Below are positions 1-44,756 of a DNA stretch of 44,756 nucleotides, piece by piece. The position numbers were made by a program, and so were the translations under genes. The DNA is taken from NCBI RefSeq assembly GCF_013376155.1, contig NZ_JABXXP010000003.1, forward strand, positions 1-44,756. The letters are read 5' to 3'. This DNA comes from Nguyenibacter vanlangensis. GTDB taxonomy: Bacteria; Pseudomonadota; Alphaproteobacteria; Acetobacterales; Acetobacteraceae. Below the pieces are notes generated by a model, which was not told the origin of the DNA, made no database searches, and worked only from the letters and a program-made list of their open reading frames with translations. Each line of letters opens with the position of its first letter. Position 1 is the stretch's first letter.

Positions 1-205
1 CGGCCAGACCGCCGAACACCCGGGCCAGCGCCGCGTCGACGGCGCTGAGGTCGAGCGTCGGATCCAGGCGCGGGACCAGCGTCTGCGCCAGCAGGGACAC
101 GGCCGTGCCGGCGATGGCGATGTCCGCCTTGACGGCGGCGCTTTCGCTCTTACCCGCGACGTCGGTGATCAGGGTTTCGAGGGCGGTGACAGATTTCAGA
201 TTCAT
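1..205 (-). CDS. Phage hypothetical protein, partial at left edge
   Basis: An open frame starts at ATG 205 (MNLKSVTALETL) and runs off the left edge after 68 residues. It has no stop in the window and is too short for the complete-ORF list. It is amphipathic and alanine-rich, with no recognisable motif. It follows the lysis genes on the same strand, so it is probably another late phage gene. Its presence shows that the prophage continues beyond position 1. Function unknown. Confidence 0.55.
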   Translation of the reverse strand, partial: MNLKSVTALETLITDVAGKSESAAVKADIAIAGTAVSLLAQTLVPRLDPTLDLSAVDAALARVFGGLA

Positions 206-224
206 GGGGATCTCCAAATGCAAA

Positions 225-243
225 CACCGCCCTGGGGGCGGTG
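225..243 (-). terminator. Hairpin between lysis gene and next late gene
   Basis: Perfect 8-bp arms (225-232 and 236-243) enclose a 3-base loop. On the minus strand the hairpin is followed by TTTG, a weak U tract. It lies between the stop of the gene at 284 and the start at 205, so it may partly terminate or stabilise the lysis transcript. Confidence 0.4.
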
Positions 244-283
244 CGAATTGAATGAACGAGGCGCGCGCGCCGGATCCGTCCAG

Positions 284-655
284 TCAGCCAGGATCGGGCG
301 GCGGCATGCCGGGCAGCCCGTGCGACCGCAACAGTCGGCGCGGGTTGGCCTGGCCTGGATCCAGGCCGATCCTAGCTGCCAGGGCGCCGCGATCGGCGTC
401 GGCGGGGATCGCAAGGCTCTTGATCCCAGGTTGGATGACCGGGGCATTGCGCCCCCGGGCAGCGTTCAGCCAGGTCAGCAGCCGCCACAGCCATGTCAGT
501 CGCGAGCCCGCGGCGGGCGTCCAGATCTGCAGGATCACGCCAGCGCCGCAGCTACACGCGAGCGCGAACAGCGGAATTGCCTGCTGCCAGTGCTGCGGCA
601 GCATCGGCGCGACCAGCGACCATACGGTCGCCACCAGGGAGGCAGAGTCGTTCAT
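284..655 (-). CDS. Small membrane protein of the lysis cassette (holin candidate)
   Basis: 123 residues. There are one or two hydrophobic stretches in the first half (about residues 5-20 and 25-45), then a polar, proline- and arginine-rich tail ending in PGMPPPDPG. The ATG overlaps the stop of the endolysin gene by four bases, so the two are translationally coupled. Position next to an endolysin and small size with membrane segments suggest a holin or spanin-like lysis protein. No family signature is certain, so the role is inferred from context. Confidence 0.55.
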   Translation of the reverse strand: MNDSASLVATVWSLVAPMLPQHWQQAIPLFALACSCGAGVILQIWTPAAGSRLTWLWRLLTWLNAARGRNAPVIQPGIKSLAIPADADRGALAARIGLDPGQANPRRLLRSHGLPGMPPPDPG

Positions 656-1143
656 GCGTCAATTGCCTGCTGAAAGAGTGCGATACGATCGCGGTCGACC
701 GCACCGGCGCCGAGGGACGTGTTGTAGCCGGCCTTCCACGCTCGGCATTGAGATGCCGCGTCGCCGCGCGGCGGAAGGGGCACGGGGCTGCGCCAAAACA
801 CGATCGCCGACATCGCGGCGGCATAAGCGTCCGACTCGATCATTGCCGGCGCGGCGCCGACCGGCTGCCCTCTAAATCGTGCGGGCAGATATCCCAGCAC
901 GACCTGTCTCAAGGGGGGCTCGACGACCAGAAAATTGCGCCAGACGTCGTCGTGAGTGCGCGGCTCTACCTGCCAAAACCCCAACGCGGGGCCGCCTTCC
1001 TGCACCTTGGTCCGGTATCCGGTTTCGGCATTGCCGATGCCGGTCGCCAGTTGCAGGCGTGCGACTGGATCGCCGGGTAATGCCAGCGCCGCCAGGACGG
1101 GCAGGATGATGCGGGCCTTGATGTCGCTGATCAGACCGGTCAT
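652..1143 (-). CDS. Phage endolysin, lysozyme/transglycosylase-like
   Basis: 163 residues from ATG 1143, whose ATGA overlaps the stop of the upstream gene; the longer upstream frame has no reason to be used. The segment GNAETGYRT followed by GGPALGFWQVEP is typical of phage lysozyme-like peptidoglycan hydrolases that cut the glycan strand, and the Glu in NAETGY is the likely catalytic acid. No signal peptide is visible, so it should need a holin to reach the periplasm; two small membrane proteins flank it. Confidence 0.75.
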   Translation of the reverse strand: MTGLISDIKARIILPVLAALALPGDPVARLQLATGIGNAETGYRTKVQEGGPALGFWQVEPRTHDDVWRNFLVVEPPLRQVVLGYLPARFRGQPVGAAPAMIESDAYAAAMSAIVFWRSPVPLPPRGDAASQCRAWKAGYNTSLGAGAVDRDRIALFQQAIDA

Positions 1144-1409
1144 GGCGCCAGCCCCAGCAGCTTGGCCGCACCAAGTGCGAACCCGGTTCCAACCGCCGCC
1201 CACCCCCCGTTGATGATACCGCGCAGGGACTGGCTCTTCTTGACCTCCGCCAGCAGGTCTCGCAGTCCCTGCTTGAGGTCCTGCAGGTCCGCCTTCGTGC
1301 TACTGACCTCGTTTTTCAGGATTGCGATCTGACGGTCAATGTCGCGCACGTCCTCGCGCATCGCGTCGAATTCCGGCCGCCGGATATAATCGGCAGTCTC
1401 GTCGGCCAT
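1140..1409 (-). CDS. Coiled-coil plus C-terminal membrane segment protein, XhlA/holin-like
   Basis: 89 residues from ATG 1409, preceded by GGAGG at good spacing; an upstream in-frame TTG is less likely. Residues about 15-60 are heptad-rich and charged (coiled coil), and the last 25 residues form a hydrophobic Gly/Ala-rich membrane segment ending GAAKLLGLAP. This layout matches haemolysin XhlA-type lysis proteins. Its stop overlaps the endolysin start. Family assignment rests on architecture only. Confidence 0.6.
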   Translation of the reverse strand: MADETADYIRRPEFDAMREDVRDIDRQIAILKNEVSSTKADLQDLKQGLRDLLAEVKKSQSLRGIINGGWAAVGTGFALGAAKLLGLAP

Positions 1410-1422
1410 CCGGCCCTCCAAT

Positions 1423-1445
1423 AAAAAAGCCGCCCGGTGGGCGGC
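1423..1445 (-). terminator. Intrinsic terminator after tail spike gene
   Basis: Perfect 7-bp GC stem (1429-1435 with 1439-1445), 3-base loop, and six Us on the minus-strand transcript (A run 1423-1428). It sits directly after the spike gene stop and before the lysis cassette, so it probably separates tail from lysis gene expression or sets their ratio. Confidence 0.85.
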
Positions 1446-1446
1446 A

Positions 1447-3051
1447 TCAATTCTGGCTAGCGGTCTGAGTGGCCCACGTCAGGGTCTGGTTGGGCGATCC
1501 GTTTTGATAGGTCGCGGGCGCTGATCCAGATCCGTAATAGCGCTCGGGGGGCACAGCCAGGTTAATGACGTTCTTCGTGGATCCCGTTGAGCACGATGCC
1601 CCTGACGTCACATACATGGTGCCATCGTTGAAATCATGATCATCGATGATCAGACTGCCCCCATGGACGACACTACAATTTGACGTCGAATTAAACACGA
1701 TGGACGCGACAGCAGGGTGCTGCGTGTAAATCCGACCAAACTGGACAAACGCGCTGCCGTCGAGAGCGATATCTCCGCTGTTTGCAATAGCCGCCGGCGT
1801 CGCTGCCGTCAGATCGAGATGTTGGGTTTCCATTTGATCGATCTGGAATGATGCCCCATCACTACCATTCCAGACACACCGTAATCCCTGGTCGCAATCG
1901 ATCGTCCCGATCTGGACTTTGGTTGCTGTGCCGCCTGGCCGTGTCGCGCCGGTAGCGTCGGCAGCCGATCCGTCTGCAAGGGTCCTGACCCCGGACGCCA
2001 CCCCAAATACGAATATTTTATCCAGCATGGGGCTATCGACACGCCCAAGCTGTATAACGTTCGTATTGGTTTGTTGGTATTTTAAGACATCTAGTCCACC
2101 CGAGACGTAATCCCATTCGTGTATATTATAGATACGGTCCACATCATATGAATGATGAATGTCGGAGAGATAAATGTAAACTTGCCCGAACTGATTGTAT
2201 ATGCTCACTCGTCCTGAGAAATCAGCATGAATACCCCTCGTCACGCCCATCCACGTCAAATCACTGAACTCGATGCTTCCAGGGACCGTTTCAACGTCAA
2301 AGACGGGCGGATAATTGTTCGGCGTCCACGACGGTATCGAGCCCCCGGGCGATGGATTTGCAGATGGAGGCTGTCCCTCATAGATCTCGCATCCCCGTAT
2401 CTTGGTGCCGATCACGCCAGATCCTGTAAAAAGAAATGGAGACGCGGTAGAGCCAATGAAGGACGACGAAATGCTGAATATCGTGCCTCCCCCAAGCGCA
2501 TTTGCCTGCTGGAGAGACGATGGGACGCAGTCAAACACGCCCGGATTAAGCGCAGAAATTTGCGAGGCAATATTGTAAACACGTGGAAGGAATTTAATCC
2601 TTACCCCGCCTCCGTGGCTGGTGGCTGAGTTTATCGCGCGTTGGATCGAAGGCGCATCGTCCGATCCATCTGCAGGAATCTTCAGAGAATCAGGAACAAC
2701 AATGAATTGTTCGGTGACATAGCTACCCGCTGAGACGGTCGTTGTGCTGGAAATGGACGGCGAAGAGCTTATTGTTGCGCTAGTGACGGTCCCGCCATTA
2801 ATTGCCGGCGCCGTCAACGTCTGATTGGTCGACGCTCCGCCTTGCCGCAGCACCAGCCCCGCCTCGGCCTCCGTTGCACGCTGGATCTCGGCCGTGAGGC
2901 CGGACAGGTCTGCCTTGCCCTGCTGCATCGTGTTGAGCGCCGCCGCCGTGAGCACGGTGCCCGGAGCGAACGGCACGATCTGGGACTGTGCGTGCGCAGC
3001 CCCAATGCCCAGGGTGCAGCACAGCAGGGTTGCTGTGAGGATTCGGATCAT
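1447..3051 (-). CDS. Tail spike-like protein, pectate-lyase-type beta-helix, with Sec signal peptide
   Basis: 534 residues. The N-terminus (MIRILTATLLCCTLGIGAAH, then AQS) looks like a classical signal peptide with an AxA cleavage site near residue 21. Residues about 60-110 are Ser/Thr-rich. The segment with IPADGSDDAPSIQRAINSA and GGGVRIKFLP is the usual entry into a right-handed beta-helix (pectate lyase 3-like fold), followed by repetitive beta-rich sequence to the end. Such proteins bind or cut host surface polysaccharide. It is the last gene of the tail block. A signal peptide is unusual for a virion protein. Confidence 0.7.
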   Translation of the reverse strand: MIRILTATLLCCTLGIGAAHAQSQIVPFAPGTVLTAAALNTMQQGKADLSGLTAEIQRATEAEAGLVLRQGGASTNQTLTAPAINGGTVTSATISSSPSISSTTTVSAGSYVTEQFIVVPDSLKIPADGSDDAPSIQRAINSATSHGGGVRIKFLPRVYNIASQISALNPGVFDCVPSSLQQANALGGGTIFSISSSFIGSTASPFLFTGSGVIGTKIRGCEIYEGQPPSANPSPGGSIPSWTPNNYPPVFDVETVPGSIEFSDLTWMGVTRGIHADFSGRVSIYNQFGQVYIYLSDIHHSYDVDRIYNIHEWDYVSGGLDVLKYQQTNTNVIQLGRVDSPMLDKIFVFGVASGVRTLADGSAADATGATRPGGTATKVQIGTIDCDQGLRCVWNGSDGASFQIDQMETQHLDLTAATPAAIANSGDIALDGSAFVQFGRIYTQHPAVASIVFNSTSNCSVVHGGSLIIDDHDFNDGTMYVTSGASCSTGSTKNVINLAVPPERYYGSGSAPATYQNGSPNQTLTWATQTASQN

Positions 3052-3067
3052 GTCGTGCCTCTGACAA

Positions 3068-3256
3068 TCACGACGTAGGCGCCGTGTAGGTGCTGCCGAT
3101 CGGATATTGGGCGGTCGGGTCTGCGACGGCGGCGCTACCGGCTGGGGGCGCCCAGGTGGACGATCCGTCCCACATCACGCGGTTCCAGACGTAACCAGCC
3201 GCGCCGCCGTCAGTCTCGGTGGTGTAATAGACTGCATATTGTGTTGCTGTGGCCAT
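3068..3256 (-). CDS. Small tail-region protein, unknown
   Basis: 62 residues, rich in Tyr, Trp, Ala and Thr (for example YVWNRVMWDGSSTWAPP). It lies between the fibre and spike genes with short gaps on both sides, which suggests co-transcription. It may be a short structural or fibre-assembly protein. It has no recognised motif and no membrane segment. Confidence 0.5.
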   Translation of the reverse strand: MATATQYAVYYTTETDGGAAGYVWNRVMWDGSSTWAPPAGSAAVADPTAQYPIGSTYTAPTS

Positions 3257-3266
3257 GTCGGGTGCC

Positions 3267-4550
3267 TCACGCGCTGTAACATTCTATCTCGACAAACCCT
3301 GCGCCCCCGCTCCCGCCGGAGACCCCTGGAGAGTTTCCCGACGACGCAACGGTAGGGCACGCCCCAGATCCCCCCGCACCGACGGAACCCCCGTTGCCAG
3401 CGCTGCCCGTCCCTACTGAGCTACCGCCGAGCCCAAACGGCCCAGAGCCGCCGGAGCCGGAGAACCCGTAAAAGCTGCCGGATGGGTCGATCGCAATACC
3501 GAACCCGCCGGGCGCTCCAGGCAGATTGACCACCAAATTGAATGATCCTGCGGGGAACGAGCAAAATGCGGGTGACGGCGCCCCCGAACTCAGAACGGAC
3601 GAGCTGTTGCTATTGGGCGCCGGCGCGGAGATTCCGCCTGGAGCGATCACGGCGTTGCCAATACTGGTCTGTCCGCCATTGCTCGCCTGGCCGCCGCCGG
3701 CGCCGACGGTCACCGGGACGGTCGTCGCCGATGTGCTGCCGAACAATTCGGCGTAGGTGAACCAGGCCTCGAACGAAGACCCGGCCGAGCCGCCACCAGA
3801 TGGATTCGCCTGCCCAGCAGGTACGCCGCCGGCGTAGTAACCGCCGCCTCCGCCCCCCGTGCCGCGAACTCGGAATTTGCTGTTCGCCGTTGCGCCGGTG
3901 GGCGCCGTGTAGGTGCCGCTAGCGGTGAATTGCTGTGTCGCGATCAGGCGTCCGGGGTTGACTGCGGCTTGGGCGGCAGTCACATCCGCGTAGTTGGCGA
4001 GATCTTCTTCGTCCGTATTGTCGATCTGATACCGGAGGCGACCGGATCCAGTGTTGTCCCATCCAAGATAGACCTTGTTGGATCCTTGATTTGCTCCGCC
4101 GCCCTGCTGGACGGGGGTGAAGCCGAGGGCCGGCTGAAGGCCTGCGAACAATGACTGCCAAGTAGCACCTGATGCGCCCGGCACCGTCGTGTTGTTGTCC
4201 GCGGTCGAAACCCAGAACTGCCCCGGCGTCGACCCGGCGAGCACCGCGCCCGCCGGATATCCGCCGATCGCCGTAGCAAATGCCGTATCGAACTGCGGCC
4301 AGTTTCCCGCGCAAAATGCCTGATCGACCGCAGACGTCATGTTGAGGATGCCGTTGACGTCTCTCCCGTCCTGCGGGGTTCCGCCCGAGCCTAAGGGCTG
4401 GAATGTCTGGGGCGGAAACCCGTCCGTTAACGACGCCGCACCAGGATCGGTGGAGATCTGAGAGGCCGTAGGAATCTGGCGGATGTAAGCGTTTCCCGCT
4501 CCGCTCGCGAATGGAACGGAGATCTTGGTCGGGAAGTCGGACTGTTTCAT
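3267..4550 (-). CDS. Phage tail fibre with glycine-rich C-terminal domain
   Basis: 427 residues. The N-terminal part (about 1-120) resembles phage tail proteins of this kind, with SDFPTKISVPFASGAGNAYI and DVNGILNM motifs. A GLQPALGFTPVQQGG linker is followed by a YLGWDN segment. From about residue 225 the protein becomes very glycine-rich (GTGGGGGGYYAGGV and many GGSG runs) to the C-terminus. Glycine-rich tips of this kind occur in receptor-binding fibres and adhesins. It lies directly downstream of the DUF2612 baseplate gene. Confidence 0.75.
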   Translation of the reverse strand: MKQSDFPTKISVPFASGAGNAYIRQIPTASQISTDPGAASLTDGFPPQTFQPLGSGGTPQDGRDVNGILNMTSAVDQAFCAGNWPQFDTAFATAIGGYPAGAVLAGSTPGQFWVSTADNNTTVPGASGATWQSLFAGLQPALGFTPVQQGGGANQGSNKVYLGWDNTGSGRLRYQIDNTDEEDLANYADVTAAQAAVNPGRLIATQQFTASGTYTAPTGATANSKFRVRGTGGGGGGYYAGGVPAGQANPSGGGSAGSSFEAWFTYAELFGSTSATTVPVTVGAGGGQASNGGQTSIGNAVIAPGGISAPAPNSNSSSVLSSGAPSPAFCSFPAGSFNLVVNLPGAPGGFGIAIDPSGSFYGFSGSGGSGPFGLGGSSVGTGSAGNGGSVGAGGSGACPTVASSGNSPGVSGGSGGAGFVEIECYSA

Positions 4551-4561
4551 GGGATCGCTGC

Positions 4562-5179
4562 CTACGACATGGGACTGACGTCGAGGTAAAAATCATTGTC
4601 GAGAGTGGTGCCGGTCGCCGTCTGGCGGTACGATATCTGCACGCCCGCGGGCCTGGGCAGGATGCCGGACGTCACGACCACAGACACATCGACGGGCGTC
4701 AGGACGAATTCGAAAACATAGGTCATCGTCATGTTGCCGCTGTCTGCGACGTAGCAAGCCCCGCGGCCGGAAAAGAGGATGGCCAGGATGGCATTGATCG
4801 AGGTGATCGACCCGTTCGTGATATTCGCCGCCGCCTTCGCCATGATGAGTTGGCGATAGGCATCGTCGGTCAGGGAGTAATTCCCTGTGGTGGCGCCGCC
4901 GCTGTAGAGGATACCAGATCCAAACGTCGTGACGGTTGGCGACTGCTGGGCGAATCCGATGTAGGAGGTGTTCGCGACCTGGAGCACCCGCCCCACACCG
5001 ACGATCCTGCCCCAGACGTCCAGGCCGTACCCGGTGGCGGTCTGGACGTTCCAAATCAGGTCATAGAAGTTCTGGATATCGCTCGATGGGTCGATCGACT
5101 GGTTCCAAGCTTCAATCAGCGCATTGATCGTCGGTGAATTCGCATATTGCGAGATGATCGTCTGCTGGACATTGTCCAT
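4562..5179 (-). CDS. DUF2612 baseplate/tail protein
   Basis: 205 residues. The motifs SIDPSSDIQNFYDLIWNV, GYGLDVWGRIVGV and DDAYRQLIMAKAAANITNGS are hallmarks of DUF2612 proteins, which follow gpJ in myophage baseplate clusters and probably connect the baseplate to the fibres (gpI-like role). It is next to the gpJ gene (1-base gap) and upstream of the fibre gene. The frame is intact and full-length. Confidence 0.85.
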   Translation of the reverse strand: MDNVQQTIISQYANSPTINALIEAWNQSIDPSSDIQNFYDLIWNVQTATGYGLDVWGRIVGVGRVLQVANTSYIGFAQQSPTVTTFGSGILYSGGATTGNYSLTDDAYRQLIMAKAAANITNGSITSINAILAILFSGRGACYVADSGNMTMTYVFEFVLTPVDVSVVVTSGILPRPAGVQISYRQTATGTTLDNDFYLDVSPMS

Positions 5180-5180
5180 G

Positions 5181-6427
5181 TCATGCTAGGCTCATCGTTA
5201 TGTTGGCATCAGCGATCGTCGGGACCTGATTGATGTTCAGTTGGGCCGTGAAGCCAACCGGGTTCACTGCCAGGCCGATCGTGATTTCGACCACCTGTGC
5301 CCATGCGCCAAGCGCGATGATGCCGGCCATGTAGCGACTGGCAAGCAGTTTCGCGCCGATCCGTGCCCGCGTGCCACCATCCGATCCGGTGAAGGCATTG
5401 ATGACCGCCACCTGGATATCTTCCAGTGCGGTGGATGGAACCGAAGTTGAGTTCACGATCACCACGTTGATGTAGATCGGCGTCGGTTGCGCAACGTCAT
5501 AGAGCACATTGTAGCTCGGCCCATTGCCTCCGTAGACCGGGTTAGGGTCTTGGACGGTTACCGACGTGCCACCAGTGTAGGAGCAGCCTGGCGGCTTCTT
5601 CTGGATAATCGCGACGCCGATATCGGATGGTGCGCCGCCGGCAACGCAGCAATAAAGCGAATTGGCGGCCACAGAGACGCCACCGATGGTCTGCGCCTCG
5701 TTCGTCGGGTTATCGACCACGTACGCGTCAGTGACGCCAGGCACGCCAGGCGCGCCGGAGCCGCCGAGGATATTTCCCAAGACCGAGGCGTTCATTCCGG
5801 CGGAATTGGCCGCCACGGTCTGCTGCCGGCGCGCTTCGAATGCCGCGCGGCTTCGACGTCAGACCCGATCACGCCTTCGGATGGATTCGTCACGCTGGTC
5901 AATCCTGGCACGGATTGCGCCAGAGAAATAGCACCCGAAGCGCAAGGGATCGGACCGGTCGTCGTGCAAGCGAACTGGACGGTAACCGATCCCGATGCCG
6001 ATATCGTTGCCGCAGCAGACGAGGTGTATGTGTTGCCCGAGGTATCCTGGGCGAGCGTTCCTTGATTGATGACCGTGCCCGGCGCGCCTGCACAAATGCA
6101 TGCCACGGTCGTGGCCGTGGCGGGCAGGCGGGTCATGAAGTAGATGAGGCCGATAGCATCCTGCCAGATCCCCGACGATGTCGCGGGGTCGACCATAGCG
6201 GTCAGGGAAAGGAACGCGCCGTTCTTGTCCTGGATGATGGCCGCCAGAGAGCCTGCAAGCTGACCTTGAGGCGTCCGGTCGTCCATGTTCAGCGTGCCGC
6301 CGAACGCACCATTGATATCGCTCTCTGTCCCTGTGACGACATCCGTTACCGCGGGGGCTACGGGTCCGGCGGCCGAGAACGTGATGTCCGGCACTGACGT
6401 GGTTAGGGACGTGCTAGAACCCGACAC
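5181..6427 (-). pseudogene. Baseplate J-like protein, broken by an apparent 1-base deletion
   Basis: Two overlapping frames together encode one gpJ-like baseplate wedge protein. The first (6427 to 5792) is normal up to NPSEGVIGSDVEAAR and then degenerates. Reading one frame over from about 5842 gives FEARRQQTVAANSAGMN and continues normally to the stop at 5181. The gpJ family has GSDVExRAAFExRR at this place, so restoring one G in the minus-strand CGGCATTC (near 5841-5844) repairs the gene. This is either a real frameshift or a sequencing error. No slippery heptamer is visible there. Intact, the product would be about 400 residues. Confidence 0.8.
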
Positions 6428-6764
6428 TCGCGGTCGCTCCGGTTACGCTGGTGATCTGGATTTGCCCGCTCAGGGCGCGAGCGTTGAATGCTGTGAAGAA
6501 GCACTGCGCCGACGCGACGTCAGGCACCTGCTCCGCATTGCTGATGATGTAGGATCGGACCAGATTCGCCGGCGGCAAATATCCCAGGATCTGGGCGAAG
6601 AATGGGATGCCAAGATCCTGGTTGAACCAGCATTCGTTGGAGAATGTCCGGACATAGCTCGACGCGTCTTGAGCCAGGGAATACGGTTCCGACGCGACCG
6701 CTATGTTTCCGCTGGCGTCAGATACCAAATCCCACGTCGTGCGATCGAGCAGGAGGGTTTGCAT
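6414..6764 (-). CDS. Baseplate wedge protein, gp25-like
   Basis: 116 residues from ATG 6764, which has AGAGG six bases upstream; the longer frame to 6833 would run through a terminator hairpin. The pattern LLLDRTTWDLV...SYVRTFSNECWFNQDLGIPFF is the short gp25/gpW-like baseplate protein found just before gpJ in simple myophages. Its 3' end overlaps the gpJ start by 14 bases. It is the first gene after the first cargo island, so its transcription must pass, or start after, the terminator at 6779-6801. Confidence 0.7.
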   Translation of the reverse strand: MQTLLLDRTTWDLVSDASGNIAVASEPYSLAQDASSYVRTFSNECWFNQDLGIPFFAQILGYLPPANLVRSYIISNAEQVPDVASAQCFFTAFNARALSGQIQITSVTGATASVGF

Positions 6765-6774
6765 CTGGCCTCTG

Positions 6775-6801
6775 CAACAAAAAAAGCCGCCCCGAAGGAC
6801 G
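6775..6801 (-). terminator. Intrinsic terminator directly upstream of the gp25-like gene
   Basis: Minus-strand stem of about 8 bp with a TTCG tetraloop (arms around 6785-6792 and 6797-6804), followed by seven Us and GTTGC. It lies only about 15 bases upstream of the gene's ribosome binding site. A terminator in this place shields the late gene from, or conditions its expression on, transcription from the cargo island. End coordinates are approximate by a few bases. Confidence 0.8.
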
Positions 6802-6824
6802 GCTCTGGACGCAAGTATGGCGTC
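6802..6824 (-). repeat. 23-base conserved element, copy A
   Basis: On the minus strand it starts GACGCCATA and ends TGCGTCCAGAGC. It matches 25428-25450 at 20 of 23 positions. It contains GACGC/GCGTC arms 7 bases apart and leads directly into the terminator. It has no complete sigma-70 promoter (TTGACG is present here but not in copy B, and there is no -10 at the right distance). Function unknown. Confidence 0.65.
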
Positions 6825-7030
6825 AAGAACCATAGATGGTTCGCGGACCGGGTGTCAAATGAAAAGGGCGGCCGATTCACACCCACTCCGTGATCCGTGT
6901 TATGGCGAAGCGTGATCCCGCGACCCAAAGATTCGCAGCCCTCGAAGCTGACGCAGAATGAGCAGATCAAGCTGACGGCCGGATTGGCGACCCATGCTAT
7001 TGCCCGCACCAACTTACGGAGTCTGAAAGA

Positions 7031-7129
7031 ATGAGCCCGAGAGATATATTGGATTTTGGCCCTCCGATCGCCGTAATCGTTATCGGATTGATCTCCATCG
7101 CAGCCCTTCGGTGGGGGCACCGTCACTGA
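7031..7129 (+). CDS. Possible 32-residue single-pass membrane peptide
   Basis: MSPRDILDFGPPIAVIVIGL, then a further hydrophobic run ending ALRWGHRH. One clean membrane segment (residues about 10-26) is followed by a basic tail. It is too short for the usual ORF cut-off, and no strong ribosome site is visible. It lies in the otherwise empty stretch 6834-7211 just before the DUF29 gene. Reported because the hydrophobic core is well formed. Coding status is uncertain. Confidence 0.3.
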   Translation: MSPRDILDFGPPIAVIVIGLISIAALRWGHRH

Positions 7130-7211
7130 GCTTCGCCGCTCATTGACCCGCCACGCACTCGCCTCGTGATCGATACTACGGCGCCAGTCAGACACACAAG
7201 GGACCACGACC

Positions 7212-7655
7212 ATGACGGTCAGCTACGATCAGGACATCGTCGCATGGGCTGCCGAGCAGGCGCGGCTCATTCGCGCCGGGCAATTCGACAAGCTCGATAT
7301 CGAGCATATCGCGGACGAGATCGAAGACGTGGGCAAGGGCGAGCAGCGCGAATTGGCGAGCCGCATGGCGATGCTGGTTACTCACCTGCTCAAATGGCTC
7401 TATCAGCCGGCATTTCGGTCGGCATCTTGGTCCGGTTCGATCCGCGAGCAGCGGCGACGTATCCGGCTGGCCCTGAAGAGGACGCCAAGCCTTAAGGCAT
7501 CGCTGATCGACCCAGACTGGCTCGAGGAGGCATGGAGCGAAGGGCTTACGAAGGCGATCACCGAGACTGGACTCGATGCCTTCCCTGAGGCGCCGATCTG
7601 GACGGCCGACCAGATGTTGACCGAGGGATGGCTGCCGGGCGGAGCCGAAGACTGA
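7212..7655 (+). CDS. DUF29 family protein
   Basis: 147 residues, ATG 7212 with AGGGA upstream. YDQDIVAWAAEQARLIRAGQ, then DIEHIADEIEDVGKGEQREL and MLVTHLLKWLYQP, are the signature of DUF29, a helical family common in cyanobacteria and alphaproteobacteria with unknown biochemical role. It is on the plus strand, opposite to the surrounding baseplate genes, so it belongs to the cargo island rather than the late operon. Confidence 0.85.
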   Translation: MTVSYDQDIVAWAAEQARLIRAGQFDKLDIEHIADEIEDVGKGEQRELASRMAMLVTHLLKWLYQPAFRSASWSGSIREQRRRIRLALKRTPSLKASLIDPDWLEEAWSEGLTKAITETGLDAFPEAPIWTADQMLTEGWLPGGAED

Positions 7656-8059
7656 TCACCAAAGATTCGGCTCAAGACCCCAGAGCCCAGCGTGTAGGGC
7701 CACAAAGAACGCCAGCCCGTTGAAGGCTGATTGAGCGTTCCCAAATCGGAAAGCTCAAAATCTCGCCCTCAGAAGACGAAGGAATACCGTCTCACGCTTG
7801 ACGCGGCGAACATATCGCCATGGTCGAGAAAAAGGGCCAGCCGCCTTGGCGAAGCTGGGCGCGTGCCTTACATTCCGCTGCGCCAGTTCCGCGACTAGCT
7901 GTGTCATTCGCGGTGTCATAAGCGGCGGTGTCCGTCCTAGCGCCGCTTCTGGCTCCATCATTCCTGCCGGCACTGCCGCGCGCGCCTGATAGAATCGGCT
8001 GCGGGTGCGGCACAAGAGCAATGAAGCCACCTGCAGCAGTATATGATCCCCTTTTTGCG
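7656..8059. other. 404-base stretch without a convincing gene
   Basis: Open frames exist on both strands here but are arginine- and proline-rich, lack ribosome sites and have no recognisable motif. I see no tRNA, strong terminator or repeat. It separates the plus-strand DUF29 gene from the minus-strand DUF2442 gene, so both genes end into it. Confidence 0.5.
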
Positions 8060-8467
8060 TCACGCTGTCTTGCGTGGACGGCCGCCTTTCTTTCCGTTCT
8101 CACGCGCGGCTGTTGCTTTCGCTACGCTGCGGGAAGATCCGCCGGTGCGCCCCATCTGCTGGGCCATCCACTTTCGCGAGCCAAAAATCCCCTGCATCAG
8201 CCCCTCAACGGACACGTCAGCATCCAAGTTCGGCCAGTGCAGTCCCGTCCCGAGCGGCGTGATTTCGATTGCTGACAGATCCGCCGGCGTGGCCCCCTTC
8301 AACCCCTCGATCAGATCAGTCGGGACCGTCAATTCCACCCCATTGTTGAGCGTGACAAGCAGGCGGCGGCGGCTTCGGATATAGCGGGCCTGTGTTGCCT
8401 GGGGGGTTTGCGACAGATATTCGTCCATCGCCGCTTCGGCGCGGCGAAGTTCACTCTCGGTTACCAT
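8060..8467 (-). CDS. DUF2442 protein (antitoxin-like partner)
   Basis: 135 residues from ATG 8467 (MVTESELRRAEAAMDEYL). The central part (RRLLVTLNNGVELTVPTDLIEGL, quoted here in pieces: RRLLVTLNNGVEL and VPTDLIEGL) plus the GTGLHWPNLDADVSVEGLMQ segment define DUF2442. The C-terminus is basic and disordered (GKKGGRPRKTA). It overlaps the end of the DUF4160 gene by 17 bases. DUF4160-DUF2442 pairs have been suggested to be toxin-antitoxin-like; no biochemistry follows from this sequence alone. Confidence 0.8.
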   Translation of the reverse strand: MVTESELRRAEAAMDEYLSQTPQATQARYIRSRRRLLVTLNNGVELTVPTDLIEGLKGATPADLSAIEITPLGTGLHWPNLDADVSVEGLMQGIFGSRKWMAQQMGRTGGSSRSVAKATAARENGKKGGRPRKTA

Positions 8468-8699
8468 GAATGTTCTCCCATTCGCGCAGCAGAAGCGCCG
8501 CATTGTCTTCGACAAGAGATATCGCCAGCGTCAAATCACGGGCTTTGAAGCCAGCGACACGAATGACTTGAGCCGCCTTCCCAATTTCGATTACGGCCTC
8601 GCCACCGGCGCCAATCACATGAACATGCGGCGGCCGATGATCGTTCGGATAGATCGTCACTCGAAAGCCGTAAGCGCGGATGATCGTTGGCATGGCCAT
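8451..8699 (-). CDS. DUF4160 protein (toxin-like partner)
   Basis: 82 residues from ATG 8699; an internal ATG at 8693 is equally possible. MPTIIRAYGFRVTIYPNDH, then RPPHVHV and ALLLREWENIHGNRE, are the DUF4160 pattern. It forms an overlapping two-gene unit with the DUF2442 gene downstream, on the same strand as the late genes but inside the cargo island. A toxin-antitoxin role is inference from pairing. Confidence 0.8.
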   Translation of the reverse strand: MAMPTIIRAYGFRVTIYPNDHRPPHVHVIGAGGEAVIEIGKAAQVIRVAGFKARDLTLAISLVEDNAALLLREWENIHGNRE

Positions 8700-8891
8700 T
8701 TCATAGCATAAACCCAAGCGTTTGGGAATAAGGAAAATCGATACTGGAATCGTCGGCTTACCCGACGCTTGCGTGAGATTCCCCTTCCGCCGCGGGCTGG
8801 CGCACAACTGTCGTTCTATCAGTCCGGCCATGCCGCCGGCGAGATCCAGCGCCAGCGTGACGTCGACGGTGCCAAGAGTGGGGCGAGGGGG

Positions 8892-9536
8892 CTATTGAGG
8901 CTTCCCCGTCGACCCGCTACCCGGCTGGACTCCGGTGTGGGTGTGGTTGTCCAAGCTGATGCTGCCGCCCGTCACGTCGTCGGTTGCGTTGATCGTGCCG
9001 TTCACCTGCACCGGGCAGTTGAACACGGCCTGAGCCGCGTCGACCTCGAACGCGCCGGCTGTCTTTACTTTCACCCCGCTGCCGGTCATCCAAATGTATT
9101 CGTTTGGGGTGCCGTTCAGGTATCCGCCCAGGTAGAGGCCATCCGACCAACTGTGCTGTCGGCGGCTTCCCGGCCCGGCTGGCGCCCGGGTCGCTTTGAC
9201 GTTGGAAAGGTCGTGACGCGCAAAGATGCACAGGCCGATATCTCCGATCGCCGGGTCGCAAATGACGGCGCTCTGGCCGCCTTGGAGCCGGAAATATGGG
9301 ACATTCGTCTGCATGACACTTGGGATGAGATTCCCATATCCATCGATCTGGAACACGAGCGGCTGAACGTCGACGAACCCAACCGGGTTCACGCCGGTTC
9401 CATTCACCGCCTTGACCTGAACAAGCGTCGCTCCCGCCATCTTCGATAGGCGCTGCCTAACCAAGAAGTCGATGGCATTGATCGCTCCTGTATCGTCGCC
9501 TGGCTTGCGTGCGCCCATATATGCGTCCTGCATCAC
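8892..9536 (-). CDS. Baseplate central spike, Gp138 N-terminal domain family
   Basis: 214 residues. DFLVRQRLSKMAGATLVQV, VGFVDVQPLVFQIDGYGN, and GGQSAVICDPAIGDIGLCIF form the OB-fold N-terminal domain of phage Gp138/Mu gp45-type spikes, followed by beta-helix-like sequence with NHTHTG near the end. The HTH motif in such spikes binds an iron ion at the tip. The start overlaps the stop of the hub gene (ATGATG), so either of two adjacent ATGs may be used. Confidence 0.8.
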   Translation of the reverse strand: MMQDAYMGARKPGDDTGAINAIDFLVRQRLSKMAGATLVQVKAVNGTGVNPVGFVDVQPLVFQIDGYGNLIPSVMQTNVPYFRLQGGQSAVICDPAIGDIGLCIFARHDLSNVKATRAPAGPGSRRQHSWSDGLYLGGYLNGTPNEYIWMTGSGVKVKTAGAFEVDAAQAVFNCPVQVNGTINATDDVTGGSISLDNHTHTGVQPGSGSTGKPQ

Positions 9537-10426
9537 GGGCCAGCCTTCAGCATGCCGGGAAGGATCTGTGCTTCAATCTGGGACATCCACATGCCGCCTA
9601 TTACCTCGGATTCAAGATTGTCGATTTTCGAGACGATCGCCCACGATCCATTGAAGGGCGTGATGTCGGTTTGAAGATTGACCATGCGTCCGAAGCTGAT
9701 CGACCGATTGTAAATGGTCGAGAAGGATATTCCATTCCCTGTCCAGGACGGGTAGCCGATCAAGCCAGTCTCGGAGGAAACAAGAGCGGCGTTGCCCGAC
9801 AATGGCCGGTCCGTCGGCCAGATCCAGTATGTCACCCCATCGAAATATCTCTGAAACGGAACAGCATTCGCCAGTTCATCCAACTGGCTGGCCGCATCAC
9901 CTGGAGCAGATACATCGGTTAGGATTGCGTTGACACCGTCATTGACCAGTTTGTAATCGGGGTCGCAGGACGTCAGTATTTTTTTTACGATATCGGCCAC
10001 TTTGACCGGTCCCCGGAAGCTTATTGCGGGAGCGGCTTTCATAATCATGAAGGCATTCGGTTGCGCGACGATGGTCATGCACGTTTCCGGCATGCCCGAC
10101 AGATCCTGCCACGCCTGGACGATGACGCCCTTGAAAGCGATTTGTGCCTTCTCTTGTCCTGACCGCGACAGAAGGGTGACAGTATTCAGTCGCCCCCCTT
10201 CGGTGTTCGCGACACGATAGAGTTGCGTCAAGGTGTTCATCTCGCTCTGGCGCATGCCGAAGACGCGGATCTGCGCCTCGCTGCCGAAGAGCCCCCCATA
10301 AGTCTGGATGGTCGCCGAGACTCTGTGCCCAGCCAGACGAACTTCCGATGATCCACTCTGGCCGAACTGACCTTTTCCAAGATTGAAGATCTGATCGAGG
10401 TGTCGCTTTTGGAAGGAGTCGATCAT
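9533..10426 (-). CDS. Baseplate hub protein (Pam3-like)
   Basis: 297 residues. The N-terminus has SSEVRLAGHRVSATIQTYGG and the protein continues with GSEAQIRVFGM and TPFNGSWAIVSKIDNLES. This matches the simplified gpD-like hub of short myophage baseplates, which forms the ring gripping the central spike. It lies between the plug gene and the spike gene with four-base overlaps on each side, the usual order of a Pam3/AP22-like baseplate cluster. Confidence 0.7.
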   Translation of the reverse strand: MIDSFQKRHLDQIFNLGKGQFGQSGSSEVRLAGHRVSATIQTYGGLFGSEAQIRVFGMRQSEMNTLTQLYRVANTEGGRLNTVTLLSRSGQEKAQIAFKGVIVQAWQDLSGMPETCMTIVAQPNAFMIMKAAPAISFRGPVKVADIVKKILTSCDPDYKLVNDGVNAILTDVSAPGDAASQLDELANAVPFQRYFDGVTYWIWPTDRPLSGNAALVSSETGLIGYPSWTGNGISFSTIYNRSISFGRMVNLQTDITPFNGSWAIVSKIDNLESEVIGGMWMSQIEAQILPGMLKAGP

Positions 10427-10725
10427 GTCGAAGAAGGCTCTGAATAATAGAGAAGAAAGCGATCCCCCAGCCCATCATAGGTCGGGTCGCTGATGCCCTG
10501 CTGGTCGATGAACATCAGGTCCCCGACGAAGTCGCTGTAGGCTGCGCGCACGATCCAGGTCCGGTCGAGACAGAGCCGCCCGCCGACGATCAGCGCATCA
10601 TCGAGATAGAGGTCCAGGTAGAGGCCATAATTATCCGTCTGAAAAATGCGCATCGAACAGTTCTGTCCATTCAGGACGACGGACAGGGTTTGCGTCGGGG
10701 TGGCGTTCACCGGGACGACAAGCAT
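10423..10725 (-). CDS. Baseplate plug protein, Pam3 gp18-like
   Basis: 100 residues. TPTQTLSVVLNGQNCSMRIFQ-type start, GLYLDLYLDD, and the C-terminal FVGDLMFIDQQGISDPTYDG-type ending with LGDRFLLYY are characteristic of the small cyanophage Pam3 plug/DUF6983 family (quotes shortened to segments). It seals or links the hub ring. The start overlaps the preceding stop as TGATG, and its stop overlaps the hub start. Confidence 0.8.
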   Translation of the reverse strand: MLVVPVNATPTQTLSVVLNGQNCSMRIFQTDNYGLYLDLYLDDALIVGGRLCLDRTWIVRAAYSDFVGDLMFIDQQGISDPTYDGLGDRFLLYYSEPSST

Positions 10726-11423
10726 CAGTTCACCCCCGCCGTCGACGCCGGGGCCGCCTGTGCAGATGTCGGCGTTTGCGCCTGGACAAGACCCGTGTTG
10801 GTGGTTTCGGCTCCATCCGGAGTTTGGGGATGCGCGAAGCGCCTGATCGCCCCGGTTCGGATCTCCTGAAAGCCGACGGTGACGGCCAAAAGCGACACGC
10901 CTTGGCGATGGGTCCGGGTATAGTCGTAATGGACCAAATTGGAGTTCACATAGGTCGCGTCGGGCGTCACAATGCTGAACACATCGGTGGACGAGACGGC
11001 TGCTGCGATCGCCGCCAGGAATGCCTGGCGAGTTTCTCCGGCTGTGCTCCCGAAGCCGAACGCGCTGGACCCGCCGAAGCCGAAAAAGCCGGTTCCGTCG
11101 CAGGCGAGAGTCACGCGCGCCAGGAAGGGCGTTTCGACCTTGTTGTAGGATTGGAATGCGCCCTGCTCCATCGGAGCGTCGCTGACGCGATATTCCTTGG
11201 AGAAATCAAGTCCGAGGAAATATTGCGATGCCGCGATCTTCTTCCCTGTCTTGTCATAGATCCCCCACGGACCATGTTGATCTAGAATCAGAGTCTCGAT
11301 CAGGTCACCGGCGATCACCGATGCTTCGGTCTCGGCGACCGCAACAGGGTTGCGGATCATAGCCGGAACGCCAAGTGCGTTCGGGACGTCTGGAAACGCC
11401 GGTTTGGGCACGCTGATGACCAT
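10725..11423 (-). CDS. Tail/baseplate protein between tape measure and plug
   Basis: 232 residues. It starts MVISVPKPAFPDVPNALGVP and contains LILDQHGPWGIYDKTGKK and a VSLLAVTVGFQEIR-like segment. In simple myophages a protein of this type lies directly after the tape measure gene and contributes to the tail tube tip or baseplate initiator. The C-terminal 35 residues are Thr/Ala/Gln-rich and low in complexity. Specific role not proven by the sequence. Confidence 0.65.
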   Translation of the reverse strand: MVISVPKPAFPDVPNALGVPAMIRNPVAVAETEASVIAGDLIETLILDQHGPWGIYDKTGKKIAASQYFLGLDFSKEYRVSDAPMEQGAFQSYNKVETPFLARVTLACDGTGFFGFGGSSAFGFGSTAGETRQAFLAAIAAAVSSTDVFSIVTPDATYVNSNLVHYDYTRTHRQGVSLLAVTVGFQEIRTGAIRRFAHPQTPDGAETTNTGLVQAQTPTSAQAAPASTAGVN

Positions 11424-11433
11424 AGGCCCCTCG

Positions 11434-13443
11434 TTACGCCGTCACACCGAGATTGGCATGCATGCCCATGCCCTGCGGATTGAGGCGCTGGGCGACGGCT
11501 TGCGCGATCGCCCTTGGATTTCCGCTGGGCGCGTGAACGGTGACATGGTTCTCGATGTGGGTGGTATTGGACGCCATCCGCGCCGGCGCGCCGTATCCGA
11601 TAGCCCGATCGATCTGCCCCTGCTCGAGATATCCGGCCCCGTTCTCGATGCGCGAGATCCCCGCGATCATCCGGCGCAGCACTGCCGGATCATGCATGTT
11701 CAGATGCGCGTCCGCCGAAACCCCCATCGATCGCGACAGCGAGGCGATGTAAGCCGCCGTGTTGTTCTCGCCGGCGGGCGCGTATTTGGCGATGATGGAC
11801 CGGATGCTGTCCTGCCCACGATCGCCGTAACGACCTAGCTGGTCACGCAGCGCGCGGATGCCGTCGTCCATGGTGGCGAAGGCGGCGAACCGGGCATGCT
11901 GACCATTTTCAAGGACGGCACCTGACTGACGCATGAAGTTCAGGTTGCCGGGATTGTTGTTCCGGATACCGCGGGGCAAAAAAGCACCCCTGATTGCGGA
12001 AGCGCGATCAGCGACATAATGGCCGACGTCCTGCGCGGCATGGCGCACGCCTTCACCTACGGCCGTCGCCGACCGGGCAGCGCCGTGTTCCACTGCGGAA
12101 CGCCCATGGATTGCCGCCAGGAATGCGTCCCTCAGCCACGCCAGGGCCTCACGGAATGCCTGCTTGAGCGCGTCCAGAACCTCCGGTCCGCCGCTCTTGA
12201 TCTTGGAGACAAAGGACTCCCAGGACCCCGATAAATCACCGGTCAAGGCGCCCCATTGGGACCGGATCTCATCGGAGTCTCCGACGAAGAGGGACCGGAT
12301 CGCTTCCCACGCCTCAGTTCCGCCAGCCTTGATATGTGACCATGCCCGCGCGCCGTCGCGCTCCAGATCGTGCCAGACATCTGCCACAGTCTGGTAGAAG
12401 TCTGCGAAGCGGGCCTTCCCGCCATGCAGCCATGATGAGATGTCGTCGAACAGGAAGGTGCCTGCCGCGGTCACCCCAGCAAATGCCCCGGCCATGGTCA
12501 GGGCGCCCGCATTCGCGGCAGCGAAACCGACGACGAGAGGGCCTGAGAATGCCGCCCCGAGCGCGAGCGCGGCGGCGCCGACGCCCGCGAACGCCGCCTT
12601 GACCACGCGGGGATGATGTCGGATCTCGTTCGTCAGACCCCTGATGGCGTTCGTCGCCATGGTCATCTCTGGCGCGAACGCCGCCGCGATCGTCTGGCGC
12701 AGGGATTGATATGACGAATCCGCCTCTGCCTGTGCCCGAGCCAAATCGCGTAGTGCTTGTTCCTGCTGCCGGGTGGGGCCGACACCGTTGCGACCGGCTT
12801 CGCCCAGATAGGCATCCTCTGCCTGTGTTCCGCCGGTTATCAGGGGTAAAGCGCCATCGGCAATGCCGAAGCGCCTTCCCATTGTAAAGCGCTCACGCGT
12901 GTCATGGATGCCCTGCAGGTAGCGGGTGATATTTCTCACTGCTTTGTCCGGTGTGAGCACGTTCCCCTGCTCATCCAGCAGCGATACGCCTTGGGCAGCC
13001 ATCACCTGCATATGAGCGCCCATGCGGTGATAAAGCTGGTAGTCCTGCAGCTCGTTATTCAGTCCTTGGAAGGTCTGGCGGATACCGTCCGCCGTTCCTC
13101 CCGCATACCGGGAGGCGGCCTCCCATCGGTTGAGTGCCTGCGTGGAGACACCCAGGGACTGGGCCAGATTGTGGGATTCGACCGTCGCGCCGGACACGTC
13201 GCGGAAGAAGTCACGCATGCTGGCGCCGGCGGTGAACGCCGCGAACAGTCCCAGCACCTTGTCGCGCACGGCGCCGATCGATTCCGTCATGTGCTTCGCC
13301 TGGGCCTGCGATTCCTTCGCCGCCTTGACGCTCACGGTCTGGAACCGCTTCAGGATTTCCTCGGCGTCCTTGGTGCCCTTCTTGAACTCTGCCGGGTCGA
13401 GACCGAGGGCAACCACGAGTTCGTCGATCGTTGTAGCCGTCAT
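11434..13443 (-). CDS. Tape measure protein with C-terminal muralytic-like domain
   Basis: 669 residues. The N-terminal part has the tape-measure pattern LVVALGLDPAEFKKGTKDAE followed by helical heptads. A central hydrophobic Ala/Gly region (about residues 280-340, AAFAGVGAAALALGAAF) is typical of tape measures. The C-terminal domain (about 490-630) begins GIRNNNPGNLNFM and contains ARFAAFATMDDGIRALRDQL, matching a P5-like/transglycosylase-type domain that could open peptidoglycan during DNA entry. It is short for a myophage, implying a short tail. Confidence 0.85.
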   Translation of the reverse strand: MTATTIDELVVALGLDPAEFKKGTKDAEEILKRFQTVSVKAAKESQAQAKHMTESIGAVRDKVLGLFAAFTAGASMRDFFRDVSGATVESHNLAQSLGVSTQALNRWEAASRYAGGTADGIRQTFQGLNNELQDYQLYHRMGAHMQVMAAQGVSLLDEQGNVLTPDKAVRNITRYLQGIHDTRERFTMGRRFGIADGALPLITGGTQAEDAYLGEAGRNGVGPTRQQEQALRDLARAQAEADSSYQSLRQTIAAAFAPEMTMATNAIRGLTNEIRHHPRVVKAAFAGVGAAALALGAAFSGPLVVGFAAANAGALTMAGAFAGVTAAGTFLFDDISSWLHGGKARFADFYQTVADVWHDLERDGARAWSHIKAGGTEAWEAIRSLFVGDSDEIRSQWGALTGDLSGSWESFVSKIKSGGPEVLDALKQAFREALAWLRDAFLAAIHGRSAVEHGAARSATAVGEGVRHAAQDVGHYVADRASAIRGAFLPRGIRNNNPGNLNFMRQSGAVLENGQHARFAAFATMDDGIRALRDQLGRYGDRGQDSIRSIIAKYAPAGENNTAAYIASLSRSMGVSADAHLNMHDPAVLRRMIAGISRIENGAGYLEQGQIDRAIGYGAPARMASNTTHIENHVTVHAPSGNPRAIAQAVAQRLNPQGMGMHANLGVTA

Positions 13444-14068
13444 TTTGACCCCTGAGCAGCCTTAGCCAATTGTTCCTGATTGAACGCGTCGACGGCCGCC
13501 ATCTCGGCCAGGTCGTACAGGTCCTCGATGTCGTAGATCGTCTGCAGTTCGATCAGATTCGCGCGCTTCGACCGGCAGACAGCCCCGATCAGGGGGCTGA
13601 CGTTGCTGTATTCTGCGAGTCGGACGCCGTGCGCTGCCCCATTCGGGAGATCGAGCGGACGACGCCCTTGAAAAAACCCGTGTTGAACTCGAATGCCTGT
13701 TCCTGGATCGCGCCGATCGTCTCGACTTCCTCGACCTGCTGAAGCCAGAGCGGGTATTTCACTCGGGTTGTCGGGTTGGTTGGGTCGGACTGGATCTCTA
13801 CGCACCGAAGCAGCGTGTCCAGCAAGGGCTCGGCGTCCTTGGGATCAAGGTTGCGCAGAATGGTCATGCCGGCTCCGCTCATCGCGGCTCCAGCGATCCC
13901 AAGAGAGGCGACGGATTTCGCCTCTGCCTCGGGCAGCGCGGCCGTGGCAGCGTGCATGAAGGCACGCCCCCACCTGTCACCCTCGACAGCGGTCATGCGC
14001 CGGATGATGAAGACCTTGCCTCGATCGGCGCCGTCATCCTCGATGGTGTAGGTGCTTTCTCGGATCAC
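13440..14068 (-). CDS. Frameshifted tail assembly chaperone (gpGT-like fusion)
   Basis: Joining the 0 frame from GTG 14068 to the slippery site at 13670-13676 with the -1 frame down to 13440 gives a 209-residue fusion. The -1 part continues GRRPLDLPNGAAHG and ends AEMAAVDAFNQEQLAKAAQG. It has no start of its own, yet its downstream portion (ELQTIYDIEDLYDLAEMAA) looks like a real helical domain. This is the G/GT arrangement conserved between tube and tape-measure genes in long-tailed phages. Confidence 0.75.
13589..14068 (-). CDS. Tail assembly chaperone, 0-frame product (gpG-like)
   Basis: 159 residues from GTG 14068, whose GTGA overlaps the TGA of the tube gene; the longer frame to 14095 overlaps the tube gene needlessly. 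It starts VIRESTYTIEDDGADRGKVF and ends NTATSAP. It lies between the tail tube and tape measure genes, the fixed position of tail assembly chaperones. Most ribosomes should make this short form, and some shift at 13670-13676 into the longer fusion. Confidence 0.75.
   Translation of the reverse strand: MIRESTYTIEDDGADRGKVFIIRRMTAVEGDRWGRAFMHAATAALPEAEAKSVASLGIAGAAMSGAGMTILRNLDPKDAEPLLDTLLRCVEIQSDPTNPTTRVKYPLWLQQVEEVETIGAIQEQAFEFNTGFFKGVVRSISRMGQRTASDSQNTATSAP
13670..13676 (-). other. -1 ribosomal slippery heptamer U UUU UUC
   Basis: On the minus strand the codons read GGT TTT TTC, that is T TTT TTC in the 0 frame, preceded by GG. Slipping back one base gives GGG TTT TTT and enters the -1 frame that runs to 13440. 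The heptamer fits the X XXY YYZ rule exactly and lies in the tail chaperone gene, where phages conserve such shifts. Confidence 0.8.
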
Positions 14069-14502
14069 AGCGCGGCCCCCACGCAGGATTCCCACCGGAT
14101 CTGGACGGGTCGTGCGTCAAGCACGCGGCCGGCCGACGGAAGCGGCACGATCGACAGCAGGAAGCCTCCGTTCAGCGTGAACTTCCGCCCGATCGACGGG
14201 AGGGAAATGAGCGCGCCAAGGCGCAGCTTCGTCATCTGCACGCGCTCATACTCCGCGATCATCTCGAACATGGCGTAGCTGTCGGACGAGGCCGCAAGCT
14301 GGATCGTCATGTTGAACGGATTGGGAACCCAACCGCCCAGCAGCTTGCCGTCGATCGTCATCTGCGTCTCGGCGCTCTCGACGGATTCGGCTTCGAAGGC
14401 CCGATCGGCCGAATATTGCGAAAGCACGAACGGCACAGGAATGAGGCTGCCGGCCGTCATGGTGAAGACGCTGTTGGCAGACGTGATATCCCACGAAGAC
14501 AT
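14065..14502 (-). CDS. Tail tube protein
   Basis: 145 residues. MSSWDITSANSVFTMTAGSL, then AETQMTIDGKLLGGWVPNPF and MTIQLAASSDSYAMFEMI, fit the short tube protein (DUF3277-type) that follows the DUF3383 sheath gene. It polymerises into the inner tube inside the sheath. Its start abuts the sheath stop and its stop overlaps the chaperone start. Confidence 0.75.
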   Translation of the reverse strand: MSSWDITSANSVFTMTAGSLIPVPFVLSQYSADRAFEAESVESAETQMTIDGKLLGGWVPNPFNMTIQLAASSDSYAMFEMIAEYERVQMTKLRLGALISLPSIGRKFTLNGGFLLSIVPLPSAGRVLDARPVQIRWESCVGAAL

Positions 14503-15887
14503 TACTGGATCTCCACCGAAGCCAGATTGATGGACTGCACCGAACCCCCATCCGTGTACCAGAAGGAGCAGGGCGGCGACGTGCGGGCAGCGCGCGAGGT
14601 CGCGGGCGCGGTAGACGCGCCAGGAAGGAAATACCAGCCACGCGTCGACAGGGTGGTGTCGATCGGCCGACCGGCTGCGCTGTTGACCTGCTGCGCCTGG
14701 AGGGCGGTGAGTGTGACGCCAGACCGGATGACACCGAAGGTCACGGCCTGATTGATCGTATCCAGCACGGCTGCCGACAGCAGCGCGTCACCGGTCTCGT
14801 CATAGGGAATCTGTCCGACGCTCATCAGCAGGTTGATCATGTCTTCCTGGAACGAGCCGTTCAGCCAGATCTGATCGATGAAGCTGTCCGCCCACGCAAA
14901 CGGGCCGCTGACTGAACCGTTGCTGAAGAACACGAACGAACCCGTCGACCCGGCATAGGCCCCATAGAAATTGTAGCCGTTGGCCAGAAGCGTCGCCGCG
15001 GTTATGCCGTCGGTAACGGCCGCGGTCACCAGGCCGCTATTGCGGAAGGCCAGTGTGTAGCGGCCATTGGTGGCGCCGAAATCGAGCGACGCCATCCAGC
15101 CCAGGGCGAGCGCCGCGGCGAGCGGATCCTGATAGACCGCCATGGACCCCGACAAGGTCTGCGCTTTGAGCCATGCCCCGAAGCACGTCGTATTGCCCTG
15201 CACCGTTGCGTTCGCATCGGTGTCCCAGGCCACATAGAGGAACCGGTTGTTCTGGGCCCCCGTCCACGTCGCGAACGCCTGCTTGTCGGCAAGGGTGGGC
15301 TCGAACGCCGTGGTGAATGCGGCCCAATTCAGGGTAGTGTCGGTCAGGGCATCCATAAAGCCCGGAACGTCGTCGGATGCCGCCGGCGTGATGGTCACAG
15401 TCGGAGCGGCAGTATAACCGCTGCCGCCGTTGGTCACGTTGATAGCCGTGACGATCCCCCCGCTGACCGTGGCCGTCGCAGTCGCTCCGGTGCCGCCGCC
15501 GCCCGAAAGCGTGACGGTCGGCGTGACCTCATAGCCCGAACCGCCGGCGGTCACCGTGACGCCGCTGACAGCCTCCGACGTCAGTTCCGCGGTCGCCGTC
15601 GCGCCACTGCCGGTTGCGGCGGCCGAATACCCGGCGAACAGCAGCGTTCCCGGTGTCTGGGTTGCGCCAGTGAACCCCGAGAAATAGACGTTGGCGATCT
15701 TGGCTTCGGCCGACGTCGCGCCGAACTGCGCAGCGACAGCCGTCGCGCTTGTGAACGTCATGACCTGCCCCGGCGTGAGCGTTCCGCTCTCGGTCAGGAC
15801 AAGGCCGTTCAGGAAGGAAATGCCACTGCCCGCGGCAAGAACGCTGGGCGTGACGGAGACAACGGAGGAAATGGGAATCCCGGCCAT
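14502..15887 (-). CDS. Tail sheath protein, DUF3383, with inserted Gly-rich domain
   Basis: 461 residues. The N-terminus (IPISSVVSVTPSVLAAGSG) and the rest (FTSATAVAAQFGATSAEAK, QNNRFLYVAWDTDAN, GRYTLAFRNSGLV, NGYNFYGAYAG) match DUF3383 sheaths of simple contractile tails. Between about residues 95 and 170 there is an extra Thr/Gly/Ala-rich segment with [20 protein letters not shown] and NGGSGYTAAPTVTI, also present in the capsid cement protein at 19226-19969. The insert probably protrudes from the sheath surface. Confidence 0.85.
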   Translation of the reverse strand: MAGIPISSVVSVTPSVLAAGSGISFLNGLVLTESGTLTPGQVMTFTSATAVAAQFGATSAEAKIANVYFSGFTGATQTPGTLLFAGYSAAATGSGATATAELTSEAVSGVTVTAGGSGYEVTPTVTLSGGGGTGATATATVSGGIVTAINVTNGGSGYTAAPTVTITPAASDDVPGFMDALTDTTLNWAAFTTAFEPTLADKQAFATWTGAQNNRFLYVAWDTDANATVQGNTTCFGAWLKAQTLSGSMAVYQDPLAAALALGWMASLDFGATNGRYTLAFRNSGLVTAAVTDGITAATLLANGYNFYGAYAGSTGSFVFFSNGSVSGPFAWADSFIDQIWLNGSFQEDMINLLMSVGQIPYDETGDALLSAAVLDTINQAVTFGVIRSGVTLTALQAQQVNSAAGRPIDTTLSTRGWYFLPGASTAPATSRAARTSPPCSFWYTDGGSVQSINLASVEIQ

Positions 15888-15891
15888 GTTC

Positions 15892-16446
15892 TCACTCTGG
15901 TGGGTAGGTTGCGCCGACGTTGATGATGCCGACGGTGGCGGAGGTCGCCGTCTGGATGGGTGTGGTGAGGACGTAATTGACCTGGAAATTCAGGTCGGCG
16001 TTCCAGTTGTCCTCATATTGCCTGGCCTCGGAGATGAAGGCGGTCTGGCGTGCGTCCGAGGCGTAGAGAGGAGCGATGGGAAAGCCGCATGCCGCAAAGA
16101 AGTCGGCGGCGATCGGGTCGCGGAACAGCGATGTCAGGGTCTGGATCGCGTCGCCAGCACCGGGACCGAAGACGCCGACCTGCACCGAAATCTGCCACGG
16201 CGTCGTCGTTTGTTTGGTGGTCGCTGCATAGATCCAGGCGTTCGTTGCCAGCCGTTTTCGGCCAACGATCGTCATGGTGACGAAGAGACCCAGGGGGGCG
16301 GCAACCTGATTCTGCTGGCCGGCAACGATCTGGTCGGCCGTGATCGGCAGAATGGTCAGGAGCCAGTTGCCGACCTGCTCGAGGATATCGTCTTCGGTCA
16401 GATTGACGGTGACGGTGTCTGCCGGGTTACTACCAGTTTGGACCAT
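15892..16446 (-). CDS. Neck/tail terminator protein, gp12-like
   Basis: 184 residues from ATG 16446 (MVQTGSNPADTVTVNLTEDD); an ATG at 16461 is also possible, and neither has a clear ribosome site. It contains ILPITADQIVAGQQNQVAAP and the WQISVQVGVFGPGAGDAIQT-type middle typical of phage neck terminator proteins that cap the tail. Position directly before the sheath gene supports this. Confidence 0.65.
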   Translation of the reverse strand: MVQTGSNPADTVTVNLTEDDILEQVGNWLLTILPITADQIVAGQQNQVAAPLGLFVTMTIVGRKRLATNAWIYAATTKQTTTPWQISVQVGVFGPGAGDAIQTLTSLFRDPIAADFFAACGFPIAPLYASDARQTAFISEARQYEDNWNADLNFQVNYVLTTPIQTATSATVGIINVGATYPPE

Positions 16447-16781
16447 TCGCCGGCGCCCCATTCTTCGAGCTGCTGGGTCACCAGCCAGTCGGACCCGTAG
16501 AAATTGAACATGTCGCCGCCAGTTTGCGGTCCTCGGGCAATGCCCCTGACCTCGCCGACGACGTAGACGATACGCATGTCGGCCTGCTGGCTGATGTTCT
16601 CGACCTGCTGAAGATCCTGAGACGACAGCGCCTGCACCTCGATCATTACAGGGATCTCGGCGTAGGTCGGGATCGGCCTGAAGCCCGGGCCAGGCGTCGA
16701 TCCTGTCGATTGCTTCAGTGTTGCCTGGATTGAGGGGTTGACCGCCGCTGTGGCGCCACCGGCCGCTGCGAAGATGTTCAT
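16398..16781 (-). CDS. Head-tail connector-region protein, unknown
   Basis: 127 residues. The N-terminal third is low-complexity (Ala, Thr, Gly, Pro), then VMIEVQALSSQDLQQVENIS and RIVYVVGEVRGIARG. The C-terminus YGSDWLVTQQLEEWGAGEW, with KLVVTRQ, is typical of a small protein found between gp10-like and terminator genes in this phage type. Start and stop overlap both neighbours. No named domain is certain. Confidence 0.65.
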   Translation of the reverse strand: MNIFAAAGGATAAVNPSIQATLKQSTGSTPGPGFRPIPTYAEIPVMIEVQALSSQDLQQVENISQQADMRIVYVVGEVRGIARGPQTGGDMFNFYGSDWLVTQQLEEWGAGEWSKLVVTRQTPSPSI

Positions 16782-17275
16782 TTGCTCTCGACCTTCTTGG
16801 CCACCGAGTTCAGCATGTGGCCGGTATCGATCAGGGGCTTTACCGCTGTTGCCATATTGACCGTCTTGAGCGTGCCACGCTTCTTATCGCTGCGGAGTCG
16901 GCTCTCGATGGTCGAGGGCGCGAGCGGTGGATCCTGAAGGGCCTGGATCTCCTTCTGCATCTGCGCGACCAGCTTCTCGCCTGCCATATCTAAGGCCTGC
17001 TCAGCATCCATTCCGGTCGCCTTGAGCGTCGCGCCCAGCAGGCGACCCCATTGGTCTTGGTTGTTCGCGACCATGTTCCGCATGAAGGGGCGCGGCGGAA
17101 TGGTCCTGGTGCCGAACTCATTGTAAGCGCCGACCGCCGCCACTGGCGTTCCATCGCCATAGGTCGCATCCTCGAAGAACCCGACCTTCAGCGTCGCGCC
17201 GCGATCCACCTTGGCCGCCAAGGTCTGCAACGTGCGGCGAAGAGTATCGCCTCCGCGAATGATTTTTGTTGCCAT
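16778..17275 (-). CDS. Tail completion protein, HK97 gp10-like
   Basis: 165 residues from ATG 17275, coupled as TAATG to the DUF4054 stop; the longer frame to 17284 lies inside that gene. GATLKVGFFEDATYGDGTP, VGAYNEFGTRTIPPRPFMR and DTGHMLNSV are the gp10/GpZ-like minor tail completion signature: the NEFGT and PPRPF blocks are diagnostic. It joins or seals the head-tail interface. Confidence 0.85.
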   Translation of the reverse strand: MATKIIRGGDTLRRTLQTLAAKVDRGATLKVGFFEDATYGDGTPVAAVGAYNEFGTRTIPPRPFMRNMVANNQDQWGRLLGATLKATGMDAEQALDMAGEKLVAQMQKEIQALQDPPLAPSTIESRLRSDKKRGTLKTVNMATAVKPLIDTGHMLNSVAKKVESK

Positions 17276-17706
17276 TAGGGCCATATCCTCGGTCGTTGCG
17301 GCCGGCCGGGTATGAACGCGGCTTGACGAAGGGACGCGGTCGCCGCCCAGAACTCCGCTCCATAGGGCGTCTGGTTGAACCAGGCTGCCGACCCAGGCTG
17401 CGTGCCCATGTCGGCGCCGACTGACACGCTGCCGCGGGATGCGCTCGACACACGCCCCACAACCATGTTGCCCTGGCCGATCTGAACATTCAGTTGGGCA
17501 AGATGCGCAGTCAGGAGGTAGAGCAGGAGCGTCCGCCTCCCTACGCTGCGACAGCGACTATAGGACGAATTGTCCAGGAATAGCGTGGCCTCTTCAAAGT
17601 AAAGGGAGGCCGCCGTCGCATTCACCGCGGGGACCAGGACGGGGAAACGGGCCGACCACGCCGCATAGTCGAACGTGACGATACCCGGCGTGACCGTGTC
17701 CGACAT
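17275..17706 (-). CDS. DUF4054 head completion/adaptor protein
   Basis: 143 residues. [20 protein letters not shown], the [14 protein letters not shown] segment, [14 protein letters not shown], and the ending with [19 protein letters not shown] define DUF4054, an adaptor bound under the portal (gp6-like role). It overlaps the neighbouring genes by one to four bases. Confidence 0.85.
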
Positions 17707-18158
17707 CAGCCGTCCTCTTCGCGCTGTGTGACGCCCACCACCGGGAGATTTTCAGGGTCGAGTCCTTCATAGCCGGTGCGCTCGTCCGAGCGCTCACGGA
17801 TCGCATCCTGCGCGCGCGCTCCTGTCCGCTCGGCGAAGATCAGACCGGCGCGTAAGGGCGAATAGGACGAATTCTGCTTCGTCCACGCGGCCCAGAAGTC
17901 CGCATCGACCTCAGTACGCCCCACCATGCCCAGCATGCGATTGTCGCGGATGTGGAAGCGTGGGTCATGTTTGGCGCCCTTCAGCCGCACGGTGGCCTTC
18001 GGCTGCATCGGCGCCATGTTCGGGAAACCGCGCTTCGACGCTTCGGAGCGCGCCTGGATTTCGGCTTCGTCATAGAGAGACAAGACGAGACCGGATGGCA
18101 TCCGACACATGACGGATACCGTATTGCCGCTGCGGGTCGCCTGCTGTTGCGTGGTCAT
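17706..18158 (-). CDS. Head-region protein, unknown
   Basis: 150 residues. It contains RPRF-like conserved segments [20 protein letters not shown] and [20 protein letters not shown], followed by a charged C-terminus. It lies between the major capsid and DUF4054 genes, where this phage type carries a small conserved protein of unproven role. Three bases separate it from the capsid gene stop. Confidence 0.65.
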
Positions 18159-18161
18159 GGA

Positions 18162-19226
18162 TCAGATGCCCTCCATGGTGGCGCAGGCCATCGGGTAGAA
18201 CCAGATGGTCCCCCAGGTGCCCTGCGACTTCTTCTGGCGGAAGTTCGAGGAATAGCGCTCGACCGCGTGCGCACGCAGCTTCTCGGTGAACGCCGTGGTG
18301 ACGGACTTCTGTCCTTCGATGGTGTCGACGAACATCTGCATCTTGCAGACGGTTTGCGTGCCGCCGCTCATGACGATGCCGGCTTCGGGAAGCGTCTCGA
18401 TCTTCAGGTTCGGCAAGGACTTGGAGATCAGATCGCGCAGCGTCGTGTTGTAGCTGTTGGCATATAGCAGGGCCTGTTGGCGCTCGGTCGGAAGCACCAG
18501 GGTCAGCGGCGTCTCCAGCGTGAGAACGCCCATCATCTGGTTGTTCAACTGGCCGAAGAGGGCGATGATGTCGCCGTACACCGCGACCGGATCGGACGTA
18601 TCCGTCCAGGCGGTAACCGTTCCGCTGCTGCCGGCCTTCGCCGTCGGCTGGATTGCGGCAGGCAACCTGGGGTCGTTCAGCGCCCCGTAGCATTCCAGTC
18701 CGGAGATCCCGAACAAATACACGAGGTTCTGCTGCTTGTTCAGCGTGGACGCGGCGCCCAGATTCTTCTGGCTGACCCAGTCCAGCTTTCCGGCACCCAT
18801 GCGCTCGATCTCGCGCTCGCCCCACTGGGTCCAGATCTGGTAGTGGAAGGACTGGCGGTTCACCCAGTTGGCGTTCGCGTCGGCCGTTCCGTCCTGGCTG
18901 GAGTCACCGTAGGCCGCCACGCGGCCGGTCAGGCTGACGACCGGGAACAGCGCCGTATCGGTGATCCAGTCGCCCTTCTTCGCCTCGCCATAGACCTCGG
19001 CGGCCCGTGTCGGCGTGATGAACGCCTTGATGACGGCTGGATCGACATACTGGGTGAAAGCGAATGGAACGCCCGAATTGGGTGCCGTGACAGAGGGAAA
19101 CTGCCCGACGCCCGGGTCTGCGTCCATGACGATGCCGCCGGCGGGGATATAGTCCCGGACGCCCTCAAGGATCACACCATAATCCAGCGCCAGGCGCGGC
19201 GCATCCTGTCGAAAAGAAGAGGTCAT
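18162..19226 (-). CDS. Major capsid protein, DUF2184
   Basis: 354 residues from ATG 19226, whose ATGA overlaps the cement-protein stop; the long upstream extension in this frame is arginine-rich and not protein-like. FTQYVDPAVIKAFITPTRAA, HYQIWTQWGEREIERM, GISGLECYGALNDPRLPAAI and YSSNFRQKKSQGTWGTIWFY are DUF2184 capsid features. The fold is HK97-like. The protein builds the head shell. Confidence 0.85.
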   Translation of the reverse strand: MTSSFRQDAPRLALDYGVILEGVRDYIPAGGIVMDADPGVGQFPSVTAPNSGVPFAFTQYVDPAVIKAFITPTRAAEVYGEAKKGDWITDTALFPVVSLTGRVAAYGDSSQDGTADANANWVNRQSFHYQIWTQWGEREIERMGAGKLDWVSQKNLGAASTLNKQQNLVYLFGISGLECYGALNDPRLPAAIQPTAKAGSSGTVTAWTDTSDPVAVYGDIIALFGQLNNQMMGVLTLETPLTLVLPTERQQALLYANSYNTTLRDLISKSLPNLKIETLPEAGIVMSGGTQTVCKMQMFVDTIEGQKSVTTAFTEKLRAHAVERYSSNFRQKKSQGTWGTIWFYPMACATMEGI

Positions 19227-19969
19227 CAGACGACGCCTTTCGTAATTGCAATGATGTCGCCGGCCGGAGCGGCCAGAGAGACGAGCCAGTCCGTCTCGAT
19301 GTAGCCGGAGATCGTCTGGCCGGACGCATTCGTCTGGATGGATCCATCGGTCAAAGAGGCATAGACTTTCTGGCCGCGGGCGGCGTCGGTAGCCGAGACG
19401 CAGAACAGGTCCCCGCCATCGGCCAGCGTGACCATAAACCCGGGCGGGATGGTCATTGTGGCTTCCTGCAGATACTGCGTGGTCAGGCCCTGCTGCTCGC
19501 GCGGCACAAAGCCGTCCGGTATGCTCGGAGCGATTGTGGCCGGCGTCAGCGTGACGGCCGGTGCTGAGGTGTAGCCACTGCCACCGTTCGTGACGTTGAT
19601 CTCGGTGACGATACCGTTCACGACGGTTGCGGTCGCTGTGGCGCCGGTCCCGCCTCCGCCGGACAGGGAGACGGTGGGCGGCAACAGGTAGCCTGTCCCT
19701 CCAACCGTAACGGCGATCGAGGACACCGCCTCGGCGGTCAACGTGGCCGTTGCAGAGGCGCCGCTGCCGCCGCCCGAGGTCGGATCGGAGTTCAGGACCG
19801 TCACGCCGTCGGGCTGGATCCAGGCGAAAGCAGCGATGGCCACAGCAGCCGCGCCGGCGCGCAGGCCCAGCGGCCAGGTCAGCGTCGAGCGGCGGGGGTT
19901 GGTGCTGGCCCAATCGCCCGGATTGCCGACGGGCCAGTTATAGTTGACCGAACTGGGGAAACCAGTCAT
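19226..19969 (-). CDS. Capsid decoration/structural cement protein with Gly-rich insert
   Basis: 247 residues. The N-terminal 65 and C-terminal 90 residues ([40 protein letters not shown]) fit a structural cement/decoration protein encoded before the capsid gene. Residues about 66-145 are a Thr/Gly/Ala-rich insert with [20 protein letters not shown] and [14 protein letters not shown], nearly the same as the insert in the sheath at 14502-15887. The insert is probably surface-exposed. Confidence 0.75.
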
Positions 19970-19981
19970 CGGCGTTTCTCC

Positions 19982-21184
19982 TTAAAGCTTGCGTGGCGTG
20001 GGAACGCCGAAGCGGGTGGAAAAATCGGCGCTATCGGATGCCATGACTGGCACTCGTGCGGCGCGGGCATTGAGCGCGACACCGACAAGCGCCTTCAGTC
20101 CGGCATCGTTCACGCCATCGGTGGGCACGCCGACCTCTTTCAGGGCGTAGCGATAGATGTCTCCGGCGCTGTCCATGCCGATCACGTCGCCGACAAGGGC
20201 GCGTACGGCCCGCCGGGCTTCGTCGGCACCCTTGCGGATAGCGCGGTCATGCGCCAGCGCGGCGTCGATGCGCTTCTGGATGGCGGCATCGTTGGCCTTG
20301 CGCTCCTTCTCGTCGTCCTCTGCGCCTTCTCCGTCATCGTCATCATCGGTGGCACAGGGCTTCTCATCCTTGCCCTTGTCCTTCGCGGATTTGTCGGATG
20401 CCTTTCGCGCACCTTCGGGTTTCATCGGCCCTTCGTCCTTGGCCGGCTTCTTTTCGTTTTCGTTTTCGTCTTCGTCGTCCGCTTCGGTGGCAGATTCCGT
20501 CACGCCCGAGTTTTCCTCGTCCATGCATTTCTTGGCGTCTTCCTCGCTGGCATCCATGGCCAGCTTCCCGGAAGCAATGGCTGCACTCAGCCGCGCCAGA
20601 TACTGGCCAGCAGTCCGCATCGTCTTCACTCCTGTGGGTTTTGCGTCAGCGACGAGCACATCTGATCCGGCCCGTCCTTTTTCGACCAGGGCAACGTGAT
20701 TGCCCCGGATGTTCCGCATGACGCCGTCGTATGGCACCCCCTGATAGGTGCCTGGCGTCATGTCAGCCTCGTAGCGGTAGGCGCAGGACAGTTCTCGCTG
20801 CTCGCCGCTCTTTATCAGTTCGATGGCCTCGCCATCCCAGATGGCCATCGAGTTATCGAGATACGGATCGGCGAATTCTGCATCCGACCCGGTCGATCCT
20901 GCCACAATATCCTTGCGTGGCGTGTCCGCCGTGACATGCACATGTTCGATCAGAACCGGAATGTTGTTGAACGACGCCGCCGCGCGCTCCAGTTCGTCGG
21001 GGTGACGAAGAAGCTGGTAGATCCGGTTCGGATCGAGACCGAGCGTGGAGGCGTTCGGGATCTCGCGCCCGTAATATCCATTCACCGTCGCCTTGCTGAT
21101 GTGGGTCCGGGCGATATACAGGCGGCCGTCTTCATCCGTGATCCGGACGGAGCCGACACGGTCATAGGCGAGGGCATGGGTCAT
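19982..21184 (-). CDS. DUF2213 prohead protease fused to scaffold
   Basis: 400 residues from ATG 21184 ([20 protein letters not shown]), three bases after the upstream stop. Residues 1-190 are the DUF2213 protease domain ([60 protein letters not shown]: the His and Ser are candidate catalytic residues). Residues about 215-300 are highly charged Glu/Asp/Lys, as in scaffolds, and the C-terminus is helical. It should assemble and mature the prohead. Confidence 0.8.
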
Positions 21185-21185
21185 G

Positions 21186-21992
21186 TCAGTCGTCAAATCC
21201 CGGAATGATGACCGATGACGTGCATCGGCAGTTCGGCAGTTCGCCCGGGTGTATCCATTGTCCGTCGATCAAGGCGCCCTTGCTCAGGTCGTAGCGAAGA
21301 CGTTCGCGACCGGCCTTCACATGCGATTCCCGCGGGTGTCGACCGGCCGATGAGTGAACCCAGATCGCCTCTTTCAGGCCCAGTTCCATCTGCCGCGTAC
21401 GGTTGATGGTGGCCGTGGCCTTGTTGTTCTGGTCCCGGGCGATGAAGGCGGCCCGGCGCCGGATGATGCCATACCGCGCCTGCAATTCCTTGGTCAGCGT
21501 TCCCAAGTCTCGTCCTGCGATAATCGACCGCATGACCAGTCCATTGACCTCCACCATGTGCTCTTCAGCGATCGATTTGATCAGCGACACGTTTTGGAAG
21601 GTCGTGGCCTTCAGAGCGTTCGTGACCCCAGGAGAAGGGCGGAACTTCACTTTGAATCCGGCACCTGCCAGCTTCTTGGCGAATGCCCGATCCGCATGGC
21701 CCGCCGCCGCTTCGGAGAAGTGTTGCGCCATCTGTTCGGCAACCTCGTCGAACCGCTTGCGCCACCGGTGGGTCAGTCGGTTCATTACCGATTGTAAAAG
21801 GTCTGCGGCGCTATCCTGGGCAATCTGCGGCTCTACCTTTCGGTAATTGGCCTTCAGCCAGTAAGACAGGCTGTCGTCCATCTCGCGGATCAGTGCCATC
21901 AGTTGGCGATAATAGAGCGCTTCCACGCCCGCACTTGCCCGAACCGGCGCGAGGCGCTTTCCTCGCGCGGACTGGCAATAGAGTTTCGGCAC
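21186..21992 (-). CDS. Head morphogenesis protein, Mu gpF-like
   Basis: 268 residues. [40 protein letters not shown] and the end [19 protein letters not shown] are the phage Mu F-like minor head protein signature. Two bases separate it from the portal gene; the protease gene follows. It is needed for early prohead assembly, perhaps injected with DNA. Confidence 0.85.
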
Positions 21993-21993
21993 G

Positions 21994-23568
21994 CTATTCT
22001 TCTTCCTCTCCGCGCTTCAGGATGCCTTCCAGGCCCGCACCGTCCTGCTCAGGATCGGGCGGCTCCGGGGGCGGGCCGGTCAGGTCGACATCGCGATAGT
22101 TGGACTGTTCGTCTGTTGCCTGGCGCTCGCGACCTTCCTCAGCCGCGATGATGCCAGCTTCGACCAGAACCGCGTCCGTGTCGGCCTTGATCTTCTGGAT
22201 TTCGGCAAGTTGCTTCTCGTCCATCTGCCAAAGATGGACGAACTCGAAGTCCAGGTCGGGATCGATCTCGCCCCAAAGGTTCAGTTGCGACAAGTGGAAG
22301 ATCTTGCGCAGGATTGGTCCGACATTCGCTTCTTGGAAGGCAGCGATCTCGTCGTAGAACACGCGGATCTCGCCGTCAGATGAGGCGTTCAGCCCAGTAG
22401 GCTGGATCCCGAACAATTTCACCAGAGGAATGCCGGGGATGCTGGCCATGAATTCCTGCGACTGCGCCTGAAGCTCGTTCAGGCCCGACAGGTTTGCTGT
22501 CAGGACTTTGATATCCTCCGATTCCTTATCGTACACCCATGCCCCATTGTTGGTCTTGATCCGTGTCAGGGCCTGCGCACGACCGATAATGCCGTCCTCG
22601 CCGGCCGGAGTGTCAGACCCGGGGAACGGGTTCTGCATCGTCGCCTCCATGTTGGTCGCGATGCCGATGAACGAATAGTTGGACACCATGTCCGACACGC
22701 TCTGCCGCGTGCGCAGGAAATTATGCACGTAGGCACGCAACTGCTGCGTCAGCGATAGGCCGCCGAAATTGAATGCCGGCTTGAGGATGTCCGAAACCTC
22801 GAACGGAACCATGGTCAGGATCCGTGATTGGTCGACCAGCGTTCCCTGCACCCACCAGTTCTGCGGCCGGTAGTAGTCCGGCTTCAGTGGGTTGTCGGCA
22901 TTGTAGGTGTTGGGGTTGGTCCAGATCGGGTCGATATTGACCAGGCGTTCCACAGACCCTTTTGCAAGGCCCTTGGAGCCGATCACCAGTGGGACGTCCT
23001 GGCCGGCCGAATTGAGTGCGGCTCCCTTAATCCCGATCCAAACATGACCCAGCCCGTAAGCCAGACCATGCCAGATCTGCCGGCGCACCACATCGCGGAC
23101 GCGAAGGCGACGGAACTCGGCCTCCAATGCCTTCATCCGCTTGGCTGCACGTTCATCCTGAACCATATCATCGCCGCTACGGGTCGATGTGAACTTGATC
23201 CATTCGCGCGTGGATTCCTTGGCGATGACCTCGACGGGCTTCCGGAACTCGGCTCGCTGCATCATTTCCGCAAGCTGCGGATAGCCCATGAAGCCAAGAC
23301 CGTCGGCGAGAAAATTACTCAGAACGCCGTAATTGTCCTCGATCCACCCGCCGAGTCCAGGCGCTGACATGCTGTCCATGGCAAGCGCTCCAGCGCCACG
23401 GACTCCCGGAGGCGGCCTGTAGGGCTTGAACCTGCCCGCCACAGACGCCATTCCCAGATCATAGGCGCGAGGACGAAAGACCGCGCCACGCTGCGAAGAT
23501 TTCGCCACGACCGGTTCGACCCTAGCCGGACGATCCGGTGCAGGCGTCGATCTGCGAAACAGCTTCAT
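21994..23568 (-). CDS. Portal protein, DUF1073 family
   Basis: 524 residues from ATG 23568 (MKLFRRSTPAPDRP), 14 bases after the TerL stop; the upstream extension overlaps TerL. DNYGVLSNFLADGLGFMGYP, VEVIAKESTREWIKFTSTRS and GIPLVKLFGIQPTGLNASSD are DUF1073 portal motifs. The C-terminus is acidic and Pro-rich. It forms the dodecameric DNA gate of the capsid. Some databases label this family 'anti-CBASS Acb1-like'; the length and position here support portal. Confidence 0.85.
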   Translation of the reverse strand: MKLFRRSTPAPDRPARVEPVVAKSSQRGAVFRPRAYDLGMASVAGRFKPYRPPPGVRGAGALAMDSMSAPGLGGWIEDNYGVLSNFLADGLGFMGYPQLAEMMQRAEFRKPVEVIAKESTREWIKFTSTRSGDDMVQDERAAKRMKALEAEFRRLRVRDVVRRQIWHGLAYGLGHVWIGIKGAALNSAGQDVPLVIGSKGLAKGSVERLVNIDPIWTNPNTYNADNPLKPDYYRPQNWWVQGTLVDQSRILTMVPFEVSDILKPAFNFGGLSLTQQLRAYVHNFLRTRQSVSDMVSNYSFIGIATNMEATMQNPFPGSDTPAGEDGIIGRAQALTRIKTNNGAWVYDKESEDIKVLTANLSGLNELQAQSQEFMASIPGIPLVKLFGIQPTGLNASSDGEIRVFYDEIAAFQEANVGPILRKIFHLSQLNLWGEIDPDLDFEFVHLWQMDEKQLAEIQKIKADTDAVLVEAGIIAAEEGRERQATDEQSNYRDVDLTGPPPEPPDPEQDGAGLEGILKRGEEEE

Positions 23569-23582
23569 GAATGTTCGATCCT

Positions 23583-24956
23583 TCAGCGCCCTTGCGGACG
23601 GAACATGGGCAGTTTGCGTTGCAGCCCCACCACCGAGAACGCCCGGCTGCACGCATCCACTTGGTCGTCGTGGGTCACGGCCGGAAATCCAGACAATTCG
23701 TCGAGGAGCGCCCGATTCCATGGTGCTCGCACCATCGAGACATTCCCGGCGTTGACCTGCGAGGCGAACGGAGCCGCCCGCGTGGCCTTGTCACCCGTCT
23801 CGGGCGTTGCCTCCACAGTGAAGCCGGAAAGACGGCGTGCGAAGTAAAGGGCCTGCGTCTTTCCTGCCTGGCCAGGATCCTGCGGGAGGCTGATGCGGAC
23901 AGAGGCGCCATCAGCTTTCGCCGTGTTGACGATTCCCGCCTCGACCTCATCTGGGCCGCCACGGAACCGCACGACATCGATGATGACATACCCGCCAGCG
24001 GGTGTGCGGCTCATCTTGACGCCCACGGTCCAGTCAGGATCGCGCCCTCCCATAGCCTTCGTGGCAGCCAGGTCCCACGCCCGAACGGTCATGCCTCCTG
24101 CGGGAACTGCGTCTGTCGTCTCGATCAGGTGCGCTTTGATCAGACCCCCACCGGCTGGGCGCGGGGTCTGCATGTAGAGCGCGGCCCAGTCGCGTTCGCC
24201 GATCGCTGCCCGGATTTCATCGAGCCGGTCGCGTCCATACCATTCCGGCCATAGCGCGTGCCCAGCCTCGTCGATCGCCGGCAGGTTGACGATTTCCCAC
24301 TGGTCGCCACCGTTCTCCATCTCGGCCAGCAGGCGGCCGGCAAGGTCGTCCTCATGCCAGCGGGTAAGCGTCAGGATCACGGCGCCGCCAGGCATCAGGC
24401 GTGTGTAGGCGGTGCTCGTATACCAGTTCCAGACGGCGTTCCGAACCGCCTCACTGTCGGCGTCCTGGCGATCCTTGACCGGGTCGTCGATGTTCAGGAT
24501 GTCCGCGCCGCGGCCGGTAATGGCCGATCCGACACCCGCCGCCACGTAGGACCCGCCCGCGCAGGTATGCCACCGGTTCTTCGCCGCGCTGTCGGATGCC
24601 AGAGCCAGTCCCGGGAACAGGGCCGAGAACTCCGGAGATCCGACGATGTTCCGCACGTCACGCCCAAAGTCGTTTGCCAGGTCCTGCCCGTAGCTGGCGG
24701 AGATGATCTGCTTCCTCTGGTTGCGCCCAAGATACCAGGCCGGGAAGCGTCTGCTGACCAGCTCCGACTTGCCGTGGCGCGGCGGCGTGAAGATCATCAG
24801 GCGCTTGATCGCGCCGCGCTCGACTGCCTCCAGTTTCCCGCAGATGACTGGATGGTGCGGTCCAACCAGATAATCAGGCTTCGTGTAGGTCGTGAACGGC
24901 AGGAGGCTAGTGCGGGCCTCCTGTCGGCGGCCAAGCTCCTTCCTCGCTGCCGTCAT
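23583..24956 (-). CDS. Terminase large subunit
   Basis: 457 residues from ATG 24956 (AGAAGG just upstream), overlapping TerS by 50 bases. The ATPase Walker A is PPRHGKS at residues 58-64 and Walker B is ILNIDD at 153-158; a coupling motif ILTLTRWHEDDL follows. The nuclease domain has RAWDLAATK and a C-terminal HDDQVDACSRA. It pumps phage DNA into the prohead and cuts it. Confidence 0.9.
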   Translation of the reverse strand: MTAARKELGRRQEARTSLLPFTTYTKPDYLVGPHHPVICGKLEAVERGAIKRLMIFTPPRHGKSELVSRRFPAWYLGRNQRKQIISASYGQDLANDFGRDVRNIVGSPEFSALFPGLALASDSAAKNRWHTCAGGSYVAAGVGSAITGRGADILNIDDPVKDRQDADSEAVRNAVWNWYTSTAYTRLMPGGAVILTLTRWHEDDLAGRLLAEMENGGDQWEIVNLPAIDEAGHALWPEWYGRDRLDEIRAAIGERDWAALYMQTPRPAGGGLIKAHLIETTDAVPAGGMTVRAWDLAATKAMGGRDPDWTVGVKMSRTPAGGYVIIDVVRFRGGPDEVEAGIVNTAKADGASVRISLPQDPGQAGKTQALYFARRLSGFTVEATPETGDKATRAAPFASQVNAGNVSMVRAPWNRALLDELSGFPAVTHDDQVDACSRAFSVVGLQRKLPMFRPQGR

Positions 24957-25302
24957 CGCCTTCTGCCTGAGCAAGGGCAGCGAGTTCGGCATCGGAGAAT
25001 TCGGTGATGGAGCGGCGTACGGTTGCATTCATGTCGATCGCGGCGAGCTTCTGGTGGACGTAGGGGGCAGCTTTTTCGGCGGCCATCATCGCCAGCTTGA
25101 TGTCTCTCGCCATCAAGGCCATGCGCATCACGCGCAGCATGACTTCCTTCGGCGTGATCGAGGCGATCTGTTCGGGCGTCAGGTCGGCCAGGGCGTCGGC
25201 GGTCGCCTTCGCCATAGACGCCATCCTCTCGACTGTCGCCTTGTTCGGCGTGCCGGGTGCCCTGCCGCCGGTCTTCGGTGTCCCGGGCTTGCGTCCGGCC
25301 AT
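24907..25302 (-). CDS. Terminase small subunit
   Basis: 131 residues from ATG 25302 (MAGRKPGTPKTGGRAPGTPN). This Gly/Lys/Pro-rich basic start (KTGGR-PGTPNK) followed by helices is typical of TerS proteins, which bind the packaging site. An upstream ATG at 25425 lies before the terminator hairpin, so it is unlikely. It is the first gene of the late operon, and the octamer array at 25736-25829 lies about 430 bases upstream. Confidence 0.75.
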   Translation of the reverse strand: MAGRKPGTPKTGGRAPGTPNKATVERMASMAKATADALADLTPEQIASITPKEVMLRVMRMALMARDIKLAMMAAEKAAPYVHQKLAAIDMNATVRRSITEFSDAELAALAQAEGDDGSEEGAWPPTGGPH

Positions 25303-25378
25303 TTCTACTTTTTCCGTCTGGGTTTCTACTTCGAGGGTGCTGGGTTCCACCAACTCGGCCTGTCGGCGCCTGGGCAAC

Positions 25379-25411
25379 AAAAAACCGGATCGGCACAGGC
25401 CTGATCCGGTT
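25379..25411 (-). terminator. Intrinsic terminator directly upstream of TerS
   Basis: Perfect 9-bp stem (25383-25391 with 25403-25411), 11-base loop, and six Us on the minus strand followed by GTTGCC. It stands about 75 bases before the TerS start and just after the second copy of the 23-base element. It is placed as an attenuator or insulator for the late operon, like the one at 6775-6801. Confidence 0.8.
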
Positions 25412-25427
25412 CGAAATTCGTTCATGC

Positions 25428-25450
25428 GCTTTGGACGCAGTTATGGCGTC
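25428..25450 (-). repeat. 23-base conserved element, copy B
   Basis: On the minus strand it starts GACGCCATA and ends TGCGTCCAAAGC, 20 of 23 positions identical to 6802-6824. In both places it is followed by an intrinsic terminator, a GTTGC tail and the next leftward late gene, and in both places a cargo island lies on its other side. Function unknown. Confidence 0.65.
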
Positions 25451-25735
25451 GTGACTATGCACATTTTTGACGGGGAGCGCAAGGGGGAATCGGGGTGCCG
25501 AGATGCCCCACATTCTTGATCTGGCCCACGTCGGGTCCGCGCTTCGTGGCCTGGACGACGATGAGAAGGGTCTAAGGATTGTTGAGACCCCTGGCGGGGA
25601 ACAGTCAGTCTCTCCCATCACCGGGCGCTCCGAGCCACCCTGGGACAGCCTGCTTCTGGGCCGAGCGGAGCGGGTGCCCAGAAGTGCGGGCACCGCACTG
25701 GCACAGGGGGGCTCTTCGCGAGGGAAACTGCCACC
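25451..25735. other. Non-coding gap between late operon and toxin module
   Basis: About 285 bases between the 23-base element and the octamer array. Open frames exist but none has a convincing protein or ribosome site. It contains a GC-rich inverted repeat around 25673-25697 (GGTGCCC ... GGGCACC). With the octamer array this makes a roughly 450-base non-coding zone next to the terminase genes. Confidence 0.5.
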
Positions 25736-25829
25736 CGAACTTCCGAACTTCTCTATAGGGGGCCGGAGAAGTTCGTCGGCATTTCCGAACTTCCGAACTT
25801 CTACAAGTTCGCGGAAGTTCGGAAGTTCG
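25736..25829. repeat. Array of seven CGAACTTC octamers in direct and inverted order
   Basis: CGAACTTC occurs at 25736, 25744, 25786 and 25794, and its complement GAAGTTCG at 25768, 25814 and 25822; CAAGTTCG at 25804 differs by one base. Tandem copies are exactly 8 bases apart. Two inverted repeats result: 25744-25753 with 25766-25775, and a 17-bp one, 25785-25801 with 25814-25830, each with a 12-base loop. It lies in the non-coding gap between TerS and the toxin gene. A packaging site, origin or operator are all possible. Confidence 0.85.
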
Positions 25830-25844
25830 GGACGTGGGCAAATC

Positions 25845-25895
25845 ATACGCTAACAACGCATTTTCCTCTTGCAGAAGAATGCGCGGCTAGCGTAT
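25845..25895. promoter_or_regulatory. Inverted repeat and promoter of the BrnT-like module
   Basis: Outer arms ATACGCTA (25845-25852) and TAGCGTAT (25888-25895) and inner arms CGCATT/AATGCG (25857-25862, 25878-25883) form a 51-base dyad. TTGCAG at 25869-25874 and TATAAA at 25893-25898, 18 bases apart, resemble a sigma-70 promoter inside it; this would give an almost leaderless toxin mRNA. The dyad is a likely operator for the antitoxin. Confidence 0.6.
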
Positions 25896-25903
25896 AAATC
25901 CTT

Positions 25904-26182
25904 ATGACGACGATGGACCGCGCCTTCGGCTGGCACGATGCCAAAAGCGAGCAGTGCCTTCGGGACCGTGGCTTCAGTTTCGCCGACGTTCTTCCGATCT
26001 TCGCGGGCGAATTGTTCGAGAAGGTCGACGACCGGAAGGACTACGGAGAGGTTCGTATCCGGGCGGCCGGTCTGATTGAGGACGTGCCGTTCATGGTCGT
26101 CTACACGCAGCGGGATGACGTGACGTGGATCATCTCGGCCCGTCGCATGCACGACAAGGAGTGGCGTAGATGGCGAGAATGA
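25904..26182 (+). CDS. BrnT-like toxin (DUF497)
   Basis: 92 residues. FGWHDAKSEQCLRDRGFSFA, then FMVVYTQRDDVTWIISARRM and the ending DKEWRRW, are the BrnT ribonuclease-toxin pattern (RelE-like fold); the C-terminal ISARR...E-RRW block is diagnostic. It overlaps the downstream antitoxin gene by 13 bases. ATG 25904 was chosen; 25913 is also possible. It should cleave RNA when free of its antitoxin. Confidence 0.85.
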   Translation: MTTMDRAFGWHDAKSEQCLRDRGFSFADVLPIFAGELFEKVDDRKDYGEVRIRAAGLIEDVPFMVVYTQRDDVTWIISARRMHDKEWRRWRE

Positions 26183-26505
26183 CGTTGAAGGAAGCGATGT
26201 CCCGTCGGTCCACGATCGACTGGAACCGCGTCAGGGCGACCACGGACGATGATATAGCCCGCCAGGCGCTCGAGGATGGCACTGAGACCCCTGACGGCCT
26301 GGGAGCGGCCTATCCGACCCCAGCAACGGTTCGACGCCATATGGGGATGACACAGGCGTCCATAGCGGCCTTGATCGGCGTCCCAGTGGCAACGTGGCGG
26401 AACTGGGAGCAGGGCCGTGTGCGCCTCGACCCTGCCGTGCGGACGCTGCTGCGCGTGCTGTGGCGGGAACCGGATGCCGTCCGGCGAGCGATGGAGGCGG
26501 CTTAA
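26170..26505 (+). CDS. Antitoxin with BrnA-like N-terminus and XRE-type HTH
   Basis: 111 residues. The N-terminal STIDWNRVRATTDDDIARQA resembles the toxin-neutralising leader seen in BrnA-type antitoxins. The C-terminal half (about 55-110) is a helix-turn-helix (MGMTQASIAALIGVPVATWR, NWEQGRVRLDP), whereas classical BrnA carries a ribbon-helix-helix. It should bind the toxin and the dyad upstream of 25904. Overlap with the toxin gene indicates coupling. Confidence 0.8.
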   Translation: MARMTLKEAMSRRSTIDWNRVRATTDDDIARQALEDGTETPDGLGAAYPTPATVRRHMGMTQASIAALIGVPVATWRNWEQGRVRLDPAVRTLLRVLWREPDAVRRAMEAA

Positions 26506-26523
26506 TGGCATTCATTGGAGGCT

Positions 26524-26547
26524 GGAGCGCCCGGATTCGGGCGCTCC
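26524..26547. terminator. Strong hairpin after the BrnT/antitoxin module
   Basis: Perfect 10-bp GC-rich stem (26524-26533, 26538-26547) with a 4-base GATT loop, 19 bases after the antitoxin stop. There is no U tract on either strand, so it may be a transcript-stabilising hairpin or a weak or factor-dependent terminator. Confidence 0.55.
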
Positions 26548-27028
26548 CTGTCACGACCAGTAGAGGTGAGGACGCCGCGTCCCGGTGTAGGGAAAAACAG
26601 CATCGGTAGGATCCATATCACCCTTGACGATCAGCCGAGCGACGCGATTGTCGAGGTGACGACCAGGGCGTATGCTGTACATGTGGCTATGCCAATTGGG
26701 GGATTCGGATGCGTCCCTGTTGCCGCCGTATCCGGCGCGATCAAGCCGGTTAGGTGCCCAGCGGTGATCTTTCCCAAACCTGCGGCTATGATGAAAAGTG
26801 CGAGACATGGCGTAGGTTCCATGACGCGCGGATTGATTTCCGAGCGTGCCTACATGGCTGCCTCCTCTTGGGCTGATGGTGACGATGATCGAACTTGACC
26901 CGAATAGCGCACGTCGGGGCGCTCGTTCAACGCCCGATTATTACCTTCGCCCTCCATCAGCCCGCATTGCCCAGTTCTCACCGCGGCGGCATAGATAGGG
27001 AACGAGCAATGTCACGCAGGGGGGACGG
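26548..27028. other. 480-base stretch without a convincing gene
   Basis: Open frames are present on both strands (minus 26551-26808 and 26631-26822, plus 26515-26898), but they overlap one another, lack ribosome sites and show no family motif. One minus frame has a hydrophobic run (LALFIIAAGLGKITAG). This could be a decayed gene. I cannot support any as real. Confidence 0.4.
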
Positions 27029-27259
27029 ATGGACCATGGCGATTTCACGATCGGTTCGACCTTCTGGACGGCCTCCGGCGAATGGCGCTGCACGGACATC
27101 GGCCGCCGGACGGTGATCGCCATCAGGATTGATCCCGGCCGCGATGCGTCTTGGTATAGCGGACCGCCATATGCCGTCATGGAGACGGTGCTCGACGAGG
27201 ACGACCTTGAGTCCTGCTTCCCTACGGAAGCGGAAATGAGGGAGCAGATGGGCGGCTGA
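27029..27259 (+). CDS. Small conserved phage/plasmid-type protein, unknown
   Basis: 76 residues. FTIGSTFWTASGEWRCTDIG, RTVIAIRIDPGRDASWYSGP and PYAVMETVLDEDDLESC form a pattern I recognise from small conserved proteins of alpha- and gammaproteobacterial mobile elements, of unknown function. It lies between the two toxin-antitoxin modules on the same strand. ATG 27029 was chosen, with GGGGG upstream. Confidence 0.65.
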   Translation: MDHGDFTIGSTFWTASGEWRCTDIGRRTVIAIRIDPGRDASWYSGPPYAVMETVLDEDDLESCFPTEAEMREQMGG

Positions 27260-27348
27260 CCGCGACTTCAGGGCCGCGTCGTCGGGAAGTGGGTGTGGAA
27301 GTGAGGGTTTGGGATTCCCATGCCCGATTTGCGCATATCAAATTTCAA

Positions 27349-27387
27349 ACTGCGTAATTGACGTAGTGCGTAAAACTCTCATATAGA
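27349..27387 (+). promoter_or_regulatory. Promoter and operator of the HigB-like module
   Basis: TTGACG (27358-27363) and TATAGA (27382-27387) with an 18-base spacer form a good sigma-70 promoter eight bases before the toxin start. A 19-base imperfect palindrome (27349-27367, ACT...AGT) overlaps the -35 box, and the heptamer TGCGTAA occurs at 27351 and 27367. This is where the HTH antitoxin would repress. Confidence 0.65.
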
Positions 27388-27394
27388 TTGGCTC

Positions 27395-27772
27395 ATGGAA
27401 TCGGACAGCCTGCACGCCGTTTGTGAACTTCAATCTTTCCGTCGGTCGGCTTTTGACGCTGGTATGACTGAGGACGATATCGCTCGGGTCGTGAATATCG
27501 TTGCAGCTAATCCTCAGGCTGGAGACGTGATGAAGGGAACAGGCGGATGTCGAAAGCTTCGGATATCCGGACGCGGAAGAGGAAAAAGCGGAGGATATCG
27601 CACCATCACATTTTTTGGAGGCGATGATCTTCCGGTCTTTCTTATCACCGTGTTTTCGAAGGGGGAGAGGGCCAATCTAACGAAGAGTGAACAGAATGCA
27701 CTATCGGTAATATCTGGACAAATTATTGAATCATATCAGAAAAAAGTCGTGAAAGTAGGTATAGGGGCATGA
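27395..27772 (+). CDS. HigB/RelE-type toxin
   Basis: 125 residues. AFDAGMTEDDIARVVNIVAA, GDVMKGTGGCRKLRISGRGR, GKSGGYRTITFF and FSKGERANLTKSEQNAL are the pattern of the RelE-like HigB-2 toxins that cut mRNA on the ribosome. Base composition is more AT-rich than the phage average. Its stop overlaps the antitoxin start by four bases. Confidence 0.9.
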   Translation: MESDSLHAVCELQSFRRSAFDAGMTEDDIARVVNIVAANPQAGDVMKGTGGCRKLRISGRGRGKSGGYRTITFFGGDDLPVFLITVFSKGERANLTKSEQNALSVISGQIIESYQKKVVKVGIGA

Positions 27773-28098
27773 GCAAGAAGGCATTCGACAAGATCTCCGA
27801 AGGTCTCTCGGAAGCCCTTTCCGTAGCGAGGGGGCAATCCGAGCCCGCGCGACTGCATATTCCTCCAGAGATCGATGTTCGGTCTATACGCCACAAAACC
27901 GAACTCTCTCAGGATGAGTTTGCCTCCACCTTTGGTTTTAGCGTCCACCAAATCCGGCAATGGGAGCAGGGTCGCAATAGGCCCCTCGATGGGTCTCGGG
28001 CATACCTGATGCTGATTGATCTATATCCCGATGTGATTAAGCAGTGGAGACAAGAGGCGCTTCAAGCGCACGATGAGCCGCAAAGGAAATGCGGATAA
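27769..28098 (+). CDS. HigA-type antitoxin, XRE HTH
   Basis: 109 residues. The N-terminal KKAFDKISEGLSEALSVARG region binds the toxin in this family; the HTH (about 50-100) reads TELSQDEFASTFGFSVHQIR and QWEQGRNRPLDG. It is coupled to the toxin by ATGA overlap and followed by an intrinsic terminator. Toxin before antitoxin is the usual HigBA order. Confidence 0.9.
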   Translation: MSKKAFDKISEGLSEALSVARGQSEPARLHIPPEIDVRSIRHKTELSQDEFASTFGFSVHQIRQWEQGRNRPLDGSRAYLMLIDLYPDVIKQWRQEALQAHDEPQRKCG

Positions 28099-28103
28099 CG
28101 AAC

Positions 28104-28130
28104 AACCCCGCTCCGGCGGGGTTTTCTTTT
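28104..28130 (+). terminator. Intrinsic terminator after the HigBA-like module
   Basis: AACCCCGC, a 3-base TCC loop and GGCGGGGTT form a strong stem, followed by TTCTTTT. It starts only six bases after the antitoxin stop and closes the toxin-antitoxin operon. Confidence 0.9.
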
Positions 28131-28188
28131 GCCCAGATCCATGCGTACCGGCGCGGGCTGATCCCGGGCGAAATAGCCCAGCCCGCCA

Positions 28189-28304
28189 CCCATAAACGGC
28201 AGTTTTCTGCGGATTCCATGGCGGGCGAGGCGGTGTACGGCCACCGGGTCCGAACTTTGCCGAAATCGCACGGATCACCACCATAGAACGGCAGAAATCT
28301 GCGG
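28189..28304. repeat. Two direct copies of a 24-base CCATA-AACGGCAG-N4-CTGCGG element
   Basis: At 28189-28212 and 28281-28304 the motif CCATAnAACGGCAG is followed by four variable bases and CTGCGG (TTTT in the first, AAAT in the second). GCAG/CTGC arms around the variable tetrad suggest a hairpin or a protein dyad. The copies are 92 bases apart within the roughly 430-base gap 28131-28560, which holds no convincing gene. Confidence 0.6.
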
Positions 28305-28565
28305 TTTTTACCCAGGATTTGGCCTTCAACCAGCAAGCATGCCAGCAGGTCACGCGGACCCGGAGGGTCGGGCGCGTTTCGACACGTGATGCAATCTGCG
28401 GGTCCCGCGTGCCGGCCCGCATCCAAGGCGCCTACCACCCTCGGCCGGCTCCAGCCGTGAATGGAGCCGCCTGAAGCCAGCGCCGCGGCGGGATACCGGC
28501 GGCGGATGCCCGTGCCGCGCCTATGTGCACGCCACTTATCGTGGAATTATCCGTCTTAGGGTGGT

Positions 28566-28796
28566 TTAGGGCGGAACGGCCGGCCCAACATATCGATAGC
28601 CGACGCGCGCCATGTCATCAGGCCAGTGCTCGAGCTGGTCCATGAAATGGATCCACGCTCCCTCGAACCATAAGACGGCTTCGAGTTGACCGGTGCCGTT
28701 GGCCAACCAATGCACGGTTTCGCTCTCCGTCCCTGTTGGCGGATGGCACGCGTTTGCGGGCGCTGCCGCGGGAATCCGACCGAAGCGCGCAATCAC
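28566..28796 (-). CDS. Small hypothetical phage protein
   Basis: 76 residues. It contains VHWLANGTGQLEAVLWFEGA and the ending GYRYVGPAVPP. Its ATG overlaps the upstream stop by four bases, the packing seen across this operon, which is the main reason to accept it over a frame beginning four bases earlier. No known domain. Confidence 0.55.
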   Translation of the reverse strand: MIARFGRIPAAAPANACHPPTGTESETVHWLANGTGQLEAVLWFEGAWIHFMDQLEHWPDDMARVGYRYVGPAVPP

Positions 28797-29230
28797 GACA
28801 GCCTCAGTTCATCGGCAATCCGATCCAACCCCTCCGCCAGGTGGGACACGCCCATGTGCTGGTCCGGGAACTCGCCGCGCACCAGGCGCATGATCTGAGC
28901 CCGTGCGCTCGTCGGAACGACCCCCACAAGCTCATTGTATCGCTTCCAAGCGCGGCCCTCCTGCTCGTCATCCTCCGGAGACGATAGATCGGCTCCGCGA
29001 CCGCCCAGATCGGCCACGACGCGGGGGCGGCCGAACGCCAGGGCATAAAGCCGACAGACCTCATGGCCGGCATCGGCCTGCCGACGAGTCAGCGCATCGA
29101 TGTCGACGTAGAAGGACAGCACGCAGTTATCGAGCATGCGATCGGCGCCGACCTCGCGGTCGTAGACGCGCCGGCGCGCCAACATCGCGGGGCCGTTTGC
29201 GCCGCGGTCAGCTTTTTGCATGTGCGTCAT
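28793..29230 (-). CDS. Hypothetical phage protein
   Basis: 145 residues. RRVYDREVGADRMLDNCVLS and a VGVVPTSARAQIMRLVRGEF segment are visible; it is helical and charged, without a named domain. It overlaps both neighbours (four bases downstream, 23 bases upstream), so it belongs to the replication operon. Function unknown. Confidence 0.6.
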   Translation of the reverse strand: MTHMQKADRGANGPAMLARRRVYDREVGADRMLDNCVLSFYVDIDALTRRQADAGHEVCRLYALAFGRPRVVADLGGRGADLSSPEDDEQEGRAWKRYNELVGVVPTSARAQIMRLVRGEFPDQHMGVSHLAEGLDRIADELRLS

Positions 29231-29396
29231 TCGATTTCCTCAGTCGTTGAGCCATGTGGCGCAGAAGATGTTCCAGTTCGGACTTCTCGGTGTGGAACCG
29301 CTCCGGGTCGCGTCGGTCGGGGATGAGACGCCGAAGGCGGGAGGCGATGTTCTCGATCTGGGTTGGGTCGATCGGGTGCGCTCTGTTGGCGGTCAT
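29208..29396 (-). CDS. Small charged protein, unknown
   Basis: 62 residues. DPTQIENIASRLRRLIPDRR and FHTEKSELEHLLRHMAQRLR are amphipathic helices rich in Arg and His, as in small DNA-binding or adaptor proteins. Its start overlaps the helicase gene stop by four bases. No family recognised. Confidence 0.6.
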   Translation of the reverse strand: MTANRAHPIDPTQIENIASRLRRLIPDRRDPERFHTEKSELEHLLRHMAQRLRKSNDAHAKS

Positions 29397-30775
29397 TCGT
29401 CTCCGCCATCATCTTCCGGAGGATAATTCGCGGCGGCCTGCCGCATCTCGGCCAGTTTCACCGGCGAGACAGTGATGCAGCCGGTCGTTTTGTGCTTCAA
29501 AGCCGGCGACCGGTATTCTCCCTCAATGATCACCCCGTTTTCCTTCCATGATTTCAATATGCTGAGCGCCTGGAACTCAGACTTGTCGGCCATCTCCATG
29601 ACCACGTTCCCAGCCCAGCGCGCCTTCGCCTGCTTCCCGAGGGCGTACCGCTCACCGGCAGACGGCCCGCGCTCGATCTGCTCAAGGATCCGCACGATCA
29701 TCGAAAACGGCAGATCCCTCCATGTTGTCGGGGGCGCCCAGGGCTCGACAGACTGAACGCTGTCCCCATCCGGGTATTCCTCCGTCGCATTGCCGATATT
29801 GATGCCGACAAGCTGGTACCATTCCGCCGCTTCGGCCGGCGGCCCCATATTGGCCTTGGCATTGTCCAGCCGCACGAAGGACCGGCGCTTGTCGTCCGTG
29901 ACATTCAGCTTGGCCGCCTCGTCCTTCGACATCGCCGAAAGGGTGGACATCACCCGGGCTGCGCCCTGAATTGCGGCGGCACCGCGGAAAGCTTCGCTGT
30001 CGCCCGCCTGGCCTCCCTTGCGGAAGTGATGGACCAGCCATACCGCGCACTCAGCCCGATGCGCCACCTGCCCCCACAGCGCCATCACCAGGTTCATCTC
30101 GTCATTGCGGTTTTCCTCTGCACTATGGGACTGCACGAACGGATCAACCACCAGCAGCGCGATCTTCCGGCGCCGCAGTTCGTCGACCAACTCGTCCACG
30201 ATCGGCGTGGCTACCAGGTTCCCGGAAGCGTCCCGATTGGCGATCACCAAGGGCCGGTCGCGCCCGCTATCGACATAGACCGTGTCCTTGATCGCCGCGT
30301 AATCAACCTTGTGGTGCATGATCGCGGCCTTGATGCGGCGGCGCATCTCGTCTTCGGGATCCTCCAGGTTGTAGAACCACACGGCCCCAGTCTTGTGGAC
30401 GCGCTGGAAGATCCCCGGGTTCAACGGGTCCGCTGCCAGCAGCGAACGCCCTGTGGCGACGGACAACCCGACAACCATCGTGAAGGCAGTCTTGCCGACA
30501 CCTCCGGGGCTGCCCAAAACGGACACGAAGCCACGCAGCAGTTCACGCCCATAGAGCCAGCGCCGCGGCGGGATAAGGTCGAGATCCAGTGAAGCCAGCG
30601 ACGTCGCTTGAAAACCCGGCGCGTGCCCATCAGCGACCTTCCTGTCCTCGCTTGGATGGAAGAAGGGCCGGATACCCTCCGGATCAACCGGCTCGGGATC
30701 GGGCGCGCCGGCAACATAGCGCTCGATGTCCGCAAGCTGATCGAGATCCAAGTCAAAATCGAACGGGCCGTTCAA
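29393..30775 (-). CDS. RepA-like hexameric replicative helicase (AAA ATPase)
   Basis: 460 residues from TTG 30775, overlapping the primase stop as TTGA; upstream sequence in this frame is arginine-rich and read as primase in the other frame, and there is no early ATG. Walker A GSPGGVGKT is at residues 88-96 and Walker B is KIALLVVDPFVQSH. GDSEAFRGAAAIQGAARVMS is the usual RepA/RecA-like motif. It unwinds phage DNA with the adjacent primase. Confidence 0.85.
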   Translation of the reverse strand: MNGPFDFDLDLDQLADIERYVAGAPDPEPVDPEGIRPFFHPSEDRKVADGHAPGFQATSLASLDLDLIPPRRWLYGRELLRGFVSVLGSPGGVGKTAFTMVVGLSVATGRSLLAADPLNPGIFQRVHKTGAVWFYNLEDPEDEMRRRIKAAIMHHKVDYAAIKDTVYVDSGRDRPLVIANRDASGNLVATPIVDELVDELRRRKIALLVVDPFVQSHSAEENRNDEMNLVMALWGQVAHRAECAVWLVHHFRKGGQAGDSEAFRGAAAIQGAARVMSTLSAMSKDEAAKLNVTDDKRRSFVRLDNAKANMGPPAEAAEWYQLVGINIGNATEEYPDGDSVQSVEPWAPPTTWRDLPFSMIVRILEQIERGPSAGERYALGKQAKARWAGNVVMEMADKSEFQALSILKSWKENGVIIEGEYRSPALKHKTTGCITVSPVKLAEMRQAAANYPPEDDGGDE

Positions 30776-31773
30776 TGCATGGCCCTCCGCATGATGACGT
30801 CGTTCCAATCCTTCTCCGCCCGCGGCGTCAGGATCTCGACATTGGCACCGGCTTTCGACCAGCGTGCAGCGCAGACCCGGGCCGCGCGCAGGCCGTGCCC
30901 GTTCTCGTCCCGATCGGCATAGATCGACAGCTTCTGGATGACCGGATGCGGCGGCAGACGCTCTATGCCGCCGGCCGTCGCGCAGGCCCACATGGCGACG
31001 TTGCGCAGATGCTGTTGAACCGAGAGCGCGGTTTCAATCCCCTCGGCGATGCCCAGGGCGCCGGCAATCTCGGTCTGGCGCTCCAGGCAGATGATCCCGG
31101 CCCGGCCGAGCATCATCTTGTCCTGGCCTTCCGCCTTCCCGCTCCCGTCCGGGCGCAGGAATGTCCGGTGCAATCCGCAGGGCTCGAAGGTCACCGGATC
31201 GATCATCAGGGCGATCATGGCCGGCAGGCGCTCGTTCCTCCCGCGCGGGCACGCCGGATGAAAGCGCAGACAGCCGGTGTCCTCGCTCAACGATAGTCGG
31301 CGGGTGCCCAGATAGATCTCGACCGGCGTTCCGGCCGGTTCCAGCCCCTCGCCCCAGATCGAGAGGGCGAATTTCTGGTTCCGACGCACGACCTCGTCAT
31401 TGGCTTCGTGCGACAGGCTGACCTCGGGAATCGGCAGGCCGGTTGGCAGGTTGGTCCTGCCAGAGCCACCGAAAGGCGGCGCAATCCCGACTTCCTGTGC
31501 CAGCGCGTTGACTGCTTCCTGAAACGAGCATCCGCAGCAATGCTGCAACCAAGAGAAGGCGTCCCCATGCGCGCCGCAACCGAAGCAGTGATATCCACTT
31601 TCGTAAACTGCGAAGGAGGGATTCCGCTCGGCGTGGAACGGGCACAACCCCTGGAAGCAGCGGCCATTGCGGCGCAACTGGACCGTACGGCCGATCAGGG
31701 ACGCCAACGGGTTGCGTGCGCGGATCTCGTCCAGGACCGCCTCGGGAATGCGGGATGCCGCCGTTGCCCTCAC
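30772..31773 (-). CDS. DNA primase, CHC2 zinc finger plus TOPRIM
   Basis: 333 residues. The N-terminal CHC2 zinc finger has C44-P-F-H47 and C63-F-G-C66. A linker leads to the TOPRIM domain with IAEGIETALSVQQHL and the IYADRDENGHGLRAA metal motif. It makes RNA primers at the phage fork and is coupled to the helicase gene. It is shorter than chromosomal DnaG and lacks the helicase-binding C-terminal domain, as in many phages. Confidence 0.9.
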   Translation of the reverse strand: MRATAASRIPEAVLDEIRARNPLASLIGRTVQLRRNGRCFQGLCPFHAERNPSFAVYESGYHCFGCGAHGDAFSWLQHCCGCSFQEAVNALAQEVGIAPPFGGSGRTNLPTGLPIPEVSLSHEANDEVVRRNQKFALSIWGEGLEPAGTPVEIYLGTRRLSLSEDTGCLRFHPACPRGRNERLPAMIALMIDPVTFEPCGLHRTFLRPDGSGKAEGQDKMMLGRAGIICLERQTEIAGALGIAEGIETALSVQQHLRNVAMWACATAGGIERLPPHPVIQKLSIYADRDENGHGLRAARVCAARWSKAGANVEILTPRAEKDWNDVIMRRAMH

Positions 31774-31985
31774 GCGTCCCCCTCTTCGATCCGCTCGAAA
31801 TAGGTGACGCGGCGCAGCCCGGCCGCCTTCAGCACGGTAGGAGAAAGCTGGCGTCGGCCACGCATCATGTCGGACACGTCTTGCTCGCGAATGCCGTGCG
31901 CCCGCGCAAAACTACGCTGATTGCCGTATTTCGCGATCGCCTGGCCGACGATCCGGAACGCGTCGACGGAATCGAGACGGTTCAT
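31770..31985 (-). CDS. Small HTH (XRE-like) DNA-binding protein
   Basis: 71 residues. IAKYGNQRSFARAHGIREQD, VSDMMRGRRQLSPTVLKAAG and LRRVTYFE fit a compact Cro/XRE helix-turn-helix of phage replication operons. It overlaps both the primase start and the preceding stop. It probably binds phage DNA near the origin or regulates the operon. Confidence 0.75.
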   Translation of the reverse strand: MNRLDSVDAFRIVGQAIAKYGNQRSFARAHGIREQDVSDMMRGRRQLSPTVLKAAGLRRVTYFERIEEGDA

Positions 31986-32305
31986 CGCATCATCCTCGCG
32001 CGCTGGGCCTCGGCACGTGCCACCTGCTCAGGCGTCGGCCGGCGCACATATTGCGGCTTCGAACCCGACCGCTCTGTGGGCCGCCGTGGGTCCTGTAACT
32101 TCAGGCTGAGGAATTCCCCCGATCGGCCGTCCTTCACCCAGGCGCAGATTTCCATGTCGCGGCCGCCGATACGAACCGTGCCGACATAATCGGGAGCCCG
32201 GTCCGATGCTCTCTGACGGTTCAGGAACAGGACGCCCGTGTTTTCGCGCTGCTGACCGCGCAGGTCGGAATCCGCTGGTGTCATAGGGTCTGGAAGGTCT
32301 GTCAT
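31982..32305 (-). CDS. Conserved phage protein (DUF736-like beta fold)
   Basis: 107 residues, start ATG 32305 with AAAGGTGG upstream. ENTGVLFLNRQRASDRAPDY, VGTVRIGGRDMEICAWVKDG and RSGEFLSLKL give the pattern of small conserved proteins (GVLF...DY.G.....W.K.G..GEFLSL) seen in phage replication modules, perhaps nucleic-acid-binding. The C-terminus is basic. Biochemical role unknown. Confidence 0.7.
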   Translation of the reverse strand: MTDLPDPMTPADSDLRGQQRENTGVLFLNRQRASDRAPDYVGTVRIGGRDMEICAWVKDGRSGEFLSLKLQDPRRPTERSGSKPQYVRRPTPEQVARAEAQRARMMR

Positions 32306-32402
32306 CGGCCACCTTTATGCGTGTCTTGGTGGCCAGACCGTCGGGTGGGCTCGTCCAGAGTGCGACGAGAAAAAATGACCGGACGTGATTTTTTTTCGGG
32401 CC

Positions 32403-32822
32403 TCATGCCGGCGCCTCGCCAATCACCCGCACCCGCACGACCGTCTGATCGCACGGGCCATACCGCCTCACGGCCGACACCGACGCGATCAGGCTGTCAT
32501 CACGCCAGATAATTCCGTTGAGGGCATCGCCCAGCAGTTTCACCACATTGTCCAGATCCGGCTTGCCCGTGGCCGGCAATGCACCCTCGAGCGCTTTCCG
32601 GCGACGCACGTTGGACCACGACGCCGGAACGGCCTTGGTGATCTCGATGTCGAGCGACACGGGGATATCCAGCGGAACGGACGGCATCGCGTCCATGGCG
32701 CACGCGCGCACGAATGCCTCGGCGTTCAGTGTCTTGCTGTCCGTGTAGGTTCGGCCGTTCCCGAAACGCGGTCGGCCTTTGCCGACAGCCGCACCGGGGA
32801 TGGTGATCGTCAGCGCCGTCAT
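32403..32822 (-). CDS. rusA: RusA Holliday junction resolvase
   Basis: 139 residues. ITIPGAAVGKGRPRFGNGRT at the start, ATGKPDLDNVVKLLGDALNG and IIWRDDSLIASVSAVRRYG contain the RusA fingerprint: the DLDN aspartates and the D of RDD are metal-binding catalytic residues. It cuts four-way DNA junctions during phage recombination and packaging. Start overlaps the preceding small ORF stop. Confidence 0.9.
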   Translation of the reverse strand: MTALTITIPGAAVGKGRPRFGNGRTYTDSKTLNAEAFVRACAMDAMPSVPLDIPVSLDIEITKAVPASWSNVRRRKALEGALPATGKPDLDNVVKLLGDALNGIIWRDDSLIASVSAVRRYGPCDQTVVRVRVIGEAPA

Positions 32823-32944
32823 CGCCGCGCCCTCCGGCGCCAGACGCGGGCACGTTCTCGGGCGTGTTCAGCCTTCTCGATGGCCGAACGCTCGACGTCC
32901 TGCCACCATTCTTGCATCCGCAAACAGAGCCATTTCCAGATCAT
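32819..32944 (-). CDS. 41-residue Trp/Arg-rich peptide
   Basis: MIWKWLCLRMQEWWQDVERS, then a basic helix ending WRRRARR. ATGA overlaps at both ends (its start with the gene at 32941, its stop with rusA) make translation likely. It has a hydrophobic, Trp-rich N-terminal helix and a positive C-terminal helix. Too short for standard ORF lists. Function unknown. Confidence 0.6.
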   Translation of the reverse strand: MIWKWLCLRMQEWWQDVERSAIEKAEHARERARVWRRRARR

Positions 32945-33237
32945 GCAGCCTCATTTCGGAGCGCATCCAGGCGGACACGCATCAGATCGGCCTCGGCGTC
33001 CAGACGGCGCGCCTCAGCTTCCAGGTGGGCCGCGAAACGCGCGCGCACGCTCAGCCATTCGGCTGCCGTGACGCTGCGGATTTCGCGATAGAGACAGGCG
33101 CGGACACGACGCTCCGTCATGTCAAAGAAGCGCGCGACCTCGTGGATCGCAGCCTTCAGGCCGCGGTCCCGCTTCCGGCCATCAACGGCCTGCGTCACGA
33201 GATCTGCGAATTCCTCGACGACGGGGTCGGCTGTCAT
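32941..33237 (-). CDS. Small helical phage protein, possible HTH
   Basis: 98 residues from ATG 33237 (MTADPVVEEFADLVTQAVDG); the much longer upstream frame is low-complexity Arg/Ser. AAIHEVARFFDMTERRVRAC and LYREIRSVTAAEWLSVRARF resemble a winged or HTH-type fold, and the C-terminus is a long charged helix. Conserved in alphaproteobacterial prophages by style; function not assigned. Confidence 0.65.
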   Translation of the reverse strand: MTADPVVEEFADLVTQAVDGRKRDRGLKAAIHEVARFFDMTERRVRACLYREIRSVTAAEWLSVRARFAAHLEAEARRLDAEADLMRVRLDALRNEAA

Positions 33238-33359
33238 CTTGCTTTCGCGGACAGATCGCTCCGCGCCTTTGGACGAAAAACTCCATGCCACTGGACTGCT
33301 CCTGAATGAGACTCCGGGTTGTCGAGACCGTAGGAGGCACCAGAGCAGTGCGAGGTGAC

Positions 33360-33641
33360 GTGGAGAAAACTGGAAAATCGAACGGCGATGCGGTGGGGCA
33401 GTCCGTCCTTGACCGCATCGACGCCACGCTGATCGGGCTCGCGCACATGCGGGCCCGCGTCGGCGTGTACGAATACATCCCGGCCGCCAGGCTGAGCACG
33501 GCGCTGACCAGGGCAATCCTGGCGCCGACCCTCTGCGTCATGCCGGCCGTTCCCATGCCGCCGACCATGGCGCGGCAGATCGACGCCCTGAACGCGTCGC
33601 TGCGCCGGGCCGGCGCGGTCACGGAAGCGGATCTGGGGTAA
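33360..33641 (+). CDS. Small plus-strand protein within the minus operon
   Basis: 93 residues from GTG 33360, which has GAGG four bases upstream; ATG 33306 has no ribosome site. It contains LDRIDATLIGLAHMRARVGV and PTMARQIDALNASLRRAGAV. It is divergent from the gene at 33237 and convergent with 33656-34081. Its frame is more protein-like than the antisense frames, but the strand is unexpected here. Confidence 0.5.
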   Translation: MEKTGKSNGDAVGQSVLDRIDATLIGLAHMRARVGVYEYIPAARLSTALTRAILAPTLCVMPAVPMPPTMARQIDALNASLRRAGAVTEADLG

Positions 33642-33655
33642 GGGGATGGCCTGCG

Positions 33656-34081
33656 TCATTGTCCAGGCCGGTCATTCTCGGTGACACTCGGGGTGCACGG
33701 GGGAGCTTCCGACTCCCCCGCGCTTTCACCATCTGAACCACCAGAGGATGAACCGGATGTCTCTGCCAGCCATGACACTAAAACTTCTGTCGCTACGTCG
33801 TGAAGGCGAAGGGATTGAAGCTCCGAACGTAGAACTGACGATACGGATTCAAGGATCGAACGGACGTCTTCCGTTCTCAGGAACTTTGACAGTGCTGGTT
33901 CCAGAGACTGGATTGCCCGATTACACTCGGCGCGGACCGTCTGGAGCTGCGCTTCAAGCCGTCGGCTCAATCGTCGAAGCGTTTGTGACTCTACAAAACG
34001 CACATAAGGCGCCTGATCTGGAGTGATCACGGCACCATTAAACTGCATCGCGCTCCGCTGGAGCAGTTCCAGCGGGGTCAT
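33656..34081 (-). CDS. Coiled-coil phage protein, unknown
   Basis: 141 residues, ATG 34081 with GGAGG upstream. QTLRRLSRRLEAQLQTVRAE, CNRAIQSLEPALSKFLRTED and VSSVLRSELQSLRLHDVATE are coiled-coil helices; the C-terminal 35 residues are Ser/Gly/Glu-rich. A competing plus frame (33748-34026) lacks a ribosome site. Probably first in the minus replication operon after the switch region. Confidence 0.6.
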   Translation of the reverse strand: MTPLELLQRSAMQFNGAVITPDQAPYVRFVESQTLRRLSRRLEAQLQTVRAECNRAIQSLEPALSKFLRTEDVRSILESVSSVLRSELQSLRLHDVATEVLVSWLAETSGSSSGGSDGESAGESEAPPCTPSVTENDRPGQ

Positions 34082-34188
34082 AGCCCCGCCTCCGATGCCC
34101 CAACCGGACGGAGGCGGCAGCGTCCAATGACTCCGCCGCCTCCCCGTGCCACCATGCGGTCACCACAACACGACATGGAGGAACCCTG

Positions 34189-34692
34189 ATGGTCGAAGGA
34201 AATCATATTGATGAAGCGATCTGGAGACCGATTCTTGAATTTCTGAACAAGAATCCCTTTGGTCCGCATAGATATCTTAAAGATATAGCGCCAGACATTG
34301 ATAGCAACATTGCGCTCCAGAATATTTACTATCTGGCGCAGAACAAACTTTGCACAGCCAATATAGAACCCACACCGCAGGGCAGCTTCCGTTATTTTGG
34401 AGGAGTACAAATTACCACCCGAGGAATCGACTTCCTCAAGAACGACGGTGGCCTCAGCAAGCGGCTGCGCACGATCACCGTCGAACTCGACGGCGACACC
34501 ATCAAGGCCCTGATTGCCGACAAAGTCGATCAGTCCGACGCACCCGACGAAGACAAGGGGAAGATCAAACATGCAATCCGCTCCCTTCCTTCCAACGCGC
34601 TGACAGCCCTAACAGGTGAGCTTGTGAAGCGGGGTCTGTCCTCGGCTTCGGATCTATTGCCGTGGCTCGAAACAGCACTTCGTCACCTATGA
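34189..34692 (+). CDS. AT-richer phage protein, unknown, winged-helix-like N-terminus
   Basis: 167 residues, GGAGG upstream of ATG 34189. HIDEAIWRPILEFLNKNPFG, ALQNIYYLAQNKLCTANIEP and FRYFGGVQITTRGIDFLKND look like a small winged-helix domain; the C-terminal half is IKHAIRSLPSNALTALTGEL-type helices. Composition is less GC-rich than the neighbours. Its end overlaps a minus-strand gene. Confidence 0.65.
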   Translation: MVEGNHIDEAIWRPILEFLNKNPFGPHRYLKDIAPDIDSNIALQNIYYLAQNKLCTANIEPTPQGSFRYFGGVQITTRGIDFLKNDGGLSKRLRTITVELDGDTIKALIADKVDQSDAPDEDKGKIKHAIRSLPSNALTALTGELVKRGLSSASDLLPWLETALRHL

Positions 34693-34876
34693 TCCCGGCA
34701 AAGCTGAAGGTGACCTCATGCGACACCAGGCCAAAGTCCAAAGACGTCCGGAAGTCGCCCGTCAGGTGCGCCGGGCGGTTGAAGGACGCCATGAGGATGG
34801 AGCCATTCTCGTACGGCTCGACCCAGATACGCGATGCTTCGACACAGAGGGGCGGATTGAACCACGGCTCGCTCAT
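34565..34876 (-). CDS. Protein downstream of the Cro-like gene, unknown
   Basis: 103 residues. SRIWVEPYENGSILMASFNR and LTGDFRTSLDFGLVSHEVTF look like a beta-rich protein. Its ATG overlaps the Cro-like stop by four bases, supporting translation. The last 43 residues are antisense to the end of 34189-34692, a tail-to-tail overlap of 128 bases. Function unknown. Confidence 0.55.
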   Translation of the reverse strand: MSEPWFNPPLCVEASRIWVEPYENGSILMASFNRPAHLTGDFRTSLDFGLVSHEVTFSFAGIIGDEVLFRATAIDPKPRTDPASQAHLLGLSARWKEGSGLHV

Positions 34877-35100
34877 CCCGCTGCCTCCGAGGTGGTGGGG
34901 GCCGGGGCTTCGACCGGCGGGAAGAAGTCGTTGGGGGTGACGAGGCCATGCGTTGCCTCTGCGATGCGATGCATAATGGAACTTCGAGGAACGCGATGCC
35001 CACTGCGATATCTGTTGACGGAGGCCTGTGACACATCAATCAGACAGCCAAACTGCCGCTCCGTGATCGAGTGAACCGCAAGAAAGTGAGCCAGCTTCAT
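34873..35100 (-). CDS. Cro-like repressor
   Basis: 75 residues. MKLAHFLAVHSITERQFGCL, IDVSQASVNRYRSGHRVPRS and SIMHRIAEATHGLVTPNDFF form a compact XRE/Cro helix-turn-helix. It is transcribed away from the CI-like gene, and the operators lie within the 82 bases between the two starts. It starts the leftward lytic transcript and is coupled to the next gene. Confidence 0.85.
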   Translation of the reverse strand: MKLAHFLAVHSITERQFGCLIDVSQASVNRYRSGHRVPRSSIMHRIAEATHGLVTPNDFFPPVEAPAPTTSEAAG

Positions 35101-35109
35101 ATCGTGGAT

Positions 35110-35174
35110 ATGCCATTTTGGTATGATTAAATCAATACCAAATTGGTGTTAGACCGAGAATACCGATGTGGTAT
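35110..35174. promoter_or_regulatory. Three 15-bp operators ATACC-N5-GGTAT at exact 25-base spacing
   Basis: O1 is ATGCCATTTTGGTAT (35110-35124), O2 ATACCAAATTGGTGT (35135-35149), O3 ATACCGATGTGGTAT (35160-35174). Each is a dyad with at most one mismatch, and starts are 25 bases apart. They lie between the divergent Cro-like and CI-like genes, as lambda OR1-3 do. TATGAT at 35172-35177 is a possible -10 for the CI-like gene, overlapping O3. Confidence 0.85.
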
Positions 35175-35182
35175 GATATTGC

Positions 35183-35944
35183 ATGATAAAAACCAACAAC
35201 ATTCGAGCCATTCGAATGGCTCGGGGCCTGTCCCAAGCACGGCTTGCTGAGATCATTGGGACATCTCAGCCACAAATCGACCGGCTAGAAAAAGGCGAAC
35301 GGCGCTTGTCGGTGGAATGGCTTGAAAAAATTTCTACTGCTTTGGATGTCTACATTGGCTCTCTTATCCAAGTCTCGGACCCAGATGAAAATCAAATTCA
35401 ATCATTCAATGACATTGCGGGAAAATCTATCAACATAGAGGTAAGAAAGGCTATACAGTCAGCATCATCTATGGAGTTTGATATAATCAACGACGTAGCA
35501 GTTTCCGTAAATTGCCCACCAGGACTCATGAAAATATACAATAATTCTGAGACAAATATTAAGAAAAATGTTGTAGCATTCCGTATCCCAAATGATTCTC
35601 TTCATCCTCGTTGGAAGCGCTCTGAGATCGCATATTTATCCATTAATAATGATTTAAAGAATAGAAGCAATGAGGAATTTATAAATGAAAACGAAACAGG
35701 ACATTATGCAATAAAGCTGGAAGAAGGAAGCTACATTTTAACAAAAATTCTCGGAAAAAATGGGAAAAAATTCAGGTTATATTATCTTGATTCAAGGTCT
35801 GGTCAAAAGGAGTTTTTTATAAAAGAAGAGGATGTAAATTCTATATATAAGATTTTTGAGTGGGAAGAGCTTCTTTATGGCTGGAAAATGGAAACTCTTT
35901 ATTATCGCATTGCCGATCTAGTGGGATCAAAAAACACCAAATAG
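35183..35944 (+). CDS. CI-like repressor, HTH plus S24-like C-terminal domain
   Basis: 253 residues. Residues 6-60 are an XRE helix-turn-helix (MARGLSQARLAEIIGTSQPQ, IDRLEKGERRLS). The C-terminal domain keeps an S24 outline: NDSLHPRWKRSEIAYLS carries the candidate serine, and YILTKIL the candidate lysine. From about 35350 the gene is strikingly AT-rich compared with its HTH and with neighbours, which suggests recent exchange of the C-terminal part. It should maintain lysogeny by binding the three operators. Confidence 0.8.
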   Translation: MIKTNNIRAIRMARGLSQARLAEIIGTSQPQIDRLEKGERRLSVEWLEKISTALDVYIGSLIQVSDPDENQIQSFNDIAGKSINIEVRKAIQSASSMEFDIINDVAVSVNCPPGLMKIYNNSETNIKKNVVAFRIPNDSLHPRWKRSEIAYLSINNDLKNRSNEEFINENETGHYAIKLEEGSYILTKILGKNGKKFRLYYLDSRSGQKEFFIKEEDVNSIYKIFEWEELLYGWKMETLYYRIADLVGSKNTK

Positions 35945-35987
35945 GCATTGACCACAAAACCAAAACGGTATTATCTCACCTCATCAG

Positions 35988-36007
35988 CCACCACTGGTGG
36001 GGTTTTT
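35988..36007 (+). terminator. Intrinsic terminator after the CI-like gene
   Basis: CCACC, loop ACT, GGTGG, followed by GGTTTTT. It lies 44 bases after the repressor stop and isolates the repressor transcript from the plus-strand operon that starts at 36069. Confidence 0.75.
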
Positions 36008-36068
36008 CGTCTCAGGACGCGGGCCTCCGCTGGCATGGCTGACCAGTTTACAATGCCATGGGGCCAAG

Positions 36069-36305
36069 ATGTCAGATCGATATCGAATGCCGGAGGCGTC
36101 GCGGGTCTATCTCCGCATCCCTCCGGACCTGCGTGAATGGCTCGAATGTCGAGCCGCAGGACGTGTGCGCAGTCTGAACGCGCACATTACGGACCTCCTT
36201 GAAGAGGCCCGCGAACAGGAAACAGCAGCGAGGAACGCCGGCAAGCTCACCCTCGCCGCTGCCCGTATCACCAATCCGCAAGCTGGAGAGCCCGCCAATG
36301 GGTGA
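36069..36305 (+). CDS. Arc-type ribbon-helix-helix protein
   Basis: 78 residues from ATG 36069 (MSDRYRMPEASRVYLRIPPD). VYLRIPPDLREWLECRAAGR, then RSLNAHITDLLEEAREQE, is an Arc-like ribbon-helix-helix: a short beta strand followed by two helices with the SLNAHI turn. It should bind DNA as a dimer. First gene of the plus operon that ends with the integrase, so perhaps its regulator. Confidence 0.8.
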   Translation: MSDRYRMPEASRVYLRIPPDLREWLECRAAGRVRSLNAHITDLLEEAREQETAARNAGKLTLAAARITNPQAGEPANG

Positions 36306-36438
36306 CCACCTCTATATCATGCCGCCGGTCGCGGGGGCAAACGACCTGGTTTGCGTCACGCCCACTCTTCGCTCGATGCTGCTGATCGGCGCATCGGTGT
36401 TCGTCGCCACCCTCTATGTGCTGGGGGCGGTGCGATGA
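36298..36438 (+). CDS. 46-residue membrane protein
   Basis: MGDHLYIMPPVAGANDLVCV, then TPTLRSMLLIGASVFVATLY and a short end. One clear membrane segment (residues about 25-44). It overlaps the Arc-like gene by eight bases, and its TGA overlaps the next ATG (ATGA). Packing argues that it is translated. Function unknown; possibly superinfection exclusion, by size and position only. Confidence 0.6.
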   Translation: MGDHLYIMPPVAGANDLVCVTPTLRSMLLIGASVFVATLYVLGAVR

Positions 36439-36902
36439 ACGAACTGCACAATCCCATCTATACCGGTCAGTTGCGCGGACACGCCATCCGGTTCTTCGCT
36501 GCCCCCAACGGCGTGGTCGCCTTGCCGTGGCACTCCTGCGCCGACCTGGCGAGTGCTGCCGGACTGCCGGCCGACGCGCAGGACGTGTTCCTCCAAATGA
36601 CACGCTCTGGATCGTTCCAGGACAGTGTTCGGATGGTCCGCACCGATGCGGGGGAAGTGCTGATCGCCCCGCATTTCGTTGCCCAGGGCACGATCGGCGC
36701 ATTCAAGCAGTGCGGCTTTCTACCGGCCGACGATGCCTTCGAGAATGAATTCTATCGGGCCGGAATTGGCGCTGCGAAGGTGCTTCAGGCAGGCATGAGC
36801 CCGGAGGAACGCTTCGCCAATATCATCGCCTTGGGGCGCCAGCATCTCGGTGCCGACGATCCGATCTACGCTTCGACTCGTGGTGAAGGAAGCGCCGCAT
36901 GA
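36435..36902 (+). CDS. BRO-N-like/antirepressor-type protein, paralogue of 37747-38286
   Basis: 155 residues from ATG 36435. Residues about 14-46 read GHAIRFFAAPNGVVALPWHS, CADLASAAGLP, similar to the N-terminus of the protein at 37747. The pattern (short beta strands, then WHxxxxLxxAAG helix) resembles BRO/antirepressor N-terminal domains. The C-terminus has GMSPEERFANIIALGRQHLG. Coupled to Rha by ATGA. DNA-binding role inferred. Confidence 0.55.
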   Translation: MNELHNPIYTGQLRGHAIRFFAAPNGVVALPWHSCADLASAAGLPADAQDVFLQMTRSGSFQDSVRMVRTDAGEVLIAPHFVAQGTIGAFKQCGFLPADDAFENEFYRAGIGAAKVLQAGMSPEERFANIIALGRQHLGADDPIYASTRGEGSAA

Positions 36903-37747
36903 ACGCGATCCTTCCGACCGATGCGCCCCGCACCATGTCGTCGCGCGAGATCGCCGAGTTGACGGGCAAGGCGCATAAGAACGTGATCCGCGACATCGAG
37001 ACGATGATCGCAGACATAGAAAAAGATGGCTCAGATTTGAGCCATCAAGCAAAATCAAATGGTTACAGAATTGACCGCGACATACGCGGGTATGTGTCAG
37101 CGATCCACCTGACGCAGGATCTGACCTACAATCTCATCCTCGGATATGACGCGGTCCGTCGCCTGAAGGTGGTGCGCCGCTGGATGGAACTGGAGAGTGG
37201 TGCGGCCTCCGCCCCCAAGCCCAAGGCTCCCCGCGCGCCGGCGCTGATCGGTCCGCGCCGCCAGACGCTCGGGCTGATCGAGCTTTACACCCGCGTCAAC
37301 GAGATGCGCGGGCTGGACCGGAACGCGGCGCTGATCTCGGCGAACGACCGCGCGACGGTGAAGACGGGCATCAACCTGTTCGAGGAAGCCGGGCCGGTGC
37401 GCATGGACGCGCCGGATCAGGAACCGGTGATGAACGTCACCGCCATTGCTGCGGCGATCGGCGGCATCAGCAACCGCCGCATCAACCCGGCCCTGATCGA
37501 GATGGGCTACCAGATCAAGGGCGGAAAGGGTTGCCGTTGCCCTTACCAGGCGACCGACCTGGGCAAGCCGCATTCGCGCGTGGTCGATTCCCCGCGCAAG
37601 CATGCGTCCGGCTTCTCGCAGGAGCTTCTGTGGAAGCCGTCGATCATCCCGCTGATCAAGACCCACCTCGCCGGCGCGACCTCGCCCTACGCCGCCGTCG
37701 CGCTGGCGGCCGATGCCGATCTGGTGCCGCGGGGAGGGCTGCTGTGA
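36899..37747 (+). CDS. Rha family antirepressor/regulatory protein
   Basis: 282 residues. PRTMSSREIAELTGKAHKNV, IRDIETMI and LTQDLTYNLILGYDAVRRLK, VVRRWMELE define the pRha domain (about residues 10-105). The C-terminal half has an ANT-like segment, MNVTAIAAAIGGISNRRINP and MGYQIKGGKGC, the second domain used by phage antirepressors. Some Rha proteins limit infection of hosts lacking IHF. It is flanked by two related proteins. Confidence 0.85.
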   Translation: MNAILPTDAPRTMSSREIAELTGKAHKNVIRDIETMIADIEKDGSDLSHQAKSNGYRIDRDIRGYVSAIHLTQDLTYNLILGYDAVRRLKVVRRWMELESGAASAPKPKAPRAPALIGPRRQTLGLIELYTRVNEMRGLDRNAALISANDRATVKTGINLFEEAGPVRMDAPDQEPVMNVTAIAAAIGGISNRRINPALIEMGYQIKGGKGCRCPYQATDLGKPHSRVVDSPRKHASGFSQELLWKPSIIPLIKTHLAGATSPYAAVALAADADLVPRGGLL

Positions 37748-38286
37748 TGGATCGCGCCACCCTTCTTCATGTCGCGATGGTCAATAGCCACCCCGTGCGG
37801 TTCTACAAGGCGCCGCGCGACGATAGTCAGTATCCGTGGCATGACCATGAAGCCCTGCTTGTTGCCGGAGGGTTCAATCTCAATAATGGCGCGCAGGTCA
37901 TACCGGATTCCATCTGGAAAGAGCCGCATTTGATCATGCGTGTCATCTGCCCGGCAACAGGGCGTCCAGTCGCCATTGCCGACAACCGGCTGGCGCGGGA
38001 ATTTTTCAATTCGGCGCCGCTCGGCATGCCTCTCATTTCTCGCGGGTTCGGTGAATACCGTGATGCGCTGGCGGAAGCGGTCGGCCTGCTGATCGGCGCC
38101 ATGCGTGATCCGGAGGATCGGTCCGTGTGGCTGAGCAACGCCTGGCTGCGCGACCAGGGTGAGCAGCCCATGCCGCCGACCATGGAAACCGAACTCAGAA
38201 AGATGACGCGGGCAACAGGGCGAACGCTCTTCGATCCCGGCGACGGTAACGGCCTGCCGGCCGGCACGCGTTCCGCCATCCACTGA
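37747..38286 (+). CDS. Second BRO-N-like protein, paralogue of 36435-36902
   Basis: 179 residues from ATG 37747, coupled as TGATG to Rha. Residues about 10-45 read VNSHPVRFYKAPRDDSQYPW, HDHEALLVAGGF, matching the other paralogue in the order RFxxAP...PWH...L..AxG. The middle has IWKEPHLIMRVICPATGRPV and GEYRDALAEAVGLLIGAM. It forms, with Rha, a three-gene cluster. Function unproven. Confidence 0.55.
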   Translation: MDRATLLHVAMVNSHPVRFYKAPRDDSQYPWHDHEALLVAGGFNLNNGAQVIPDSIWKEPHLIMRVICPATGRPVAIADNRLAREFFNSAPLGMPLISRGFGEYRDALAEAVGLLIGAMRDPEDRSVWLSNAWLRDQGEQPMPPTMETELRKMTRATGRTLFDPGDGNGLPAGTRSAIH

Positions 38287-38324
38287 AATTCACTGGCCGC
38301 AAGGCCAAGCCAGGAACCATCAAA

Positions 38325-39773
38325 ATGGTCAAGGTCACATCGCGCCCGAAATGCGCCCAGAAGACGGCTGCGCCCGTCATTATCGAAGATCAGATCGACG
38401 CGGCGATCGCGCCGGCCGTCCGAACATCCAGCGTCGTCGGTCGGGAGATGGCCGAATACTACGCGACGTTCCGCGACGCCGAGGACGACGAGCGCACAAC
38501 CGCCGAGGTCGAGGTCCGAAGGGAGGCCGTCAGTGAGCGGATGTGTGCTCTCTGGGCCGAATATGAGGACAGTCCTCTGCCGGTCGCGACAGCGGCGGAT
38601 GTGCTGTCCGAACTGATCGCCGTCGTCTCTCGCATGACATCATCAGTCGAGCCGGGCGGGTTTGACCTGCCGGAGTCCTTCAGGATGATGGAAAGGCTCT
38701 GGCGGATCATTCGCCCCGCATCTGAAATCTTCGGGATCGATCCAGATACGATCGGGGCCGATGCCATCTCTCTGCCGATTGATGAGAACATCAGGTCGGA
38801 AAACTTTTACGCACGCTATGTCGTGATGCGGGCCTTGGAAGAAGGCATCGCGTTCCGCCTGACGCCGCGTGGCAAGCTGGAGATTTTCCGTAAGGACGGG
38901 AAGCGGGCTCCGAATGCTCTGCTCGATAGCATTTCCGAGGAAGATATTTTGAAAGAGGTCAAGAGCCTCATCGTGGGGAAAGGGCCCTCCCTCACTATCC
39001 CATCCCAAGCCGCGCATCTGGCAGGCAAGACATGGTGGCTGACGCGCGACGACATGCGCAATGTCCCTTGTGACGCTCTGCGCCGTGTCAGCGTCGGCTG
39101 GGGACCGCGTTCTCCCGACCATGATCTGATCGTGGCGTGCAAGCGCCTTGAGGCCATCGAGAACGAGCATTGCCGGATCTACAACGAACATCCCGCCGAA
39201 GAAGAGAAAGATGCCCTCTGGGATCAGCTTTCCGGCGAGCGCGATGAACTGATGAAACGCGTCTGCAGCATGCGTGCCATCACGACGGCTGGGATTGCCG
39301 CCAAAGCCAGAGTGATCCTGGCGAACGGCAACGACATGGCTACCGGCGAGGGGGCGAATATCGACCAGATGATGCGCAACGCCCTGCTGCGCGACCTGAT
39401 CGCCATGGATGACGGCGAGAAAACTCGCCAGCGCCTGTTCCCGGATCAGGAAGAACTGAAGCGTGCAGATGACAATTATCGCCTGCAAAGGCTCGTCAAT
39501 CAGGCAGGCATGGCCTTCTATACCATGGACGCATCCCCGCTCGATAAAGACATTCCGAACGAGTTGGTGGATGAATATTGGGGACTGGTTAACCAGGCTT
39601 GCCAGATCCGCGCCACATCGACGGAAGCGCACCTTGCGCGCGTCAGGATGCTGACCTTCGGCAATGTCAAAGATGGCCGCTTCGTCAAACTTCCAGAATT
39701 TCCGGATCAGGTCGTCCGCGCGTTGGTCCGCGATGTCGTCGGCATGCAGGACGACCAGGGAGATGCCGCATGA
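38325..39773 (+). CDS. Large phage protein of unknown function
   Basis: 482 residues, AGGAA upstream of ATG 38325. Mostly helical and charged: MAEYYATFRDAEDDERTTAE, ENFYARYVVMRALEEGIAFR, EKDALWDQLSGERDELMKRV. No catalytic motif, no membrane segment. Helix-rich repeats in both halves (ALWAEYEDSP and ALWDQLSGER) hint at an internal duplication, but weakly. Largest unknown in the operon. Confidence 0.65.
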   Translation: MVKVTSRPKCAQKTAAPVIIEDQIDAAIAPAVRTSSVVGREMAEYYATFRDAEDDERTTAEVEVRREAVSERMCALWAEYEDSPLPVATAADVLSELIAVVSRMTSSVEPGGFDLPESFRMMERLWRIIRPASEIFGIDPDTIGADAISLPIDENIRSENFYARYVVMRALEEGIAFRLTPRGKLEIFRKDGKRAPNALLDSISEEDILKEVKSLIVGKGPSLTIPSQAAHLAGKTWWLTRDDMRNVPCDALRRVSVGWGPRSPDHDLIVACKRLEAIENEHCRIYNEHPAEEEKDALWDQLSGERDELMKRVCSMRAITTAGIAAKARVILANGNDMATGEGANIDQMMRNALLRDLIAMDDGEKTRQRLFPDQEELKRADDNYRLQRLVNQAGMAFYTMDASPLDKDIPNELVDEYWGLVNQACQIRATSTEAHLARVRMLTFGNVKDGRFVKLPEFPDQVVRALVRDVVGMQDDQGDAA

Positions 39774-40048
39774 GCGCGAAACTGGCAGCCGGATGGAAAT
39801 CCGGCCTGACCCCGCGCGGAATGGGTGTCCGTATCGCGGAAGAGATGGCGTCCGAACCCGACAATGCCTTTCTCAGCCGGTTCAGGATGGAACTGACTGA
39901 CCTGTGCGAACTGTGGGCTGACCTGGGCTATCCGACGCAGATCCGGCGTTTGTTCGCCCTGCAGTTCGAAGGGGGAGCGATCATGCATCGCCTGACGATC
40001 CGGCAGGACCGGCAGGCCTGGCGGCAGATCGAAGGAGTGCGCATGTAA
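39770..40048 (+). CDS. Small phage protein, unknown
   Basis: 92 residues from ATG 39770 (MSAKLAAGWKSGLTPRGMGV), coupled by ATGA to the gene before. FLSRFRMELTDLCELWADLG is a helix, and AIMHRLTIRQDRQAWRQIEG follows. Its stop overlaps the next start as TAATG. No recognised family. Confidence 0.6.
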   Translation: MSAKLAAGWKSGLTPRGMGVRIAEEMASEPDNAFLSRFRMELTDLCELWADLGYPTQIRRLFALQFEGGAIMHRLTIRQDRQAWRQIEGVRM

Positions 40049-40248
40049 TGGGACGTCCACGCAAGGAATGGCCGCAGCGCGAAATCGGAATCCTGGTCCG
40101 CATGCGCCGTGCCGGCCACACCTGGAAGCAGATCGGTGACCGGCTGGGCAAGCAGCGCAACACCTGCCGACGGTTCTGGATCGAGGTGCTGGGATATCCG
40201 GCAACACGCGTCCGCCCGGGCAACAGGCATCAGGAGGTCATCACATGA
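40048..40248 (+). CDS. Small basic HTH protein
   Basis: 66 residues. GRPRKEWPQREIGILVRMRR, AGHTWKQIGDRLGKQRNTCR and RFWIEVLG give a GcrA/Myb-like helix-turn-helix (helix, TWKQIGDRL, then recognition helix). It is strongly basic. Probably DNA-binding; the start is coupled (TAATG) to the previous gene. Confidence 0.65.
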   Translation: MGRPRKEWPQREIGILVRMRRAGHTWKQIGDRLGKQRNTCRRFWIEVLGYPATRVRPGNRHQEVIT

Positions 40249-40520
40249 CCCCGCGTGAAGCATACGCGGCCCTCGGCCTGCGCGAGCCCTTCTCCCATGG
40301 CAAGGCTTGGGCTGAAGCAGTGTGGGGCGTCGAAGGTCGCCCCCTCCATGCAATCATGCCCAGCATGGAAGCTCGGGCCGAGGTCATGCGTGACTGCATG
40401 GAACATGATCTCAATCTCCCTGAAACCATTATCGATAAGCACATCGAATGTTTTGTTACGGCAGCAAAAGCCCGGCTTTACGATCTGGCCATGGCCCCCA
40501 AGGTGGCGGGGAACGCATGA
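40245..40520 (+). CDS. Small phage protein, unknown
   Basis: 91 residues, starting MTPREAYAALGLREPFSHGK and containing MPSMEARAEVMRDCMEHDLN. Helical, without membrane or metal motifs. ATGA overlaps join it to both neighbours, so it is a member of the integrase operon. Confidence 0.6.
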   Translation: MTPREAYAALGLREPFSHGKAWAEAVWGVEGRPLHAIMPSMEARAEVMRDCMEHDLNLPETIIDKHIECFVTAAKARLYDLAMAPKVAGNA

Positions 40521-41086
40521 AGACAGCGATTCATGGCAGGGCATTGCCGCCCGAAAGCATCGACTGGAGCGCGGTGAAATGTCTTTGGGTCCAAGATGCG
40601 TTGGACGAAATCAACGCACCGACCGTCTTCTTCCCGTGCGTCGTCTTCATGGATGACACATGGAGCTGTCTGGCCCTCACCACGGACATCACCAGCGCGC
40701 GGCAATGTGTTGCATGCCTCGGCGCACTCTACGACAAGCCGGTGAAGGATTGGACGAGGCCTGCGCCGGAAACGCTTGCGGAAGACAGTTTTTTCTACAG
40801 CATGCGCGATCTTCTTCCGGAAAATCATGGGCGGGAAATCCCCGAGCAGGAACCGCAATGGGGGGCGGGCTGGTCCGAAACCGACCATCTGTTCCGCGAT
40901 GGCGCAACAGGTGCTGAGTTCATGCATGAACTTGCCGAGATGGATCGCATCTTCAGGGAAGGAATTGTCGAGGAAGACCTCGACCGGGCGCGTGTAAGCA
41001 TGGCCCTTCGCGCCACGCGGGAAACAGCCGTCCGTCGTTGGATCATGCTCCACGTCGCCAATCCACGACATGAGGCCACACCATGA
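40517..41086 (+). CDS. Phage protein, unknown
   Basis: 189 residues from ATG 40517 ([20 protein letters not shown]). [20 protein letters not shown] and [14 protein letters not shown] are followed by an acidic part ([20 protein letters not shown]) and helices. Two cysteines in CVACLG are notable but insufficient for a metal site. ATGA-coupled on both sides. Confidence 0.6.
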
Positions 41087-41364
41087 AAATCACCGTCGAA
41101 GTCGATCTCGAAGCCGTCGGCAGGGCGATCGCAGATCACGCCCTGGTGGACGAGCGCGAAGGAGTAGACGCCATGTCCCTGATGCTGCGCGGCGCCGGCT
41201 TCGCCATCAGCCTGGGCCGCGCAGGAGGGCCGGAGTTGGAGCATGCCGCCATCGTTATAGCCTCGCTCGCAAAGGCCGCCAGCGACAGGGCGATGGAAAT
41301 CGTCCAGTCGATGGCTCTTCCCGATCAGGTTCTGGACCTATTGGAAGGAAGAAGGACGCCGTGA
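41083..41364 (+). CDS. Small phage protein, unknown
   Basis: 93 residues. It begins [20 protein letters not shown], with a beta strand then helices; [20 protein letters not shown] is a long helix. It directly precedes and overlaps (GTGA) the ClpX-zinc-finger gene, so the two products may be made in similar amounts. No recognised family. Confidence 0.6.
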
Positions 41365-41597
41365 GCGACAAGAAACCTGAAGCCCTTTTCTGTTCATTTT
41401 GCGGCGCGTCAGCAAAGGAGGCGAAAATTCTGATAGCCGGTCCGAGCGTCTTTATCTGCGACGAGTGTGTGGACGTGTGCCGAGACATCATCGTGGAGAA
41501 GAAGGCTACCAGCGTGGCCACGAAGCTCTTGGGCCCGCCTATTCGGTTGCTTCATTTCCTGCGGCCGCGCCGGAAAAGCATAGGGCTGGCGCCATGA
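41361..41597 (+). CDS. Stand-alone ClpX-type C4 zinc finger protein
   Basis: 78 residues from GTG 41361, GTGA overlap with the gene before. Residues 9-48 reproduce the ClpX N-terminal zinc-binding domain: [20 protein letters not shown], then [20 protein letters not shown], with C11, C14, C33 and C36. In ClpX this domain dimerises and receives substrates and adaptors. The AAA+ ATPase that should follow is absent; instead there is a short basic tail ([11 protein letters not shown]). It could act as adaptor or inhibitor of host ClpXP; that is inference. Confidence 0.85.
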
Positions 41598-41674
41598 CCG
41601 ATCGCGAGTCTCCCTTGATAGAGGGCTGGCGTTACGTCGGACCCTGCCTGCCGCCGGAGGTGGGAAATGAGTGA
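41594..41674 (+). CDS. 26-residue coupled peptide
   Basis: [20 protein letters not shown], then six more residues. It starts inside the stop of the zinc-finger gene (ATGA) and overlaps the excisionase start by eight bases. Too short for ORF lists; accepted only because of double overlap. It may simply carry ribosomes to the excisionase start. Confidence 0.4.
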
Positions 41675-41900
41675 CGTGACCCCTCGTGCCCTCGGCACTG
41701 ACGAGGCTGCGCGTTACCTCAGCCTGTCTCGCGAGACGTTCCGCAAGCATGTGGCGCCCGACATCCGACCGATCCATATCGGCCGCCGGATCGTCTGGCT
41801 GCGCGAGGATCTGGACCTATGGCTCGACCGGGCAGCCGGGAAGGAAGTGGTTGCAGAGCCGATGGCGAAGCGCCAGAACCCACTTGATGCCCTGCTGTGA
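41667..41900 (+). CDS. Excisionase-like HTH (AlpA/MerR type)
   Basis: 77 residues. ALGTDEAARYLSLSRETFRK, HVAPDIRPIHIGRRIVWLRE and DLDLWLDRAAGK form the winged HTH_17 fold of excisionases and AlpA-like proteins. Immediately upstream of, and overlapping, the integrase gene. It should direct the integrase towards excision. Confidence 0.8.
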   Translation: MSDVTPRALGTDEAARYLSLSRETFRKHVAPDIRPIHIGRRIVWLREDLDLWLDRAAGKEVVAEPMAKRQNPLDALL

Positions 41901-42958
41901 TCGTTGTCCGCTTGCGCTACATTCACCGGGTGAAAGACCGGTATGGGCGGCTGCACTTCTATCTGAGGCGCCCGGGCCATAAATCGATCGCGCTGCCGCA
42001 TGAGAACGACCCTGGGTTCATCTCCGCATATCAGGCCGCCCTTGCCACGACTGAAGCAGCAGTCGCTGCACCCAAGATCGGAACCGACACGCTCGGCGCA
42101 TTGATCGAGGCTTGGCAAGTCAGCGCGCATTTCCGGCAACTCGGGCAGTCCACGCAGTCGAATTATCGCCGTATCCTGGCCCGCATGGGCCGCGAGGATT
42201 ACGCAACGCACAAGGTGCGGGACTTCGAAGCGATGCATGTCCGGCGATTCGTTGCTCGCGCTGCAGAAACGCCGGCCGCGGCGAACCACCGGCTTCGGCT
42301 CTTTCGGATGCTGTTCCGCTTTGCTGTCGACGATGGGTGGATCGATAAAGACCCCACGATCGGCGTGCGCCGCCTCAAGGAGAAGGGGGAGGGGGCCAAA
42401 AGCTGGTCCGAGGCCGAGATAACGCGGTTCGAACATCGGTGGGCGCCCGGAACGCAGCAGAGGCTGGCCTTCTCGCTCCTGCTCTATACCGGTCAGCGGC
42501 GCAGCGATGTCGTCAAGATGGGCTGGGATGACGTCGAGGACGGCTTATTGCGGGTCCATCAGATCAAGACGGGTGCCGCGCTTCTGATCCCCATTCATGA
42601 GATGCTGCTGCGCGAGATCGAGCGATGCGACCCTGCGGCTCCGCGATTTCTGATGACGCGCGAGGGACGGTCGAAGCCCTATAGCCCGAACGGGTTCTAC
42701 AACCATTTTGTCGAGTGGGTGGAGGCCGCCGGGCTGCCAGCGGGACTGAGCCCCCACGGTCTCCGCAAGGCGGCCGCCAGGCGCTTGGCCGAATCGGGAT
42801 GCACGCCGCACCAGATCGCGGCCATCACTGGCCATAAAACCCTGTCAGAAGTGGAGCGCTACACCCGCGCTGTCGATCAGGTTCGCCTCGCTCGGGAGGC
42901 GATGGAGCGGATCGCTCGTGTAAAACTCAATCCAGGTGTTTGTAAAACACCAGACTAA
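41897..42958 (+). CDS. int: Tyrosine integrase
   Basis: 353 residues from GTG 41897, overlapping the excisionase stop. The C-terminal catalytic domain carries the full set: R201 (TGQRRSD), K224 (HQIKTGA), H287 and R290 (SPHGLRKAA), H313 (ITGHKTL) and nucleophile Y322 (VERYTR). The N-terminal part is a SAM-like core-binding domain (TQSNYRRILARMGREDYATH). It lies 31 bases from the tRNA-Glu 3' end, the inferred target. Confidence 0.95.
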   Translation: MIVVRLRYIHRVKDRYGRLHFYLRRPGHKSIALPHENDPGFISAYQAALATTEAAVAAPKIGTDTLGALIEAWQVSAHFRQLGQSTQSNYRRILARMGREDYATHKVRDFEAMHVRRFVARAAETPAAANHRLRLFRMLFRFAVDDGWIDKDPTIGVRRLKEKGEGAKSWSEAEITRFEHRWAPGTQQRLAFSLLLYTGQRRSDVVKMGWDDVEDGLLRVHQIKTGAALLIPIHEMLLREIERCDPAAPRFLMTREGRSKPYSPNGFYNHFVEWVEAAGLPAGLSPHGLRKAAARRLAESGCTPHQIAAITGHKTLSEVERYTRAVDQVRLAREAMERIARVKLNPGVCKTPD

Positions 42959-42989
42959 GATATTGATTTATGAGGGTATTTTTTAGCCG

Positions 42990-43025
42990 TGGCGTCCCAT
43001 AGGGGATTCGAACCCCTGTTGCCGC
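42990..43025. other. Inferred attachment site within tRNA-Glu 3' half
   Basis: The integrase gene ends at 42958 and the tRNA's CCA end faces it at 42990. Tyrosine integrases of this type usually recombine in the 3' half of a tRNA and restore it. The exact core cannot be defined because the other prophage end is outside the window; the interval given is the tRNA's 3' part and is approximate. Confidence 0.5.
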
Positions 43026-43065
43026 CGTGAGAGGGCGGTGTCCTAGGCCTCTAGACGAATGGGAC
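42990..43065 (-). tRNA. tRNA-Glu (anticodon CTC)
   Basis: 76 bases including encoded CCA. The acceptor stem is GTCCCAT paired with ATGGGAC. The anticodon stem CCGCC/GGCGG encloses loop CTCTCAC with anticodon CTC (codon GAG). The T arm is AGGGG-TTCGAAT-CCCCT. All features intact, so integration left the tRNA functional. It lies between prophage and recJ on the same strand as recJ. Confidence 0.95.
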
Positions 43066-43132
43066 AAAAGGCTTGGGCGGCTTCCTATCGTGGGTAGAGC
43101 GGGGGGTCAAGTGTCTTGTGTACAGATTGGGG

Positions 43133-44756
43133 TTATGATTCGGCAACTGCCACGTCACGGATAAAAAAGCCGGCAGTGACCCGGTCGTTCCAGTGTTCTG
43201 CACGTAGCCAGCCGGCGAGGTGTAATGGGGGTGCATTGCGGTCTTCCAACAGCGCGGAAGCTGCCGGATGCTCACCAGTGCGGAATAGCAGGGCCTTCAG
43301 GCGAGGACCGCCACCTTCGCCTTCAACAAGCACGCGCAGTGTGTCGCCCTCGCGTCCGATGCGGTCCGAGCGCACCACGCGCGCACGGGGGACGGCCAGA
43401 AGCGGTTCGTCGTTGCCGGCTCCGAATGGGGCGAGACGTCCGATATCGGTTGCCAGTTCGGTGGTGGCTGCGGCGACATGCACCATACCTTCGATCTGCA
43501 TCTCGACTGCATCAGGCAGCTTGGCTGCGTGAGCGAGACGATGATCAAGGTAGTTGTGCAGCGCCTCGATATTGTCATTGGGCAGCGAGAAGCCGGCTGC
43601 CATCGCGTGTCCGCCGCCCGTCGTCAATATGCCGGCTTGGCGCGCGGCGATGATGGCTGTTCCAAGATCGATGCCGGCGACCGAGCGGCCCGACCCCTTG
43701 ACGGTGCCGTCCTCGAGTTCCGCGCCGACAAGCACCGGACGGTTGAAGCGTTCCTTGATCCGTCCTGCGACGATGCCCACCACGCCGGGGTGCCAGTCGC
43801 GGCCGGAGAGTAGCAGCACGGCACGGCCGGCGGCGCGTTGGATTGCGGCTTCGTCGATCGCACGGTCCAGGATGGCGCTTTCGACCGTCTGGCGTCGGCG
43901 ATTGACGGCGTCCAGCCGCTCGGCCAGACGGCGGGCTTCGGCGGGATCGGTGCAAAGCAGCAATTCCAGCCCCAGGCTGGATTCTGCAATTCGGCCGCCG
44001 GCATTGATGCGTGGGCCGAGCGCGAAGCCGCAGGTGAAGGCCGATAGCGGCTCGCGCGCCCCGGCGATTTCAAGCAGTGCGTCAAGGCCGACGCGGCGGC
44101 GGCGGCTCATGATTTTCAGGCCCTGGGTGACCAAGGCGCGGTTCAAACCGGTCAGCGGCATGACGTCGCATACGGTCGCCAGGGCCACGATATCCAGGAA
44201 CCCCAGCAGATCGGGTTCGGGTCGGGTCGCGAACCAGCCGGCACGGCGCAGGGCGCGGACTGTGGCGACGGCGGTGAGGAAGGTGACGCCCGCGGCACAC
44301 AGGCCGTTCTGGCGGGATGTACAGTCCAGCCGGTTGGGATTGACGGTGGCGAGAATCGGCGGAACGGCGCCCTCGACCTTGTGGTGATCCAGGACGATAC
44401 CGTCGGCGCGCCCGGCGAGGGTGGCGAGGACGTCGCTTGCGGCGGTGCCGCAATCGACGCAGACGACCAGCGTGGCGCCGCGGGCCAGCAGGCTGTCGAG
44501 GGCTGGACTGTTCGGACCGTAGCCTTCGGTCATGCGGTCGGGGATATGGGTGACGACGGGGCAGCCGAAATCACGAAGCAACTGGGTGATGAGGGCGGCG
44601 GCGCAGGCGCCGTCGACGTCGTAATCACCGAAGATGCCGATCGTTTCGCCGTGGCGGACGGCGTGGGCCAGGCGATCGGCGGCGGCATCCATGTCCTGCA
44701 GCGCCGAGGGATCGGGCATGAGGGCGCGGAGCGTCGGGTCGAGGAAGGCGGCGGCG
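43133..44756 (-). CDS. recJ: Single-stranded-DNA exonuclease RecJ, partial (N-terminus beyond right edge)
   Basis: At least 540 residues; the frame stays open to the edge, with AAFLDPTLRAL preceding the first visible ATG, so the true start is outside. DHH-family motifs: GIFGDYDVDGACAAALI (metal-binding aspartates), VVCVDCGTAA, VLDHHKVEG, and the DHHA1 block GGGHAMAAGFSLP. Chromosomal RecJ degrades 5' single strands in recombination and mismatch repair. Host gene flanking the prophage. Confidence 0.95.
   Translation of the reverse strand, partial: AAAFLDPTLRALMPDPSALQDMDAAADRLAHAVRHGETIGIFGDYDVDGACAAALITQLLRDFGCPVVTHIPDRMTEGYGPNSPALDSLLARGATLVVCVDCGTAASDVLATLAGRADGIVLDHHKVEGAVPPILATVNPNRLDCTSRQNGLCAAGVTFLTAVATVRALRRAGWFATRPEPDLLGFLDIVALATVCDVMPLTGLNRALVTQGLKIMSRRRRVGLDALLEIAGAREPLSAFTCGFALGPRINAGGRIAESSLGLELLLCTDPAEARRLAERLDAVNRRRQTVESAILDRAIDEAAIQRAAGRAVLLLSGRDWHPGVVGIVAGRIKERFNRPVLVGAELEDGTVKGSGRSVAGIDLGTAIIAARQAGILTTGGGHAMAAGFSLPNDNIEALHNYLDHRLAHAAKLPDAVEMQIEGMVHVAAATTELATDIGRLAPFGAGNDEPLLAVPRARVVRSDRIGREGDTLRVLVEGEGGGPRLKALLFRTGEHPAASALLEDRNAPPLHLAGWLRAEHWNDRVTAGFFIRDVAVAES

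Follow-up and report, generated by a model that had tools for sequence, protein, structure and literature searches.

Can a phage carry the zinc-binding domain of ClpX as a gene of its own, and what would such a gene be for? The question is raised by a short gene in a 44,756 bp stretch of Nguyenibacter vanlangensis DNA (contig NZ_JABXXP010000003.1, positions 1–44,756), which we refer to as the window and which is itself also an IMG/VR record. The outcome of some prophage and island switches depends on ClpX, but as far as we are aware, phage proteins known to control this protein are few. An earlier note on this DNA had described a 78-residue frame at 41361–41597 with four ClpX-type cysteines and without AAA+ domain; coordinates, length and a match to the Pfam family PF06689 all agree with this description. 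The presence of a stand-alone phage gene for the ClpX N-terminal zinc domain at this position is thus confirmed. The features of the region are:

35183–35944, + strand: protein with repressor/regulator PHROG matches, upstream of the zinc-domain gene
36899–37747, + strand: Rha-type regulator, upstream of the zinc-domain gene
40448–41086, + strand: gene for 212 residues, function unassigned; relatives 74% and 80% identical in prophages of G. johannae and G. sacchari
41083–41364, + strand: gene for 93 residues, function unassigned; relatives 68% identical in the same two Gluconacetobacter prophages
41343–41356, + strand: purine-rich run resembling a ribosome-binding site, before the GTG of the zinc-domain gene (read from sequence)
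41361–41597, + strand: stand-alone ClpX zinc-binding domain gene, 78 residues, GTG start, domain at about residues 8–47 (frame, Pfam, solved relatives, structure model)
41594–41674, + strand: putative frame of 26 codons, overlapping its two neighbours by 4 and 8 bases (read from sequence)
41667–41900, + strand: excisionase-like HTH_17 protein, 77 residues (Pfam, PHROG, NCBIfam)
41897–42958, + strand: tyrosine integrase, 353 residues (Pfam, PHROG)
42990–43065, − strand: tRNA-Glu (CTC), prophage end; the tRNA adjoins the integrase end

The GTG start of the zinc-domain gene overlaps the end of the upstream gene 41083–41364 by 4 bases, and the proteins of relatives begin within a few residues of this point. 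The same frame can be read from an ATG at 41070, giving 175 residues; this reading was rejected, as it overlaps, in another frame, the gene 41083–41364 that is conserved in relatives. The zinc ligands of the 78-residue protein are C11, C14, C33 and C36. A fifth cysteine, C40, also has a counterpart in ClpX, and the C-terminus is a basic, partly hydrophobic tail of 31 residues. In the Pfam scan, zf-C4_ClpX (PF06689) covers residues 10–46 with 58.9 bits (E 4.6e-16; curated cut-off 27 bits) and is the sole family above its cut-off, two further matches lying below theirs. The NCBIfam ClpX models cover only residues 3–52; their score of 44 bits is far short of the required 359 and 371. PHROG matches are mostly to uncharacterised phage families, one being described as protease. 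None of these three scans gave an excisionase match for the protein, while the neighbour 41667–41900 carries one. No AAA+ domain with Walker motifs was found after the zinc domain in the window. At E ≤ 10, the protein matches seven distinct sequences of solved structures, all of them ClpX; the best are the E. coli ClpX zinc domains 1ovx and 2ds5 (E about 5e-15).

In a structure model, built with 39 aligned stand-alone proteins, the fold of the zinc domain is of ClpX type. The block means of the predicted confidence (pLDDT) are 92–97 over residues 11–50 and then fall to 64, 55 and 48 in the tail, which is thus modelled at low confidence. By Foldseek, the model superposes on the ClpX zinc domains 2ds5, 2ds6, 2ds7 and 2ds8 (0.5–1.3 Å, target TM 0.87–0.92) and on 1ovx (1.7 Å, target TM 0.73); the title of 2ds8 refers to a ZBD–XB complex. 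The first match outside ClpX appears at E 0.86. Within a library of viral models, the window protein comes closest to a protein of Pseudomonas phage PP9W2 labelled ‘Clp protease’ (E 2.1e-4).

The alignment places F13 and I43 of the phage protein at the positions of F16 and I46 of E. coli ClpX. According to PMC7804408, these two residues belong to a hydrophobic side pocket of the zinc-domain dimer and are required for the enhancement by trigger factor; SspB and RssB are reported there to bind the same hydrophobic region, which overlaps the site for lambda O, a protein whose degradation depends on the zinc domain. The same paper shows that the rate varies with the number of zinc-domain dimers per ClpX hexamer, and an extra free domain could therefore matter.

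Successive overlaps of 4 to 8 bases join 41083–41364, the zinc-domain gene, the 26-codon frame, the excisionase-like gene 41667–41900 and the integrase gene 41897–42958, and on these grounds the chain 41083–42958 is suggested to be one translationally coupled message. The zinc-domain gene had been placed directly before xis and int. It does belong to the same chain; the 26-codon frame 41594–41674, however, intervenes before the excisionase-like gene. The tRNA-end sequence occurs only once in the window, so no attL was found there and the contig probably begins inside the prophage. As a separate observation, tRNA-Glu (CTC) at window positions 42983–43065 seems to serve more than one element as integration site. 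In a second genome of the species, which is 99% identical to the window from about 42983 rightwards, the same tRNA adjoins a different, integrase-type frame. This frame has at least 474 residues, being truncated where the available sequence stops, and matches Phage_int_SAM_1 above the cut-off.

The same arrangement is found in the prophages of G. johannae LMG 21312 and G. sacchari LMG 19747, where relatives of 40448–41086 and 41083–41364 are followed by a 74-residue zinc-domain protein and then by an integrase. The integrase of G. sacchari is 69% identical to that of the window. That of G. johannae, a Phage_integrase protein, gave no blastp match to the window integrase at E 1e-3. The slot is thus kept in three prophages, with an unlike integrase in one of them. 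Among the Gluconacetobacter genomes searched, 14 of 14 have a clpX-sized match, to which a short additional match is added in three. Genome G282 contains a fourth basic-tailed relative; no integrase was detected in the 19.5 kb examined there.

Over the whole protein, the window copy is 41% and 36% identical to its two slot-mates and 42% identical to the G282 protein. In the 37-residue core it shares 25 and 23 residues with the slot-mates, 25 with ClpX of its own host and 26 with ClpX of E. coli. The core is therefore no closer to the slot-mates than to ClpX, and variants may have been swapped in and out of the slot, as opposed to a single gene diverging slowly in place; what ties the window protein to its slot-mates is position and an alignment that extends into the tail. 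The dN/dS values of the window pairs are 0.25 and 0.32, with dS near saturation, and those of the upstream gene in the same pairs are 0.49 and 0.54. In the close pair G123–G206, the zinc-domain gene has 0.50 and the upstream gene 0.18. From these ratios, purifying selection on the zinc-domain gene appears likely, though not strongly shown. Recent capture from the host's own clpX was considered and found no support, the core being no more similar to host ClpX (25/37) than to E. coli ClpX (26/37).

That the gene encodes only the ClpX N-domain and is no scattered fragment of clpX is borne out by comparison with related loci. The host clpX lies elsewhere, on another contig of the same genome (C40 of G000), and encodes 419 residues. 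When the AAA+ part of this protein was used as tblastn query, none of 55 stand-alone locus records matched (47 viral records including L119, which is the window, seven genome stretches and the window again, so that it is counted twice), and nothing was found in four further genome loci. All 38 full-length ClpX loci, used as positive controls, matched. Decay of a complete clpX gene is rejected on this basis, and the zinc cysteines and many ClpX-type residues are conserved. One isolated broken copy was seen: at L019:5965–6117 (+), a phage zinc-domain copy ends after 23 residues while the tblastn match runs on.

To count such genes among phages, we scanned viral contigs by profile and used the best 80 of 177 relatives together with 10 further loci; repeats were omitted, among them the near-identical E. 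coli loci L013–L018 and L020 (L017 reappears in the enterobacterial dN/dS comparison below). The resulting 90 loci comprise 38 full ClpX genes, two cut by the contig end and 50 stand-alone copies. After removal of the window (L119), three repeats (L007, L008, L012) and the broken copy L019, 45 loci in 38 groups remained. A search of 50,697 phage records at E 0.01 gave matches in 51, a part of which bear the annotation of a ClpX subunit. The corresponding number for plasmid records is 154 of 72,556, and many of the 40 listed are clpX or lie on very large replicons.

In bacterial genomes, the Pfam surveys found a stand-alone copy in at least six of 200 across the family and in five of 290 across the class. 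The genome of the window is counted in both surveys, and only genomes with two matches were followed, so that single-match genomes with a stand-alone copy would be missed. The other second matches have a Walker motif downstream in G167, G439, G680 and G689 and were taken as further clpX genes, or, in four genomes, represent a single ClpX match that was split in two. One protein is common to the viral and genome sets, as L137 and G102 both carry it. Of 5426 complete E. coli genomes, 109 contain a relative of the type found in phage P88, which makes the idea developed below testable in laboratory E. coli.

Conservation was analysed by a column count of 47 non-redundant stand-alone domains (window included) against 26 ClpX domains; L177 was excluded for its different cysteine spacing, and the percentages are subject to sampling bias. 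At positions other than the ligands, the stand-alone domains carry the ClpX residue in 97% (F17), 91% (K20), 93% (A30), 95% (G31), 97% (E39) and 87% (C44) of cases. The scan patterns span positions 13–20 and 34–40, where conservation is inflated by the search; A30, G31 and C44 lie outside these positions. The window protein itself differs from the ClpX norm at K20, Q22, H23, V25 and K27.

Enterobacterial relatives (L113:4815–5135, L114:5821–6153, L170, L180, L186, L197 and L017) have a similar N-terminal part, while the zinc-domain half is often more variable; between L170 and L180 the differences are almost confined to that half. Six close relatives gave 14 pairs with defined dN/dS in both halves, and one undefined pair; in 10 of the 14 the zinc-domain half has the larger value, in four the N-terminal half. 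The values range from 0.0 to 1.19 in the domain half and from 0.25 to 0.71 in the N-terminal half. Fast change of the zinc domain in these relatives is suggestive only, and mosaic exchange is equally likely.

The association with integration genes was checked with a profile grown from the window integrase, requiring an integrase frame on the same strand that starts at most 1 kb downstream. Such a frame follows six of the 10 stand-alone copies in genomes (G000, G123, G059, G102, G107, G511); at the other four (G051, G436, G471, G678) the profile search found none within this distance. It follows six of the 38 viral groups and was not found within 1 kb downstream in the other 32. At other positions of the viral loci the integrase rate is 0.45%, though the way in which the loci were excised makes this control too low, and a rough expectation for 1 kb in about 45 kb is about 2%. 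The earlier note had asked whether ClpX-N-only genes recur beside xis and int; they recur beside integrase in six of the 10 genome cases and in a minority of the phage groups, and the 32 groups speak against a reading narrowed to xis and int. We conclude that the link between zinc domain and integrase is likely to be real in these Alphaproteobacteria, though not universal.

Other settings occur as well. The zinc-domain genes of P88, phi1 and PP9W2 have replication genes nearby, whereas that of D6 belongs to a different part of the early region. No feature named integrase occurs in the inspected stretch of seven annotated phage records, one of which has a ‘DNA breaking-rejoining protein’ about 3 kb off on the other strand. 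A scan of 147 neighbouring frames, based on crude gene calls, revealed no dominant function and thus gave no support to a general tie to replication genes. Among the 25 of 138 neighbour families that were listed, phrog_368 is the commonest (six of the 147 frames) and has no description; two integrase families have four matches each and DNA methyltransferase families two to three each.

Stand-alone ClpX zinc-domain proteins are already named by NCBI annotation and contained in PHROG families (phrog_6797, phrog_12435, phrog_5259). Phage proteins annotated as ‘ClpX C4-type zinc finger protein’, ‘Clp protease’ or ‘carboxylate-amine ligase’ (in P88, D6, PP9W2 and phi1) likewise contain a stand-alone domain of this kind and are encoded in early regions. 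Unlike the window protein, those of P88 and D6 are extended at the N-terminus by about 60 residues and lack such a basic tail. With the ClpX zinc domain (1ovx, 2ds5–2ds8) the window protein has in common the four zinc cysteines, their spacing, the fold, the pocket residues F and I and the fifth cysteine; it differs in having no AAA+ motor and a C-terminal tail of its own, and 25 of 37 core residues are as in host ClpX. Searches of an open-access library turned up neither a description nor a functional study of a phage protein consisting only of the ClpX zinc domain, subscription papers being mostly outside their scope. What we consider new is the slot beside xis and int, the evidence against decay from clpX, the conservation of the docking pocket and the diversity of the parts joined to the domain.

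What could a protein of this kind do? Judging from the Pfam match, the predicted fold, the pocket residues, the ClpX-like non-ligand positions, the slot shared by three prophages, the integrase neighbours and the absence of clpX decay, our main reading, to which we assign a probability of about 0.4, is that it acts as a free phage copy of the ClpX docking domain and competes for, or redirects, clients and adaptors that depend on the N-domain. It would form a ClpX-type dimer with itself and possibly with the N-domains of host ClpX, and would present the hydrophobic pocket to adaptors and N-domain-dependent substrates. Competition for these would shift which proteins ClpX or ClpXP handles during integration or excision of the phage; the likeliest effect would be that an N-domain-dependent regulator of phage or host is spared. 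Entry into host ClpX hexamers and altered turnover of repressor, excisionase or host proteins, both proposed in the earlier note, are hypothetical. SspB, RssB, CpdR and trigger factor work through the same proposed site, that is N-domain-dependent recruitment; these proteins bind the zinc domain, whereas the phage protein is the zinc domain itself (PMC7804408). In other systems ClpX acts on prophage and island switches: it is needed to relieve repression by CI fragments in S. aureus phages (PMC10584840), and SaPI5 is derepressed and excised in clpX mutants (PMC6848492). In Caulobacter, the N-domain of ClpX has a species-specific role (PMC5422525). Several points count against the competitor reading. 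According to PMC10584840, the lytic cycle of phages in S. aureus does not involve Clp proteases. The five deviations of the window protein from the ClpX norm do not favour a competing docking domain, and from the core identities neither a match to the host nor close kinship to the slot-mates seems visible. The broken copy L019 and the 32 phage groups without an adjoining integrase also weigh against this reading, and a pure competitor has no need of variable flanking parts. Flanks that vary between families are as compatible with an adaptor, or with a function linked to DNA, as they are with plain competition.

The protein might instead be a plug-in adaptor, the zinc domain pairing with the host ClpX N-domain and the variable part, here the basic tail, bringing cargo for unfolding or degradation. 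A constant domain with varying partners argues for this: basic tails occur in the window protein and in G123, G206, G282, L159 and L163, N-terminal parts in P88 and D6 look helical from their sequence, and L223–L225 have HTH-like ends. Two further proteins join the domain to a recognisable partner, a dUTPase_2 match in the viral contig protein L176:4983–5510 (+; E 1.1e-4, just at the cut-off) and an N-terminal Glyoxalase_8 match in L080:5952–6626 (−) of genome G051. However, the tail of the window protein is modelled at low confidence after residue 50 and its amphipathic pattern was reached by 209 of 1000 shuffles; among the six tails, only G123 (0.03) and L163 (0.015) fall below 0.05 in this comparison. 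We regard an adaptor role as rather unlikely, yet as a serious rival. The same holds for a second view, unlikely in our judgement, that the protein is a DNA-linked accessory of the integration module, in which the zinc domain only dimerises, the basic tail binds DNA or recombinase and ClpX is uninvolved. The gene adjoins xis and int, and the tails of the six proteins carry net charges of +4 to +7. Outside the domain, the mean charge is +4.5 for integrase-adjacent copies (n = 11) and +1.0 for the others (n = 33; p 0.049), two of the highest values belonging to long frames with uncertain start. Three zinc-domain proteins end in an HTH-like sequence, with only sub-threshold Pfam HTH matches in the two that were scanned; these three, though, have no integrase match in the 14 kb around each. 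The domain core is acidic (net −2 in the window protein, mean −1.8 in stand-alone copies and −2.6 in ClpX), and its non-ligand positions track ClpX instead of drifting freely, neither of which speaks for a mere DNA-bound dimeriser.

It is quite improbable that the gene is a mere passenger, of slight or no use to the window phage. The low identity to the slot-mates, set against 68–80% for the upstream genes, the higher dN/dS of the zinc-domain gene in the pair G123–G206 and the broken copy L019 would suit it. On the other hand, the zinc ligands are intact in three prophages despite one unlike integrase, the window pairs have lower dN/dS than the upstream gene, dS being near saturation there, and many phages have stand-alone copies. 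Returning to the free docking domain, a wider possibility can be put forward tentatively, as somewhat doubtful: stand-alone docks may be widespread phage effectors that are repeatedly rebuilt by joining a changeable part to an invariant dock, which would receive the ClpX hexamer or the clients of ClpX. With such proteins, temperate phages would adjust how fast their switch, replication or recombination proteins are turned over; among Alphaproteobacteria, the gene would often sit in the integration module and couple excision or integration to host proteolysis. If ClpX is indeed bound, phages possess, in separable form, parts of the domain by which the protease recognises its clients. Degradation that depends on the N-domain could then be blocked or redirected by simple means, and prophage excision would be tied to host proteolysis in a way open to experiment.

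Two minor observations concern proteins outside this argument. The HTH-ended alphaproteobacterial proteins are encoded at L223:6872–7276 (−), L224:6798–7151 (−) and L225:6924–7259 (+); two of them share an ending of the type SWADIGxALGxSRQAAWERF, with a variant in L225. In the window, a 534-residue protein is encoded beside the late genes at 1447–3051 (−); its match to a PHROG labelled pectin lyase activity (E 2.3e-11) marks it as possibly a tail-associated polysaccharide-active protein.
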